From Escallonia rubra (Eukaryota > Streptophyta > Magnoliopsida > Escalloniales > Escalloniaceae): 64,000 nucleotides of DNA. Every line of letters starts with the position of its first letter. Within the stretch, counting starts at the first letter, position 1. The notes beneath the pieces are model-generated. The model was not told the origin of the DNA and did not search any database. It saw only the letters and a program-made list of their open reading frames with translations. The DNA lies in NCBI GenBank assembly GCA_033065855.1, contig JAVXUO010001562.1:653533-717532 (forward strand), in the 5' to 3' direction. The position numbers and the translations under genes are program-made. Positions 1-64,000 of this stretch are shown here, one piece after another.

Positions 1-1584
1 CAGAAGTACTTACCTGGATAGCTAAGCGATTCTGGTTCTCAAGCTTTCCTAACTCTTGGCTATCAGAACCTAAATAACAAACCACCCAAATGTTATTTAT
101 TGTCATTCAAGCATGCCTAGGTGTTAAATTCTCCCAAGTGAGTGAAATTACCAAAACACCCCTAGACTTGAAAAAATTACTAAATTACCCCTAACACCTA
201 ACGTACCGTTACACACCCAGTATAACTCAAAACATCCTTTTCAAACAACTAGGTGGGTTTTTCGAACAAAAATGGCCTTCTGAGAATTTTTCGTACGGAA
301 CCCTAAACCGCTCCTTAAATTGAGCGCTAAGGTTTCTATTTCAAAATATATTCAAATGGCACTGAAATGCCACAAAATTTCAGATGCTCAAGTATCTCAG
401 AGTATTTATACCACTATAAAGTTTCCGACTAAAAATAATTTTGTTTAATATATCAAATAATTCAAAAGCCTAATTTCAAATTAAAATCATGTCAGGCCTT
501 TTCCATGCTCAGAAAAATCCCATAAAATTCCATGTCGAAGGTCTTTGAAAAATAATGAGAGTTTTAGTTTGGACTTTGCCCAAATATGCTCAGAAATGGC
601 TTAAAACGTCTTGGGCAATGGATTGATATGTAATTCTAGGAACAACATTTTTTAGCAAACCCTAGTTTTTTAGATTGACCATTTTGAGGAAGAAACATGA
701 TGAATCTTAAAAAAACTCAAAACTACAAAGTTAAAGTAGGCTTATTGAGGTTTTCATAAATCCAACGAGTAATGACCTTTCTTAGCAAATCGAAGTGGCT
801 GATAGACACAGTACATCTCTGTGCAGATCAATTTTGTTCAATCGTTCTTTTGGAGCCAAAATACTATAAATTTTAAAAAACTCAAAACTACAAAGTTGTA
901 TAAAAATATTTGAGGTTTCTAGAAATATAAATTTCATAAAAATCCTATGAATAATTAAGGTTCTATGAGAAATAGAATTGGCTGCCAGAAACTGAAAATT
1001 CTGGACTTCTACAGTGAATTGAATTTGAGGTCGTTTTTCAATGTGCAAACGTGGGATTCCAAGAAAACTCAAAACTAAAAAGTTAAAGGCGACACAATTA
1101 GGCTTTCAGAAAGGGTAAAATCATCTTAATTGGATTTTAAATATACGAGATATGATAAAAATCTAACCCACTATTATGCTGCTCTATAGCAGCCTTCGTA
1201 TCAAACACACCCACAAAAGCTACCAATTTCATACCAAAAACATATATAACATCCAAATTCAGGGCTAAACTAAATATAGAGTTTAGAAATTTTGTTACCT
1301 TGAATTTCCCCTTGCCCTGGCCTTGTTTCTTCTCTCTTTCTTCCTCTCTGTACTTCACATAAAGGGAGTGGGCAGACTTCTTGGACGACTGTCCTCTCAA
1401 GGCTCTCTTTTTATATAGTTGCCCTTAGTTGGAAATTTCTAAAGACTCCCCTCATCTTTAGCTGTTTTCTTGTCTCACCCACATTCTTTTAAAAGATTAC
1501 AAATTCTTGACTTAAAGTAAATAACAATAAAAAATTTCAACACATAAAAGTTTCATCGACGAAAATAAAATTTTGGGCATTACA
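1..1584 (-). repeat. LTR of a Ty3/gypsy-like retrotransposon, partial
   Basis: Read on the minus strand, an LTR-type start TGTAATGCCC begins at 1584. It is immediately preceded (1585-1597) by a purine tract, AAGGTGGGGAGAA, the usual arrangement of a polypurine tract next to a 3' LTR. A TATA-like CTATATAAAAA lies at 1408-1418 on the same strand, where an LTR promoter could sit. The other LTR end is not seen and may lie outside the window. No convincing gag or pol is found inside, and the short ORFs are not recognised. The superfamily call rests on the terminus and tract style only. Confidence 0.55.
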
Positions 1585-1768
1585 TTCTCCCCACCTTATT
1601 AATCTGCAACTTAGGAGCATTATAAATTGTCACTAAAGGTCACAATCAATACCACTGGCAATAATCGGCGCTAAATACTCCAATTAATATATATTACAAC
1701 TGCCACTAAAGGAATAACTAAAATTCTAAGATTAACCGTAAACCGTATTCTAGGTGTGGGGTATTACA
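1585..1768 (-). repeat. Second LTR-like terminus inserted in a Helitron gene
   Basis: On the minus strand a second LTR-like start, TGTAATACCCC, begins at 1768. The Helitron coding similarity stops exactly there, so this is an insertion junction. The 184 bp to the next polypurine tract does not resemble the LTR below 1584 beyond the first ten bases, so two different elements or a heavily deleted one are present. Confidence 0.45.
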
Positions 1769-3085
1769 TGTCCAATGATATTTTTCTTGAACAATTGATT
1801 TTTGAGATCTTGTAACGTTGCTTGGAACACTCTAGAAACCAAATCTGGTCTATGTCTTGTGCATGTTAGCCTTCTTTCAGCTGATCGTGTATCTCTTTCC
1901 ACTCAGGATTACATGTCATCATAAGGAAAAGATATGTCTTTCCATATCGTTGAATTAAAGCCATTGTATCTAAGTATCAACAATATATTCCACGGGGCCC
2001 CCCACCAAAAGATGCCGGAAGAACTATCCTTCGACAGTTTAACTCCCTCTAGTTTCTCCCGCAATTATAGAATCTGTAATCCCTAATATAGTTTAGCTCT
2101 GATATTTGATCATTTCTCCGAAATTAATTAAGCATAGTTGTCTCTAACTTGATGTACATATTCACTGCACACTGCTGTAATAGTTGGCTAGCTAGTACAA
2201 GAGTTTATTTTTCATATTCTCGCTCTTGCAATTTGTAAAAATAATATTGTTTACATGAAACCTTTGCACCAGTTTGGTTACCAACATCTATATCAAAGTT
2301 CTAACTTGAGATTATTTTTAAGTAGTAGTACTTTATAATCAATTCAAATAAAAAATTATTAGGGTTACCTTGATCTCGTCGGCTACACATATTTGCGGCA
2401 GAGCTAAAATTTGGCATCTTTAAGGCTCTCTTGGTCATAGAAGTGCTCTTTTTCTAGATATCTTGATGCCATCCAGTTTCTCCTTTTGGAAAACTGGTCA
2501 TTGTAAGATTGTAGTAACTTTAATAGTGCTTCACATGACATTTATGATATGGATATGCATGAATTACAACATCTCTTTTAAGATGTATGTTTGGATTATT
2601 CCCATCAATTCATATTGCGCTACTTGATCAGCTATTGGTACGTTGTAAACCCGTTGATCTAACTTGACATCATATCTACTATGAATTTGAATTCATCAAA
2701 TGAAGGATAATCCCTCAACCTACGCAAGCATTGTGCATAAGGGTTTTCCTGAAGAAGTCCCATGAGTATGTTTACCACTATTTCATTCAACTTTGCTTCT
2801 GGTAATGCATTCAACCTATTCTGGATCTCAATTTGGGTATCAAAAAAGTATAGTTGAATGTAATACATATTATATTCATTAGGTATGAGAGCCGAAAGAT
2901 CGCGATATATCTATCCCCGTGCTCAAAAAGTATAAACAGCATTCCTTGTAGATGCAAGCTCTTTGTCCAAGTTAACCTCGAAGATTGTGAAAGAGAATAT
3001 GTTGTTACATGCGCATATGTTCGTTCAAAGTGTTTAGGCTTTTTGGATGAATATGTGAAAAAAAAAGAGTAGCTCATCTGCAACA
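1769..3085 (-). pseudogene. Helitron replication/helicase protein fragment, broken
   Basis: Minus-strand translation gives, in order and in shifting frames, the hallmarks of the Helitron_like_N region of plant Rep/helicase proteins. They are IYRDLSALIPNE, YIQLYFFDTQIEIQNRL, LRDYPSFDEF, DVKLDQRVYNVP, GWHQ-like KLDGIKIS, IVLPASFGGGPR, TCNPEWKE, and DLVSRVFQATLQDLKNQLF. The order is that of the intact family. There are several frameshifts and stops, and the reading is cut at 1769 by an LTR. The Rep catalytic motif and helicase part are not present, so it cannot be functional. In living elements this protein drives rolling-circle transposition. Confidence 0.75.
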
Positions 3086-4400
3086 TCTACAGGTTCTAGC
3101 TTAACATCTCCATTCGACAACCAAAATTTGGTGGCTCGTATTGAAACTTCTTCGCCTAACAATGATTGCAAGGACAGACACAAGGATCCACATCAAGAAC
3201 TGATACTGAACATAAACAATTACCGGTTCATCAAGGTCATTTATAATCATTACAAAAACTTAAACCAACAGATGTTTAAACATGATCAACAGCTATTGGT
3301 AAGATACTACCTTTATCCTTGTAGCTTTCTCCTTCTCTTTTAATAGAATTAATGGGTAATGAAGCTAACTTGAACTTATTGGCTCTTGGATGGCTCTAGG
3401 GTAACCTGAATGAGTTTAAGAATTATTTTAAAGGGCTTCATATGTTTATTTTCTTAGGGTAAAAATTAACCTTAAACCTAAGAAAACCATATATTCCAAT
3501 AAGGATAATCTAAGGGGAAAAAAAGCTTCATATTTATGAAAGTCAAAACCACCCTTATTTTGTAATAAAACTCTAATCCAAAAAAGAGTCAAAAAACACC
3601 CTTGATGACCAATAATGTTTGATGAACACTTTAAATTTAAAAGGGCATTTCAAGGAAAGAAAAGATTAGCCATTTATATGTGTATAGATATTTACATAAA
3701 AGAAAAGTGAATATTGAAAATTAGATTGTGGTTATCAATTCTTTTTGTTAAACCTTACGTTTATGTGCTTACTTTCTTTTTTTATGTTTAAAGCTGAAGA
3801 AATTTACATTAAGTCGAAATTATAAACAAAAGTATCTATATCGGAATCCTTCGAGACAAAATTCTTTAATAAATATACGAAAACAAAAGAGGAGTGAGTT
3901 GAGCTAGAGGTTGTCCAGAAGATGTAGCTTCATTAATATCTAAACTAGTCGTCTTGGCTAACTTAGACCGTAAGCAAGTTAGCATCACGATAACAAAAGC
4001 TGCTGAATGTGGGGACAAGAGCTGGCCAGAGTCATGCAATCGCGCTTGACAGAGAGTCACGCTGGATGTGTGAAAGTCATTGGCTGTCGGCATTAGACCT
4101 ACAAAGTATACATGGAGCAACAAGGGAATCAGATTCAATAACAATATAATGAAGATGTAAATGAAGGATCATCTAGAGTGGGCGTCAAATGACAAGTAGT
4201 TCAGCCACTACATTTATGGCAGTGTCAATTGCAAGAAGCCCCGGTGTAGCGAACTGCCTCAAAAAATATCCTCTAGACCTAAAAACGGGATATAAGAATT
4301 AAAGAAGTTGCCATCTAATTTAATTAAACACAGGAAAATAAAAAAAAATTGAAAATGAATCTAAAAATGTCCAAAGACTACTAATCTATCAAATACAAAG
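3086..4400. other. Gene-free interval, AT-rich
   Basis: No recognisable coding sequence. Short ORFs on both strands (for example 3128-3343 and 3866-4144) have no family features, no splice context and no codon bias. This may be further decayed transposon DNA. Confidence 0.4.
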
Positions 4401-4401
4401 A

Positions 4402-4640
4402 AATGGGTTCGGGGACTAAGTTATATGACGGGAAGGTGTTAGGCACTCGTAGTACCTTTTGGTTTCTACTTCACTTAATTCTACATTATTGGTTTGAATT
4501 CGACATCAGAGGTCGAATGACCTACGTATCTAGTCAGATAAACCAAAACCAAAACCATCATAATTTAATCGGACCCTATGGGACGCGACCTATACTTCGG
4601 TCTTTGACTCAGACTATCCTAAGAAATGAAATGAACTGAA
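4402..4640 (-). repeat. LTR-derived arm, inverted relative to 7.1-7.3 kb
   Basis: The segment around GGGGACTAAGTTATATGACG, with GACCTACGTATC further on, matches in reverse complement the segment near 7,100-7,320 (GTAACTTAGTCCCGGGAC and ATACGTAGGCAATTCGACC) at roughly 70-80 percent by eye. This makes a widely spaced inverted pair about 2.5 kb apart. It is probably the same LTR family in opposite orientations rather than one transposon's termini. Confidence 0.45.
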
Positions 4641-4734
4641 ACACTATTTAATCCAAAAAACTGAAAATGTTCGAGAAATCTCTTGCCTAGAAAACTCGAC
4701 TACCACTACCATACCCTAATTGAGTTTAATTAAT

Positions 4735-5270
4735 GCCCCAATAAGGCTAGTTATAAGGTAATTAGGGTTAATAAGATCGAGTTAATTGAGTTGATTATGT
4801 TTAATTAGTGTTAATTAGAGTTTACTTGTCATTTAATTAAGGTTAATCAATGTTAATTAGGGCTGATTAGCCCTTATTAGGGCTAATTGGAGTTACTTGG
4901 GCTTAATTAGGGTTAATTAGTGTTAACTATAGTTTAACTAGGACTTACTTAAGGCTTAATTTGGGTTAATTAGGATTAATTCCTTATTATTAGGATTAGG
5001 ATTTTGGGATTGTAATTCAACAACTATTGTAGCAATAATTACAACAGTAATTATAAAAATAACTATAGTCATATCACAAAAATAACCATAATCAGTTAGG
5101 GTTTAGGTTTATCAGGGCTATTAGGATGTAATTATGGCTAAATACGGGATAATTAGGTTTAATTAGGGTAAATTATGGTTGATTAGGGATAATTGGGGCT
5201 AATTAGGCTAATTCGAGCTATTTAGGATTGACTATAGTCAAGTGGGTTTAATTATACTCAATTAGTGTTA
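4735..5270. repeat. Degenerate TTAATTAGGG-type repeat tract
   Basis: About 530 bp is dominated by variants of GGGTTAATTAG and TTAATTAGGGCTAATTAG. The spacing is irregular, so this looks like a decayed minisatellite rather than a clean array. No coding potential. Confidence 0.6.
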
Positions 5271-5648
5271 TTCAGGATTTATTGTTTACGTTTTTGAGTT
5301 TATGGTATAGGGTTACTTTAAATTTGGTCAGAAGTGTTGATTTTACTCGATCATTGTATTATTGCTCTTAATTTCCCGTAAGAGTCGATCATTATCTTAA
5401 ATGTTAATATTTTTCTCAATCCCTATTAGGTCCCTAACTCTCATCTCATACAAAACCATCAAACTAACAAACAAATAACGGTTTCGTACATTACCTAGCA
5501 CCTTTATATATTCAACAATTTCAGTAGAATACATGTTTTCAACAATTGAAGGACAATACATGCTTTCAATAATTAAATGTACAATAAAAATCATCTATGA
5601 TCTCTAACAATTTCAATACGATAAATTATTTCTAGCATATTATAATTT

Positions 5649-6450
5649 CTAACCAGGAAAAAAAAGTGAGTTAAGGCAGTGGTGGTGGACGACGACAGTG
5701 GTGCACGGAAGACAGCGGGGGGAGGGGGGACTGTGGCGATGGTGGTATGAATGTGAGGTGGCTATGGAGTGGTGGTGCGATCGTGGGGTGGCTGTGGCAG
5801 TGGCAGTGGTGGGGTAGCTGCGGGGCGGTGAGGTGGCAATGGTTATACGGCTGTGGGGTGACAAGGTGGCTATGGGGCCGACACATTTGAGGGGAAAGGG
5901 AAGGGCGTTGTGGTGGTAGGGGCCTGTCACCGGCATGGTGGTAGAGAGGGACAAAGGCGGGGATGTATGGTGGAGGGGACAGTGGATGAGGTAAAGGGGA
6001 CGGTGGAGAGAGAGAGGGGGGGGGGGGGAAGTGCACCGGGGAGAAAAGATAAGGAAAATAGGGTTACGTGACTTTTAGCGACGGATCTTTGTTGTTGCTA
6101 AAGGTCCGTCCCTAAAAGTAACCTTTTTAATCCAATTTTAGTGACGAACTTTTAGCGACGGAAACAATCATCGCTATAATGCTTAAACATTTTTGCAAAA
6201 TACTACTTTCAGCGACAGATACCCGCTAAATGTCCGTCACTAATTGTTTTCTCCCAGGCTAAAAATCTGATAAAAAATAAACAAATTACAAAAAAAATTA
6301 GCGCCGAAAATTCTGTTGGTATTTATCTGTCGCCAAAGTGCATCGCAAAACTTTTAGCGATGGACTTTTTGCGACGGGGGCCTCCGTCTCCAAAGGTGAC
6401 TTTTAGCGACGGCTTTGTGTCCATCGCTAAAGAATTGTTTTCTTGTAGTG
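5649..6450. mobile_element. CACTA element right end (solo)
   Basis: The block ends at 6442-6450 with CTTGTAGTG, the CACTA terminus. The preceding 380 bp holds many direct and inverted copies of TTTTAGCGACGG and its variants, the subterminal repeats typical of En/Spm-type elements. The purine-rich core 5,649-6,040 gives only low-complexity His/Pro-rich ORFs on the minus strand. No matching CACTACAAG start was found upstream, so the left end is deleted or outside the window. Confidence 0.7.
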
Positions 6451-6451
6451 G

Positions 6452-7420
6452 GAGATTGTGATTGATTAGATGACTTAGAAATATCTTGTGATTTATCCTT
6501 GATATATGTGATTAATCCTTAATTTATATGAGATATGGAGATAATTGATATAGAGATAATTATCGCATTAAGGCCAAATAATGTCTCAAATTTTGAAAAA
6601 TATATTTTTAAGATATGGGATGAACCGGCCGATTTTTTACTAATCGGCTAGTTAGTTGACTTTTATCAATCTGCGATTTTTATCAAATATTCTGTCTTAT
6701 TTTCAAATCAAAGATTGATATGGTTATCTTTACAATTTTTGGCATCCCGGACCACTATAAAAAGGGCCTTTAGGCTACATTTTCAAAGGATAATTTTTTC
6801 TCCCTAGAGCTTTTATACCATTTCTTCCTTAGAAGTAGAAATTTAGCACTTCATATCCATTTATATATATTCTTAAGCCACTTGTATCGAGGATCCGTCT
6901 TAAGGAGTTTCCAAGTCTTCTAGACCAGCACATTCAAGAGGTAATTTTATTAGCTTTTCAGAGTAGAAAATCACGTAAAGTTGTCTCCCCATTCCGTAGT
7001 CACATTTCTATTCAAAAACATAAAAAATGAGTCTTTTACATTACGTAGTCACATCCCGAAATGTAGACTACTTCCCATAGGACTATAGTTGAACTACGTC
7101 GTTTTTATTCCAATTAGTCTGATCGAATACGTAGGCAATTCGACCCTTATTGCCAAGTTCAAGCCAAAAATCTAAAAATTAACTTAGGGTGAGTCTTGTT
7201 ATATTTTGAATACTATATATATGTTTTTTATGCTAAAAATCATTAAAAGCAAAGTAGAGAACGAAAGGGTGCGGTGAGTGCCTAATATCTTCCCGTTGTG
7301 TAACTTAGTCCCGGGACCCCTCTCTTGGTTTCGATAAACTACTCACCCTTATGGACACTTTAGAGTCAATTTTACGATTTTCTTATTTTGTCTTATTAAA
7401 TAAGATGACGACTCCAGAAA
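6452..7420 (+). repeat. LTR-like segment with promoter and primer-site remnant
   Basis: A strong TATA context, CACTATAAAAAGGGCC, is at about 6,750. A conserved-looking stretch, GAGTGCCTAATATCTTCCCG, is at about 7,277, and ATGACGACTCCAG follows near 7,405. It resembles the GGCGACTCCA region next to the LTR of Tat/Ogre-type gypsy elements. Limits are approximate and no gag-pol follows; the next coding similarity belongs to a CACTA element. Confidence 0.4.
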
Positions 7421-7559
7421 ATCCTTCTTCTGGGAATTTTTTCCAAGGCAGTGTGCTACAACGTGTAAGTCTCAAACCAGACTATACTATATGTTATATA
7501 TAGTTATGTGATTTATTAGTATGCAGATATATCCTTAATTTTCACCTTCTTCTAAAATA

Positions 7560-8307
7560 GGTTCAATCGGTCGACAAACAAATAGATTCCCACTTGAAAG
7601 TGCTAGCTCAAGGTCCTAGTAAACAAGTATCTTGTTATGGAGGCTATATCGTCAACGAGTTTAGATTTAACACAAAATATGGAGACTGAACTAAAAAAAC
7701 CCAAAATAGTGGAGTCTTGGTCAACGGCGAGTGTTATGATGAGAATTGCATGGATTTTTACGGAGAGCTGCATGAGATTGTTAAGCTAACATATGTGGGT
7801 AGCCAAAATCGCTTGGTAATGTTCAAGTGTACATGGTTTGTTATTACATGCAGTAGAGGAATGCGTGTTAGCTCACAAGAGATTGTAGATGTAAATATTA
7901 AGTTAAGACTTACACTAAACGAACCGTTTGTGTTTGCTAGTCAAGCTGCATAAGTGTTCTACGCGGAAGATGTTGCCAATCCTAAATCGCATTGGTTTAC
8001 TGTTATCAAGTTCAAAAAGTTGTCAGTCGCATATGACAGTGAGGTAAACACCTATCAAGCCGCCCAAGCACCTGTCTTGGTACTTGTTGATATGAACAAC
8101 AAGGACGACCATCTTCCTCTTCAACCAACACTTCATCTAGGAGAAGAAGTCATAGTTGATGATGAGGAAAGTGTTGAAGATTATGAGGATGAGTCTACTG
8201 ACGAAGAGGATGAATTACAAGATGAAGAGGACGACGAGTCCCAAGAAGAAAACGATGATGAGTCTGAAGATGAAGACGATGATGATTCTCAAAATGAAGA
8301 TGATTGA
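7560..8307 (+). pseudogene. CACTA transposase (TNP2) C-terminal part, DUF4216
   Basis: Translation shows CYGGYIVNEFRFNTK, QNSGVLVNGE, DFYGELHEIVKLTY, LVMFKCTWF and VFYAEDVANPKSHWF. This is the DUF4216 region found at the C-terminus of plant CACTA TNP2 proteins. It is followed by a long Asp/Glu-rich tail (8,156-8,304) and a TGA stop. In-frame stops are present: TGA near 7,687, and TAA at 7,951-7,953 where the family has Gln before VFY. The catalytic N-terminal part is absent. TNP2 is the DNA-cutting transposase of En/Spm elements; this copy is dead. Confidence 0.8.
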
Positions 8308-8451
8308 CTTGGACTTTTGTAACGTTTATGACTTTTAATAAGTAACTTGAATATTTCGCTTAGTTTTACGACATAACAAAGGCATCTTCCTAATGTGACA
8401 TGTACTTAATTACTTAGTAATATGTTAAATTTACTCGCTTATCTAGTTCAT

Positions 8452-8513
8452 AGTAGAGAATCTAATTACTAGCATAATATTCACCATAAGTTTCTGTTTT
8501 TAGTTATGTATAG
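8452..8513. repeat. 62-bp direct repeat, copy 1
   Basis: Begins AGTAGAGAATCTAATTACTA and ends TAGTTATGTATAG. It is repeated with few mismatches at 8,992-9,053. The two copies bracket the captured CLASSY-like fragment. The TTTTTAG/TTATTAG near the 3' edge looks like an intron acceptor. Confidence 0.75.
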
Positions 8514-8520
8514 CTTATGG

Positions 8521-8990
8521 CATAGTGTGGGATTTAATACCTGATGTTGTAGATTTATACCCCCATCAATGTGAATGTTTTGAGTTTATGTGGAAGAACA
8601 TAGCGGGAGGTATATACATTGACAAGTTGGAAAATCCCCTCTCTGGTGCCGAGGTGGATGCATTATCTCGCCTCCCCCCAGTATAGGGAAAACCCTTATG
8701 ACCATAGTGTTTCTGCAGTCATTTTTTGAACTTTAACCTGGAATCCAACCCTCTTATAGTTGCTCCTAAAAGCATGCTTCTTAGCTGGGAGGAAGAATTT
8801 AAAAAGTGGAAAGTTAATATACCATTTCACAATTTGAACAAGCTCAAGTTATCAGGCAAGGAAAATACAATAGCTGTTACTTTTCTGAAAAAATGTGGGC
8901 ATCAATCGACTACAAATGCTATTCGTTTCTTGAAGTTTATATTCCTGGGATAAAGGATAGAAGTATTGTAGGTATCAGCTATAATTTTTA
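8521..8990 (+). pseudogene. CLASSY-type SNF2 remodeller fragment captured in CACTA
   Basis: The frame gives VWDLIPDVVDLYPHQ, FEFMWKNIAGGIYID and, after a stop and shifts, MTIVFLQSFFEL, LIVAPKSMLLSWEEEFKKWK, PFHNLNKLKLSGKEN and RSIVGISYN. This order matches the start of the SNF2 ATPase domain of CLSY/DRD1-class proteins. Those proteins recruit Pol IV or Pol V in RNA-directed DNA methylation. The ATP-binding site (family APGTGKT) is degraded to PPV-stop-GKP, and the rest of the ATPase is missing. It lies between the TNP2 and Transposase_24 remnants, bracketed by 62-bp direct repeats, so it is a captured piece rather than a host locus. The sub-class (CLSY1/2 or CLSY3/4) is not resolved. Confidence 0.7.
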
Positions 8991-8991
8991 C

Positions 8992-9053
8992 AGTAGAGAA
9001 TCTAATTACTAACATGTTATTCACCCTAAGATTTTGTTATTAGTTATTGATAG
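8992..9053. repeat. 62-bp direct repeat, copy 2
   Basis: Second copy of the repeat at 8,452-8,513, beginning AGTAGAGAATCTAATTACTA. It starts right where similarity to the CLASSY ATPase domain ends. Confidence 0.75.
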
Positions 9054-10990
9054 ATTACGGGTCATTTGTGGTTGTGGTGGATGGCGAGCTACGTCCAGGC
9101 CAGTGGTTGGGTCCTTGGCATCGCCTGCTAATGACGAGGCACATAGCATGACCATCCAGGAGGTCCTGACCCCAGCCACAACCACAACTTACAGTCCTAG
9201 CCCCAGGCGAAGCTATCCCAGTCGCATGTTGGTTCTTCTTCTTCAGTGAGTTTGACGTCATTAAGTATATTTGATATTAGCATTTAGTCATCATGTCCAC
9301 CTTCTATTTGAAATGCATTAATGTTGGTATTTTGGAGGATCTCGTCGAGGTCGTGGACCCACACGCGGGATGAACATCGATCCCCAGCGAGTTACTCTCA
9401 TCAAGGATGGCTAGTAAGTAAAAAATCACATAATGCAGTATTGACACTTTAATGATTCCGATAGTTATTCTTGTTCACTTATTTAATGATATTAATGTTA
9501 TTCTTTATCATGATCTCGGAGTGTGCGGTGAAAACGAAGATCGGTGTCTTTGTGAAGGGCCGCTTCTTTTAGCCACTACTATACTAGAAGGACTGGGATG
9601 CCGGGAGGAAGGAGAACCTGTAGGAGGAGTGGCCAGTATGGTTTGATGAGTTCTCAGCTAATATTTGTTTAATTAGTACTTTATATTTAAATTAATCATA
9701 CTGATTGTATAGTTGGATGCATCGCATGAGGAGTTCGAGTTTTTGTCACCTATGCAGCAAGCACTGAGGAGGATGACTTTTTTGCCTGCATCGCCAAAAA
9801 TTACAGGCGATGGTTACACGATGCATGAGAATTGGCGAGGAAGTTGCTATTGGAGGGTGCCCCGATGGACGAATAGAAAGGGTATCCCCCTCATTGGATC
9901 TCACCATATGTATGGGGGCAGATGGTTGATAGGTGGATCATTGATCCATCTTATGAGGTGAAAAGTACGAGTGGGAGGTCTAACAAAAAGGATCAGGATC
10001 CTATGCACACGGAAGGGTCAGTGCCTCACGACATCGTCCGACATAAGAATGTAGCTGAGCATCTGCACCTAGAAAAGGTTGAGGCGTGTGCTTTGACATA
10101 CACGATGACGCACATGACAAAAAAAATAAAGATGATGCCTATCGGGCGGGGAGTTCGTTTCACAGGTTGCTTGGCAGATCGATGTAAGTTACAAATTAAC
10201 TAGTTTATAGTTAAAAATTTTGATAATGTCTTCATTATCGAGTGGCACTACAAGAAAAGGGATTTTTAGTGACAGACAATTCCGTTGCTAAAAGTCCATT
10301 TCCCGTCGAAAAAGACTTTTAGCGACAGACACCCCGTCGCCAAAAGTTCATTGCCATTAACCCTGTCACTAAAATAGCGCCAAAAAAATTGACTTTTAGC
10401 GACGGGACGATAAAATCAATATCGACGAAATTTTCATTGCTAAATTAATTTTTGTATTTTAGTTTAATTTCTTTTTTTTAATTAATAATTTCAAAAAAAT
10501 ATTTAGCGGCCTCGTAAGAATAGATTGGAGGGTCTCGGTAGCAGTTCGGTCAGCCATCAGCGTCCACTGGTACAAGTATGAGTACTAAGGGATTGAAGCG
10601 GTGGCTGGATACACTGTGAGTCATCGAAGAAGGAAAGGGCGTGTACGCGGCCTGCCCAGCGTGACTACACGTGCCATGATGGGAGGGCCCCACCCTTTAC
10701 TGCCCTTCCACAGGCACAAACACCGACCGCGAAGCGACAGTTACACTTGGAGGATGTTCGTCGCATTGCTCGAGAGGTGGTCAAGATGATGAGAGCCCAG
10801 AATGAGGTACAAAACAGTTACTTTATGAAGCCAATATACATGAATAAACACAATATACAAATACTAATGAGAATGATTGCGTGCTTTTAGTGTAGGACAT
10901 TATAGCTGGGCAGTCCGAGCCGGATCCGGATGACACCCCCGTGGACGATGACGAACATGGTTCAAATCCCGGTCTTGACGAGCCCTGAGC
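9054..10990 (+). pseudogene. CACTA second protein (Transposase_24 family), decayed
   Basis: Remnant of the TNPA-like protein of CACTA elements. Readable pieces are FGGSRRGRGPTRG (about 9,330), VDRWIIDPSYEVKS (9,925), NKKDQDPMHTEGSVPHDIV (9,981), AEHLHLEKVEACALTYTMTH (10,054), GQPSASTGTSMSTKGLKRWL (about 10,550) and a C-terminus DPDDTPVDDDEHGSNPG ending near 10,987. The same protein, better preserved, is on the minus strand at 51,726-52,700 and gives the exon order. Frameshifts and stops are frequent. The last intron contains a CACTA left end (10,246-10,510) that is absent from the other copy. In active elements this protein binds the subterminal repeats. Confidence 0.7.
10246..10510. mobile_element. 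CACTA left terminus inside the Transposase_24 intron
   Basis: CACTACAAGAAAAGG at 10,246 is followed by subterminal copies of TTTTAGCGACAG/GG. The flanking triplets (TGG on the left; TCT after 11,734) do not match. It is therefore not clearly the partner of the right end at 11,734 and may be a solo end. Confidence 0.65.
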
Positions 10991-11239
10991 TCTCCTCCTC
11001 TTTCCCTCTCCTGCCCTCCTAGAATTTTGCTCCCCTCCCCTATTTTTTACCCCCACCTACTCTTATCCCCGCCCCCCGTTTTGTTTGTATACAGCTAATG
11101 GACAATGTTATATATTTTTTGTTCAATATTTTGTTCCATCAGCAATTATTTAACTCTAATGTGGATTGGAATTGCTTGTTGATGGATGTGGATTAGTTGG
11201 GATTGTATAATTGGATTGTGATTTGAATTACAGGTTTGG

Positions 11240-11734
11240 GTATAATAAAATTAAATTATTTTTAGCGACGGATTTTTTTCTCGTCACTAAAAGTCTACAA
11301 TGACAGTGTTGTGAAAATCTTTTAGTGACGAAAATTATTTTGCCAACAAACCTTTAGCGACAGAATGCCCATCGCTAAAGTTCCATTATTTTTAACGAAA
11401 GAATTTTCGTCGCTAAAATTTCGTCGGTAAAACATTTAACGACAGAATTTTCCATAGCTAAATATTTTTTTAATTAATAATTTCTAAAAAAATTAATTTA
11501 AGATACGAAAATTATGCTTAGCGACGGAATTTCTATTGCTTAAGGAATTTAGTTTCCGTCGCTAAAAGTTAGACTTTTGGCGATGAGTTTTTAAAATTTG
11601 TCGCCAAACTTTTAGCGACAGGGTTATAAGCGACAAACTTTTAGCAACGGAGTGTCGCTAAAAGTCTTTGGCGATAGAATAAGGACTTTTAGCAACAGAA
11701 TTATCCGTCGCTAAAAGTCATTTTCCTTGTAGTG
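11240..11734. mobile_element. CACTA right terminus with subterminal repeats
   Basis: Some fifteen copies of AGCGACGG-like repeats in both orientations end with TTTTCCTTGTAGTG at 11,721-11,734. This is the likely right end of the decayed CACTA element whose coding remnants lie at 7.5-11 kb. Confidence 0.75.
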
Positions 11735-13960
11735 TCTCTCACTCAATCTCCCCTCTCCGTCACCACCACCGGTTTTCTCGGTGGGTGGTGACGTGGCAGT
11801 AGAATAGACTTTTGTATTTAGGATTTTTGTTGGGGATCTCGGTGGTTGGGGATCTCGGTGGTTGAGGCGAGTTAGAAGACTGTCGGTGTTATGATGGATC
11901 GTTCTTGGTTCGATGTAGTCCTTCTTGTTTTATGGCGTTGTTTGATTGATTGGAGTTAGAATCAGGGTTTTGCTGTTTGGGACCTTAGGTGCTCCATGGT
12001 TTGGTTATGGTGGGCCGGTGGCCAAAGGATATGAAGGTATTTACCATCGGAGTTATCCTTTGCTTAGGTGGTTTTGGTTTTTAGATGAAGGGTTTTCTCT
12101 GTAGGGGTTGGATGCTAAGCTTCCATGGTTTTGAGAAGGTTGGTGGGTCTAGGCTTGGTTGTTTCTTCTCCCCCCCCCCCTCAATTAATCCCCCTTCCCC
12201 CTTGCCCTAGAAAGGTTTGTTGGTGTAGTCGGAGGTGGAGCAATGTTTATGCCTTTGATAGTTTGTTGATTTAGGTTGTATTTTGGCCGAGGTTGAGTTG
12301 GCGGTGGTTGTTGTAGGCGGTCGACGGTGGTTTGAAGGATTATTGGGCTTTCCTCTGGTTGGTTATCGAGAAGATGGAGATTTCGGCGAGGCTTTGGTCA
12401 TGATCTAGGTTTTTCGCAGGTAACTCTGGCTTGAACTAAATGTTGATGTTTGGGGTACATCAGGGCTCGGCCCGAGATGGCCGGAGAAGGAGTGGATGCA
12501 CGAGGATTGAGGCGACGATGCAGCGTTGGGACAGATGTCTGGTTTTTAGAGTGGCGGGTGGCAGTGTGGTGTGGTTTGTTTGTATTTGATTTGCATGATT
12601 TAATTTGGTATTTTTTGTTTTTAGCTAGTATTTATCTTATTTTATTTAATTGTTATCTAGTAGTTAGCTGGTAATGGCTTATCCATAAAAAAAAATTAAA
12701 AAAAAAATAGTCTTATTAGTTGTAGGTTTTATGTCTTTTTATGGTTTGTTTTTATTTTGTTACTGCTGTTGTAGACTTTTATTTTACTGCAATTCACATC
12801 GGATGGGAATGTTATCCGTAAGTCTTTTGCCTTACCTTTCTGAGCATGCTTTGTAACCCTCTCTATTAATCATGGTATATCTTTCTACTTTTCATTAAAA
12901 AAAAGTGTCAACGAAAGGGGGAAAAATATCACGTAGGATATCAACTAGTACAGTCTAATATTTTTTTGTTAGCAAAGTAAGAAAACAGTAATGAGTTGAT
13001 CAACTTCTCCAGATGAACTTCGGATACTGAAAAGTATATTTAAGTTGGCCGCCAATCGCATCCTAACCTTGCTCGTTTGGAGCTAAGGACATTAATTCGC
13101 TACCAAATTGCTAATTGACATATTACATATTGTCACTGCTCTTTTCTTCAGATTGATTCTTGAAAGCATATGCTACATAAAATTAGATTGACATTTCAAA
13201 GGCATCCTTGTTTTAGTAAAATAATAATTAGTTACCTTTCGGAAAAGTACTCGCAGACCAGGCTAAAACTTGTAAAAGATGTTCATTTGAACGTGTGAAA
13301 TTTTTTTTAGTCTCACAAACTAGTCATGTGGACATAAGTTTTTAGGTCAAGTTTTGTCTAATCTTGTGTATATAGGCCATCTTGGTGGACACTAGACTCT
13401 AGTTATATCTTCCCTAACGTATGTGTTTGTATAGATGGTGCTAAAAGTGGTCTAACTATAACAAAATGACCAATAAGTTTTAGCACGCGAATAAATTTGA
13501 AAGCGAATTCAAGACTTGTTACATTTCAAATTTAACTCCGCCTTAGAACATCTCAAGCAAGGGAGTAAATATTGCATGGTCCCACTATTTAGCACCGTTG
13601 GATTAGGAGATTTAGAGCGATAGAAATATGAACTAAAGAAGACAGAGGGTAATTATACAATATATTCAATAATCATTAATGATTGGAACCAATGATTTTG
13701 GAATCAAAAGGCATATTGTTAATTGAGTTAGGTAGAAAAGAAATGAAATTACTAGGAGTGGCTCGGATGTGGATTTTATGAGATCCGTACCCGTCCCGGT
13801 AGCCCAAAATAAGTGACTCCGACTGCGTCCTATCCAGCCATCGGGTCAAGGAATGGGAATACCATCCCAAATCTAATGGACAATAAAAAACCACCCCCCC
13901 CCCCCCCTTCCCCAATCTCCCCAACGTGTTTTAAGAAATAATATATTGTTCATTGTTCAA
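11735..13960. other. Gene-free interval with A-rich tails
   Basis: G/T-rich sequence to about 12,690, then A-rich tracts near 12,687-12,709 and 12,896-12,904. The latter follows CTCTCTATTAATCATGG and may be a retroposon (LINE-like) tail, but no reverse transcriptase was recognised. The remainder is anonymous, with a C14-15 run at about 13,894. Confidence 0.35.
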
Positions 13961-13964
13961 AAAA

Positions 13965-14140
13965 AAAAACCACATCATATCATATTAGGCTGAAATTTTT
14001 CCGTGCTTATTGGCTTTTGATGAACACTGATGTGTCCAAATAAATTGAAAAACCACATCATGTCAGTTTAAGCTGAACTTTTTCGTGCTTATTGGATCTT
14101 TTGATGAACACTGATGAGTCAAAAAAAACCCGCATCAGAT
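13965..14140. repeat. Tandem duplication, about 85 bp x 2
   Basis: Two diverged copies begin AAAAACCACATCATRTCA and contain CGTGCTTATTGG followed by TTTTGATGAACACTGATG. No coding content. Confidence 0.6.
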
Positions 14141-14149
14141 TAGAATTGC

Positions 14150-15255
14150 ATATAAAAAGAGAAAAGAAAGAGAATTGATAAACTAGTTTTAGATAAACTG
14201 GTGTGGCTTAAACTGTGGATGATGGCGGCGCAACTGTTTTTGATGGACGGTGAAGGAGTGGAAGTGCTCTAGACCGATGCAACCATTGAGACGAAGAGAA
14301 GTGGGCTAATGTTTGGGGATGGCAATTTCCAGCGCACCCGGCAGTGGACGGTGGGTTGTGGCTAGGGTTCAATGGACAGTAGACGGGTGAAATTGGTGAG
14401 GTGGTCTGTGAAGGTGTTGATCGTGCGACGCAGAGAAGAGGTAAAATGGGTGAGTGCGGCCCAAGAGAAGAGAGAATAAAAGAAAGAGAAAGTATGGCTA
14501 CTGTTTTTTGGTTCAATATTTATATGACCAAGATTGACGGCTGAGATTATATCTTAGGATCAGAGTTAGGATTAAGGTTATAACTAAACATATATGACAT
14601 GCGAGGCGGGTACGGGTCAGCGAAGTGGGTGGGATACCAAGACAGTTATACCAAATACCAAAATCGACCCGCAACCGATATAGGTTTAAAATATTACTAC
14701 CATACCCGCACCATAACCTAGCAGAGTCAAAAAGATCTGTTTTATAGGATTAGGGGCGAATCTGATATCCACCGGGTGCGGGTCAAAATTGTCATCCTTA
14801 TAAATTACTATTGACCTAGCTTCGCATGTGTTGGCGTGTTAAAAATTTAGCTAGTTGTGACCAATAGATGAAGGACACCTGTCCGCAGAAACACAAAAGC
14901 CAACAGCTGGAAAGTTAAGGTTAATGCGTCATTAATTCTGATGTAGTGACGGTTTACGTCGGGATCAGATAATGATGGAGACAATTTATGACGGTTCAAG
15001 TTTTTGTGGAACGTGGGGCTGTAATGTTGGTAAGAGTGATACGTGGACAACTGATGTCAAAATGGATTGCCAAAATTAGCACAGCTGTCGATAAGGAAAA
15101 ATCAACATAAACGAATATGGACGGTTTACTGGTGATTTATTTTTGAAATCAAAATGAGAAGATTGGAACGAACATTTTATCAGAATAAAAGAAATAAGAA
15201 GCATCAACGGAAGGGACAATCAACACACAACTCAAACCAATGACTTGACTTCAGT
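14150..15255. other. Gene-free interval
   Basis: No supported gene. Minus-strand ORFs at 14,208-14,516 and 14,847-15,050 lack recognisable motifs. Patches such as GGGTGCGGGTCAAAATTGTCATCC at about 14,776 look like terminal sequence of an unidentified DNA transposon. Confidence 0.3.
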
Positions 15256-15257
15256 AG

Positions 15258-15695
15258 CGTTTGAAATCACTTCCAGTTTTGGTTTTCTATTTCCAAAAAA
15301 ACAAAAATCAAAACCAGGTTAGTGTTTTTTTTTATATAAAAACAAATGGGTGTTTGATTACCCAATTTTTATTTTGAGTTTTTTCTTTTGGGTGTTTGAT
15401 TATCCAGTTTTTATTTTGAGTTTTTTCTTTCGTGGTGGTTGGCAGTGGCGGCGGCCCGCCGATGGTGGTCGCCGGCGGTGGTGGTCGGCTGTGGCTGCCG
15501 GCCGGCCGTCGCCGCCAGTGGGTGGTGGCTGTGATGGTGGTCTCAAAATAAAAACCAAAACTCCTAAATGGGAGTTTTAAAAAACATCCCTGTTTTAAAA
15601 ACTGGTTTTCAGTTGAAGGAAAAAAAAACGAAAATTGTGTGTCAAATGTGTGTGTTTTTTTCAGTTTACAAAACTGAAAACGAAATTTTTTTCAA
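15258..15695. mobile_element. Non-autonomous element, T-rich ends and GC-rich core
   Basis: The ends are loosely inverted (AGCGTTTGAAA on the left, TTTCAAACAGAGC on the right) and carry GTGTTTGATTAYCCA repeats and poly-T/poly-A tracts. They flank a core of GGCGGTGGTGG and GCCGGCCGG triplets (15,437-15,540). The same design occurs at 27,500-28,128. A hAT-like origin is possible, but a clean target duplication is not seen. Confidence 0.4.
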
Positions 15696-15850
15696 ACAGA
15701 GCCTTCAAGTCTTTATCTTTTTCTTTATCTTTCTTTTTAGACATTCTGTGAGTATTGTTTTCTTGCCTTCTATAATAGAGGCCCTTAGTCTGTTTATGTC
15801 TTTTGGCTTTTTGGTATACGCTACCATTTGTCTTGGGCACACAGTCTATA

Positions 15851-16928
15851 CACTACAAGAAAGGGACTTTTAGCGACGGATATTTCCGTCGCTAAAACCC
15901 TAAATCCGTCGCCAAAGACTTTTAGCGACGGACACCCCGTCGCTAAAAGTCTGTTGCCTATAACTTCGTTGCTAAAAGATTAGCGACGGAATTATGTGAT
16001 CCGTCGGAAAAAAAATAACTTTTACCGACAGAATTATTTACTTTTAGCGACGAAATTTTCCGTCGCTAAAAATATTTTCTATATTTTTTATAAAAAATCT
16101 GAATTTTTGAATTTCGCCGGCAGTGGGTTCTTGGCCGGTGGAGTCCTTGCCTCACCGTCGCCATTCACCGATCATTTATACTTCCAGATCGGCGTGTCCA
16201 CGGCTCCACTCGTTCCAGATCTGAGCCGAGCTCAATAGAGAGAGTCGACTCAAGGAGGCAGGAGCCCCTGCCGTGTCTGCGTGTCGCCGTCGACCGTCGC
16301 AGGTGAGTGGCCGAGTGGATGTGTGCCGTCTGGGTCTGGGGAGTGGGTGAGAGACTTGGCATAGAGAGAGAGTCGCAGACTGAACTTTTTTTTGGGAAGT
16401 TGAGGGGGTACATTAGCCCCCCCTCGTTCATACGTAGCTCCGCCCCTGTGTGTTGGCGAGCGGTAGAGGCAGCGGGGTGGGGGTGCGGCAGCGGGTTGAG
16501 TGTGTGGGAGGTGAGTGGTTACGATTTAGGGTTGGAAAGAGAGAGACTGAGATAGAGAAGAAGGGAATGGTGTGAGCGGCGGGGAGAAAAGAACGAAGGG
16601 GTAGGGTTTTTTAATTTTAAGGGCTTTTTACCGACGGATTTTGGCCGTTGGCAAAAGTTCGTCGGTAAAAGTCATTTTCAATTTTTTTTGGAAAAAGAAA
16701 AAAAGGGAGACAATCAAAAATAAAAATTAACGACGGAATATTCCGTCGGTAAAAGTCCGTCGGTAAAGATCCGTCGCTAAAGATCTTTACCGACGAAAAA
16801 TCCCTCGGAAAAGTTTTTTTAACAACGGACCTTTACTGACGGAAATTTTGTCGGTAAAAGTGACTTTTAGCGACGGATTCCAATCCGTCGCTAAAAGTCC
16901 GTCGAAAAAAGCTGTTTTTCTTGTAGTG
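15851..16928. mobile_element. Intact-looking non-autonomous CACTA element, 1.08 kb
   Basis: The left end CACTACAAGAAAGGG starts at 15,851 and the right end TTTTTCTTGTAGTG finishes at 16,928. Both are flanked by the triplet ATA (15,848-15,850 and 16,929-16,931), the 3-bp target duplication expected for CACTA elements. Subterminal arrays of TTTTAGCGACGG and TTTACCGACGG lie at both ends, many as inverted pairs. The core has no transposase. It ends 467 bp before the bHLH start codon, so it lies in that gene's promoter region. Confidence 0.9.
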
Positions 16929-16994
16929 ATAACTCGATTACGCAACCAATCAAAGTTTTCATTTTAATTATTTACTGTTCATTTGGAGTTTTCC

Positions 16995-17003
16995 ATTTAT
17001 AAA
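16995..17003 (+). promoter_or_regulatory. Possible TATA box for the bHLH gene
   Basis: TTTATAAAAG lies about 400 bp upstream of the chosen start codon and downstream of the CACTA insertion. It is the best TATA-like motif in the interval but is rather distant. No transcript evidence is available. Confidence 0.3.
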
Positions 17004-17394
17004 AGTCCTCAGACAAAAAGCCGAAAAGAACACCACATTAATTGTAGTTTGCTATCGAGCGCAAATAGCATGGGTATGTTTATGAGACACGGAGTTTTTT
17101 TTTTCACCTTTTTATTTATTTTTAGATATTTCTTCATTAGTATTTAAACTGGAGACAATTTTTATCTTTAGCCTTTAGCGACATACAGATTACAGAGTAG
17201 AATACTGTCGCATAATTGCAAAATGAAAACGTAAATAGAACTTTAAAAACGAGTATCCGACAAAAATTGGCCTAACTTTTCGTGGTCCGAAAGGACGCGA
17301 TAAAGCTTGGGGAATGATCGGACAAGAACTCACAGCAAACCCTAGACTGAACGCGAAGAACCTTAGAGACCAGAGCTTTCCAAAAGTATCCAGC

Positions 17395-18634
17395 ATGCAG
17401 CCACCTGAAGACTTGCCAGAAAGTTTAGACCCTTACCAATATCAACATGACAATTCCGTTGAGGATGCCGGATTCTCATCGAACTATCACTTCCCGGCGA
17501 TGCAAAGCTATAGCAGCTCATCGTTTTTCCCCTGGGAGGATCAATCGGGTGTTACCGATACGCCACAGGCTCGAGCCCTCGCTGCTTCCAGGGCTCACAA
17601 TGAAGCTGAGAAACGGCGTAGAGAGAGGATCAATACCCATCTCGACACGCTCAGATCCCTTCTTCCCTGCAATTCCAAGGTATTAATCACTTCCCCTCCC
17701 TTAGTTTTTGGTTTTTGTAGTGTGTGTGTGTGTGTGTGTGTATGTGTGTGTGTGTATGTGTGCTTTTCCATCTGTAAACTAATTTAGCAGCTTTAATAAG
17801 TATTAGTTCTTGAATTTCGATATATGGGCGGGAGTTGGCTTCTTTCTTTCACCCTGGTTGCAGCAAAAAATTGTTCTTCATTTACCATTTATATTATATG
17901 TCATGGTTTCAGCTGATACAGTTATAATTCTGGGATTATAGTTAACATATATACTACCCTATTTTGTTAATTAAGCTGTAGAACATTGAAGGTTTTTTTT
18001 TTTTTTTTTTGATAATCCAATTCTGAATATTCAAACCCTAAAGGTTTTCTTGAAGCTTTTAGTCGAACTATCTGAAAGTACGGTTATCTGAAAAGAATAG
18101 AATTAAACCCTTTTCTTTCTTTCTAGGGTTTATTGGTTTGGGAAAGTGGTTTAGCTTTTTGAAAGTAGGGTTTCTAAATTTTTTCTCTTTTTCTTTCCAT
18201 AGACAGACAAGGCTACACTGCTTGCAAAAGTTATTCAGCGGGTGAAAGAGCTTAAACAGCAGAGTTCTGAAATTGACCAACTGGAGGCATTCCCTTCGGA
18301 AGCTGACGAAATCACGGTACTTCCCGGGGATGATTCCGGTGGCTGCGATGGGAGGTTAATCTTAAAGGCTTCGCTGTGTTGCAACGACAGGATTGATCTA
18401 ATACCTGACCTGATCGAAACGCTTAAATCACTCGGGTTGAGCCCTTTAAAAGCCGAAATGATTACATTCGGTGGGCGAATGCGAAACGTTATGATCGTAA
18501 CAGGTGAGAAAGGTCGTGGTGAAGACCATAGCCATCAGACGGTCCAGTTCTTGAGGGAAGCATTGGCATCTTTGGTTCAGCATTCGAATTTCAAGGCCGG
18601 GGAGAGGTCAAAACGAAGGCGAGTTCTCGGTTGA
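17395..18634 (+). CDS. bHLH106-like: bHLH transcription factor, bHLH106/bHLH107 type
   Basis: Two exons, 17,395-17,679 and 18,203-18,634, are joined across a GT/AG intron of 523 bp in phase 0 and encode 238 aa. The basic region has His68, Glu72 and Arg76, the H-E-R pattern of G-box (CACGTG) binders, within AHNEAEKRRRERIN. The helix-loop-helix runs to about residue 117 (TDKATLLAKVIQRVKELKQQ), with the intron in the loop. A C-terminal ACT-like region (about 135-210, with LILKASLCC and GGRMRNVMIV) and the ending ERSKRRRVLG match Arabidopsis bHLH106 (253 aa), as does the MQP start. An in-frame ATG at 17,314 would add 27 residues without family similarity. Family members are nuclear regulators linked to salt and other stress responses. 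A CACTA element lies upstream; the 3' UTR probably ends before 18,900. Confidence 0.93.
17719..17761. repeat. (GT)n microsatellite in the bHLH intron
   Basis: About 20 GT units with two interruptions (TATG), 40 bp after the intron donor. A likely length-polymorphic marker. Confidence 0.9.
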
Positions 18635-18899
18635 GGATAACCTGAAAACTATAGCATTGATCTTGCATTTGTTCTGTTGAATTTTGGTCTGTGGATTGAT
18701 TTGTGGCTGTGAGTTTGTAACTTTGTATGTGTGGGATTTGGATGGTATAGAGTTGGAGCATCCACCTCCAATAAGGCTTGAGTAACACGAATGTAACTAT
18801 TGTTTGTTGTGAGTCTTAAGAAATCAAGTTTGCTACTGTGCATTTGGATACTTGCCAAGGCAGTTGGTAATATTATCATGTGGTGGTATCACATAACGT

Positions 18900-19847
18900 G
18901 GTATTTTTCTACTATGTGAATACTACAACTTTGTGCATTCGAAGTCTCAAGCCCGAACATGCCTACAAAACTTGTGGCTTGAGAACAAGGGTTGGGCTCA
19001 TTTTGGCAGCAGGGCTCTTGAAGTGCTATAGTTGCCGACACTCCCTTAGCAATTGGAACGAGATCTGATCCTAAAGCATGCTGCCGTTAATAAAAATATA
19101 TACATCTAGAAATTGGAAGTAGAACAGAGTAATGATAACGACAAACACTTACACGGATATCAACCCCATCCGGTACGTATAACAATACGAGACTAACAGG
19201 CAAACGAAACAACAAACTAACAAATATAACAATAAACGAACAATAAAAGTAAAGCCAGCATGCTGGCCGCCAATGAGATACTTTCTTTTCTTTTTCTTTT
19301 TTTCTTTTTTAGGGAATAGGATAAACATTACCAAACTAAAAATATGTCACATGTCACACAAAGGCAACATTGGCAACATTGGCAGCCTCTAAAAGACACT
19401 TGCCAACTACCCTCTGCCAGCCCATCAACACGTGTCTAACACCATGACATGTGTCTCTAGGCACGCCATCGCACGGAGTAGTGACACCGACAGGAATCCG
19501 GTAACCCTCGACGTTGCATCTACTGCCCCCGTCAGGCCACCTGTCAACACCATTCCCCATTGGCACCTCTCATCACCAGTCCTCACCGTCAATCGCCACC
19601 GGAACTTAGCTACTATTAACCTCACAAACCACCATCTCCACAAGTAGTCCCGAACGCCACCAACCATCCATCTTACAACCCAAACCATCCAAAATCTCAC
19701 ACCCTATACCGACACAGCAAAACCATCCACCACCAATCAACCTAAGACCTTTCACAAGGGGAGGAGAGGGGAAACAACCCTAGCAGAGAAGCCCTTGTAC
19801 CAGACACCCCAAACAAAACACCAACCACTGATACCACCACGCTTGAT
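18900..19847. other. Gene-free interval
   Basis: C/A-rich sequence without a supportable gene. Overlapping ORFs on both strands at 19,350-19,700 are mutual shadows in low-complexity sequence. Together with 20,767-21,300 it forms the host sequence of the hAT insertion. Confidence 0.35.
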
Positions 19848-20758
19848 CAGTGTTATAAAAAGCGAGCCTAGGCGCCAGGCGCACCCCTCGCGCCTCGCCT
19901 AGGCCTAGGGGCAGCGCGTTCAATTAGGCGCGCGCCTAGTGAGCCTAGGTGCACAGCGGGGTGGGAGGCACATGGCTAGGCTCACGAAATGTGGACTATC
20001 CATTTCTCTTCCAGAAATTTTTTTTTTTTAGCTCCACTCCACTAATACACTAAACCTAACTCTAAAAATGCCCAAATCAAAAATAGCTTTCACGACTCAG
20101 TCAATCAGCTCTCAAATCTTGGCGTCAGCTAGTCGTCGTCGTCCCTTGCTTTGGTGAGTCATCCGGTTGTCGCCAAGCCTTCTCCGGTCTCTGTCGATAT
20201 CCTGCGTACCTCTCTGCCACCGCTGCTCCAGTCACCGATGCAGACGCCGACGCAACTACTTCTCTCTGTCGCTGCTAATCTTCTGTAGTTTTGCTCCAAT
20301 CCCGATCTGGATGCCCTTTTCTCACTTTTATTCTCAGTCTCTTCATGGGTATACTCATCTTATTGACTGCTACAAAAATCCAAAAACCCCATTAACTCGT
20401 GATTGTTAATCATCTCAATGCTCTTCTCAATGCCAATGACTAATGAGGAAGATTAACACACAAAAATAACCAAGTTAGCCTTTAGATGAACAATGTTCTC
20501 TGCTTTAGTTCAGTAAAATCTGTCGCAATGCTGAATCTTGTAATTACCCATTGTTAAAGCACTAGCAAATATGTCGGAAACTTGTTAAATTATGATGTGA
20601 TGGAATTTGAAATTGTTTCTAGTGTTTGGAAGTTTGCTAATTATCATGTTCTTCTTTTTTAATTACAAAATTTTATTGTTTTAGCGTATTAATTTTTATT
20701 TATTTTAATATTGCGCCTCACTTCGAAAAGGTGCGCGCCTGCGCCTTTAACAACATTG
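19848..20758. mobile_element. Non-autonomous hAT-type element, 0.9 kb
   Basis: The terminal inverted repeat is CAGTGTTATAAAAAGCG on the left and, on the reverse strand, CAATGTTGTTAAAGGCGC on the right. Next to each end are GC-rich blocks built of GCGCCTAGGCGC-like units. The flanks are CGCTTGAT (19,840-19,847) and CTCTTGAT (20,759-20,766), an 8-bp target duplication with one mismatch, as expected for hAT. No transposase is inside; the ORF at 20,167-20,409 is not recognised. Confidence 0.85.
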
Positions 20759-20766
20759 CTCTTGAT

Positions 20767-21470
20767 GCAACCAAGAAACTAACTAGCAACCACTTACCTA
20801 CCACCCATCACCACTAGATCTATTGTCGTGAAACCCCTCAATTCCATCCAACACCCACCGACAACCACCAATAAGATCCATCTCCACCCGTCAGATCCAC
20901 CTTTCGCCGGTGACCAAAATCACTGCCATATCCCGGACATAACAGATAAGTTCACAAAATAAGGTGACACACTAAGGCTACCACGCCACCACACACCGGA
21001 AGAACCCAGCAGTGGTGGCAGAAATCGCAGGAAAATTAGTTTGTTGGTGGCGAATAGGGGTTTTTTGGGCAATGAGAGAGAAGAGAGTAGCTACATTATC
21101 GGAAGGACTTGGTTCAAATACGTCTATTTGGTTGAGCGGGAAACACGAGAGAAAGGAACTTTCCTCATATGTGGTAGCCTAAAAAATGATCTGTATTGGC
21201 TATTGGTGATAGGTGTGGTGCCATCCGAGTGTGCCATCCGAGTAATTGATGGGTTAGATCTAGTAACAAAATTGAGAGATTTGCAAATAGTACAAGGTCA
21301 ATGATTTATTATTCTCTCATCTCATCCGTTGATTACGTACGCCACATCATATTCGTCACTCTCTGCATCTTTTATCTTCCTTCTCTGCCTCTATTTTTTT
21401 TTTGTGCATCTATCCTCACGGCAAAAGTGTATCCCTTCAGTTTTATCATTCTTACTTCTTACTCTCAGAT
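20767..21470. other. Gene-free interval
   Basis: Continuation of the sequence interrupted by the hAT element. No recognised coding region. Confidence 0.35.
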
Positions 21471-21474
21471 TGTG

Positions 21475-21985
21475 TTTGGCATGCAAGATTATTCAGTCCA
21501 ATGGGATAGGATATGACTAGATAAGTTAGGATACCAAATTTTGTCCAATAAGGCTAGATAAGCTAGAAGTAATTATATCCCTCGATGTACCAAACTCATA
21601 TTACAGGCCATAGATGATTATCTTGCCAGCTTCACCACCTGCAGCAACCATGCACCATCATATAACCACCACAACACCACTGACACCGTCATCATACCAG
21701 CACACCACCACCACTACAACTACCATTCAAACGCGCAACCATCTACCAAACCTCCAATCAACGATCGCAACCACCACCAATCATCACCAACCTCCATCAC
21801 CCACAGATCGCATTTTATCTCAAAATATCTGGATAAAAAGGAAACCACCATCGTTAGTATAGAATATTCCATGCCACTGGGATAAAACCAGGCTCTCATA
21901 TAAGCGTGGCCAACACTGAATAGTATTATTTTTATTCTATCTTAATCTTTTATCCTATGTGAAATTTTTATCTAGCACTAAACGC
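21475..21985. mobile_element. Possible MITE with TGTTTGGCAT-type end
   Basis: The left side reads TTGTGTTTGGCATGCAAG followed by GGATAGGATATGACTAGATA. The right side contains the reverse-type CTATCTTAATCTTTTATCC and ends near AGCACTAAACGCAACGC. The middle is a CCACCACAAC-rich tract. The design fits a MITE but the ends are diverged and no target duplication was confirmed. Confidence 0.35.
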
Positions 21986-22224
21986 AACGCAAAGTAGCGT
22001 CTCTCATCAAAATAAATTCTACAAAACTAGAAAACTTTAGGGCAAATTACACATATGTCCCTGAGGTTAGGGTATAATTACTGGTAAGGACAATAGTTTG
22101 AACAAATTACACTTATGTCCGTTGACCAAACGGAATCTTAAAAACCCTAACGGTTTTAATGAAAAAACTATATTAACCCTATCTTAAAAAAAAAGAAAAA
22201 GAAATATTAATGATGCCATTACCC

Positions 22225-22675
22225 TTCCCTCACCCCCCCCCCCCCCCCCCAAAAAAAACCCAAGGTCCCGAAGACCCCGCTCATCGCCCGTCGGTCATTC
22301 CCCCCGAACCGCTCGGCAGATTCGAAATCGGCAAGCCTGAGATCGCAATACGCCACGCCCAGCCGGTTGCAATGACCGATCGCGCCCATCAACGAGCTCA
22401 AGATCCCCGCCGCCTCGGGCTCAGACAGGGGGCCCTTGGAGACGTAACAAAAATAGATCGGGAGAGTCGCTAGGGTCGGTGACCAAGAGGAAGACGTCGT
22501 AGATGTGGAAGAGCTGTATGATGTTGGGATGGCCGAAGATGAGGTGGAGGAGCTTGGGCTCGATGTCGAGGCAAATCCGGTCGGTGGGGGTGCGTAGGAA
22601 GAGGCGGGTGGTGGGGTTGTGGTGGTGGAGGGAAGAGGAGACGGAGGCAGGAGGGGAGAGGAAGGAAGGCTGCAA
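22225..22675 (-). pseudogene. PPCK-like fragment: PEPC kinase (PPCK) fragment captured by Pack-MULE
   Basis: Read on the minus strand, the first piece gives TDRICLDIEPKLLHLI and GHPNIIQLFHIYDV. A shifted frame then gives PLSEPEAAGILSSLMGAIGH, CNRLGVAYCDLRLADFESAE and RFGG, MSGVFGT. This is the order of the N-lobe, catalytic loop and activation segment of phosphoenolpyruvate carboxylase kinase, a small cytosolic Ser/Thr kinase that activates PEPC. The catalytic HRD is replaced by YCD, the segment between it and the DFG region is deleted, and DFG is read as DFE. It is not a working kinase. The GC content is far above its flanks, as expected for a captured exon. Confidence 0.82.
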
Positions 22676-22781
22676 GCGTGATTTAAGTGAAACCCTAATT
22701 TGCAGATTAGGGATTTCAGTGAAATCCTAATATGTAAATTAAGGTTTCAAAAATTTCAGTGAGAAAATTAGGAATTTCAGT

Positions 22782-22809
22782 GAAACCCTAATTTGCAAAT
22801 TAGGGTTTC
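22782..22809. repeat. 28-bp perfect palindrome with telo-box halves
   Basis: GAAACCCTAATTTG followed by its exact reverse complement. It lies inside the Pack-MULE among several diverged copies of the same unit. Each arm contains AAACCCTAA, a telo-box-like motif. Confidence 0.8.
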
Positions 22810-23207
22810 AAAACCCTAATTTGCAAATTAGAGTTTCAAAACCCTAATTTGGAGATTGAGACCCTCAGGATTTTGATGCAGATTGAGAATTTTTTATGAA
22901 TTAGACTGCAAAGATGGAGAGAAAATCAATAAAACCCTCATCTTAAAATTAAAGATTGAAATCTTAATTTAAATTTTTTAAGAATATCCAGTATATACAG
23001 TACAAGGGTTAGTATCGTCATTTTAAAAATACGTATTGATGACATCATAAAAAAGTATATTTTTTTTTACGGAACCCTGACGGATGGACACGACTACTAT
23101 ATCTTAAAAGTGTTTGGTCACGGAATGTTACATTTTGAAACTTGTTATTCTTGACTGTAATTATGCCCTAACCTCAGGGACATAGGTGTAATTTGCCCAA
23201 AACTTTA

Positions 23208-24188
23208 TTACATTAGTGCGGAACGGTTGAAGTGGTGGTGGATCTGAGATCTTGCCTTAAAGGGTGAAAAGACTAAGTAGATGTAACAAAATGCTTAGAT
23301 ATATATTGCAAGTGTATAGTGTTTTTATTACTAATATCTGAACAATATTAGAAATTATACACACATGCTTGGTTCAAGTCTTGAAGCAAGTATCAATGCA
23401 ACTGTTTTTTAGGCGTAAAAAGGATTTGGAATACGCCGTCCCCGGATAACTTTCGTCATTGCAATTTGACAAACGTGTTAAAACTCCTTGTCAAGACCGA
23501 TTTATAAATGATTGTCAGCAGTCCATTTTGCCCATCCAAATAAAGATAAATTTAGGATGTAAAATGCACGATGCTTTATGCTTATTTCCTTCTTATTGGA
23601 GATATAATATGTATCATGGCTTTACTATTCTCTATGATATCCAAGAAAGAAAAAAAATGAATCAGAAATGAAAAATGAATTGTATCTCTCTCTTTTCTTT
23701 TTTTGGGTCAAAAATAGATATTTCTTTTAGGTTAGCTGCTTTAAAGCCAAATCATATACGAAGTACTATGATTGCAATATATAATTACGAAAGTACACGA
23801 TACGCCCGCTTCAAAGAAGACGTCGCTTCTCCGAAAGTCTCTCATGAGCCGTAGGATGGGAATTTTGTTTTGCTGCTTGTTTAGGCTAGAGACGAACCGA
23901 CCATTTTCAATTTATGATCGAGAGGTTATTTCTATGCCTTAATACGCTAATTCAACGCTATGTATGTCTCTAAAAAGTTAAACGGTAAAGTATAATATTT
24001 AGCCGGGGTGAAAAAAAAGCAAAAACGCATGGTAAGAATCAGAAGTATTTGGCAGAAACTTTGATCAATCAACAGGCTGGAGTCCGAAAGAGAAATTGAG
24101 AAAGGCGTGGCTTGAAAACCGACAATTATGGTGGGCAGGGTGAGGCAACCGAGCCGACAAGGTATCCGGAAAAAGGTGTCTGGGAGCA

Positions 24189-24255
<67 letters not shown>

Positions 24256-24890
24256 CACGTACTGTGGCTGCAGCATCGTGCCGGCTGGCGTGCTCTTTGT
24301 CGACCTGACCTTCACTGTGTGCTGCTTTAATTTGTGTACCTTCGTCCTCTGCTCTGCCCCAAGTTCAGTTTTCACCTCACGCCTCCCCAACACCAACAAT
24401 CATTATATGCCCACACTTCATCCTCCCTCTTACTGTTCCATATATATTATGCTTCTTATTATTCCTGTCAGACTACTACCTCCTTGGTTTGTATATGCAG
24501 CTCACGCCCCTTCAGGCTGCTATCGTCGCACTCGCCCACTCTCCCATTTTCATTTTTCACCCACGGCCCAATCCAGTTAATCAATATATAAGAAGATTTT
24601 AGTATCAAGACATGCATATATAGGACTCGTAAACCGTAGAGTTTGGAGATTGACACTCGAAAGCTTATGTTGTGTTGCTGGTTCCGATGCCCATGTTTGT
24701 TTCGGAGGCGGAGCCGGCACGTGACACCAATACAGAGGTAGAGCCACCTGTTTGTTCATATTCTTTTATTTTTATATGAAACTTTTTGGCTTGCGATGTC
24801 AAAAGTATCTACCTTTAAATTTTAAATTTCTTAATTTTTGACTCCGCCACTGATTTCATTGGTCATCTTCCAAGTAATTTCTCGTAAGCC
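23208..24890. other. Gene-free interval with compound microsatellite
   Basis: No supported gene. The interval contains a (CT)n(TA)n compound microsatellite at 24,191-24,254; the overlapping ORFs on both strands around it are shadows of the repeat. GGAGGCGGAGCC at about 24,707 and GACTCCGCCACTG at 24,840 look like decayed transposon termini. Confidence 0.4.
24191..24254. repeat. (CT)n(TA)n compound microsatellite
   Basis: About 17 CT units followed directly by about 14 TA units. Confidence 0.95.
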
Positions 24891-24893
24891 TTA

Positions 24894-25648
24894 GAACCCA
24901 TTTGAGATTGATTAAAAAAAAACATAGTCTGCTTAAATCTTAATCAGTTTTCAAAATCTGATTTAATCAGAATCAGTTTATTGTTTGGCAAAAGTAATTG
25001 TAAATTAGATTAAATTTATAAAAAGTGTTTGGATAAAAAGTACTTAAATCAGTTTCACTATGACAAAATGACCATAGAGGGCATTCAATAAACAATTTTT
25101 ATAATATTCAAGCAACGTTAACATAACTTTTATTCGTAAATAATTATAATACCCAAATAAATTATGAAAATAACTATTTTCAAATCCTACAAAAGTTGTT
25201 ACTTTTTATATTAAATTAAAAACATAAACAATCTCACGTTATTGCTTATAGTACGATAACATCCCCAGATTACAAATAAAGTTTATCTTGACCAAAAAAA
25301 ATAAAAATTATCTAGTAGAAATCGCATCACAGATAGCATCACGAACATTAGTATGAAAAAAAGTTAGCAGAGAAGAGATAAACTCCAGTAATTATCTAAT
25401 TAATTAAGGGGTATGAGAGATTTTTTTGTAAAAAATATAGGGATAGGATGGTAAATTACATGGTCAAACCTGATTATGAAAAAAGTGATTATTTCATAAT
25501 CCTCACTTTTGAGGATTATGGATTAAATCAGTTTTTAACTTTGGAGATGGATTAAATATGTTAATCTCTTTTGCCAAACACCCACAAACCTGATTTAATC
25601 TAGATTAAATCAAGTTTGACCAAGATTTAATCAATTCCAAACACCCTC
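24894..25648. mobile_element. Tourist/PIF-Harbinger-like MITE, 755 bp
   Basis: The left end GAACCCATTTGAGATTGATT and the reversed right end GAGGGTGTTTGGAATTGATT form an inverted repeat. Each is flanked by TTA (24,891-24,893 and 25,649-25,651), the PIF/Harbinger target duplication. The interior is AT-rich with several GATTTAATCAG-type inverted motifs and no coding sequence. Confidence 0.72.
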
Positions 25649-25654
25649 TTAAGG

Positions 25655-27498
25655 TAGAAAATGTCTTGTTCACCTTTATGGTAGGGTCGTAAACTAATTG
25701 AGGTTTTGTAAGGCAGCTTGTTTTTATCATTTCTTCCGGTGTAAGTTTAATCTCAAAATTAAAGCGTCAAGTGGACGAGCTAAGCTTGAACATCTCAAGG
25801 TGTTTCTCGAACATACTTTTTTTTTCTTATTTTAATAATTCAATTCTCTTGTATTCCGTAGATACTACGGTATTGCCGTTTCTAATACAAAACTAAATAT
25901 TTAAGTTTTTGTCAAGTTTAAGGCTTCAATGTGTGTGAAAATAGATTGAGAAACTAGTTGATCTAGATTTAGCCATGACAAGCTTAATCAGCACGACCTT
26001 GACCACGAACTAAAGCTATTCCAGCTAGACTTATGTTGTTAAACAAATCGAGGACAAAGCAAAGACGAGCTTGAACAAGTAATTCCGACCTCTTCACAAA
26101 CATGAGCCGAGGTCAAAGATGAACACGGCTAAACAACCCCGAGCAATGCTAAACTACCTAAAATTTTCTTTTGCTTGCTTTCAGTTTTGCTTTCTCATAA
26201 AGATTGAGTGTGTTTACCATTTTATCACATTCGTACAAGTACCAAATTCACGTGCTCCAAACCACCATTTCGCAGTTTATTTTCAATATGTTATCTCTCA
26301 TCGGAACTAACCTCGCTATATTCTGAAACAAAATTAAAACATGAAAAACATTCTGGGGTATGTATATATTCTTAACATATCATCCAGAGGATATGAAAAA
26401 AATACAAACAAAAGCAGAAGACTATCCAATCATAGCCGTAATTATGGCTTTTTTCTTTTCTACTTTTTATTTTTTATTTTTTTGAAGAAACGGTAAGAGC
26501 ATGAGGTTTCACAAATTGGTACAGCTTATGAGAACTAGTAGAGTACATCTCTAAAGCCGTCTTCTCATGCGGATTAAAGACAACATTATTTATGTTACTT
26601 CATAATAATGCCCAGCTTAGCAATTATATATAAATCGTTCACCTTATGTGCTAATCTCACCCACAAATCACAGACTGAGTTGCCAAAACCAAATTCGAAG
26701 CCTCATAAGAGCTGACGGGACAAAGGGCCCACACTTGCCTTGTAATTTCGCATTGGTCAAAAGGTGATAGTACATTATTCCAACCTCCTTACCCCAGATG
26801 CGACAATAGCTTTCATTCTGAATTTTCCTCTTATTTAAGTTTGAGTTCGTGGGTAAAACATTGAGACATGCCCACGAATCAAAGATCCTGACCTTGTTCG
26901 GAACCTTTCCGGCCAAAGGATATGCCATTGGAGTTCAAAATTGAGCTAATTTTGGATCCATAATCACTCTATTAGCGCAACTAACAGCCAAAACAACCAA
27001 TGCTTTACTATTTGGTTCCTATTTAAAGGGCTGCCTAGTGGTGTACTTCCAGTTTGTGCCGATTCATTTGGCCAAAACAAGCTTTAATTTTGACCAGATC
27101 AGCCTTTTGTACCAAACTATCAATCAAACCACATCTTCCCATGAATTGTTGGGAGATCTCGTGATGATTGCGTCTTAAAAGCAGTGGTTATGGAAGCCAT
27201 CTATCCTCCCGAATTCCGATGCCTTCACTGCTTCCTACGTTCCATCACGTTCCCGCAACCAAAACTTGCTTTGCCGCCATTTTGAGTTTTATGATATAAT
27301 CCGAATACTCTGTTTTGTTGAGAAGGGAGGTACGCAAAGTAAGAATCTCGATTCGAGAAATCTTCTTTTTATCTCTTATATAGCGATAATTAATTATTTT
27401 TAAATATTTTTAGTGACTTTTATTTAGTGAGGCTAAAAAAGTGCTGCTAATAATTGTCGTTGAAAGTGTTAAAAAAAAGTCGCTTGAAACATTTAGGC
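25655..27498. other. Gene-free interval
   Basis: AT-rich sequence. The stretch 25,930-26,130 has AGCTTGAACAAG/GAGCCGAGGTC-like motifs seen in some plant DNA transposon ends, but no boundaries could be fixed. No gene is supported. Confidence 0.35.
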
Positions 27499-27499
27499 T

Positions 27500-28128
27500 A
27501 GGTTTGACAAATTTTTTTTGCTCTTTTTTTTTTTGTTTTTAAAAACTCAAACAAAAAAGGAGTGTTTGGTAACCCTTTTTTTTTCCAGTTTAAAAACCAG
27601 TTTTTAAACTGAAGAGTAAAAAAAACTCCCGAAACTGGTTTTTTTTTTCATTTTTGGTTTTTTTTTTTTAGACCACCACCACCACCCTCCCACCGCCGGC
27701 AGCCACCTCCGGCCGCCGGCGACCACCGCCGGAGACTGACGCCAGCCACCTCCCACCACCGGCGACCAGCGGCAGCCACCTCCGGCCGCCGGCGACCACC
27801 AGCAGCCACCTCCGGCCACCGGCGACCACCGCCGGAGACTGCCGGCTGCCACCTCCGGCCACCGGCGACTGCCGGCAGCCGGCGACCACCGCCGGCGACT
27901 GCCGGCAGCCACCTCCGGCCACCACCACCCCCGCTACACCCCACCACCGCCACCGCAAACAAAAAAAAAAAAAAAGTCAAAATAAAAAGGGTTACCAAAC
28001 ACAAAAAAAAAAAAGGGATTATCAAACACCCACTTGTTTTTATAAAAAAAAAAATTTAAGCTGCTCTTTAAAAAACTGCTCTTTAAAAACTGAAAACCAA
28101 AAAAAAAAATTTGTCAAACGAACCCAAG
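27500..28128. mobile_element. Non-autonomous element, T-rich ends and GC-rich core
   Basis: The ends AGGTTTGACAAATTTTTTTT and, reversed, TCGTTTGACAAATTTTTTTT are inverted repeats. Further inverted pairs follow inside (TTTGGTAACCC with GGGTTACCAAA). The core, 27,668-27,950, is a degenerate array of GCCGGCGACCACC and CCACCTCCGGCC units. ORFs reading Gly/Arg/Trp-rich protein through it in several frames are repeat shadows. No target duplication was found. Confidence 0.6.
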
Positions 28129-28478
28129 TAACTATTAATTGTCACTATACACGGAGTTGAAGGAAGATTCTTACAACTCGGGTAGGAGCCAAAGTTTGTT
28201 CCGCAAAGTATATGAGTGGGAGGCTCTGGGAGGTAACCGGAGGTTCAGGAGAGTGGGGAATTGTATCTTACGTTTTTGTCTTCGTAATAGACACTTGTCG
28301 GTACCAGAGTGAGTTTCAGTATAACACCAAAAATGTAAATTACGTTTTCATTATAAGTAGTATAGAAAATATAGATAGATATAGATAAAACTCAATCCAA
28401 TCCAATCCAATCTTTGTATTGACCTTTTATGCGTTTGTGTCATGAACAAACTGAATTCAGCCTGATTTACCAGCACTC

Positions 28479-28645
28479 GGCCCATTTGCGAGCAACTGAA
28501 TGGGCCAAGTTTGGGACTCTTTGTGTCAGGCCCAAAGTTTAACCCAAAGTCATTTTGGGCCAATTTCATTTCAACGGGTAGAAGGCAGGATCTAGGCGCT
28601 TTCTCTTGGGCCACGACGACTATAACTTGACTTGCCATTGGCCCA
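28479..28645. promoter_or_regulatory. Cluster of six TGGGCC/GGCCCA site II-type motifs
   Basis: GGCCCA or TGGGCC occurs at 28,479, 28,501, 28,529, 28,556, 28,607 and 28,640. Such motifs are bound by TCP factors in plant promoters of growth and organelle genes. No gene start was recognised next to the cluster, so it may be a promoter fragment or chance. Confidence 0.35.
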
Positions 28646-28992
28646 GCAGTGATTTTTAAAGTTTTGATTAATGGCCTGTTCTGGTTAGAGCTAAGAAACC
28701 TCGTGACATCTAACGGGCTAGCCCAAATAAGTCTTATCTGCTTACTTGAGTTGAAACTTTTCTATTTAAAACCTTCAACGTTGTGACCTGTGAGTTGTGA
28801 CACGTCAATTATAGAAGAATCTATGGGTTCTTACACCGTCAACTCAAGGTTCATACGAAGCCCAAACCATGTGCATTATTATCGGGCTTCGCCATGTGAG
28901 GAGTGTAAGCGAACATGTGAAGGATAGGTTTAGGTAACTTGCCTCAGCCTAATGTCAGAATTACGTAATTTTCTATAAGAATCAGGGACTTA

Positions 28993-29417
28993 GGGTGTGT
29001 TCGATAACGCAATTAAGCAGCACTAAAAACTTAAAGTTTTCAATAATATTTTATTAAGTGCGTTTGATTATACTTAACGTTGTTTCACGTAAAGAAACTA
29101 ATTTCTACCAAAAATAGACTACACATGCTGGACTTATTTAATGTTTATTACTTAATCCTAAGTGAGATCGTTAACAGTTATTGAACATAATTTTAAATAA
29201 AAAGAATGATACGCTTCAATTAATTTGCTGGTAACACCGCCTCCACCACAGTACAATCATTGCCATAACCGCCATGTCGCCACCTATTGCTACCACCACA
29301 GTTACCAACACAAGTCTTCATGCACCACTACCGCCACCATTGACACATTTCCGTTATTGTCCCAACTACCACCACTATTATTACTCCATCGCCACTACCA
29401 CAACCAACACAGTCTTG

Positions 29418-29471
<54 letters not shown>

Positions 29472-29655
29472 TAAATGCATAATTTTGGTTAAATGGATAA
29501 ATTTTTAAATTGAATAATTTTCATACATTTGTTTTTGGTTTACCAAACATGTTAACTTAATATTTTGTAAAAATTCAGTTGTTTAAAGTTTTCAGTTTTA
29601 CTAATTCGGCGCTTAACTTTTCAGCACTTAAATTTCAGTTTTATCAAATAGTCTC
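28993..29655. mobile_element. Possible MITE, 663 bp, with TTA flanks
   Basis: The left end GGGTGTGTTCGATAACGC and the reversed right end GAGACTATTTGATAAAAC are loosely inverted. Subterminal CAGCACTTAAA-like motifs occur on both sides, and TTA flanks each end (28,990-28,992 and 29,656-29,658). The middle is CCACCA-rich and ends in a (TA)n microsatellite at 29,420-29,469. Confidence 0.5.
29420..29469. repeat. (TA)n microsatellite
   Basis: About 25 uninterrupted TA units. Confidence 0.95.
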
Positions 29656-30274
29656 TTACTTATTCCTTCAAACTTTCTCTATATTTTCATTGGGAAAAGT
29701 GAATATAAGGCTAGCCTCACACAACTTGCGTGATGCTAGTGGCAAAAACTACGTAGTTTCGTTAAAAAATGAGGTAAGATGTCAGTCATTTTTTTCTCTC
29801 TCTCACTCCCCCCCCCCCCTCTTTTCTCATCCCCGTCTCTTTGTCGCAGGCCCTAGCAACCACTGCCCAAGCTTCCGGTGCCGCCCAACCTTCCCCAATC
29901 ACCGCCCACTGACACCAATCTTCATGCCGCTACATTACAAGTAACCCATCGCCCAACATTTATGCGCCGGCGCTACCATCACCAATCCCGGCCACCATCA
30001 CGCCCACGGACACTCATCCTGTTGTCGCTACAGTACACCGCCAACACCACAGACAAACACTGTCACAAGCCACCGCAGCCTGCACCATCACACCCATCAT
30101 CTCCAAAGCAGAAACCTGTCTTCCACCTTCCACCGTCATAAGCCACCGCAGCCACCATCGCTGGAACAGGCTCCTTCTTCCCACGACCCCCACGCCCACC
30201 ATCACAAGACATCGCCTCCTTATAGAAACCCAGCACTGCCGTCGGCCACTTCACAGAGCCAAGCAGCACTACCG

Positions 30275-33157
30275 ATGCTAGATTTTGACGCAACCAGACC
30301 AAGCACTACCTCGCCCAATTCTCAGCTGCTGGTTACCCTCACAAACAATTCCATGACTCAATGTAATTACATGACTCAGCCACTTCCTGTGCTATCTTCC
30401 CCTACCAGATCTCAGTGTAATTACATGACTCATAGTGGAAGGACACCAATGGCTTCTCAAAGTTTTCAGTCGATTGAGGAAATTGATACGATCGAAGGTT
30501 TGACTGATTATGCTATTCCCGATACTCATGCTCGTGATGAACCTAGGATAGATGATGTTTGTGATCTTTCGCAATGTGATAATGAAATTGCTCATGATGA
30601 ACCTAGGATAGATGATGTTTGTGATCTTTCGCAATGTGATAATGAAGTTAGCCTAGAGAGAATAAAGACTGTGAAAATTTTGATACTCAACAGATAGATG
30701 GAAAAACATTTGATACGCTGGCAGCGGCATATGAGTTCTATAATCAGTATGCTCTTTTAAATGGTTTTGGTACTCGCAAACACAATGCGCATAAGATTAG
30801 GGCCACGGGTGCAATTTTTAAGAGGCAATTTGTGTGCAATAAGGGGGCTTCAAGAAATTGGATGACAATAGACCGAATGTGAATGAAAAAGGCGTAGGGA
30901 CTTGAGAACTGGTTGCAAAGCGATGATGCAAGTTACTTTGCCAAAGAAGCTTGGAGTGTGGGTGGTCAACAAGTTTTAAGATGTTCATAACCATCCGCTC
31001 ACTACAACTCCATCAAAGGTAATCAAGCATCGTTCTCATAGTAAGTACCATCGTACAAACGTATGTAAGTATCTAGTGTCTGACCTTAACCACGAGGGCC
31101 TGAAAGCTTATCAGATTACTAGGGTTGTGAATGTGATGAAGCCCAGCGAGGAAGTTGACGTAACTCCAAGACAACGTTCTAGCATTATACGCATCGAAAG
31201 AAAAAATAACGTGGGGAAAGAATGTTATGGGATTATTAAACATTTTCAAGAGAAAGTCACGTTGAATGACAATTATTATTTTGCTATGGATTTAGCTATG
31301 GATGGTTCTCTCATAAGTGTTTTTTGGGCTGACGGAAGGTCAAGGGCATCGTATGCACAGTTTGGTGATGATATTGTATTTGATGTGACTTACATGACTA
31401 ACAAATTTAGGATGCCATTTGCTCCGTTTGTTGGAGTAAACCACCACCAGCAGTCTGTATTGTTTGGAGCTGCATTATTGGAGGATGAGACAGAGGTAAC
31501 ATTTGTGTGGTTGTTTGAGCATTTTTTGCGATGCATGTTTGAGAGGCCCCCGACTGCAATCATTACTAACCAAGATGGAGCAATGAGAAATGCAATTGCA
31601 AAAGTGTTTCTAAATACGCGGCATCGTTTTTGCGCATGGCACATTAAGAAGCACGTCATGGAGCATCTACAACCATTGCGATCCCGTTACGATGACTTTC
31701 ATGAAGCCCATATCAACTGGACAAAAAGTCAGACTGTTGAAGATTTTGAGGCCACTTAGGTGGATTTGAATGACAAATATGAGTTAAAAGAAAATTAGTG
31801 AATTCAAAATATGCACAACCTACATGCACATTGGGCAAAGCCTTTTCTCAAAGATAATTTTTTTGCTGGCATGACCATGAGTGGACGAAGTGAAAGCATT
31901 CATTCATTTTTTGACGGGTATATGAATTCTAATACCATGTTGAATGAGTTTGTTGTGAAATATGACAAAGCAGTTTATAATCGAAGGTATGCTAAAGAAG
32001 ATGAATATTTTAAGACCATGAATTGAAGAGCAGTCTTATCATCTGATCATCCGATTGAAGTAAGAGCCAGGGAATGTTATACTCGTAGTTTGTTTGAGAT
32101 CTTCAAAAAAGAATGGAATGCTAGTTTTAGTTGTTCACACATAACATTGAGTAAGGAACCCGACATCACAAGGTACAGGGTGGGTCTGATAACTGTTGAT
32201 AAAGAGAAATGGCGAACAGTTCACTATTATTCATCAGAAAGTGTTAAGGCTACTTGTTCATGTGCTAAGTTTGAGACATCAGAAATATTATGCAAGCATA
32301 TCCTTTATATATTGAAGAAAAAGAAAATAACTTATCTTCACGAGTGCTACATTTTGCCTAGGTGGAAAATTCATGCTCAGTATAAGGTAGGAGATGTTGG
32401 CGATCGAATGGACGAGATCGGGGGACATTCAATTGAAAAGGAAGTAAGCCTTTTAATGTTATGATCTGTTTAAGCAAAGTTTTCAAAGGCAATAGATAAT
32501 GGAAGAAATTGTCCTTCAGAAATAAGTGAGATTGATGCATGGCTTAGTAGCTTTTTGGAAAAACAAGCTGCGAGAAACAACGTGGAGAAACTTGTTGGCG
32601 ACAAAATGGTTAGTCAAGTTGGTTCAAGTACATGTGTTTCTCAAATGGAAAGTAGGCATCAGATTTCTATACGTGACCCTGCTGCCCATGTTAAGACCAA
32701 GGGACGCCAAAAGGTTGCTACTAGGTTGAAATCTTCTATTGAATTGGCGAAAGAAGAAAAGAAACAAAGAACTTGTGCATATTGTCATAGGAAAGGCCAT
32801 TACCAAACTGATTGTGCTACGCGAAAGGTATATTTTGAAGTCAACTTCACATACTACTTTATTTTTCAATGTAATATTATGTTGTGTGAATCATTTGAGA
32901 GATATATACTAACTTATAAACGTGCATGATCTCAGAGGGATGAAGGAGAGGGAAATTTTGTTCAATAGCTGCATATTTGCGTAAGATTTGATTTAACGTT
33001 ATTATTTTCTGACGTTGTTCTTCCACTCCTCCTGCTTCTTTGTTGACATAACTGATTACTCTTGTTTGTATGTAGGACCACTGCAAGAAAGGAGTTCGAT
33101 TACATAATGAATAGGCGTTGTAGACGTGCAAAGGCAATTGCTAGGGATTTATGTTGA
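30275..33157 (+). pseudogene. FAR1-type MULE transposase, inactivated
   Basis: Domains appear in FAR1/FHY3 order. The FAR1 DNA-binding region (about 30,700-31,030) has DTLAAAYEFYNQYA, FVCNKGG, RRDLRTGCKAMMQVTLP and DVHNHPL. The MULE transposase domain (31,300-31,990) has first Asp in DIVFDVTYMTNKF, second in TNQDGAMRNAI, and Glu in VEDFEAT. The SWIM finger CSCAKFETSEILCKHIL is at about 32,254-32,304. A zinc knuckle CAYCHRKGHYQTDC is at about 32,775-32,816, and a last exon KEFDYIMNRRCRRAKAIARD ends at 33,157. At least five stops and frameshifts break it, including TAG where the family has Trp after FEAT (31,757). The N-terminal ORF has a perfect-period 60-bp duplication (about 30,533-30,652). 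FAR1 genes are light-signalling factors domesticated from such transposases; this copy looks like a transposon relic. No terminal repeats were located. Confidence 0.85.
30533..30652 (+). repeat. 60-bp in-frame tandem duplication
   Basis: Two nearly identical 60-bp units encode DEPRIDDVCDLSQCDNEI/V twice near the N-terminus of the MULE ORF. The reading frame is preserved and few differences separate the copies, so the duplication is recent relative to the frame-breaking mutations. Confidence 0.85.
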
Positions 33158-33756
33158 GAGACCAAGCTTAGTTTTGAACTATTCATTGTTTTTTATTTTA
33201 TTGATTATGGATATTTGTTGCTTATTAAGAGTTGATGATTTGTTGAATTAAAAGTGTTTATGATTAACTCTACACTTGATTGAGGTGTTCTTAGTGTACA
33301 GATTTACATGGTGTCATGTTATTCAATATGGTTGCCGACATCTTTATGAAAAATCTGTCCTAATTTTGACATTTTAGAGATGTGTTCAATACAATTTCAA
33401 TTTGGATTTGCAAGGTCTATTCGTATCAATTATGTATATGTTATAATATTCACATTTTGGCACCTTAATTATTATTTTTTTGATCTTTTTATGAATACTG
33501 TTGCATTTTATTCGGTAAAATCTGTAATCCTGCTCATTACACTATCAAGTAGAACTCGCTGGTTCAAACTTCAAACAACAAACTGTTATTGCAATAGAAA
33601 ATAAAATTTTATACACAACAGATCGGACATAATTACAAATAAGTCTCACGAGATTATTCAGCTAAAAGAATGATGACTAACGCTCTCTAAATAATATTAA
33701 GAACTAGAGATACTATACATCTTCATAATTACATAAACTTATATTATTTGATGTTA

Positions 33757-34465
33757 CATCTTCATTGATTTCTTAATTGACTTGATGGATGACCTCATGA
33801 AGTTGTTGACCTTGTTGACTGCTGCACGATCCTCGTCACCAATTACCAAGGGCTTCTTCCTAAGGCCCAAATTACTGCAAAGAATAAATAACCATGTGTA
33901 TAAACAAAAGAACAAGAGAAGAAAGAAACTTGGGGTGGGAAAGAAAAAGAAAACAGGAGAATGAATTATCACTTCATCAATGTCACACATCTGTGCCTAA
34001 GTAATTCTCTTGCAGTGGAACCCTCGTCACCCCCCATAATAAATATGGTCTTGGGACTGAAAATGCACATGCAAAAGCTAATAAAGGCAACATTAATCAA
34101 GCATCTACCAAATTTAACATAAGTTGAAAGTATGAACATGCAAAACTTCTCAATTCTCAGTTAACTCAAACACTAGAAAAAGTGAAAATTTACAGTTGTG
34201 ATGAAGAAGTGCTGGATGGACAAAAGATTCATAGTAGATGAACTCATCTATCTCTGCACTTTGAAGCTTTCCATCTATTACTAGAGCTTGTACGTAGTTG
34301 TAAGAAAACAAAGGAAGTCAGCATAATAAACTGATAAAGCTAAAACAACTTAAATTAATTATGAACAACAAGTAAAAAAAGGGAAAACATGGACCTTTCC
34401 AAAGGGCTTTGTATCCAAAAGTTGAATGCCCTGGTACTGAGTAGCTCCTATGCGCAGCAAAATAC
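33757..34465 (-). pseudogene. ACL5-like fragment: Thermospermine synthase (ACL5-like) fragment with foreign last exon
   Basis: Minus-strand exons read, in order: GATQYQGIQLLDTKPFGK (about 34,450-34,394), ALVIDGKLQSAEIDEFIYYE and SFVHPALLHHN (about 34,296-34,200), then PKTIFIMGGDEGSTARELLR and, after a small deletion and frameshift, MCDIDEVI (34,045-33,965). This matches the N-terminal domain and the S-adenosyl-type nucleotide loop (usually GGGEGS, here GGDEGS) of ACAULIS5. That enzyme makes thermospermine and controls xylem maturation. The aminopropyl-transfer core downstream is missing. An intron then leads to an unrecognised exon (33,887-33,757, NLGLRKKPLVIGDEDRAAV to stop). It may be a captured or truncated gene. 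Confidence 0.68.
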
Positions 34466-34479
34466 TGTAGCCAAAAAAA

Positions 34480-36303
34480 AAATTAATTTGTTACATATTA
34501 ATGTATAAAACGTCCGTAATCTTGCTATAAACGCAAAAGTAGCAAGTAAATTGTTTTCAATGAGCAGTCTCTTGCTTCCTGAAATAAGCTTATAGTTATA
34601 AAAAGTAGTAGCAAACGTAATTTGACCCCCTATACTTCGTCTCCGGAGTGGTTTGGCCCCCTCTTCTCTTAAAAGTTGTACTAAACTTACATGTACTCCT
34701 TGATATTTTGCACACTGGAAGGGACTGTAAGAAGGCTTGTTGAAATATTATAATTACCTATTTCAATGTTCGAAAATTTCAAACCAAGCCATATTTTGAC
34801 TTCTTTTATCTCCCCCACCCACCCACATACAAACAACCCATGACCCCCTAATCCAACCCAGTCGCCCCCGTCTACACACGGAGATGCACAACACCCACCA
34901 CACACACGTGATGGTGTAGCAACCACCACATCAGCCCCCATCCCCTATCACCGGCCAAGACATAAAAATACACACCCACTCACAACATCATTTCCTCCAA
35001 ATCCCCTGCCACATCCCCCTTGCAACTTCCTCAGCACCCCCCATCCCCCCCTCTGCCTTTCCTTTTTGCCTGACACCCTCTCCGTAACTCCCCTCGTGTG
35101 TGTGGGCAGTATGTTTATGTGAGAATGGGTGTGGGCTTGGATGTGTGTTTTTCTTATAGTGCGTGTATGTCTGTAGGTGTTTATGTGTGTGTTTGTGTGG
35201 ATATGGGTGTGTGCAGTGGCGGAGCCAGAAGATGTGCACGAGGTGGGCACCTAATTAATAAAGGAGAAAAAAAATCAAGGCAGGAGTGAATCACCCACAA
35301 TTTTATAAGTAGTCAATTCATACGCACACTTCCACCCCCTAGTAAATCCAAGAGTAACCCAAGATTTTGTGTGCCAATTTAATTCCACATTACACATAGC
35401 TACACTTTATTGCACCAAAATAAACTTCTTAAGCTTTGTGTCCCACCTTTTGTCGAACACATGATCCGTCTGTGAGTATGAAAAGACAAAGACATCAGGG
35501 ACAATTTTATACTCCATAATATCTTCTTCAAATTTACTAGATACAAGAGCCAACACAACAACATTTATATTAAGAGAATAAAGATTGAGACGACTATAGA
35601 GTCAAAGATTGGAGTTGCGTTCATTACAATAAAATATAGTATAAAGACCGTTAATTTAGGCATTTGAGCGCTATTTTTTATGCGTCTTTTACTGTGAACA
35701 CCTAATTTTAGTATAATTTGTAAAAGTGTCATACTTTTCAGAGCATTTAAGCAAATGTCACATGCTACGGACATTTTTCCAGTAAAATATCCCCCCCCCC
35801 CCCTTTTGTGTGTTCACTTACCATAACATCATATATTAGTGCTATTATAAAAACACATGAAACTTTTTCTGAAAATCATGATCGTTAATTTTAATCAATG
35901 GTTCAATTTTATTCCAGCATTTAAGTCCATTTCTAAAACTCAACTTACCAACCCTAAACTACTATCTTAAAAACAATCAGCCTCCCCTCCCTCTCTCCCT
36001 CTCTCTCTCCCCCTCCCCTCCATTTCTCTCTCTCCACCCCCTTTTCTTGATCGCCATCTTCCACCATACATCTATTGTACTTCCCATCTTCTTTGCACCT
36101 ACCTAAAGGGTTTCCTTCCAAACTTTATAACCGCCAAACGGCCCAAATCTGAAATTGAAGGTGGATTCAGGGATACAGTCGCCGGTGTATTCATCCATGT
36201 TGGCGGCAAGGGAATCACCATCGCCGGTGTACTTTAAACGAGGGAGAAGAAGGCAGCAGGTGGACACGTGCCCCCCTGTGCCCCCCGCTGCCTTCGCTAC
36301 TGA
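34480..36303. other. Gene-free interval, partly low complexity
   Basis: TTTGACCCCCTATACTTCGT at 34,620 resembles the edge of a Mutator-like terminal repeat, but no partner was found. A CA/TG-rich tract (34,800-35,220) produces His/Thr-rich shadow ORFs. A CTCTCC-rich stretch (35,985-36,045) and GTGGCGGAGCCAG (35,216), common at transposon edges, are also present. No gene is supported. Confidence 0.35.
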
Positions 36304-37229
36304 CACTACAAGAAAATGCCTATTAGCGACGGAATTTAGTGATGGAATGAATTCCATCGCTGAAAGCCACTTATTCCGACGGAAATGGGCGATGGAATTA
36401 GGTTCCGTCACAATTATGACTCTAAAAATGCTGGAGGGAAAAAATGCGCGGGAAGCAAAAATGAGAGACAGAAGTTTCCATCACATATGATTTAGCGACA
36501 GAATTTGGTGACGGATTTCATCGAAGGAATTATTTCCATCGGTAAAGGTATTATTTTAACTTTTAATAATAGAAAAATGCTTTTACTAATTATTGAAAAT
36601 AGAAGAATATACATATAATCAACATAAAAAACCAAAAAAAAACATAAACAAAGGATTTTCGGCCAAAAGAACATAACAGAAGAGAGTTTGGCGCCACCAT
36701 CCCTCCCTCCCATGTCGTTGTTGTGGAGCAACCCTTCGCCTTCGCGCGCTCCACCATCACTCCCACTCTGAAGGTTTGTGCGAAGCCCCCTTACTCACAA
36801 CTGATAAAAGTTTTCTGTAAGGCTGAACCGTCTTCTCACTAATTGTTACAGCTTTGATTTTCGGTATAATAAAATCAGGGTTCTTATTTCAATCGTTTGG
36901 GTCTTCAATCGTTTGGGTCTTCAATCTTCCAATCTTCCTCTGAGTCTCATCTTCTTGCCAGGTAATTTCTTCCACTCACTCTCACGTCTCAACTCTTTCT
37001 ATAGTTTTAATTCTAGATCTCGTGATAATCCTTTTTGATGTTATGGGTTTGCGTATTGAATTGTCGATTCGCTTCGGACCATTTCCTTAACATGCTTTTG
37101 TAGCTTGCTGTCAACAGTCGGAATGTAAAATATATATATGAGCTCTAGATTTTGTGATAATCCTTTTTTGGTATGGTGGTTTTGTTTGTTTGAGACCATT
37201 TATACAAGATCTTGGTTTGCAATTCACAA

Positions 37230-37800
37230 TATATTTGCACTTGTACCATGCCTTTATAGTTTGCACTGCACATGTTTGATAAAATGTCTGTGTGGGTTTT
37301 CATAAATAAGCCCGGGATTTATCATATTCTCCGTCTCTCTCCTTTATCACTGTGTGTACTTTATTTTTGTGTTTGCACTGTGTGTTCGACAAAATGCCTA
37401 TATGATGTGTTTGCATAAATAAGCTTTGCGTTTGCATAAATAAGCTTCTGATTGTGTAACAGTCCATTTTGGTATTGTGGATTTTCATATGATTTGTCGA
37501 ATAAGATCTCATTTTAAAATTTACAGATATGTTTCACTTTGTAATATCGTTTTGTAGTTTGTAGACAATATTCAATCTTATGTCTATGTGGGTTTTCAAA
37601 AATAATCTTTACATTTTTCAATTACAATGTTGTGGTTTTGAATATTGTTTCGTCCGAGTTACTTTTTTGCCATTTCTTTAGGGGATTTAAGTGGCTCTTT
37701 AAGATCTCACTTTAAATTTGTAAAATTGTACCATGCTTTTGTAGTTTGCACTGCACATGTTTGACATTTTGGCAATGTGGGTTTTCATAAATAAGCTTTA
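37230..37800. repeat. Diverged direct repeats around TTTTCATAAATAAGC
   Basis: A unit of about 70 bp, ACCATGCYTTTRTAGTTTGC and onward, ending GTGGGTTTTCATAAATAAGC, occurs near 37,247 and 37,735. Shorter copies of TTTGCATAAATAAGCTT occur at about 37,411 and 37,430. The setting is intron-like. Confidence 0.6.
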
Positions 37801-39244
37801 CATTGCAATTGTGGGTTCAAATATTTTACTTCTTGGGTTACATGACAATTTTTTCCCTTGGGGATTTAAGAGGCCTCAGACAATTAGACTTAGTTCTGAA
37901 CATATTTTCGTATTTTCAAAGTGTCTAGGAATCGATTGAGGCGGAGATGACTTAATCAAGTAATTCTAATCCTTGATGGTTTGCTCAAATTCTAGCTTAC
38001 CACATGCACTTGTGTATGTCTTTCGAATTACGGAAGTCGATTGCTGTCACCTTAATAGCAATTCCATCTTGTGGATTATATTACAAAACCATAGCCATGG
38101 CTTCATTTAGTTTTTTTATAAGTCAAGCAGAACTTTTAGATTATAAGTCCTTAATACTGCATGCCTTAACATTTGCCTTTAGATTATAAGAGATTCTTAT
38201 GAAGTGGATTGCTCTTTTTTGCTGTTACAATGATGGTTACTCTTGTTTAAGACTCATTCAACTTGAAGGTTTTGGGATTTATGCGCATTAGAGGATATTG
38301 GATAGATTGAGGCCTACGTAATTATAACTTTACGACATAAGCTATGATTCTACTTTTGGGTTTTTCTTATTACGGATTTTCATGAACTTGGTTGTTCTTA
38401 TTTTGCTTTTAAAATGATGTTTACATTGTTGTGGTTCCTTCTATTCTTGGGGTTTGGTGTTTATGCGCACCGGAAATGTTGTATATACTGGGAGCTTGTG
38501 TTATTGTATTTCTACAGACTTAGGTCTTATTATATTCTGGGTGTTTCTTAATGAAATTACAAACTAAGTTAAAGATTTGACGTCACAAAATATGTTAAAG
38601 GTGGCTCTATCAGGTAATCACCATGCATCTCTGAGCTTGCTCATGTCTAAAACCTTATGTTTTAAGTGGAACAGCTACTGCAGCCCCAATCCCAATTCCC
38701 CCTTAAAACCTTCTGTTTTAAGTGGTAGTCCCTCCGCCAGAACCTAGCACCCACTTAGGATGCAGGTGACATTAACTCCTTAAGTTGGTATTTGTTCTAG
38801 CCCATAACTTTAAGCTGCTATATAGAAATAAACAAGTATTTCTGATAGTTCTTCTTGTTCTGATAGAACTTTCAAAGAGCTAGCACATATACGGGCCGGG
38901 GTTTAGTTGTTGCACTAGCAGTCTTTCAGTTTAGCTCTTGTATTAGTGTACTTGTTTGAGTTCTGCTACCTATTAGGAGTATATTGAACTATAGTCCCCC
39001 TGACACTCCATTGTTTTTGTCTTTGGTATGCCAAAAAAACACAGCTATTTTTAAAATTAAGCGATTCGCTCTTATGAAGTTTTGATTTACCAGTATTTGC
39101 GTATTGCCTACTGAATTGACTGACCTACAGACTGAGATCATCTCTGAGCAACCCAATCTATTGTATATATATTGCTAGTTGTTCTTAAAATTTTACACTT
39201 CTGCTTAAGTCTCTTTTAAAGCGAGGAACGCGGTTTTGAAACCA

Positions 39245-39345
39245 CCTTAATGAACTGTGCATATATCATTAACTGTAAACTATGCATATATCATTAACTG
39301 GTGAACTATGCATATATCATTAACTATGCATGTTTCCAGAGCCTA
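39245..39345. repeat. Short tandem repeat, TGCATATATCATTAACT x 3-4
   Basis: Three close copies of ACTRTGCATATATCATTAACT, about 26 bp apart, then partial copies to 39,390. Confidence 0.75.
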
Positions 39346-40419
39346 CTTATGCATTAAACTATGCATAGCATTAAGCTATGCATATCATTACTTAGTCTCT
39401 GTCTAGTGTGCAATTGCCTAGGCACAGGATCACCAAGAAATTGAGCAAAATGTTTAATAGCAACCTGAAGTTCTTTAATATGTAGAGGTAGTGTTCTGGG
39501 AAATATTGCTATAATAGGACTTATTCAACTCCTTTAACTATAAGGCTTCAACTTTCTGAACTTTGTAGTCAATTAATGGTAGGCATCACCTTCATAAGCA
39601 CTATCCCCATCATTTTATACTGTTTGGGTTAGACTTCTCCGAAACAAAAATAGTAATGCAAAGGGTAGTTGATTATTCTGGAGTTTGTATGTAATGATTT
39701 TTATTGGATCGATCATGGGGTTATTACTCTGATGAACTGATCACGGGGTCATTACTCTGATGTGTTAGTATTCATACTTTAGTTAACTTGTAGTCGAAAG
39801 GTATAGATATGCTTAGCATGTGTGCAGTTCGTATGCATCCTGACAACTCGTATAAATCATGCACCAAAAATTGATTCACAAATTAGCTTGCTTGCTGGCC
39901 AGAGGTATGCGGCTTTTAGAGTAGGGAACTTGCCTTCTCTCTTGTTCATGATTTATTGTTTTGGTGGTATTTAGGGACTGTGTGCAGGCTCAAATTTTTG
40001 TCAAAGAGTTCCTTTAATTTGATTATTCGACGGTGGATATTCTATCATATTGGGAGTCTCGTACCTAGCGTGTGAGTGACTCATGGTGAGTCAATACCAG
40101 GTAGAATAAAGACCGCTGAGATAACTATACCAGGCTTGGAGTGTGGGATTTTGCCTTGACATGTGATTTTGATAAGATTGTGGAGCCTGAGGTGCAGAAC
40201 ATGAAAGAGAGTGAAATTGCTAAGCTGGTAGAGCTTGAGGTGGAAAAACAGATGAAAGAGAAAGACATGCTACATGTAATTCATATTTTTTTTATCAAAC
40301 CTCATGCTTCATTCATCTTTAGGGCCATCTGGTAGAGTATAGTTTGTATTAGTTTTGCAAGGAAATGACAGTAATATCATTAAAGATTGGTATAAGTTGA
40401 ATAGTTGTCTTACAATCAA

Positions 40420-40745
40420 CTCAATATTAAGCTCTCTATAGTCCACAAACATCCTTCATGTTCCATCATTCTTCTTGACTAGCAAAACATGCGAGGCCAA
40501 AGAGGAACTGCTTGGTTGAATGATGCGTACCTCTGATAGTTGCTTGATTATTTTGTTAACTTCGGCCTTTTGAATGTATGATACGTCACTATTTCCTGTC
40601 AATAAGATCATTGTTGCCTGTCAATAAGATGTCATTATTGATATTAACATTCCATAGGGCCTTAAGCCACTGCATTCTCAGTACATTGCTTCAGCCACCA
40701 AGGGGTAGAATCTTCATTTTTATGGTGAATTCCTGCTCCCCCATA
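40420..40745 (-). pseudogene. Ty3/gypsy pol fragment (protease-RT junction)
   Basis: Minus-strand reading gives GEQEFTIKMKILPLGG, VLRMQWLKAL, then YIQKAEVNKIIKQLSEVRII, QPSSSSLASHVLLVKKNDGT, stop, RMFVDYRELN. This is the end of the gypsy protease-linker and the start of reverse transcriptase; the VDYRxLN motif is present while the catalytic YLDD part is absent. Stops and deletions show it is dead. It lies inside the CACTA-bounded block. Confidence 0.78.
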
Positions 40746-40846
40746 TTCCAATCGAATTGATAATGTCTTCAAGGAACTGCGTACAATATGTATATTTTTT
40801 TTGGTGGTGTTTGGGGTGTAGGCTGAATGCTTTTGCGATTCTTAGT

Positions 40847-41157
40847 TGTGGGGTTGAAATAGTTGGTGAGTAATGGTAGGGAGTTGATTTGAGATGAGTT
40901 TTTGGTATGCATGTATGTTCACAGTTTGGTGTGTACTTGGTCATCAAAGCTGTGGGGTTGAAATAGTTGGTGAGTAATGGTAGGGAGTTGATTTGAGATG
41001 GGCTTTTGGTATGCATGTGTGTTCACAGTTTGGTGTGTACTTGGTCATCAAAGCTGTGGGGTTAAAATAGTTAGTGAGTAATGGTAGGGAGTTGATTTGA
41101 GATGGGCTTTTGGTATGCATGCGTGTTCACAGTTGGGTGTGTACTTGGTCATCAAAG
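40847..41157. repeat. Tandem array, 104 bp x 3
   Basis: The unit begins TGTGGGGTTGAAATAGTTGG at 40,847, 40,951 and 41,055 (exact 104-bp period), with few differences between copies. No coding function is evident. Confidence 0.93.
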
Positions 41158-42030
41158 TGTACTGATACATGAGCAATCTTTTAAATGTTATGTATAGTTT
41201 GTTTGACCCATATATTTTAGGTTGGTTTCATGGTTAGGCTTGGTTATACAAGTACATTGATGCATACTCCTTGAAGTTCTTATTACCCACATCCTTTAAC
41301 ATGCCTTTAATTGCTTTGTCACAGGTCGAAGTTACCGCGACTGATGCTACTAAGGATGGCAATGATGAAACATTAGATGAGCTTGGTGGATGATTGCCTT
41401 ATCTGACCAGATTTGACGTTACGTTTGTTGGGATATTTGTTCATTTTGGTAACCAAACAACTGGTTGATTTAGATGCATTAACTTAATTGTTCACTTTTA
41501 GTGGTAGTCAACAAATGCAGAATACTTGTTATCTTCAGTTCATTTGTGGGATGTTGGATTATTATTGTCACAAGTTGTGGCATCACTACTAAGAGCAGGA
41601 TAATCTATTATGCATATTTAATAGATTTTTGTTTTCAAAATTTTTAGCTTTTAAATATGATTTTTGAGATAAAATTAGCGACCAAAAATTTTATTTAGTT
41701 CCTAAATATGATTTTTGCGACGGAATTAACGACAAAAAAATCATTTAGCACCTAAATATGGTTTTTGGGACGGAATAAATTCCTAAAATTTTTTTGGCGA
41801 CGGATTAGTGACGGAAAATTTATTTAGCTCCTAAATATGGTTTTTACGATGGAATTTCCTTCGCTAATGATAATCTTTTAAAAATGCATAAAAAATATTT
41901 TTAAAAAAAGTGAATTTTGAAAATATTTTTAGCGACGAAAATTTCGTCGCTAATGAAAAAGACATTACTGATGGAACACTAATTTCGTCGATAAAACCTT
42001 TAGTGACGAGGGTTTAGGCGACGGAACATT

Positions 42031-42132
42031 AGCGATGGAATTTCTGTCGGTAAAGGAATTACCGACGGAATAAAGACATTTAGCGATGGAATTTCTGTCG
42101 GTAAAGGAATTACCGACGGAATAAAGACATTT
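42031..42132. repeat. 51-bp tandem duplication in CACTA subterminal region
   Basis: The unit AGCGATGGAATTTCTGTCGG and onward is repeated exactly with a 51-bp period. Each unit holds an inverted TCGGTAAAGGAATTACCGA that can fold into a hairpin. Confidence 0.9.
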
Positions 42133-42178
42133 AGCGACGGAATTTTTTCGTCGCTAATTGTTATTTTTTCTTGTAGTG

Positions 42179-42575
42179 TGGGTGTGTGAGTGGATGTGTT
42201 TGTGTTGCATGCATTGTGTGTGCATGTGTGTGTATCTGTGTGTACATGTAGTGTTTGCGTGCGTGTGTTGGTGCAGTGTGTGTGCGCGCGCGCCTGTGTG
42301 TTATTTGTGTGTTAATGTAGGTGAATGTGATTATGTGGGCGTGTGTGTGTTACTCGTGTGTTTGCAAGTGAATGTGATTGTGTGGGCATAAGTGTGTTTT
42401 GCAATGTGATTGTGTGTGTGCGTGGTGGTAGGTGGTGGAGTGAGGGGTCAACCCATAACCCGCGTGGCTACTTATGCGTGTGTGCATGCAGGATGCAAGT
42501 GTTTGTGGGTTGGTGGGGGGTTCAACTGTGGGGTGTGCGTGGGTGTGTATTTGTATGTGTTATACAAAAAGAGTA
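42179..42575. repeat. TG-rich low-complexity tract
   Basis: Imperfect (TG)n with TGTGTGCATG variants and a CGCGCGCG island at about 42,284. ORFs with Cys/Val repeats here are artefacts of the repeat. Confidence 0.8.
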
Positions 42576-42599
42576 TTTTAGTCTTTAAAGGGTGCTAAA

Positions 42600-45500
42600 G
42601 AATTTCTGTCTAAAAACAGAACTAAGTTAGACTCCATCCATCTGGTATGCACAATATTAGAAGTAGAGATAAATTTAATATAAATCTTTGTACAAGAGGG
42701 TGTTAAATCGCTTCAGAAACAAAGTACAAGGAATCAAAGTGAATTGCATTTACTTCAAAAAGTAAAATTACTACCACTCAACACAATAATAAATAGCCAA
42801 AATTCCATTGGGTTGGGTATTGGTGCATGGGGGGCATATACATAAGAAAATATGACAACATGAGAGGCGACAAAATGTTTACACTTGTTCCTTGGTGGAG
42901 TATTAAAGAAGTAAACAACAAAGCAGTATTTTGGGAGAGTCCAGCTCCAGCCACATCATAACTATAATAAGCGCTACTGATCTCTGATCCCAATGCAAGT
43001 ACCAACAATCTCTTTCTCGGCCGGAAAGGAATAGTCAGAGAATTGACCTCCCAATAATATAAGCCCTTTTGTTGGAAGCAGAGATTCCTCTTCTTATTAT
43101 ATTAAATTAAATAAATTGAATTGAAAAGGACTGCATAAGCCACCATCCCATCCCATCCCATCCATCCCCTTGGGTTGGGACCCATAAGATTAGATTAGAT
43201 GATTCCAAAGATGATGCCGTTGAATGGTGGTGGTGGTTTAGAGCCAAACCTGGCTCCTAATTCTAATTAGTATATTATAGTAATCAATAAAGGGGCAGGG
43301 GCAGGGGCAGGGGCAGGGGCAGGCATTCCTAACATATGTTTAACGAGTCTGAACAAAAAGAGGGGCTTTGGGTCTATATATCTTTATACATTTATACTTT
43401 TTTTGTTTTGTTTATCTGCAGCAATTTGGAAGTCTTTTTAGGGTGTGATAATTTCGAAAAATGCGAATTTGACCCACAATCTTCTAGTATTAGATTAGGG
43501 CTTCATAACTTTATACTTTTACTTTTTAGGGTGGAATTTTCTACGGTTCAATAACTTTATACTTCTTATACTTAATTATTTTTAATCTTTGAATATTATT
43601 ATTCACTACGAGAGTTTATTGCACAAATGCCCCCCACACACACACACGAACACAAAGGGTGTATTTGGAGCATGAGTTTATTATATTGATAATATAGAGC
43701 GACAATGTATTAATAAGATTTGAAAAGAGGGAGTTATTTGCAAATTAGTTTAGACATAAAGGAAAATGTATGCAATGAACCGATTCACACGAGTGGCTAG
43801 TTTAAATATGGAGTAAATTTGTGCTTTTCTTTTTTCGGTTGCCGGTGTCAATATCTTGAATTGTATCACCGTTTCTCAATCTCTTGATTTGTAGCACATT
43901 ACGATTCCCCCGTATACAAATTTAGCGTGTAATCCACACCTAATTACATGTTGAGAGTAACAAGTCTAGATATGACTTATAAAAGGTAAAAGTTGGCTGA
44001 GTGGCTTTCTAATTGACGTAGTTTAATTAGATTACACTGTTTACTCATTTTGCTGATTTTTTAACAGTTATTTTTTCCATTTCATTGCAAAAATCATCCA
44101 AAGTACGTCACTCAGTAATTAGCAATTCAATTTCAAATTTACTTTTCTCACTAAATATCTCTTAATTATCGTTATATCATCACTTTAATGACGCTCGTAA
44201 TAATTCAGATATTAAAAATGAAGTTGAAATATCCCCTTTCTAAATAATTTGCTTGCCCCTGTTTGGTAGGTAGAGAGAGGGAGAGAGAATCAATTGGTCT
44301 GAATAGAAAATATGCACATGCACATGCAAGAACATGTTGATACAAACATTTATTCGTGCTTAGTAATATTTAGGTGAATGTTTGCGATTACGATGAATGG
44401 CCGCGTATAATTTTGGTCAAACCCAAACAATGTCGGCCTCTCTAGTTTCTATAGCTCATTTAGGCGTTGTCGTTTTATAAATTTATAGGTTTAAGATTGC
44501 TTCTTTGCCCAGGGATGCATGTATGTGGTTCAATATTGGATCAGTTACAGAGTCTATAGCCGGAAGAAAGTGGTTAAATCAGCAATTAATCAATACCTTT
44601 GCCAGGCATGGGGGATTGATACTGAGCTGTTGGATATAGGAACTGAAAATTGATGTATAGAGGATAGGTATACAGATAAGGCCTAAGTGGAGCTTAAGAG
44701 AATGTAAATAATTGTAGAGATGTATATGTTTGAACTTTAACGAATAAGAAGGACCTTTCGACCCCAAAAAAAAAAAAAAAGCGATTGCTTCTTCGCCTCC
44801 TAATGAACCTAAGTTTGCGCAAGATTCTTTTTCTTTTCTTTTATTTGGGTTAGGAGAGGTTTGAACATTCAAAGTTGGTAGTTAAGACTTGTAGAAAAAT
44901 ATAGATTGTTTCTGAATGCAACTCCTTCAGAGCGTACCATCTAAAATTTCGCAATTCAAACATGTTCGCTTTTCTTTGTGCACGTCTTTATAGCAAATGA
45001 CTTATAGTGGCACTTTATAATTTCTCGTAAAAACACATTTCATAACAACAGTTAGCATTTTAATTCAAAAGAGAAGGGTGAATGTTGTCTCTCTCCCAAA
45101 ACACACATAGGTCGATAAAGAGAAGAATATATGCATTTACATGCCCACTTTTCCCCAAGAGACCTTTTTTAGATTGGCTTTTATCCCTTTTAAAAAAGAA
45201 AGGGTGGAGAGGACAAGGGTATCAAAGAATAAGAATTCCTTTGGCTTTCTCAAAGCTCCACTACCCAATAAAGGAGCATCCATGGGTTGAATTCCTTGTA
45301 AGGCTGTAACCTTTTCTTGTTTTTTGTGGCCTAACAGAGGCCAACTAATAAACTTGTTTAAGCACATTTAATTTATAGGTACTTCCTTTTGAGAAACATG
45401 TCAATTTTTAAGTTAAAGGAGCAAGTAGGCTTGTCAATTGTCATTACGTAGGCTTGTATTAGATACGTAGTTTTGAAAAAGAACGTCTTTCGAATCTGTT

Positions 45501-48500
45501 TGCTTTTTCTGCCGCGATGAAACTATTTTTTTCAAAATTACGTACATATTCGATACAACCACTATCTTTTCACGTTGCATAAACTTTTCACATCTCATTC
45601 CAAACTTTTTGCTTATATCCCGGTTTTTAATCATTTGGGTGATTAGTCTAATAAAGTTTTATTTTCTAGAAGACCAATCTTTGGATAAAAGGATAGTCAA
45701 AAGGCCAAATGAAAAATCACAGGAAACTATTTCTTTTCTTTTTATGTGGACACTTGAATTTGAACTTCGAACACAGTGTTGGATAGTGTTTCATTTTCCT
45801 TAAGCCCTCGTCTTAGATGTAAAGTAATAAAATGTCTAGAGATTCTCAGATAATAAGAGGTCGAGATTTTACTAAACTTTCAGTTCATATCATCAGTTCG
45901 TTATATCTACATTTCATTATCACCGTGACGTTAAAATTCTTTACGCCGCAAACCAAATAAAAAAGAATGAAAAAAGTAAATTCATTACACAAATGGACTG
46001 TCATGACAAGGAACCCAATACCAAACACCCCCCTCACCCATCAAAGAGACAACCTTCTTGAAGGCTAATAAGATACTGTTGAACCAGTGGGTGAAAGAAA
46101 TGAAATTTTCATATTTTTCTATTTGTGATAATTCATCTGTTGTAAGGTAATCATTGTCACGTGGAATCGACATACTAATGAGTGGATCAAAAGTGCTACA
46201 AAATCTCTACTGAACTGATTTATTTAAAATGAAAGGAAATTGTGTATTTTTTAATTATATCCGAATATAAGTGGCAGCTTAGTAATTGGATTTGAGCATG
46301 TCCTGACGACCCAAAGTCTAATAACGTGTAAACAATATTTTATTTAACTCCTTAGAGTTTGTCTGTTTTGGTAAACAAAAGTCTTCAAATTTCAAATCGA
46401 GCAATTAGGCCCCTAATATTTTTAAAAGCAACAATCGTGCCCAAATTAAAATTATAAATTTTGTCAAAAGTTTTGTGGGTCGCCTTGTTAAGTGTGCTGG
46501 ACCCATGACCTTATGGAAGGGGCATTCACGTCAAAACCCTTTTCCTTTCCTTCTCTCTTGACATTTTTGTGTGTAAGCTGGGTCGGGTTTTAATGAGTTT
46601 AATAATCCAACCCAAGTAATTGTAGGCTTTTATCCATCTCAATTCACTTAATTATGAAATAGGTGAGGATGAGTTGGTTAAATATAATAGTGGTTTATCT
46701 TGTGTCGGGTTTTAAAATCCATTTATGTAGAAATTAATATTTTGTTGGTAAATTTCATAATCAAGAATCACCACTAGCTACCAAGCCGGTTTTGCCACTG
46801 CCAACCACTGTCATCAGCCAGTCGCAATCAACACGCTCTAGACGGCAGGCGGTGTGGTCCCGTCGGTCACCATGTACATTTGGCGTAGTCACCGACCGCT
46901 GACCGCCACCATCTTCGCTGCCGGCCGTCACCACCGATAGCAATTGTCCACCACCCACTAATGCCAACCATCAACCACCACTTTATTTTTTTAAAATAAA
47001 AATTCTTAACCATCGCGTTCTCCAGCCACGGCTTGTTTCCCCATCCACCACCACCGCCACTACCAATCATCCAAACACAAATGCACACAGTTCCCCGGCC
47101 ATCACCCCCTTCTGCAGCCACCACTCTCTTTCCCAGCCATAGGCCTTTCCTTGGCCGCCCTCGCCATGACACGCTACACACAAACACAAACACACACAGT
47201 TCCTCGACCACCACACCTTTCTGAAGCAACCACTCCCTTCCCCCGGCCATAGCCACTTCCTCGGCCACCCCGATAACACATGCGACACACAGAAAGACAC
47301 ACACACACACACCCCCACACCCACACACATAAACACACAAGTCTCCCCAGCCACCGCCCCCATCCCCGACCATAACTCCCTTCCCGGTCAGCTCCCAACG
47401 CACGTAACATTCACCTACCCCCATCCACCCTTTCAACCCTAAACCGCTACACCAACCACCACATCACATTTTTGGACCAACCATCTTCACCACCACAAAT
47501 TGAGCACCCTAAAACTACCGCCGCCGACCATCTGAAACCACCACTGTCTGAAACCACCAGTTGAAAATTTAGATCTTGGAGAGAGACTTTCGTGTAGTTT
47601 CAGAGTACTAAAGTATAATTAACCCAATTTTCATTTTTGGAGCTGAAATTGGTGTTATGCATGTAAAGTGGTACCAAAGCAGTTGGCTGGGTTTTGTAAC
47701 ATTGAGATGACTAGGATTTAAGTAGAGAGTAGCGGAGGGAACCGATGATAGTGGCATTGGAAAAATGGACTAAATTTTAGTCCATTTTTCCATTTTGACT
47801 CCACTTGCTAGATTTTAGAAAATAGTGAAGGGTTTGAAGCTTTAGGATTTTAAATACCAACAAAAGAGGCAAACCATGGGGTTGAATGCCATTTAGCCTT
47901 TCTATAATGCCCATACTTAAACAATGCAATTAGAAGATATGCAAGCCAAGAGAGTAAATCAAACTTTAGTAACTATTTTTATAGAAGTAACATTTGATTT
48001 GTATGTTTTGATAAGTATAATTTCAAATATGAGATGTTGAAAGTGATCTTCTAATGATAAATTTGCTTTGACAAGTTTGATACCAATTAGGGAGGAGAAA
48101 ATACTTGGACTAAAGCTAGCTTGTACCCAGTTTTAGCTGAAGTGACTAGTATACCTATGTTATAGGGAAAACTGACAAATTAACAGATCTAGATTCATTT
48201 CATTGCTAAGGCAACTCATGCTTCAAGCATAATTTACTAAAATTTTGAAATACACGCACTAAGTTTAATCTCAAATAAAATGGGTTTGGTGGGATGAGAG
48301 GCACATATGTAAATATGCTAATTTTGTAGCATATAATGTGACAGTAAGTAGTTATTTTTCCGTATACATTAAGACTTTCCAGCCGTCTTGCTCGAGCAAC
48401 TTTGATGTTAACCAAGTGTTAGCCTATATTATGTTCTCCTCAACTAATAAGATTTCAGTAACTATGCGCGCCAACCAATTTGATTAAAGGGCCGTATCTT

Positions 48501-48620
48501 ATTGTGGCAACCACTTAACAAACCATTTGTCATTCAACAGTCTTAAATGGTTGACACTAATGGCTCGAGACCCTACGATATTTACTCTTTGCGGAAGGTT
48601 TCAAGCAATTATTATGATGT
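42600..48620. other. Long gene-free interval
   Basis: No supported gene over 6 kb. It includes a (GGGGCA)5 minisatellite at 43,292-43,322, an A15 tract at 44,765-44,780 following ACCTTTCGACCCC (possible retroposon tail), and a CA/CCAC-rich stretch at 46,760-47,560. The minus-strand ORFs there, up to 189 aa, are low-complexity Val/Cys/Gly repeats. GCAATTAGGCCCCTAATATT at 46,403 resembles a transposon edge but has no partner. Confidence 0.4.
43292..43322. repeat. (GGGGCA)5 minisatellite
   Basis: Five G4 runs spaced by CA on the + strand, capable in principle of forming a G-quadruplex. Confidence 0.9.
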
Positions 48621-48654
48621 GTGCATTATTTGCCATGCAACCTGAAGTCTGTAA

Positions 48655-48935
48655 AAGCATCAAACTCGAACATACCGTCAATATGTGAAGAGACCCATAA
48701 GACTTATATATCAAACTTTTTTTATTTTTTCGATGTGAGATTTATAACTCAACAAGTCCCTTTACAAGCTCTTTTGAGTGGGTCAAACATGTGGACGAAT
48801 CGATCGTTCCACTTCGATACCCTGTAAAAACATCTAACTCAAAGCGAATCGATAATGTTCGAAGAGGCACATAAGACTTATATATAAAAACATTATTTAG
48901 TACTTTTTCGATGCCAAAAATATATTGCAACATTA
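48655..48935. repeat. Diverged direct repeat, about 174-bp period
   Basis: CATCAAACTCGAACATACCG and CATCTAACTCAAAGCGAATC start two copies that share CATAAGACTTATATAT (48,696 and 48,870) and TTTTTCGATG. Low-copy duplication of unknown origin. Confidence 0.65.
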
Positions 48936-48939
48936 TCTA

Positions 48940-49941
48940 GACGTGTTTAACACACATGAGCCACATCCAGACATTCTCTTCCACCAATTACTACCTTTTG
49001 ATCTCACCAATCCATTCCACAGAAGTACTTTCTTCAGGGTCCAATTCTATCCAGGGCATGCTATATGGGTACACAAAGAAAGTTCCAATAATGAGGGAGG
49101 GTCCATTGAACCCCCAAAGTAAGTTAGGAGGTCTAAACTGTAACTTCTCCCTCATTTCCTCAGAACAAAAGAGATGCCTGGGCAAAGTTTATGGCAGTGT
49201 TGAAGGTGGCTTTGGACATGATAGTTAAATGTAGTAGATGGGAGTGATTTATTGTCTTAATTGAGCGGCTTCAAGAAGCTTGGAGATGGCACTTGATAGT
49301 GGGGATGTACAACAGTCAAGTACATCTAAGGATAAATAAAGATAGGTTGGAAGAGGTAGCTCTACCTACTAATATACAAACATCAATCATCCAACCCTAC
49401 AAACCAAAAATGTGCACAACTCCTTCTGAGTTACAGATCAAGTTCTTGCATTCTTGGTCAACCATCAAATTTGTTCAGTCTCTTGGTCAAACAGCAATTC
49501 CTAAAAATATGTTAGACATGGATTAATGTTTCTGTCCACTTTACTACTACTTATCTGAAAAAGGTATTCTTGAAGCAACATGTTGTTTCTCTCCGATCAA
49601 TTGGAGGTCTAGTGATTTTTGCCAAAACAAGCTTCGGCGTTCTGGGCGTATGATGGAAGCATGTCGATCTTGAGATCTCTTGAATTGGATGATTATATTA
49701 GATTTGATGTTGCCATAGATGTACAACACATGGTTACTTATTCACAAGATCAAGGAAAAAACACAACAAAGTGGAGATTGAATCTCAAAAGAAACAAATT
49801 CCTTCAATCAAAAGATAGATTTAATCAAGGAGCTACAATGCTTTAACTAGCTAGAAAAACCTACTCTAATTGTAAAAGGGACAAGGAATTACAGAAGGAA
49901 AAATGAAAGAAACCTAATTGTAACAGGGCATAAAATAATAG
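48940..49941. other. Gene-free interval
   Basis: Several ORFs of 60-90 aa on both strands but no recognised domain or splice structure. It is the insertion target of the Mutator-like element that follows. Confidence 0.3.
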
Positions 49942-50199
49942 TAGAAACTAGGGTTAATTACAAAACTGTCCCCTGAGATTTACACGTTTTTGCACTTTGT
50001 CCCCCGTGTTTACAACTTTTGCAATATTGTCCCCCGAGGTTGACAAAACCATTGCAAATAGCTCCAAAATTGAACGTCCGTTCAATTTTAGACGTTAAAT
50101 CGTCATGTGCGGTGCACATGCCATTTTGGCATGGGCAAAATTGTAATTTCCCCTTCCCCATCTTCCCCACTGTGTTCATCTCTATCTCTGTGTTCCCCT

Positions 50200-50603
50200 T
50201 CCCCATCTTCTCCTCTTTGAGTCCCAGCCGCAGATACCAGTTGGAACAACGGCCGCTCGACGGAGACATCGGGATCGGCGCCTACGATCACGGCGGCAGC
50301 ACCATCACCGAAAAGAGCCTGCCCAACGAGGGAATCCAGATGGGTGTCAGAGGATCCACGAAAAGTGACAATGGTGATTTCGGAGCAGACGACGAGGACG
50401 CAAGCACCGGCGTTGTTCTCGGCGAGATCCTTGGCCAGGCGGAGGACGGTGTCGCCGGTAAAGCAGCCCTGTTGGTACATCATCAGCCTCTTGACAGAGG
50501 GGCGGAGTCTGAGGAGCTTGGTGAGCTGGTAGTCGGCGCCGGGCATGTCGACGCCGGAGGTGGTGTAGAAGATGAGGTGGGTGATCTTGGACTTGGGCTA
50601 GCC
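50200..50603 (-). pseudogene. CHS-like fragment: Chalcone synthase fragment captured by Pack-MULE
   Basis: Minus-strand reading gives [92 protein letters not shown]. This is roughly residues 130-245 of plant chalcone synthase and includes the catalytic cysteine (Cys164 of the family, in QQGCF) and the CoA-binding neighbourhood. The frame is open for this stretch. The catalytic His and Asn and the N-terminal part are missing, and the sequence runs into the MULE terminal region. Chalcone synthase makes naringenin chalcone at the entry to flavonoids; related type III polyketide synthases cannot be excluded as donor. It is not functional as an enzyme. Confidence 0.88.
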
Positions 50604-51043
50604 CCGCGGTTTAGGTCCTTCCCCACCGAAATGAGCTGCAATCCACTGCAATGAGGCCCAAGAGTCTTCGTAAGGGATTGGCAGCGGGTTCTTCGGAGCG
50701 AGCCTGTAGTCGACGGACACAACTATGACCCGGGCCAGTGAGACGAAAGAGGTTAAAAGTTGAGGGTTACAACGTTGAAGGGTGATGCGGCATAAAAGGC
50801 TCCACCGTGGCAATGGAGAACTAGATGGAGCTTCTCTTCTGGGCCGGTGATTCTGGGCATGAAAACTCATGCCTTGATGCTGGGTTCTGACGAGATCACG
50901 ACGTCTTTTGCCTCGTCGTCGGTTCCGGGATCGAGGGTTGGTTCAATGTAAGGGCTCTCTGGGTAGCGTTCAACGCGACCATCTTTGTAGACTCGAAAAA
51001 ATGGTGGGAATTCATGGGTTATTTCAGTTGTGATTGAAGCCAT
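50604..51043 (-). pseudogene. CXE-like fragment: Carboxylesterase (CXE) fragment captured by Pack-MULE
   Basis: From an ATG at 51,043 the minus strand reads MASITTEITHEFPPFFRVYK, DGRVERYPESPYIEPTLDPG, then a TGA (about 50,869), RITGPEEKLHLVLHCHGGAF, YAASPFNVV, a frameshift, LTSFVSLARVIVVSVDYRLA and IPYEDSWASLQWI. This is the N-terminal half of a plant alpha/beta-hydrolase of the CXE/GID1-like family. It includes the oxyanion-hole HGG; the GxSxG nucleophile region lies beyond the break. Some 60 bp upstream of the ATG resembles a 5' leader, so the donor's gene start was captured. It is fused at 50,603/50,604 to chalcone synthase sequence. Confidence 0.85.
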
Positions 51044-51158
51044 TGCAGAAGTAAATAGAAAGGTGAAGGGGTGAAGGTGCTTCATGTAGGTCTTACAGAG
51101 AGAGATGAACACAGTGGGGAAGATGGGGAAGGGGAAATTACAATTTTGCCCATGCCAA

Positions 51159-52745
51159 CACTACAAGAAAAAAAGCTTTTAGCGACGGGAAAATCCGTCC
51201 CTAAAATAATTAGCGACGGATTCACCGTCACTAAAAGTCCCTCGTATAAAAGCCCGTCACTAATAGTTTAGCGACGGAATTTTGAAATCCGTCGCTAAAT
51301 ATATAATTTTTTGTGACAGATTTATTTTTAATTAGTGACGGAATATCCGTCGCTAATTATATTTTTGTCAAATTAGCGACGGAATAATGTTTTAGCGACA
51401 GAATATTCCATCGCTAATTAACTGATTGTATGAATACTTTTAGCAACAGAATTAATCCGTCGCCAAAAGTCAAAATTTTTTTGAATTTTTTTTTATTTTT
51501 CAATTACCCAGACTTGTAATATAATTTTCATTTCTCAACAACAACGCGCAATAATCAATACACAAAGAAATATATATAATAAATCATAAAAAATGTTTAT
51601 TATAAAAAAGACTCATTATGTACAAGCCGGGAACTGGATACAGCCGGTTAGGGGAAGGGAGAAGAGTACAAGCCGATCGCGGGGGGGGGGGGGGGGAGTT
51701 AAGAACGGGCATGGGAAGGGGCTCATCAGGGGTTGCCGAGTCTCGGATCTGGATCTTGCTGATCCGGGGCAGGCTCGGCATGTCCAGCAGCGCCCTGCTC
51801 CCTGATCATCCTCACCACCACTGTAGCAATGAGCTGGATCTCCTCGTCGTCCAATTGACGCTGAGGAGCCGGTGTCTGTGGAGGGGCAGCAGGGGGTGAT
51901 GACGCTCTTGTCACGGCATGAGCAGTCGTGCTAGGCAGGCCGCGTATGCGGCCTTTCGGCCGATTCACGACCTTCGGCGTATCCAACCATCGCTTCAACC
52001 CACCAGTACTCGCAGCCGTACTAGTGGACGCTGATGGTTGTCCGGACTGCTGCTCGGACCCCCTTAGCTGTTCATACGAGGCCTGCAAAAACAGTGGTTT
52101 AACGATATGTTAGGGCATTAATTAACGAAACGGACATTGAGGATAGAAAGGCAAAACATTAACAACTTAAACAAATTGACTCACATCGATCCGCCGGGCA
52201 ATATCTGAAATATAGTCGCCCGCCGGGTGCACCTCGTCCTTGTCCTTCTTCCGCACGTGCGTCTGACTATAGGTCAGAGCTATGACCTCATACTTCTCCA
52301 GATCCGGGTGCTCGACCGCGTTCATGTGTCGGACGATGTCGTGTGGCACCGACTCCCCCGTGTGCGTCAGATCTCTGTTCTGTCTGTTCTCGGCCCGTTC
52401 TCTTACTCTTGGCGTCCCAGCCTGGATCCGCAGCCCACCGATCTATCATCTCCCCCCATACACGGTGAGATATCCAATGTGGGGGATATCTCGTCATCTC
52501 CGTCATCGGGGCACCCTCGGGCAGCATCTTCTTCGCCCGATCCCGTGCGTCGTGGAGCCATCGGCGGTAATTCTTGCCGATGTAGGCAAAGAAGGCCTGC
52601 TGCCCCAGTGCTTGCTGCTGAGGCGTGTCAAACGTGAACCCCTCCTGTAAGGCATTCAATAACACAAATTAACAACAAAAAACAAACTCTAATTAAACAT
52701 TTACTAACGCTGAAAAAAATACTTCACCGTACCAGCCACTCCTCC
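51159..52745. mobile_element. Truncated CACTA element inside the Pack-MULE right arm
   Basis: CACTACAAGAAAAAAAGC starts at 51,159 after the MULE arm sequence GCCCATGCCAA and is followed by AGCGACGGA repeats to about 51,470. The opposite CACTA terminus is missing: coding sequence of the second transposon protein runs to about 52,740 and is followed directly by a palindrome made of MULE arm sequence. The MULE arm resumes with CAAAATGGCATG at 52,766, giving a shared CAA at both sides of the insertion. Confidence 0.8.
51726..52740 (-). pseudogene. CACTA second protein (Transposase_24), partial
   Basis: Exons on the minus strand read, in order: FTFDTPQQQALGQQAFFAYI, GKNYRRWLHDARDRAKKMLP, PPHWISHRVWGEMIDRWAAD (52,665-52,400). 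These are followed in shifted frame by MPHDIVRHMNAVEHPDLEKY, EVIALTYSQTHVRKKDKDEV, HPAGDYISDIARRID (52,349-52,190). After a short intron comes MQASYEQLRGSEQQSGQPSA, STGGLKRWLDTPKVVNRPKG, RIRGLPSTT (52,088-51,900) and a Pro/Gln-rich and acidic tail with stop near 51,726. This is the Transposase_24 family of plant CACTA elements, which bind the subterminal repeats. It is the better-preserved relative of the copy at 9.1-11 kb. It lacks its N-terminus and has at least one frameshift between the first and second pieces. Confidence 0.82.
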
Positions 52746-52785
52746 GCGGTGCACATGCCATTTTGCAAAATGGCATGTGCACCGC
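52746..52785. repeat. Perfect 40-bp palindrome at a transposon junction
   Basis: GCGGTGCACATGCCATTTTG is followed at once by its exact reverse complement. Each arm equals MULE terminal sequence (compare 50,108-50,127). It sits exactly where the missing CACTA right end should be. Confidence 0.95.
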
Positions 52786-52944
52786 ACATGACGATTTAAC
52801 ATCCAAAATTGTTCAATTTTGGAGCTGTTTGCAATGGTTTTGTCAACCTCGGGGGACAATATTGCAAAAGTTGTAAACACGGGGGGTAAAGTGCAAAAAC
52901 GTGTAAACCTCAGGGGACAGTTTTGTAATTAACCCTAGAAACTA

Positions 52945-53512
52945 TTACAATATCTGGGGGTCGTAACAACAATTAAGATATTATGAAAGTTCGGTAACCT
53001 AAAAAGTAGTAAAATATCTTTAGTAGTAACTACTCAAATGTTCCGAATTAGGCTTAATCAACAGAATCACGACGCTCGCAAGTTGTAATAAAACTCTCGT
53101 GACTATTGTCTCGAGTAATCACGGCTTCCTTAACTCCTCACGAAGAGAAAAAAATGAAAAAGACACTAAGTACTACTTTGTATCACATTATTGCTACTTC
53201 TTGATAATATGAAGCTGAATGTGTTCAAAGAAATTGTTGGATTTTGGTTGATTTGCAAATCAAGAACTTGGTGATATTGCTCACCCAAGTTTTCATATTC
53301 AGCAAGTGTGAGTCAATGACATGGCGCTTCACTTGCAATTCCTAAACATCAGACTCGATTGCTAAGTGATCTAAATTTGGACTTCATCTTAACTAATTTA
53401 CGTTGCCACGGAAAAAATGACATTGTACTTTGAGCTTTGCAAAACATTTGGGATTCACATGCTTGACTATCTCTCGCAATATATTGTTTTTAAAGGCTGT
53501 TGCGATTGCCGA
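52945..53512. other. Gene-free interval
   Basis: Anonymous AT-rich sequence between the MULE target site and the SINE. Confidence 0.35.
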
Positions 53513-53529
53513 GTTGATAATCAACCTTT

Positions 53530-53722
53530 ATTTTTTTTTTGGTTAGACCACCCGGTTTCCGGACACCACATTGGGAGCCGACTAATCCGGGTTCGACAGG
53601 CCACATGGGCGGCAAAGCTCTCCCTACCAAGTTTTAACACAGCTGCATTCCCAGGGCTCGAACACGAGACCTCTGGTTAAGCTAGGACAACCCCTTACCA
53701 GTTGACCTACGCGCTTGGTGGT
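53530..53722 (-). mobile_element. tRNA-derived SINE (Au-like) with 17-bp target duplication
   Basis: On the minus strand it starts with an A-box-like GTAGGTCAACTGGTAAGG and a B-box-like GTGTTCGAGCCC, the internal RNA polymerase III promoter of tRNA-derived SINEs. It ends in a poly-A tract (poly-T at 53,531-53,541 on the + strand). The flanks are identical 17-mers GTTGATAATCAACCTTT at 53,513-53,529 and 53,723-53,739. The length of about 190 bp and the box spacing fit the angiosperm Au SINE family. Confidence 0.9.
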
Positions 53723-53739
53723 GTTGATAATCAACCTTT

Positions 53740-54053
53740 GCAGCGTGGAACAACACTTTGATTTTGGATTTATCATTCTTTTCCTATTGTGACTAGGCTA
53801 TAATTAAGGGGGGTTACAAGAGCCATTTACTTTTAACTTCAACTTATATCAATTTGCCATCACATTGAAAAAAGGTGAAGATAGAATTGGATTTGTGTGT
53901 GTGGGGGGGGGGGGGGGTGTTGTGGGATGTGGGAGAGAGAGAGAGAGAGATTAACAAATGCAGCAAAATCCTATCTTGAGACAAAGCTTGTCAAAGCCCA
54001 AAGTGCAGAGAAAACTTAGTTGTTAGTTGCTTGGAAATGTTACAACACATCTG

Positions 54054-54085
<32 letters not shown>

Positions 54086-54817
54086 GTGGCTCGCTCTCTC
54101 TTTCAATAAGGACAGGCTGGAAGCATCCAAATTCCATCCCCACTACCATTATTAACAATTAATTATAGGCCTAACAGCAAAGGGATGATTTTCAAGAGAA
54201 CCATCAAACAAGGATGGAAATAAAACAAAATTCAAAGAAAAAGCCAATGGGGGAAAAGGAGGCTCGGGTTCCTTCCTTTTCCAATCCCTTTTCTTTTGCT
54301 TGCCCCCCTTGCTAAGCATCTTATGCTCACTTTTATGCCCATTTCTCTTCTCATTCTTTACCTTCTCGCTGGAAAATTTCCTGGGTTCTCTTCTTTTGCT
54401 TCTTCCAGCTCTCCAGGTGAAATCCGTTGCTTGATCCTGTGATTCTTGGTTGGCTTTAATAGTGTGTGGCATTGTTTGTTTGATCAGAAAGTTTAATCTC
54501 TTTTCTTCTCTATCTTTTCCCTTTTCTCGGAGTTTTCTTGGAATTTCAGTGTTTCCAAGAGCTCCTAGCTGGAAAGTTTCTGGGTTATTAAGAATTTCTT
54601 TGAAGTTTTTGTCTTGGTTTAGCTCTTGATATCTCTTGGGGTTTCTTGGAATTCTGGTTAGCTAATTTTCTGTTCACTTTCTCTGTCTCCAAGTTCCATT
54701 AGTGTTTTCACTTTGTTTTCTTCACCTTCAAAATGGTTTAACTTTTCCACTGGTTGGACTTTCTTTTCCGTACTCTGTTTCGATTTGTGATAATTTACCA
54801 ATTCGGGTTCTGATACC
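53740..54817 (+). promoter_or_regulatory. Upstream region and probable 5' leader of the kinase gene
   Basis: Contains a G-rich run (53,905-53,918), short (GA)n at 53,934-53,950, a (CT)n tract at 54,060-54,085 and T/C-rich sequence with TTCTTGG repeats from 54,480 to the start codon, typical of plant 5' leaders. No clear TATA box. The minus-strand ORF at 54,152-54,472 is Lys-rich shadow sequence. Confidence 0.4.
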
Positions 54818-57800
54818 ATGGGAATCTGTCAAGGAAAGCCCATCGCAAACCCTGAAACCCCTATTATTCCGGGGGAAAATGAGCCACCACTGAATACTCA
54901 AACTGGGAAATCATCAAATTTTCCATTTTACAGCCCGAGCCCACTCCCCAGTGCATTCAAGAATTCGCCCGCAAATTCGAGTGTGAATTCCACCCCTCTT
55001 AGGATTTTTAAGCGCCCATTTCCCCCACCTTCTCCGGCTAAGCACATTCGCGCATTGCTAGCGAGGAGGCACGGTTCTGTAAAGCCTAACGAGGCCTCAA
55101 TTCCTGAAGGGAATGAGTTTGAGGTTGGATTGGACAAGAATTTTGGGTATTCGAAGCAATTAATTGCCAATTATGAGCTTGGTGACGAGGTGGGTCGTGG
55201 GCATTTTGGGTATACTTGTTCAGCTAAGGGCAAGAAAGGGAGCTTGAAGGGGCAGGATGTGGCTGTCAAAGTTATTCCAAAATCTAAGGTCTGATTCTTG
55301 TACATTTGCACCATATGGTGTTTCTTTGCAGTTATATTCATTTGACCTAGTACATTTAAATGCAAAATTATACTTGAAGTCGTTTTAACTAAAACAAGTT
55401 TGTTGTTTGATTATCTTACGGACGAGGTGATTGGCAAACCATGTTATTGTGTTTCTGACACAGTGTTGGGGCTTCAAGCGGGTAGTGATGTCGGAATTTG
55501 TGATTGCTATTTCCATTTTTATTTGCAAGTCAAATGCCATCACTGGGTTTACGAGAGATTGTATCCCATGTCATACTAAGAGAACATCATGGATCAGAAA
55601 AGTTCTGTGGCATTGATAATTTAATAGAAGTATCGTTGGTGGGAATCAACGCTTTCCGTTGGTCGAAGACCATTGGATTTGCTGTTGTTCTTTATTCTTG
55701 TAGTTACGCTCATGTTATTTGTATAAATCCAAACCCTAAGTAGGACATTATGACTTTGTTTTGCCATGTTGGGGATTGTGATGTTCTTCTTCTAATTGAG
55801 ATAACACATGTTTCTGCAGATGACTACCGCTATTGCCATTGAGGATGTGAGGAGAGAAGTGAAAATTCTACGGGCTCTAACAGGGCACAAGAACCTAGTA
55901 CAATTTCACGATGCTTATGAGGATGAAGACAATGTTTATGTAGTGATGGAGTAAGTTTGACCAAGTTTCTATTAATAAGTGTTCTATGTTCTTAAACACT
56001 TCCACCTGATGCTATTAGTTTATAGCTACTTCATTGCCGTTTTCAGTATACAGAATAAACATTGATTTTGCACGATTGTCACTAAAGGAAGTTTAGTAGC
56101 TTTCTTTTTGTTTATTACCCATTAAATAGTCTGCTTCTGTTTGTGACATTGGGAAATGTACTTCGACTTGATTGTTGTGGTTGATTCAGTGAAACAAAAC
56201 CAATTAGAGTGTCGATGTCAACCTATCAACTGGCATGTAGCTAACGGTGCTTTCAATTGAACGTGGCTGAATCATACATAGCTAGTTCTTACATATTTCT
56301 GTAAGAACTGGGAGCAGCTGTGAGATAGTTAATTTTTGTAAAAAATTCTGAACCATGAGGTTTGTAGTTCTCTAGGATCTAGATGGTGGCCTTAAATGAT
56401 TTTTCCATACTCTAACATAGGTGATCTGCCTTCAAACTTTTTTCCCTCGTTTTTCGCGTCAGACTATTGTCGCTGAGAAGATGAAATTTTTTCTCCTTCT
56501 ATGGCAAGGAATAGTGTCCTTCTGTTCCATTCTGAAGCTTACTCAATTTAATGTTTTATGCCCTTCAGGTTATGCAAAGGAGGTGAATTACTAGACAGGA
56601 TACTTTCCAGGTACTCGTATTCGAAAATTACTTTCCCGCATGAAAAGAATTTGGCCTGTTTTTGCAACCTTGTGATTGGCTAATGATCCATTCTTGTTCT
56701 TTCTCTAGGGGTGGAAAATACCCAGAAGAAGATGCAAAAGCTGTCATGGTCCAAATTTTAAGTGTGGTTGCTTATTGTCACTTCCAAGGCGTGGTTCACC
56801 GTGACCTAAAGCCAGAGGTACTTTACCATCGAAAGCTCTCTATTTTTATTCTCTGGATAGTTTGGAAGGCATTAGCAGATAGTGCTAGTTTGAAAAGACA
56901 AACTTCAGCAATGTTTGCATTTAGATGTGCAGATGTAAGATGAAATACCATTGTTTGGCTTCGATAGATTTGTATAAAAGCCACCCCTTGTTTATCACTG
57001 GCACCTTTTGTTCATACATCTTAAAAAGGGTATTAAAAAATTATAGTATACAAGAACTTTATCTCCCTCACAAGTAGAACGTGAGTCATCACCTTATCCA
57101 AATTGAGTCATCAAGAATCTTAGTTACTGGTGACCACCTTCATGAGGACCTTTGAGTAGAGCTTTCTTGATCAACCCTTGCTTCTTGAAAGTGAGGCATT
57201 CCCTAGATAGAAATAGTAACAGACTTGGCAATGGCCAGTAATAGTTTGGCATTTCCTCGAGCATCCCCCAGGGTGTTTGAAAAGGGATATCAGAGGGTTT
57301 TGGAAAACAAGAAAAAGAATACAGAAGAAGGAAGAAGGAAGAAGGGGGAGAGTGGTGAGAGCTAGTGTACCAGGCAGCTGAGACAGAGGGAGTGAGAGTG
57401 CACGGAGCTTCTACCTATATCCTTTCTTTTGTTCTTCTCATATCTGTCTTCTCATTCCTTCGGCTTAAAGAGCGTGACTCCATGAAATGGTGCAGCAGAA
57501 GAATATCTTTTCCTTCGAGTTTGTGCAACAGGGGAAGGTTTAAGGATCTAAGGGAAAACTGTGTATTCTGCCCTCGTTTTTTACAACTTAAGTCTCTCGT
57601 TCGGCATGATCTTATGCTTCTTTTTCAGTGCAACCTAGTCTTAGCCCGCCATTTTATTTTCTTTCATTTAGTATTACCCCAGAAATTGTGGTTATTGTAG
57701 AACTACATGGTCTACATGAGTGTGCTTGGTTTAAGTTTATTTTTGAAAACTTGGTTCTTCAAAAATTCCATTATATTCCGGGGTTTGCATCTCAAGGAAG

Positions 57801-58460
57801 GGGTGAATTGGAACATGTGATGGCCAATGTTTCTTGGTGTAAATAAGTAGATTGGTGTTTCTTGTTTATGGAGGCAATTGGCTCAATTTGTTGTTGGCAT
57901 AATAAACAAATTCACGAGTAGAACTTCCAATTGCCGACGGACTTGGTCCAGGTTATCTTAAGGACAGCCAACGAAGTTCAAATGGTTATTTTGGTTAGGA
58001 TCACCAGGATATTCAAAAACCAATTGCCAGCACATTTTTTTACCACGTTTAGTAGAATGGATGAAGCTAAACTTTGATGGTGCTAGCTCCACCAACCCGA
58101 GTGCTGGCAATATTGTAGGGTTATTTGAGACCACAACGGTGTTTTCCTTGCGGCCTGGGTGTGCTGATGACTGATGCCTTGCGTTCTGGTTGTGGGCATT
58201 GTGTAAGGGATTGGAGGTTGCTTTGGAATACCAAAGTTCTTAACTGAGACTGTTTCCTTGAAGACAACTCAGTTGATTCTCGATGCAGCAGCTAGCAACC
58301 CTCATCCAAGAGCAAACGGATTGTCTGCAGAGGTGCTGTAACTCGGGTTACAGCCATCCGATCAAAATGTACGGCCTAGAGTTGTCATGTGATTGAACCC
58401 ACTAAAAACACATCAAACGGTGGGTTTTGGAGTTGACAACCAAGCTTCTTCCATCCAACC

Positions 58461-58497
<37 letters not shown>

Positions 58498-61400
58498 CAC
58501 AAGCAGTCCCTCTCTCTCTAGAAATCCATCTTTCTGGATGTCCATCTTCTCTTGGAATCCATCAGCTCCTCCTTTGGAACTTCCCTCTCTCCAGAAACTC
58601 ACTCTCTCTCTAAGAAAACCATCTTCTCTTGGAATTGACCAGCTCAATCACCATCTTGAAATCAATTTACACGCTCCCTTTCCAGAAATTTGATCGTCTC
58701 TCCTCCCAGAAAAATCGATCTTCAAGCGAGCACACACTGGCCATTTTCTCTCATTCAATCCATCTTCTGTGCTGCCATGGGATATTGTGTAAAATCTGCT
58801 GATGTGCAAAGGGCCACAGAATACATGTCAAGCAGGAGGCGTTTTGTTCATTTCATTCTTATATTCAAGGAGCTTGGAGCTCTGTTGAACTTATTCCAAC
58901 ACCTGGGCATTGTTCTTCTTCTAACCCATGTTTTTGGTGTCAGTGTGGTTGTATGTGGATTTCTAGAGGGAGGCAAAGAGAGAGAAGCTTGGTCGTTAAC
59001 TCCAAAACCCACCGTTTAATGTGTTTTCACTAGGTTGGGTGACGTGGCAACTTCTATGAATTTTATTTTGATCAGATGGCTGTTGTAACTAGAGTTACAG
59101 CACCTCTGCTGTAGCTCTAGTTACAGCAGTCAATCCGCCTCTTATCCAAACATCATCTTGAATATCCTGGAGCTTAAACCATGGGAATGCGAAGTGTAAT
59201 ATATCTCGCAGAAAAATAATATAGTTGCTGATTTTCTGCCTAAGTTGGGTGTTACTGCCAATTCGATCTGCGATTCTTCACTTTCGACCATTCTTCAGCT
59301 TAATGCCGATAAGCAGGGGTTTCATCCCCCAGATTAAATGTTGGCTATTTCAGGGTTGCTTAGCCCTGCGTAAGGACCAAAATACTAAATCAGAATGAAT
59401 AACGGAATAGTGGTTATTGGTTAAGAGGTCACAGTAATGGTGCTTGGTGGATTCTGAAGGGTATATGCGGGAGTTACATGGTATATGGATATCTATATTT
59501 ACTAAATGACGTTGCAGGAATTTATCTGATTGAAGATCGAGAGTGAGGAAAGAGATTTAAGAAGTGTCTAAAATTTTGGAATATATATACTTTGGGGATT
59601 ATTTATTTCCTATTCACCCACTTGCGCTCGAATAAAGGAGACAACTGTTTGGGACACGTGCATGCCAGCACTATAGACCTTTGTGTATAATCTGAATGTC
59701 GCTCCGAGAATCCGGTCATCTTATTGTGGTCCGATGAAGTTGCATAACTGCATTTTCGTTTTTTGTTTAGATTTCTCGTGAAAATTAGAAGTTGGTCTTG
59801 GTCCCACTTGACATCCATAATAAAAAGGTTCTGAAGTTATTGTATATCTGACATGATTAATGGTTTCTTTTGATTTTCACCTTTTCTACCATCTTTGAGC
59901 TAGATGATTGCTCCTCGTCGAATTAACTCCATGTGATCAATATTCTTTCACTTATAGCTCATTCCAGTCAGAAATTTTCCTTTTTATTGAGATCGTCTTT
60001 GTTACATTTCCGTTTCAGAATTTTCTTTTTACTTGTAAAGATGAGCACTCCCCACTTAAGGCAATTGATTTCGGACTCTCAGATTATGTGAAGCCAGGTA
60101 AAATCTAAAACGTATTGTCCATCTTTCCATTATCCACAATAGTGGTCGATTAGGCTGACTGCTGGAGGCTTGTGCAGATGAAAGGCTGAATGATATTGTA
60201 GGAAGTGCATACTATGTAGCTCCTGAAGTTCTGCATAGATCCTATGGAACAGAAGCTGATATGTGGAGCATTGGTGTAATTGCTTATATTCTTCTCTGTG
60301 GAAGCCGACCCTTTTGGGCCCGCACAGAGTCTGGAATCTTCCGAGCAGTCCTTAAGGCAGACCCCAGCTTTGATGAGGCCCCATGGCCTTCGTTGTCTCC
60401 TGATGCAGTAGACTTCGTTAAGAGATTGTTGAACAAGGATTACCGCAAGAGATTAACAGCTGCACAGGCTCTCTGTAAGTTACTTGGATAGTCTTTGCAT
60501 TTCAAGATTCTAAAAAATCCTTCATTAATTCTCTCTATAAAGAAACAAATTCAAGATTTCAAAATGGAGGCCTTGCCGTGGGTTCCTCCTTTCCCTGGAA
60601 TGACTAAGGAATTTGAGTAGATTTGAGTCATGCAGGAGTGATGAGGTACCTCCATAATACTGTAGTACTAATGCTTGGAATTTCTTAATTAGGTCATCCA
60701 TGGCTAGCCAATTACCATGATGTCAAGATACCTTTGGATATGATAGTTTACAAGGTTGTAAAAGCTTATATCTGCTCGTCATCTTTGAGAAAAGCGGCTT
60801 TGGGGGTATGCTATCCTGCCTTTGATCTTGCTTGTCAACTTAGGAAAGTAATCTCATAATATGATTTGGAGAAACTTTAAGATACCAAGTATATCACACT
60901 CCCAACTTCGATCTTGCGGTTTTATTACGTCATCAATGCGTTTTTTTTTTCTTTTTTCTTTTTTGGCTTTCGTTTTACACTTTTTCTTTTTAACTGGTTT
61001 GTTACAAAGAGCTGTCCATAGAAAAGGAAGAAAGAAATCCGCAGGGTGAAAAGAAAAGGCTGAGTGAAGAATCAGTTTGAATTGAAGCTGAGCAGAATTA
61101 GTGAACAGTTATGACAATGTCTAATATTGGAAAACTTTTTAATCTGGGGTTATTATTTCTCTTGGATTAGCTTTACCGAGAACTTATTTTTAGAATTTTG
61201 GGATAGGAGACATTTAATAGAGTTCTGTTAATGTAACAGGCTGTTGCAAAGACATTAGTGATACCGCAGCTAGCTTATCTCCGTGAACAATTTACGTTGT
61301 TAGGGCCAAACAAAAGTGGATTCATATCGCTACAGAACTTTAAGTCGGTAAGATCTTTTTCTTCAGATCTTGGTGGTTAGTTTTTGTCATGATTGTTTGT

Positions 61401-62803
61401 TAATCTACTTTTAGGTGTCAATATGAACTAATGAAACTTGCAGGCTGTGACGAAGAACTCCACCGATGCCATAAAGGATTCACGGGTTCTAGATTACGCG
61501 AACATGGTAGATTCTCACAGCTTTCTTCTTAGTAATTTACAATTGTCCTTTTACACAAGCTAATATATGTAGCCATTTTAAGAGGAATTGGTGGCTGAAT
61601 GTTTATTCGTGTGACTTACAGGTGGGCTCTCTCCAATACAGGAAATTGGATTTCGAAGAGTTCTGCGCCGCAGCAATTAGCGTGCATCAGCTGGAAGGCA
61701 TGGAAGGCTGGGAACAACATGCGCGCCGTGCCTATGAGTTATTTGAGAAGGATGGAAACCGACCTATTATGATAGAGGAACTTGCCTCAGTATGCTCTCT
61801 CTCTCTCTCTCTCTCTCCCCCTCCCTCCCTCCCCGTGTCTATGTGCACGTGTCGGCATGCATGCTTCCATGGCCTTTTGCATGTGTGGTTTGGGGGTTCA
61901 AGGGCCTCTCTCCTTCAACGTATCGGTCTACTGAATTGCATTTTGACTTATGGAGTTTTCAAGATTTGGGCTTTAGGTTTCAAGCATTTGTCCTTGTGAG
62001 CAAGTAAAGCAGTCATAAAGTAATGCGTGTTAACCAATCGAGGGCTGACAGATTTGTGGACAAATGCGTCAGGAATGAAGACGTTTGAACATTTCTATCT
62101 ACCAATTTCCTCATCCCTTAAGGCCCACCGGTCAACAGCGTGTCCTAATACTTTGAAGAAAAAACCTTAATTTACTATCATTTGGATTACTGAGACGTGG
62201 AAAGGAAGTATGGTGGTATCATAACCTTTATTACCTGGGCTCTTGAGAACTTAATTAAGTAGCCGTGTCGAGCATGTACCATTGTCGATTAAGTATTGGT
62301 GTTGACAAGGTGTTAATAATGTGTCCGACACCACTTATCAGATATCGACTGTTCCATTATTGCTTTGGATGAGAAACCTTCCCAAACTTCAATTATAGGT
62401 ACATTGGTAAATGTTCCAGGACCACTACCAACTGGAATGCCCTACCCACTCAGAACCCTTGAATTTGGGAGAGAGAATGCTTTGAATTTTATCAGTATTA
62501 GACTGACAGGGAGCTTTACGTAGAAATGATGTCGGACCATAGAATTTCGCTCACAATGTACCTACAGTTTCTATACCCCCATGGCAATACACTAACATGT
62601 CAATTTCAGCTTCATGGTTCCTACTTGCAGTGGATTACTCAGTTCATTGTTGTCCTGTTTTCCAGGAGCTTGGTCTTAGCCCATCGGTACCAGTTCATGT
62701 AGTTCTCCAAGACTGGATTAGACATTCTGATGGAAAACTCAGCTTCCTGGGATTTGTCAGGCTTCTGCACGGGGTTTCTTCTCGAGCATTTCAGAAGGCT
62801 TGA
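54818..62803 (+). CDS. CRK1-like: CDPK-related protein kinase, CRK1 type
   Basis: Eleven exons with GT/AG introns: 54,818-55,288; 55,820-55,950; 56,569-56,610; 56,709-56,817; 60,019-60,097; 60,178-60,474; 60,693-60,805; 61,240-61,347; 61,444-61,506; 61,622-61,789; 62,666-62,803. They total 1,719 nt, 572 aa, in one frame. The start MGICQGKP carries Gly2 and Cys4 for myristoylation and palmitoylation, so a plasma-membrane location is likely. Kinase features: Gly loop GRGHFG 126-131, Lys151, catalytic HRDLKPE with Asp247, DFG 268-270, VAPE near 292, and domain end HPWL at 378-381. A regulatory region and degenerate EF-hand-like segments follow (e.g. [15 protein letters not shown]), then the ending [12 protein letters not shown]. 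CRKs are calcium-independent Ser/Thr kinases, some calmodulin-binding and linked to heat response. Intron 4 (3.2 kb) hosts transposons; intron 10 begins with a (CT)n tract. Confidence 0.95.
58040..59340 (+). pseudogene. LINE RNase H-like fragment in CRK intron 4, split
   Basis: The left part (58,043-58,325) reads [19 protein letters not shown], then [13 protein letters not shown] in another frame. The right part (about 59,137-59,338) reads [20 protein letters not shown] and ends QGFHPPD, stop. Both belong to the RNase H domain (RVT_3 type) found at the end of plant LINE polyproteins and related genes, with the first catalytic Asp in NFDGA. A transposon with long inverted repeats separates them. 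It is a relic, not part of the kinase message. Confidence 0.65.
58327..59109. mobile_element. Long-TIR DNA element inside the LINE relic
   Basis: The left GCAGAGGTGCTGTAACTCGG and the reversed right GCAGAGGTGCTGTAACTCTA start inverted repeats of about 150 bp, which continue through CAGCCATCYGATCAAAAT and ACGGTGGGTTTTGGAGTTRAC. The middle is CT-rich (58,466-58,494 is a (CT)n microsatellite). GGATTG/CAATCC just outside may extend the repeat. No target duplication was recognised; a Mutator-like origin is plausible from the repeat length. Confidence 0.7.
61796..61817. repeat. (CT)n tract beside the intron 10 donor
   Basis: Eleven CT units begin 7 bp after the donor of CRK intron 10 (TCA-GTATG), followed by CCCTCCCTCC. 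Confidence 0.85.
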
Positions 62804-63180
62804 ATAAATCCCGGCTACACATACTCGTAAGAAGGCCCTTAATGCTGTCCTTAAACTAGGATGTCTCTTGGGGGGCAAGTTGCGAGTCCTATCGAGGATA
62901 ACCTTAGAAAAAAAGCAGGAGTATCAGTTATCTTGAAAAATATGGCGACATGAACAGCAGTCGAAGCCAGTTCCAGCAAAATCCCATGTCTGTTTTCCTT
63001 TTAATTTTATGTCATAATTTTTTGCCAGTGTTTGGTACCTTTAAGAAATAGAGGGTTGTACAGATGAGGTAAGGTCACAGAAAGAATCTAGGATTAGACT
63101 TAGCTTAGAACTGAAATGAGTGTTGTGGTTTTGGGTGTATCACTTTGTGTACCCTTTTCACTTCATCAATAAATTCTTCC
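62804..63180 (+). other. Probable 3' UTR of the CRK gene
   Basis: Follows the TGA stop. A polyadenylation-type AATAAA occurs near 63,168 (ATCAATAAATTC). The end is inferred. Confidence 0.45.
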
Positions 63181-63821
63181 CGTGATCTACAAGCAAGTCT
63201 TCAGAAATTTAATTTGTTTCGAGATTATGTGCAAAGCACCGTTTATTGCTATTTGCTACTGCAACTGTTTTTTAGACAACATATGTTTGCCTAGCGATTT
63301 GGTTTTTATCTCATTTTTCGCGTCTCCTCCATTCTCAAATTGTGTTTGTCTTTGTCGAAGTCCTATACACCGGATCGTGATCGGTAATTATACCTAGTGG
63401 GTTTTACCGTTCCTACGAGTGTGCTTTTGAGTTGGAGAAGCGGCTTCAACAGTTTATTTTAGCCATTATGCTTCACAACTTCTTCAAAACAATGCTATCA
63501 TTGATTGTACACATGTTATCAACTGTAATCCATTCCACTCATTTTGACAAAGATGCATTAAAATGGGTTTACTGTCTAATGGACGATTTTCCGGTATAAT
63601 GTACTTGTGCACGAATTTGTACATGTTTCTCGTTTCCCTTTCCATCTACTTTTTCCTTGAGAGCTAACATTACTTACGCATTTTTTTTTTTTGAGAAATG
63701 AATGCAGCCATGAATAATTGAGTGAGACGACAGATCCCTGCCAACCACTATTTAGTACTTGTTGAAACAAAAGTAAAGTACTCTGTATTACAATTAGAAG
63801 TCTCACTTTCTCGTTTTTTCT
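63181..63821. other. Gene-free interval
   Basis: No recognised features apart from a T11 tract near 63,681. Confidence 0.35.
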
Positions 63822-64000
63822 GGGTTAATTACACTGGCACTCTCAAGTTATCACTTTGTAGCACTCTGCACCACAAACTTTTTTTTCGCTACCTTACGCC
63901 CCAAACTTACATAAGTTTGGCTACCATCACCCCCTGTCAATTTTCCGGCCAAAGGCCTCACCGGAGAAGTAATATAACTGAAAGAAGGGGGCATTCTGGG
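63822..64000. mobile_element. Probable Mutator-type terminal repeat, cut by the window
   Basis: GGGTTAATTACACTGGCACT begins at 63,822 and is followed by CACTTTGTAGCACTCTGCACC and CACCCCCTGTCAATTTTCCG. The style is that of the MULE ends at 22,040 and 49,951 (GGG-AATTACA followed by reading-like C-rich phrases). The partner end and the target duplication would be beyond the window. Confidence 0.5.

Follow-up and report, generated by a model that had tools for sequence, protein, structure and literature searches.

A Pack-MULE with directly joined carboxylesterase and chalcone synthase pieces, interrupted by a CACTA remnant, in Escallonia rubra

A block of some 3 kb in the Escallonia rubra genome, bounded by a perfect 9-bp duplication, had been read from its letters alone as one Pack-MULE in which fragments of a carboxylesterase (CXE) gene and a chalcone synthase (CHS) gene were fused. 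The locus raises the question of how many elements and how many capture events lie between the two copies of the duplication, and whether the chimera could still be of any use. The window, meaning the whole stretch of DNA that was analysed, is 64,000 nt long with a G+C content of 39 % (contig JAVXUO010001562.1, positions 653,533 to 717,532). The reading favoured here, with a probability of about 0.88, is a non-autonomous multi-donor Pack-MULE of approximately 1375 bp, now decaying, which was later split by a CACTA element. The features are as follows, in window coordinates.

49942–49950, no strand: left copy of the target duplication TAGAAACTA, from the 9-mer match
49951–50191, no strand: left MULE terminal inverted repeat (TIR), 241 bp, from alignment to the right arm
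50192–50220, no strand: spacer repeating part of the inner TIR in direct orientation
50221–50603, minus strand: internal CHS piece, from Pfam and PDB matches; TAG at 50600–50598
50604–51094, minus strand: 5′ CXE piece with leader, from Pfam and PDB matches; ATG at 51043
51095–51158, no strand: inner part of the right TIR, ending in the left CAA (51156–51158) of the CACTA duplication
51159–52745, minus strand: CACTA remnant, with terminus CACTACAAGAAAA at 51159, sub-terminal repeats and open reading frames like those of another CACTA-associated stretch; other terminus absent
52746–52765, no strand: 20-bp filler, exact inverse of 52766–52785 and identical to 50109–50128 in the left TIR
52766–52768, no strand: right CAA of the CACTA duplication, matching 51156–51158
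52769–52935, no strand: outer part of the right TIR, totalling 231 bp with 51095–51158
52936–52944, no strand: right copy of the target duplication TAGAAACTA, from the 9-mer match

Both copies of TAGAAACTA are identical, and among the 60,900 start positions tested in the window this pair is the only exact 9-mer repeat at the spacing of the duplication, so the perfect 9-bp duplication of the sequence-only reading stands. The inverted ends, put there at about 270 bp, measure 241 bp on the left and 231 bp on the right. With 51159–52768 left out of the right arm, 225 of 231 aligned positions are identical, with 6 mismatches and gaps of 8 and 2 bases; the TIRs pair over their full length only when the CACTA block is left out in this way. 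Repeat analysis returned three pairs of inverted arms (49939–50075 with 52811–52947, 50083–50128 with 52766–52811, and 50126–50187 with 51097–51158), the last of which places the inner part of the right TIR 1.6 kb inward of its outer part. Removal of the inner block and one CAA gives the Pack-MULE length of 1375 bp. Between the left TIR and the CHS piece, 50193–50219 forms a 27-bp partial direct repeat of 50148–50174 in the inner left TIR (89 % alike); it is absent from the aligned right arm and possibly arose by slippage during synthesis.

Pfam searches of seven longer frames of the element returned no MULE transposase domain. Within the window, the TIR, the CHS piece and the CXE piece have no further copy by BLAST and the flanks of the element no other match, and the first 15 bases of the TIR, with up to two mismatches allowed, occur only at the element's own two ends. 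With a 9-bp target duplication, long TIRs, two pieces of host genes and no transposase in the scanned frames, the element shows those defining features of a Pack-MULE that can be read from the locus itself, and that part of the earlier claim is upheld.

Both host gene pieces are well identified by homology. The CHS match runs from 50597 to 50221 on the minus strand and covers 124 residues (Pfam PF00195, E 1.3e-58), and the best PDB chain for the piece is a chalcone synthase (E 6.5e-66). On the CXE side, the frame 50942–50598 matches Abhydrolase_3 in Pfam (E 1.7e-12) and plant CXE-like PDB chains (E 9.8e-11), and the N-terminus at 51043–50870 likewise matches plant CXE-like chains (E 3.8e-8). 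The stretch of 37 residues between them (50866–50756) contains CHGGAF; searched alone against the PDB it returned no CXE, and two ubiquitin matches at E about 0.04. Reading is broken by a TGA at 50869–50867, by a one-base frame change near 50756 and by the TAG at 50600–50598. The description of a 5′ CXE piece with leader and ATG, lying in the same orientation as a CHS piece, therefore holds, with two stops and a frame change that it had not mentioned. The CXE piece also ends short of the GDSAG stretch, which is present in the CXE probe used for the join and presumably holds the nucleophile serine. A continuous host CXE–CHS gene was also considered and is rejected in view of the enclosing TIRs and target duplication and the truncation of both pieces.

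The two pieces, both on the minus strand, abut directly and in frame at 50603/50604; this is exactly where the join had been placed, and it is confirmed there to within one ambiguous codon. The codon concerned, 50606–50604, could belong to either piece and now reads CGG. Apart from the TAG, the frame continues across the join from the last CXE stretch to CHS; one PDB search, on the CHS side, read the TAG as a residue. In both of the two printed CHS alignments (of 26 matches) the similarity runs through KEWGQP, which places 50606–50604 at a tryptophan position of CHS. Relatives of the CXE piece have proline-tryptophan at the join in all four printed alignments (of 11 matches). The probe used there was extended with a CXE continuation that itself carries the tryptophan, and three of the four alignments show additional residues inserted immediately ahead of the tryptophan. 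Tryptophan has TGG as its sole codon. As both families have a tryptophan at the join and a single codon encodes it, the donors probably had TGG in common there, in the same phase; the present CGG demands a later T>C change if they did.

This coincidence bears on the number of captures, which the sequence-only reading had put at two or more. Separate capture of CXE and CHS at different times, with the pieces later adjoining in one Pack-MULE, would suit two unrelated donor families, and multi-fragment elements are known (PMC9168764, in part). Against it, there is no sequence between the pieces, the frame is continuous and tryptophan occupies the join in both families, so that one event suffices; we regard separate captures as a real contender that is nevertheless the less probable course. 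Two captures are possible but not required, since the in-phase tryptophan of both families would let a single repair event do the work, and one template switch at the shared TGG would account for both the join and the preserved frame. For animal Pack-TIRs, microhomology of 1–36 bp (median 2) at at least one breakpoint has been reported in 190 (67.6 %) (PMC8277862, in part). A shared codon of 3 bp, as proposed here, speaks only weakly for template switching.

Decay is visible in the CHS piece. Over its first 103 residues, three PDB chains, none of them the donor, agree in 92 columns, and the element departs from the invariant residue in 8 of these, one adjoining GCF, which we take to hold the active cysteine. 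Read along the sense strand, all nine base changes deduced at invariant positions are C>T or G>A; a rough null model, with a 4 to 1 weight on transitions and taken over unchanged invariant codons, would expect 0.34 per change. Together with the two stops, which were added to the context count because they fit, 5 of 11 changes lie in CG, 4 in CHG and 2 in CHH context; of the 230 cytosines scored across the CHS piece, the corresponding shares are 0.29, 0.23 and 0.48. The pattern points to deamination of methylated cytosines, as in a silenced element. Against methylation, the CpG observed/expected ratio of the CHS piece is 0.96, which is not depleted, and the change in the join codon is T>C; the substitutions scored are those of the CHS piece. 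The two TIRs differ from each other at 6 of 231 positions, and the CHS piece looks to have changed more than that; this weakly suggests that capture predates insertion at the present site, although the TIRs may have been homogenised.

As a protein gene the CXE–CHS chimera is probably dead. A working fusion enzyme is rejected in view of the stops, the frame change, the altered invariant residues and the end of CXE before GDSAG. A chimeric CXE–CHS RNA is compatible with the strand and order of the pieces; if transcribed, the element could yield a sense CXE–CHS RNA that starts in the right TIR; transcripts reading through both TIRs could fold into a hairpin that might feed small RNAs. A further step, in which the chimera is an expressed and selected gene or supplies small RNAs that act on CXE or CHS genes, would draw on the unbroken frame over the join and on reports that captured fragments are sometimes expressed and can be siRNA reservoirs (PMC13317346 and PMC1947982, each in part), but the two stops, the frame change and the 8 altered columns of 92 make such a role very improbable.

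The block that splits the right TIR, 51159–52765, is 1607 bp long and is flanked on both sides by the 3-bp duplication CAA. Repeats of the TTAGCGACGGA type follow the terminus CACTACAAGAAAA at 51159. With up to one mismatch allowed, CACTACAAGAAA occurs at 10 places in the window, 51159 among them; CACTA-type ends, their sub-terminal sequence alike by eye, lie at 6450, 10246, 11734, 15851, 16928, 36304 and 42178, and the matches at 33079 and 35161 are without such sequence. Within the block, 51802–52083 and 52179–52667 resemble window positions 10793–10508 and 10189–9705 at 69–70 % DNA identity, and the stretch 9705–10793 lies no more than some 2 kb from the CACTA end at 11734. The minus-strand open reading frames of the block resemble those of this other CACTA-associated stretch; in Pfam, three frames of the block gave no family above the cut-off. 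A second inverted CACTA terminus was not found in the block, the 20-bp inverted filler standing in its place, and 51159–52745 is for that reason named a remnant. A long G run at 51680–51697 falls within the remnant, and the assembly may be unsure there. Elsewhere in the window, 15851–16928 is a 1078-bp element with inverted CACTA ends and a 3-bp ATA duplication; it is probably a small non-autonomous CACTA and served as a control pair.

The block makes up more than half of what had been taken for a single 3-kb element, and that description gives way to a Pack-MULE of about 1.4 kb with a CACTA remnant nested in its right TIR. In favour of the older description, everything lies within the outer inverted ends and the two copies of the 9-bp duplication; but the block divides a TIR, opens with a CACTA terminus, has CAA on both sides and carries reading frames 69–70 % like those of another CACTA-associated stretch, and the view that it is just a part of the interior has next to no chance of being correct.

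The broken end of the CACTA remnant has a structure of its own. Together with the adjoining flank, the filler forms a perfect 40-bp palindrome (52746–52785) with its midpoint at the outer edge of the CAA duplication; among the best eight palindromes listed for the window, the longer perfect ones are those of an AT repeat near 29445. The palindrome is likely the scar of an aborted excision or repair. Since its centre lies at the expected cut point, cleavage with fold-back repair of the flank is favoured, whereby the flank would have been copied back on itself and then joined to the CACTA interior. The alternative is that the left TIR, and not the adjoining flank, was the template of the filler.

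Under the favoured reading of a Pack-MULE later split by CACTA, a non-autonomous Mutator-like element would have gained the CXE 5′ end and the internal CHS piece, most likely in repair synthesis within the MULE, with one gene being copied before a switch at the shared TGG. The Pack-MULE would then have reached its present site by cut-and-paste, as the 9-bp duplication suggests. A CACTA element would next have entered the right inverted end, making its 3-bp duplication, and failed excision or gap repair may afterwards have taken away one CACTA end and left the inverted filler. A bolder version, which we consider doubtful, holds that the element was born with an in-frame CXE–CHS fusion of about 313 codons through one switch within the common tryptophan codon, and that the CACTA scar preserves a cut made at one end and mended by fold-back copying. 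The predicted fusion reading frame would open beside one TIR and close in the other. If this were true, microhomology capture would tend to produce in-frame chimeras where conserved residues with a single codon coincide.

The element ends 1883 bp (1.9 kb) upstream of an ATG at 54818 on the plus strand, in the open reading frame 54794–55294, whose product we take to be a CDPK-related kinase; this presumed kinase N-terminus had no match in the PDB or Pfam. The open reading frame 60159–60491 matches calcium-dependent protein kinases in the PDB (best E 1.4e-31) and Pkinase in Pfam (E 3.1e-23), and the two frames probably form one CDPK-like kinase gene. The position of the element upstream of this probable gene raises the possibility of a regulatory effect. 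Elsewhere in the window, frames at 30980–32464 encode a SWIM zinc finger (E 6.9e-6) together with a MULE transposase domain (PF10551, E 2.5e-28) and may stem from either a MULE transposase gene or one of the FAR1-like type; the window scan at up to two mismatches placed no TIR start of the Pack-MULE near them. Frames at 17239–18634 have a helix-loop-helix domain (PF00010, E 3.1e-9 for 17239–17787) and are part of a bHLH transcription factor gene, and a 104-bp unit at 40847–41157 occurs as three head-to-tail copies with 96 % matches.

Jiang et al. reportedly described, in 2004, Pack-MULEs holding fragments of several genes. MULEs are characterized by target duplications of 9–11 bp, TIRs of 100–500 bp and promoters in the TIRs (PMC3310237, in part). 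Because Pack-MULEs with fragments from multiple genes (PMC9168764, in part) and nested insertions in MULEs (PMC3903597, in part) are both in print, the present element is not a novel kind. It is ordinary as one more multi-donor Pack-MULE, and its worth is that of a clean worked case: the join at a tryptophan of both families makes microhomology-guided template switching directly checkable against donor sequences, and the nested CACTA lets the events be put in order and supplies a clearly marked scar.

With the published multi-gene Pack-MULEs it shares long TIRs, a 9-bp target duplication, host fragments of more than one gene and the lack of a transposase (PMC9168764, in part), and it differs in details only, namely the CXE and CHS donors and a join on the tryptophan codon of both families. 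In the portions covered of the Pack-MULE literature naming chalcone synthase or carboxylesterase, capture of either gene was not found. Tgm-Express1 of soybean is likewise a DNA transposon with unrelated host gene fragments, five in number, but is itself a CACTA, whereas the carrier here is a MULE and the CACTA a later insertion without captured pieces (PMC1947982, in part). A second transposon within a MULE has parallels: among candidate coding-MULEs, nested insertions are recorded in 191 of 530 from maize and in 195 of 476 from rice; those counts concern coding MULEs, whereas the present element is a non-coding Pack-MULE struck in its TIR (PMC3903597, in part). Finally, rice excisions left filler DNA in 58 of 94 cases, with a mean of 13 bp and a range of 1–123 bp, and the 20-bp filler described here is of similar size and also lies next to a target duplication; unlike those scars, most of one side of the CACTA persists, and the filler is the exact inverse of the adjoining flank (PMC4423477, in part).
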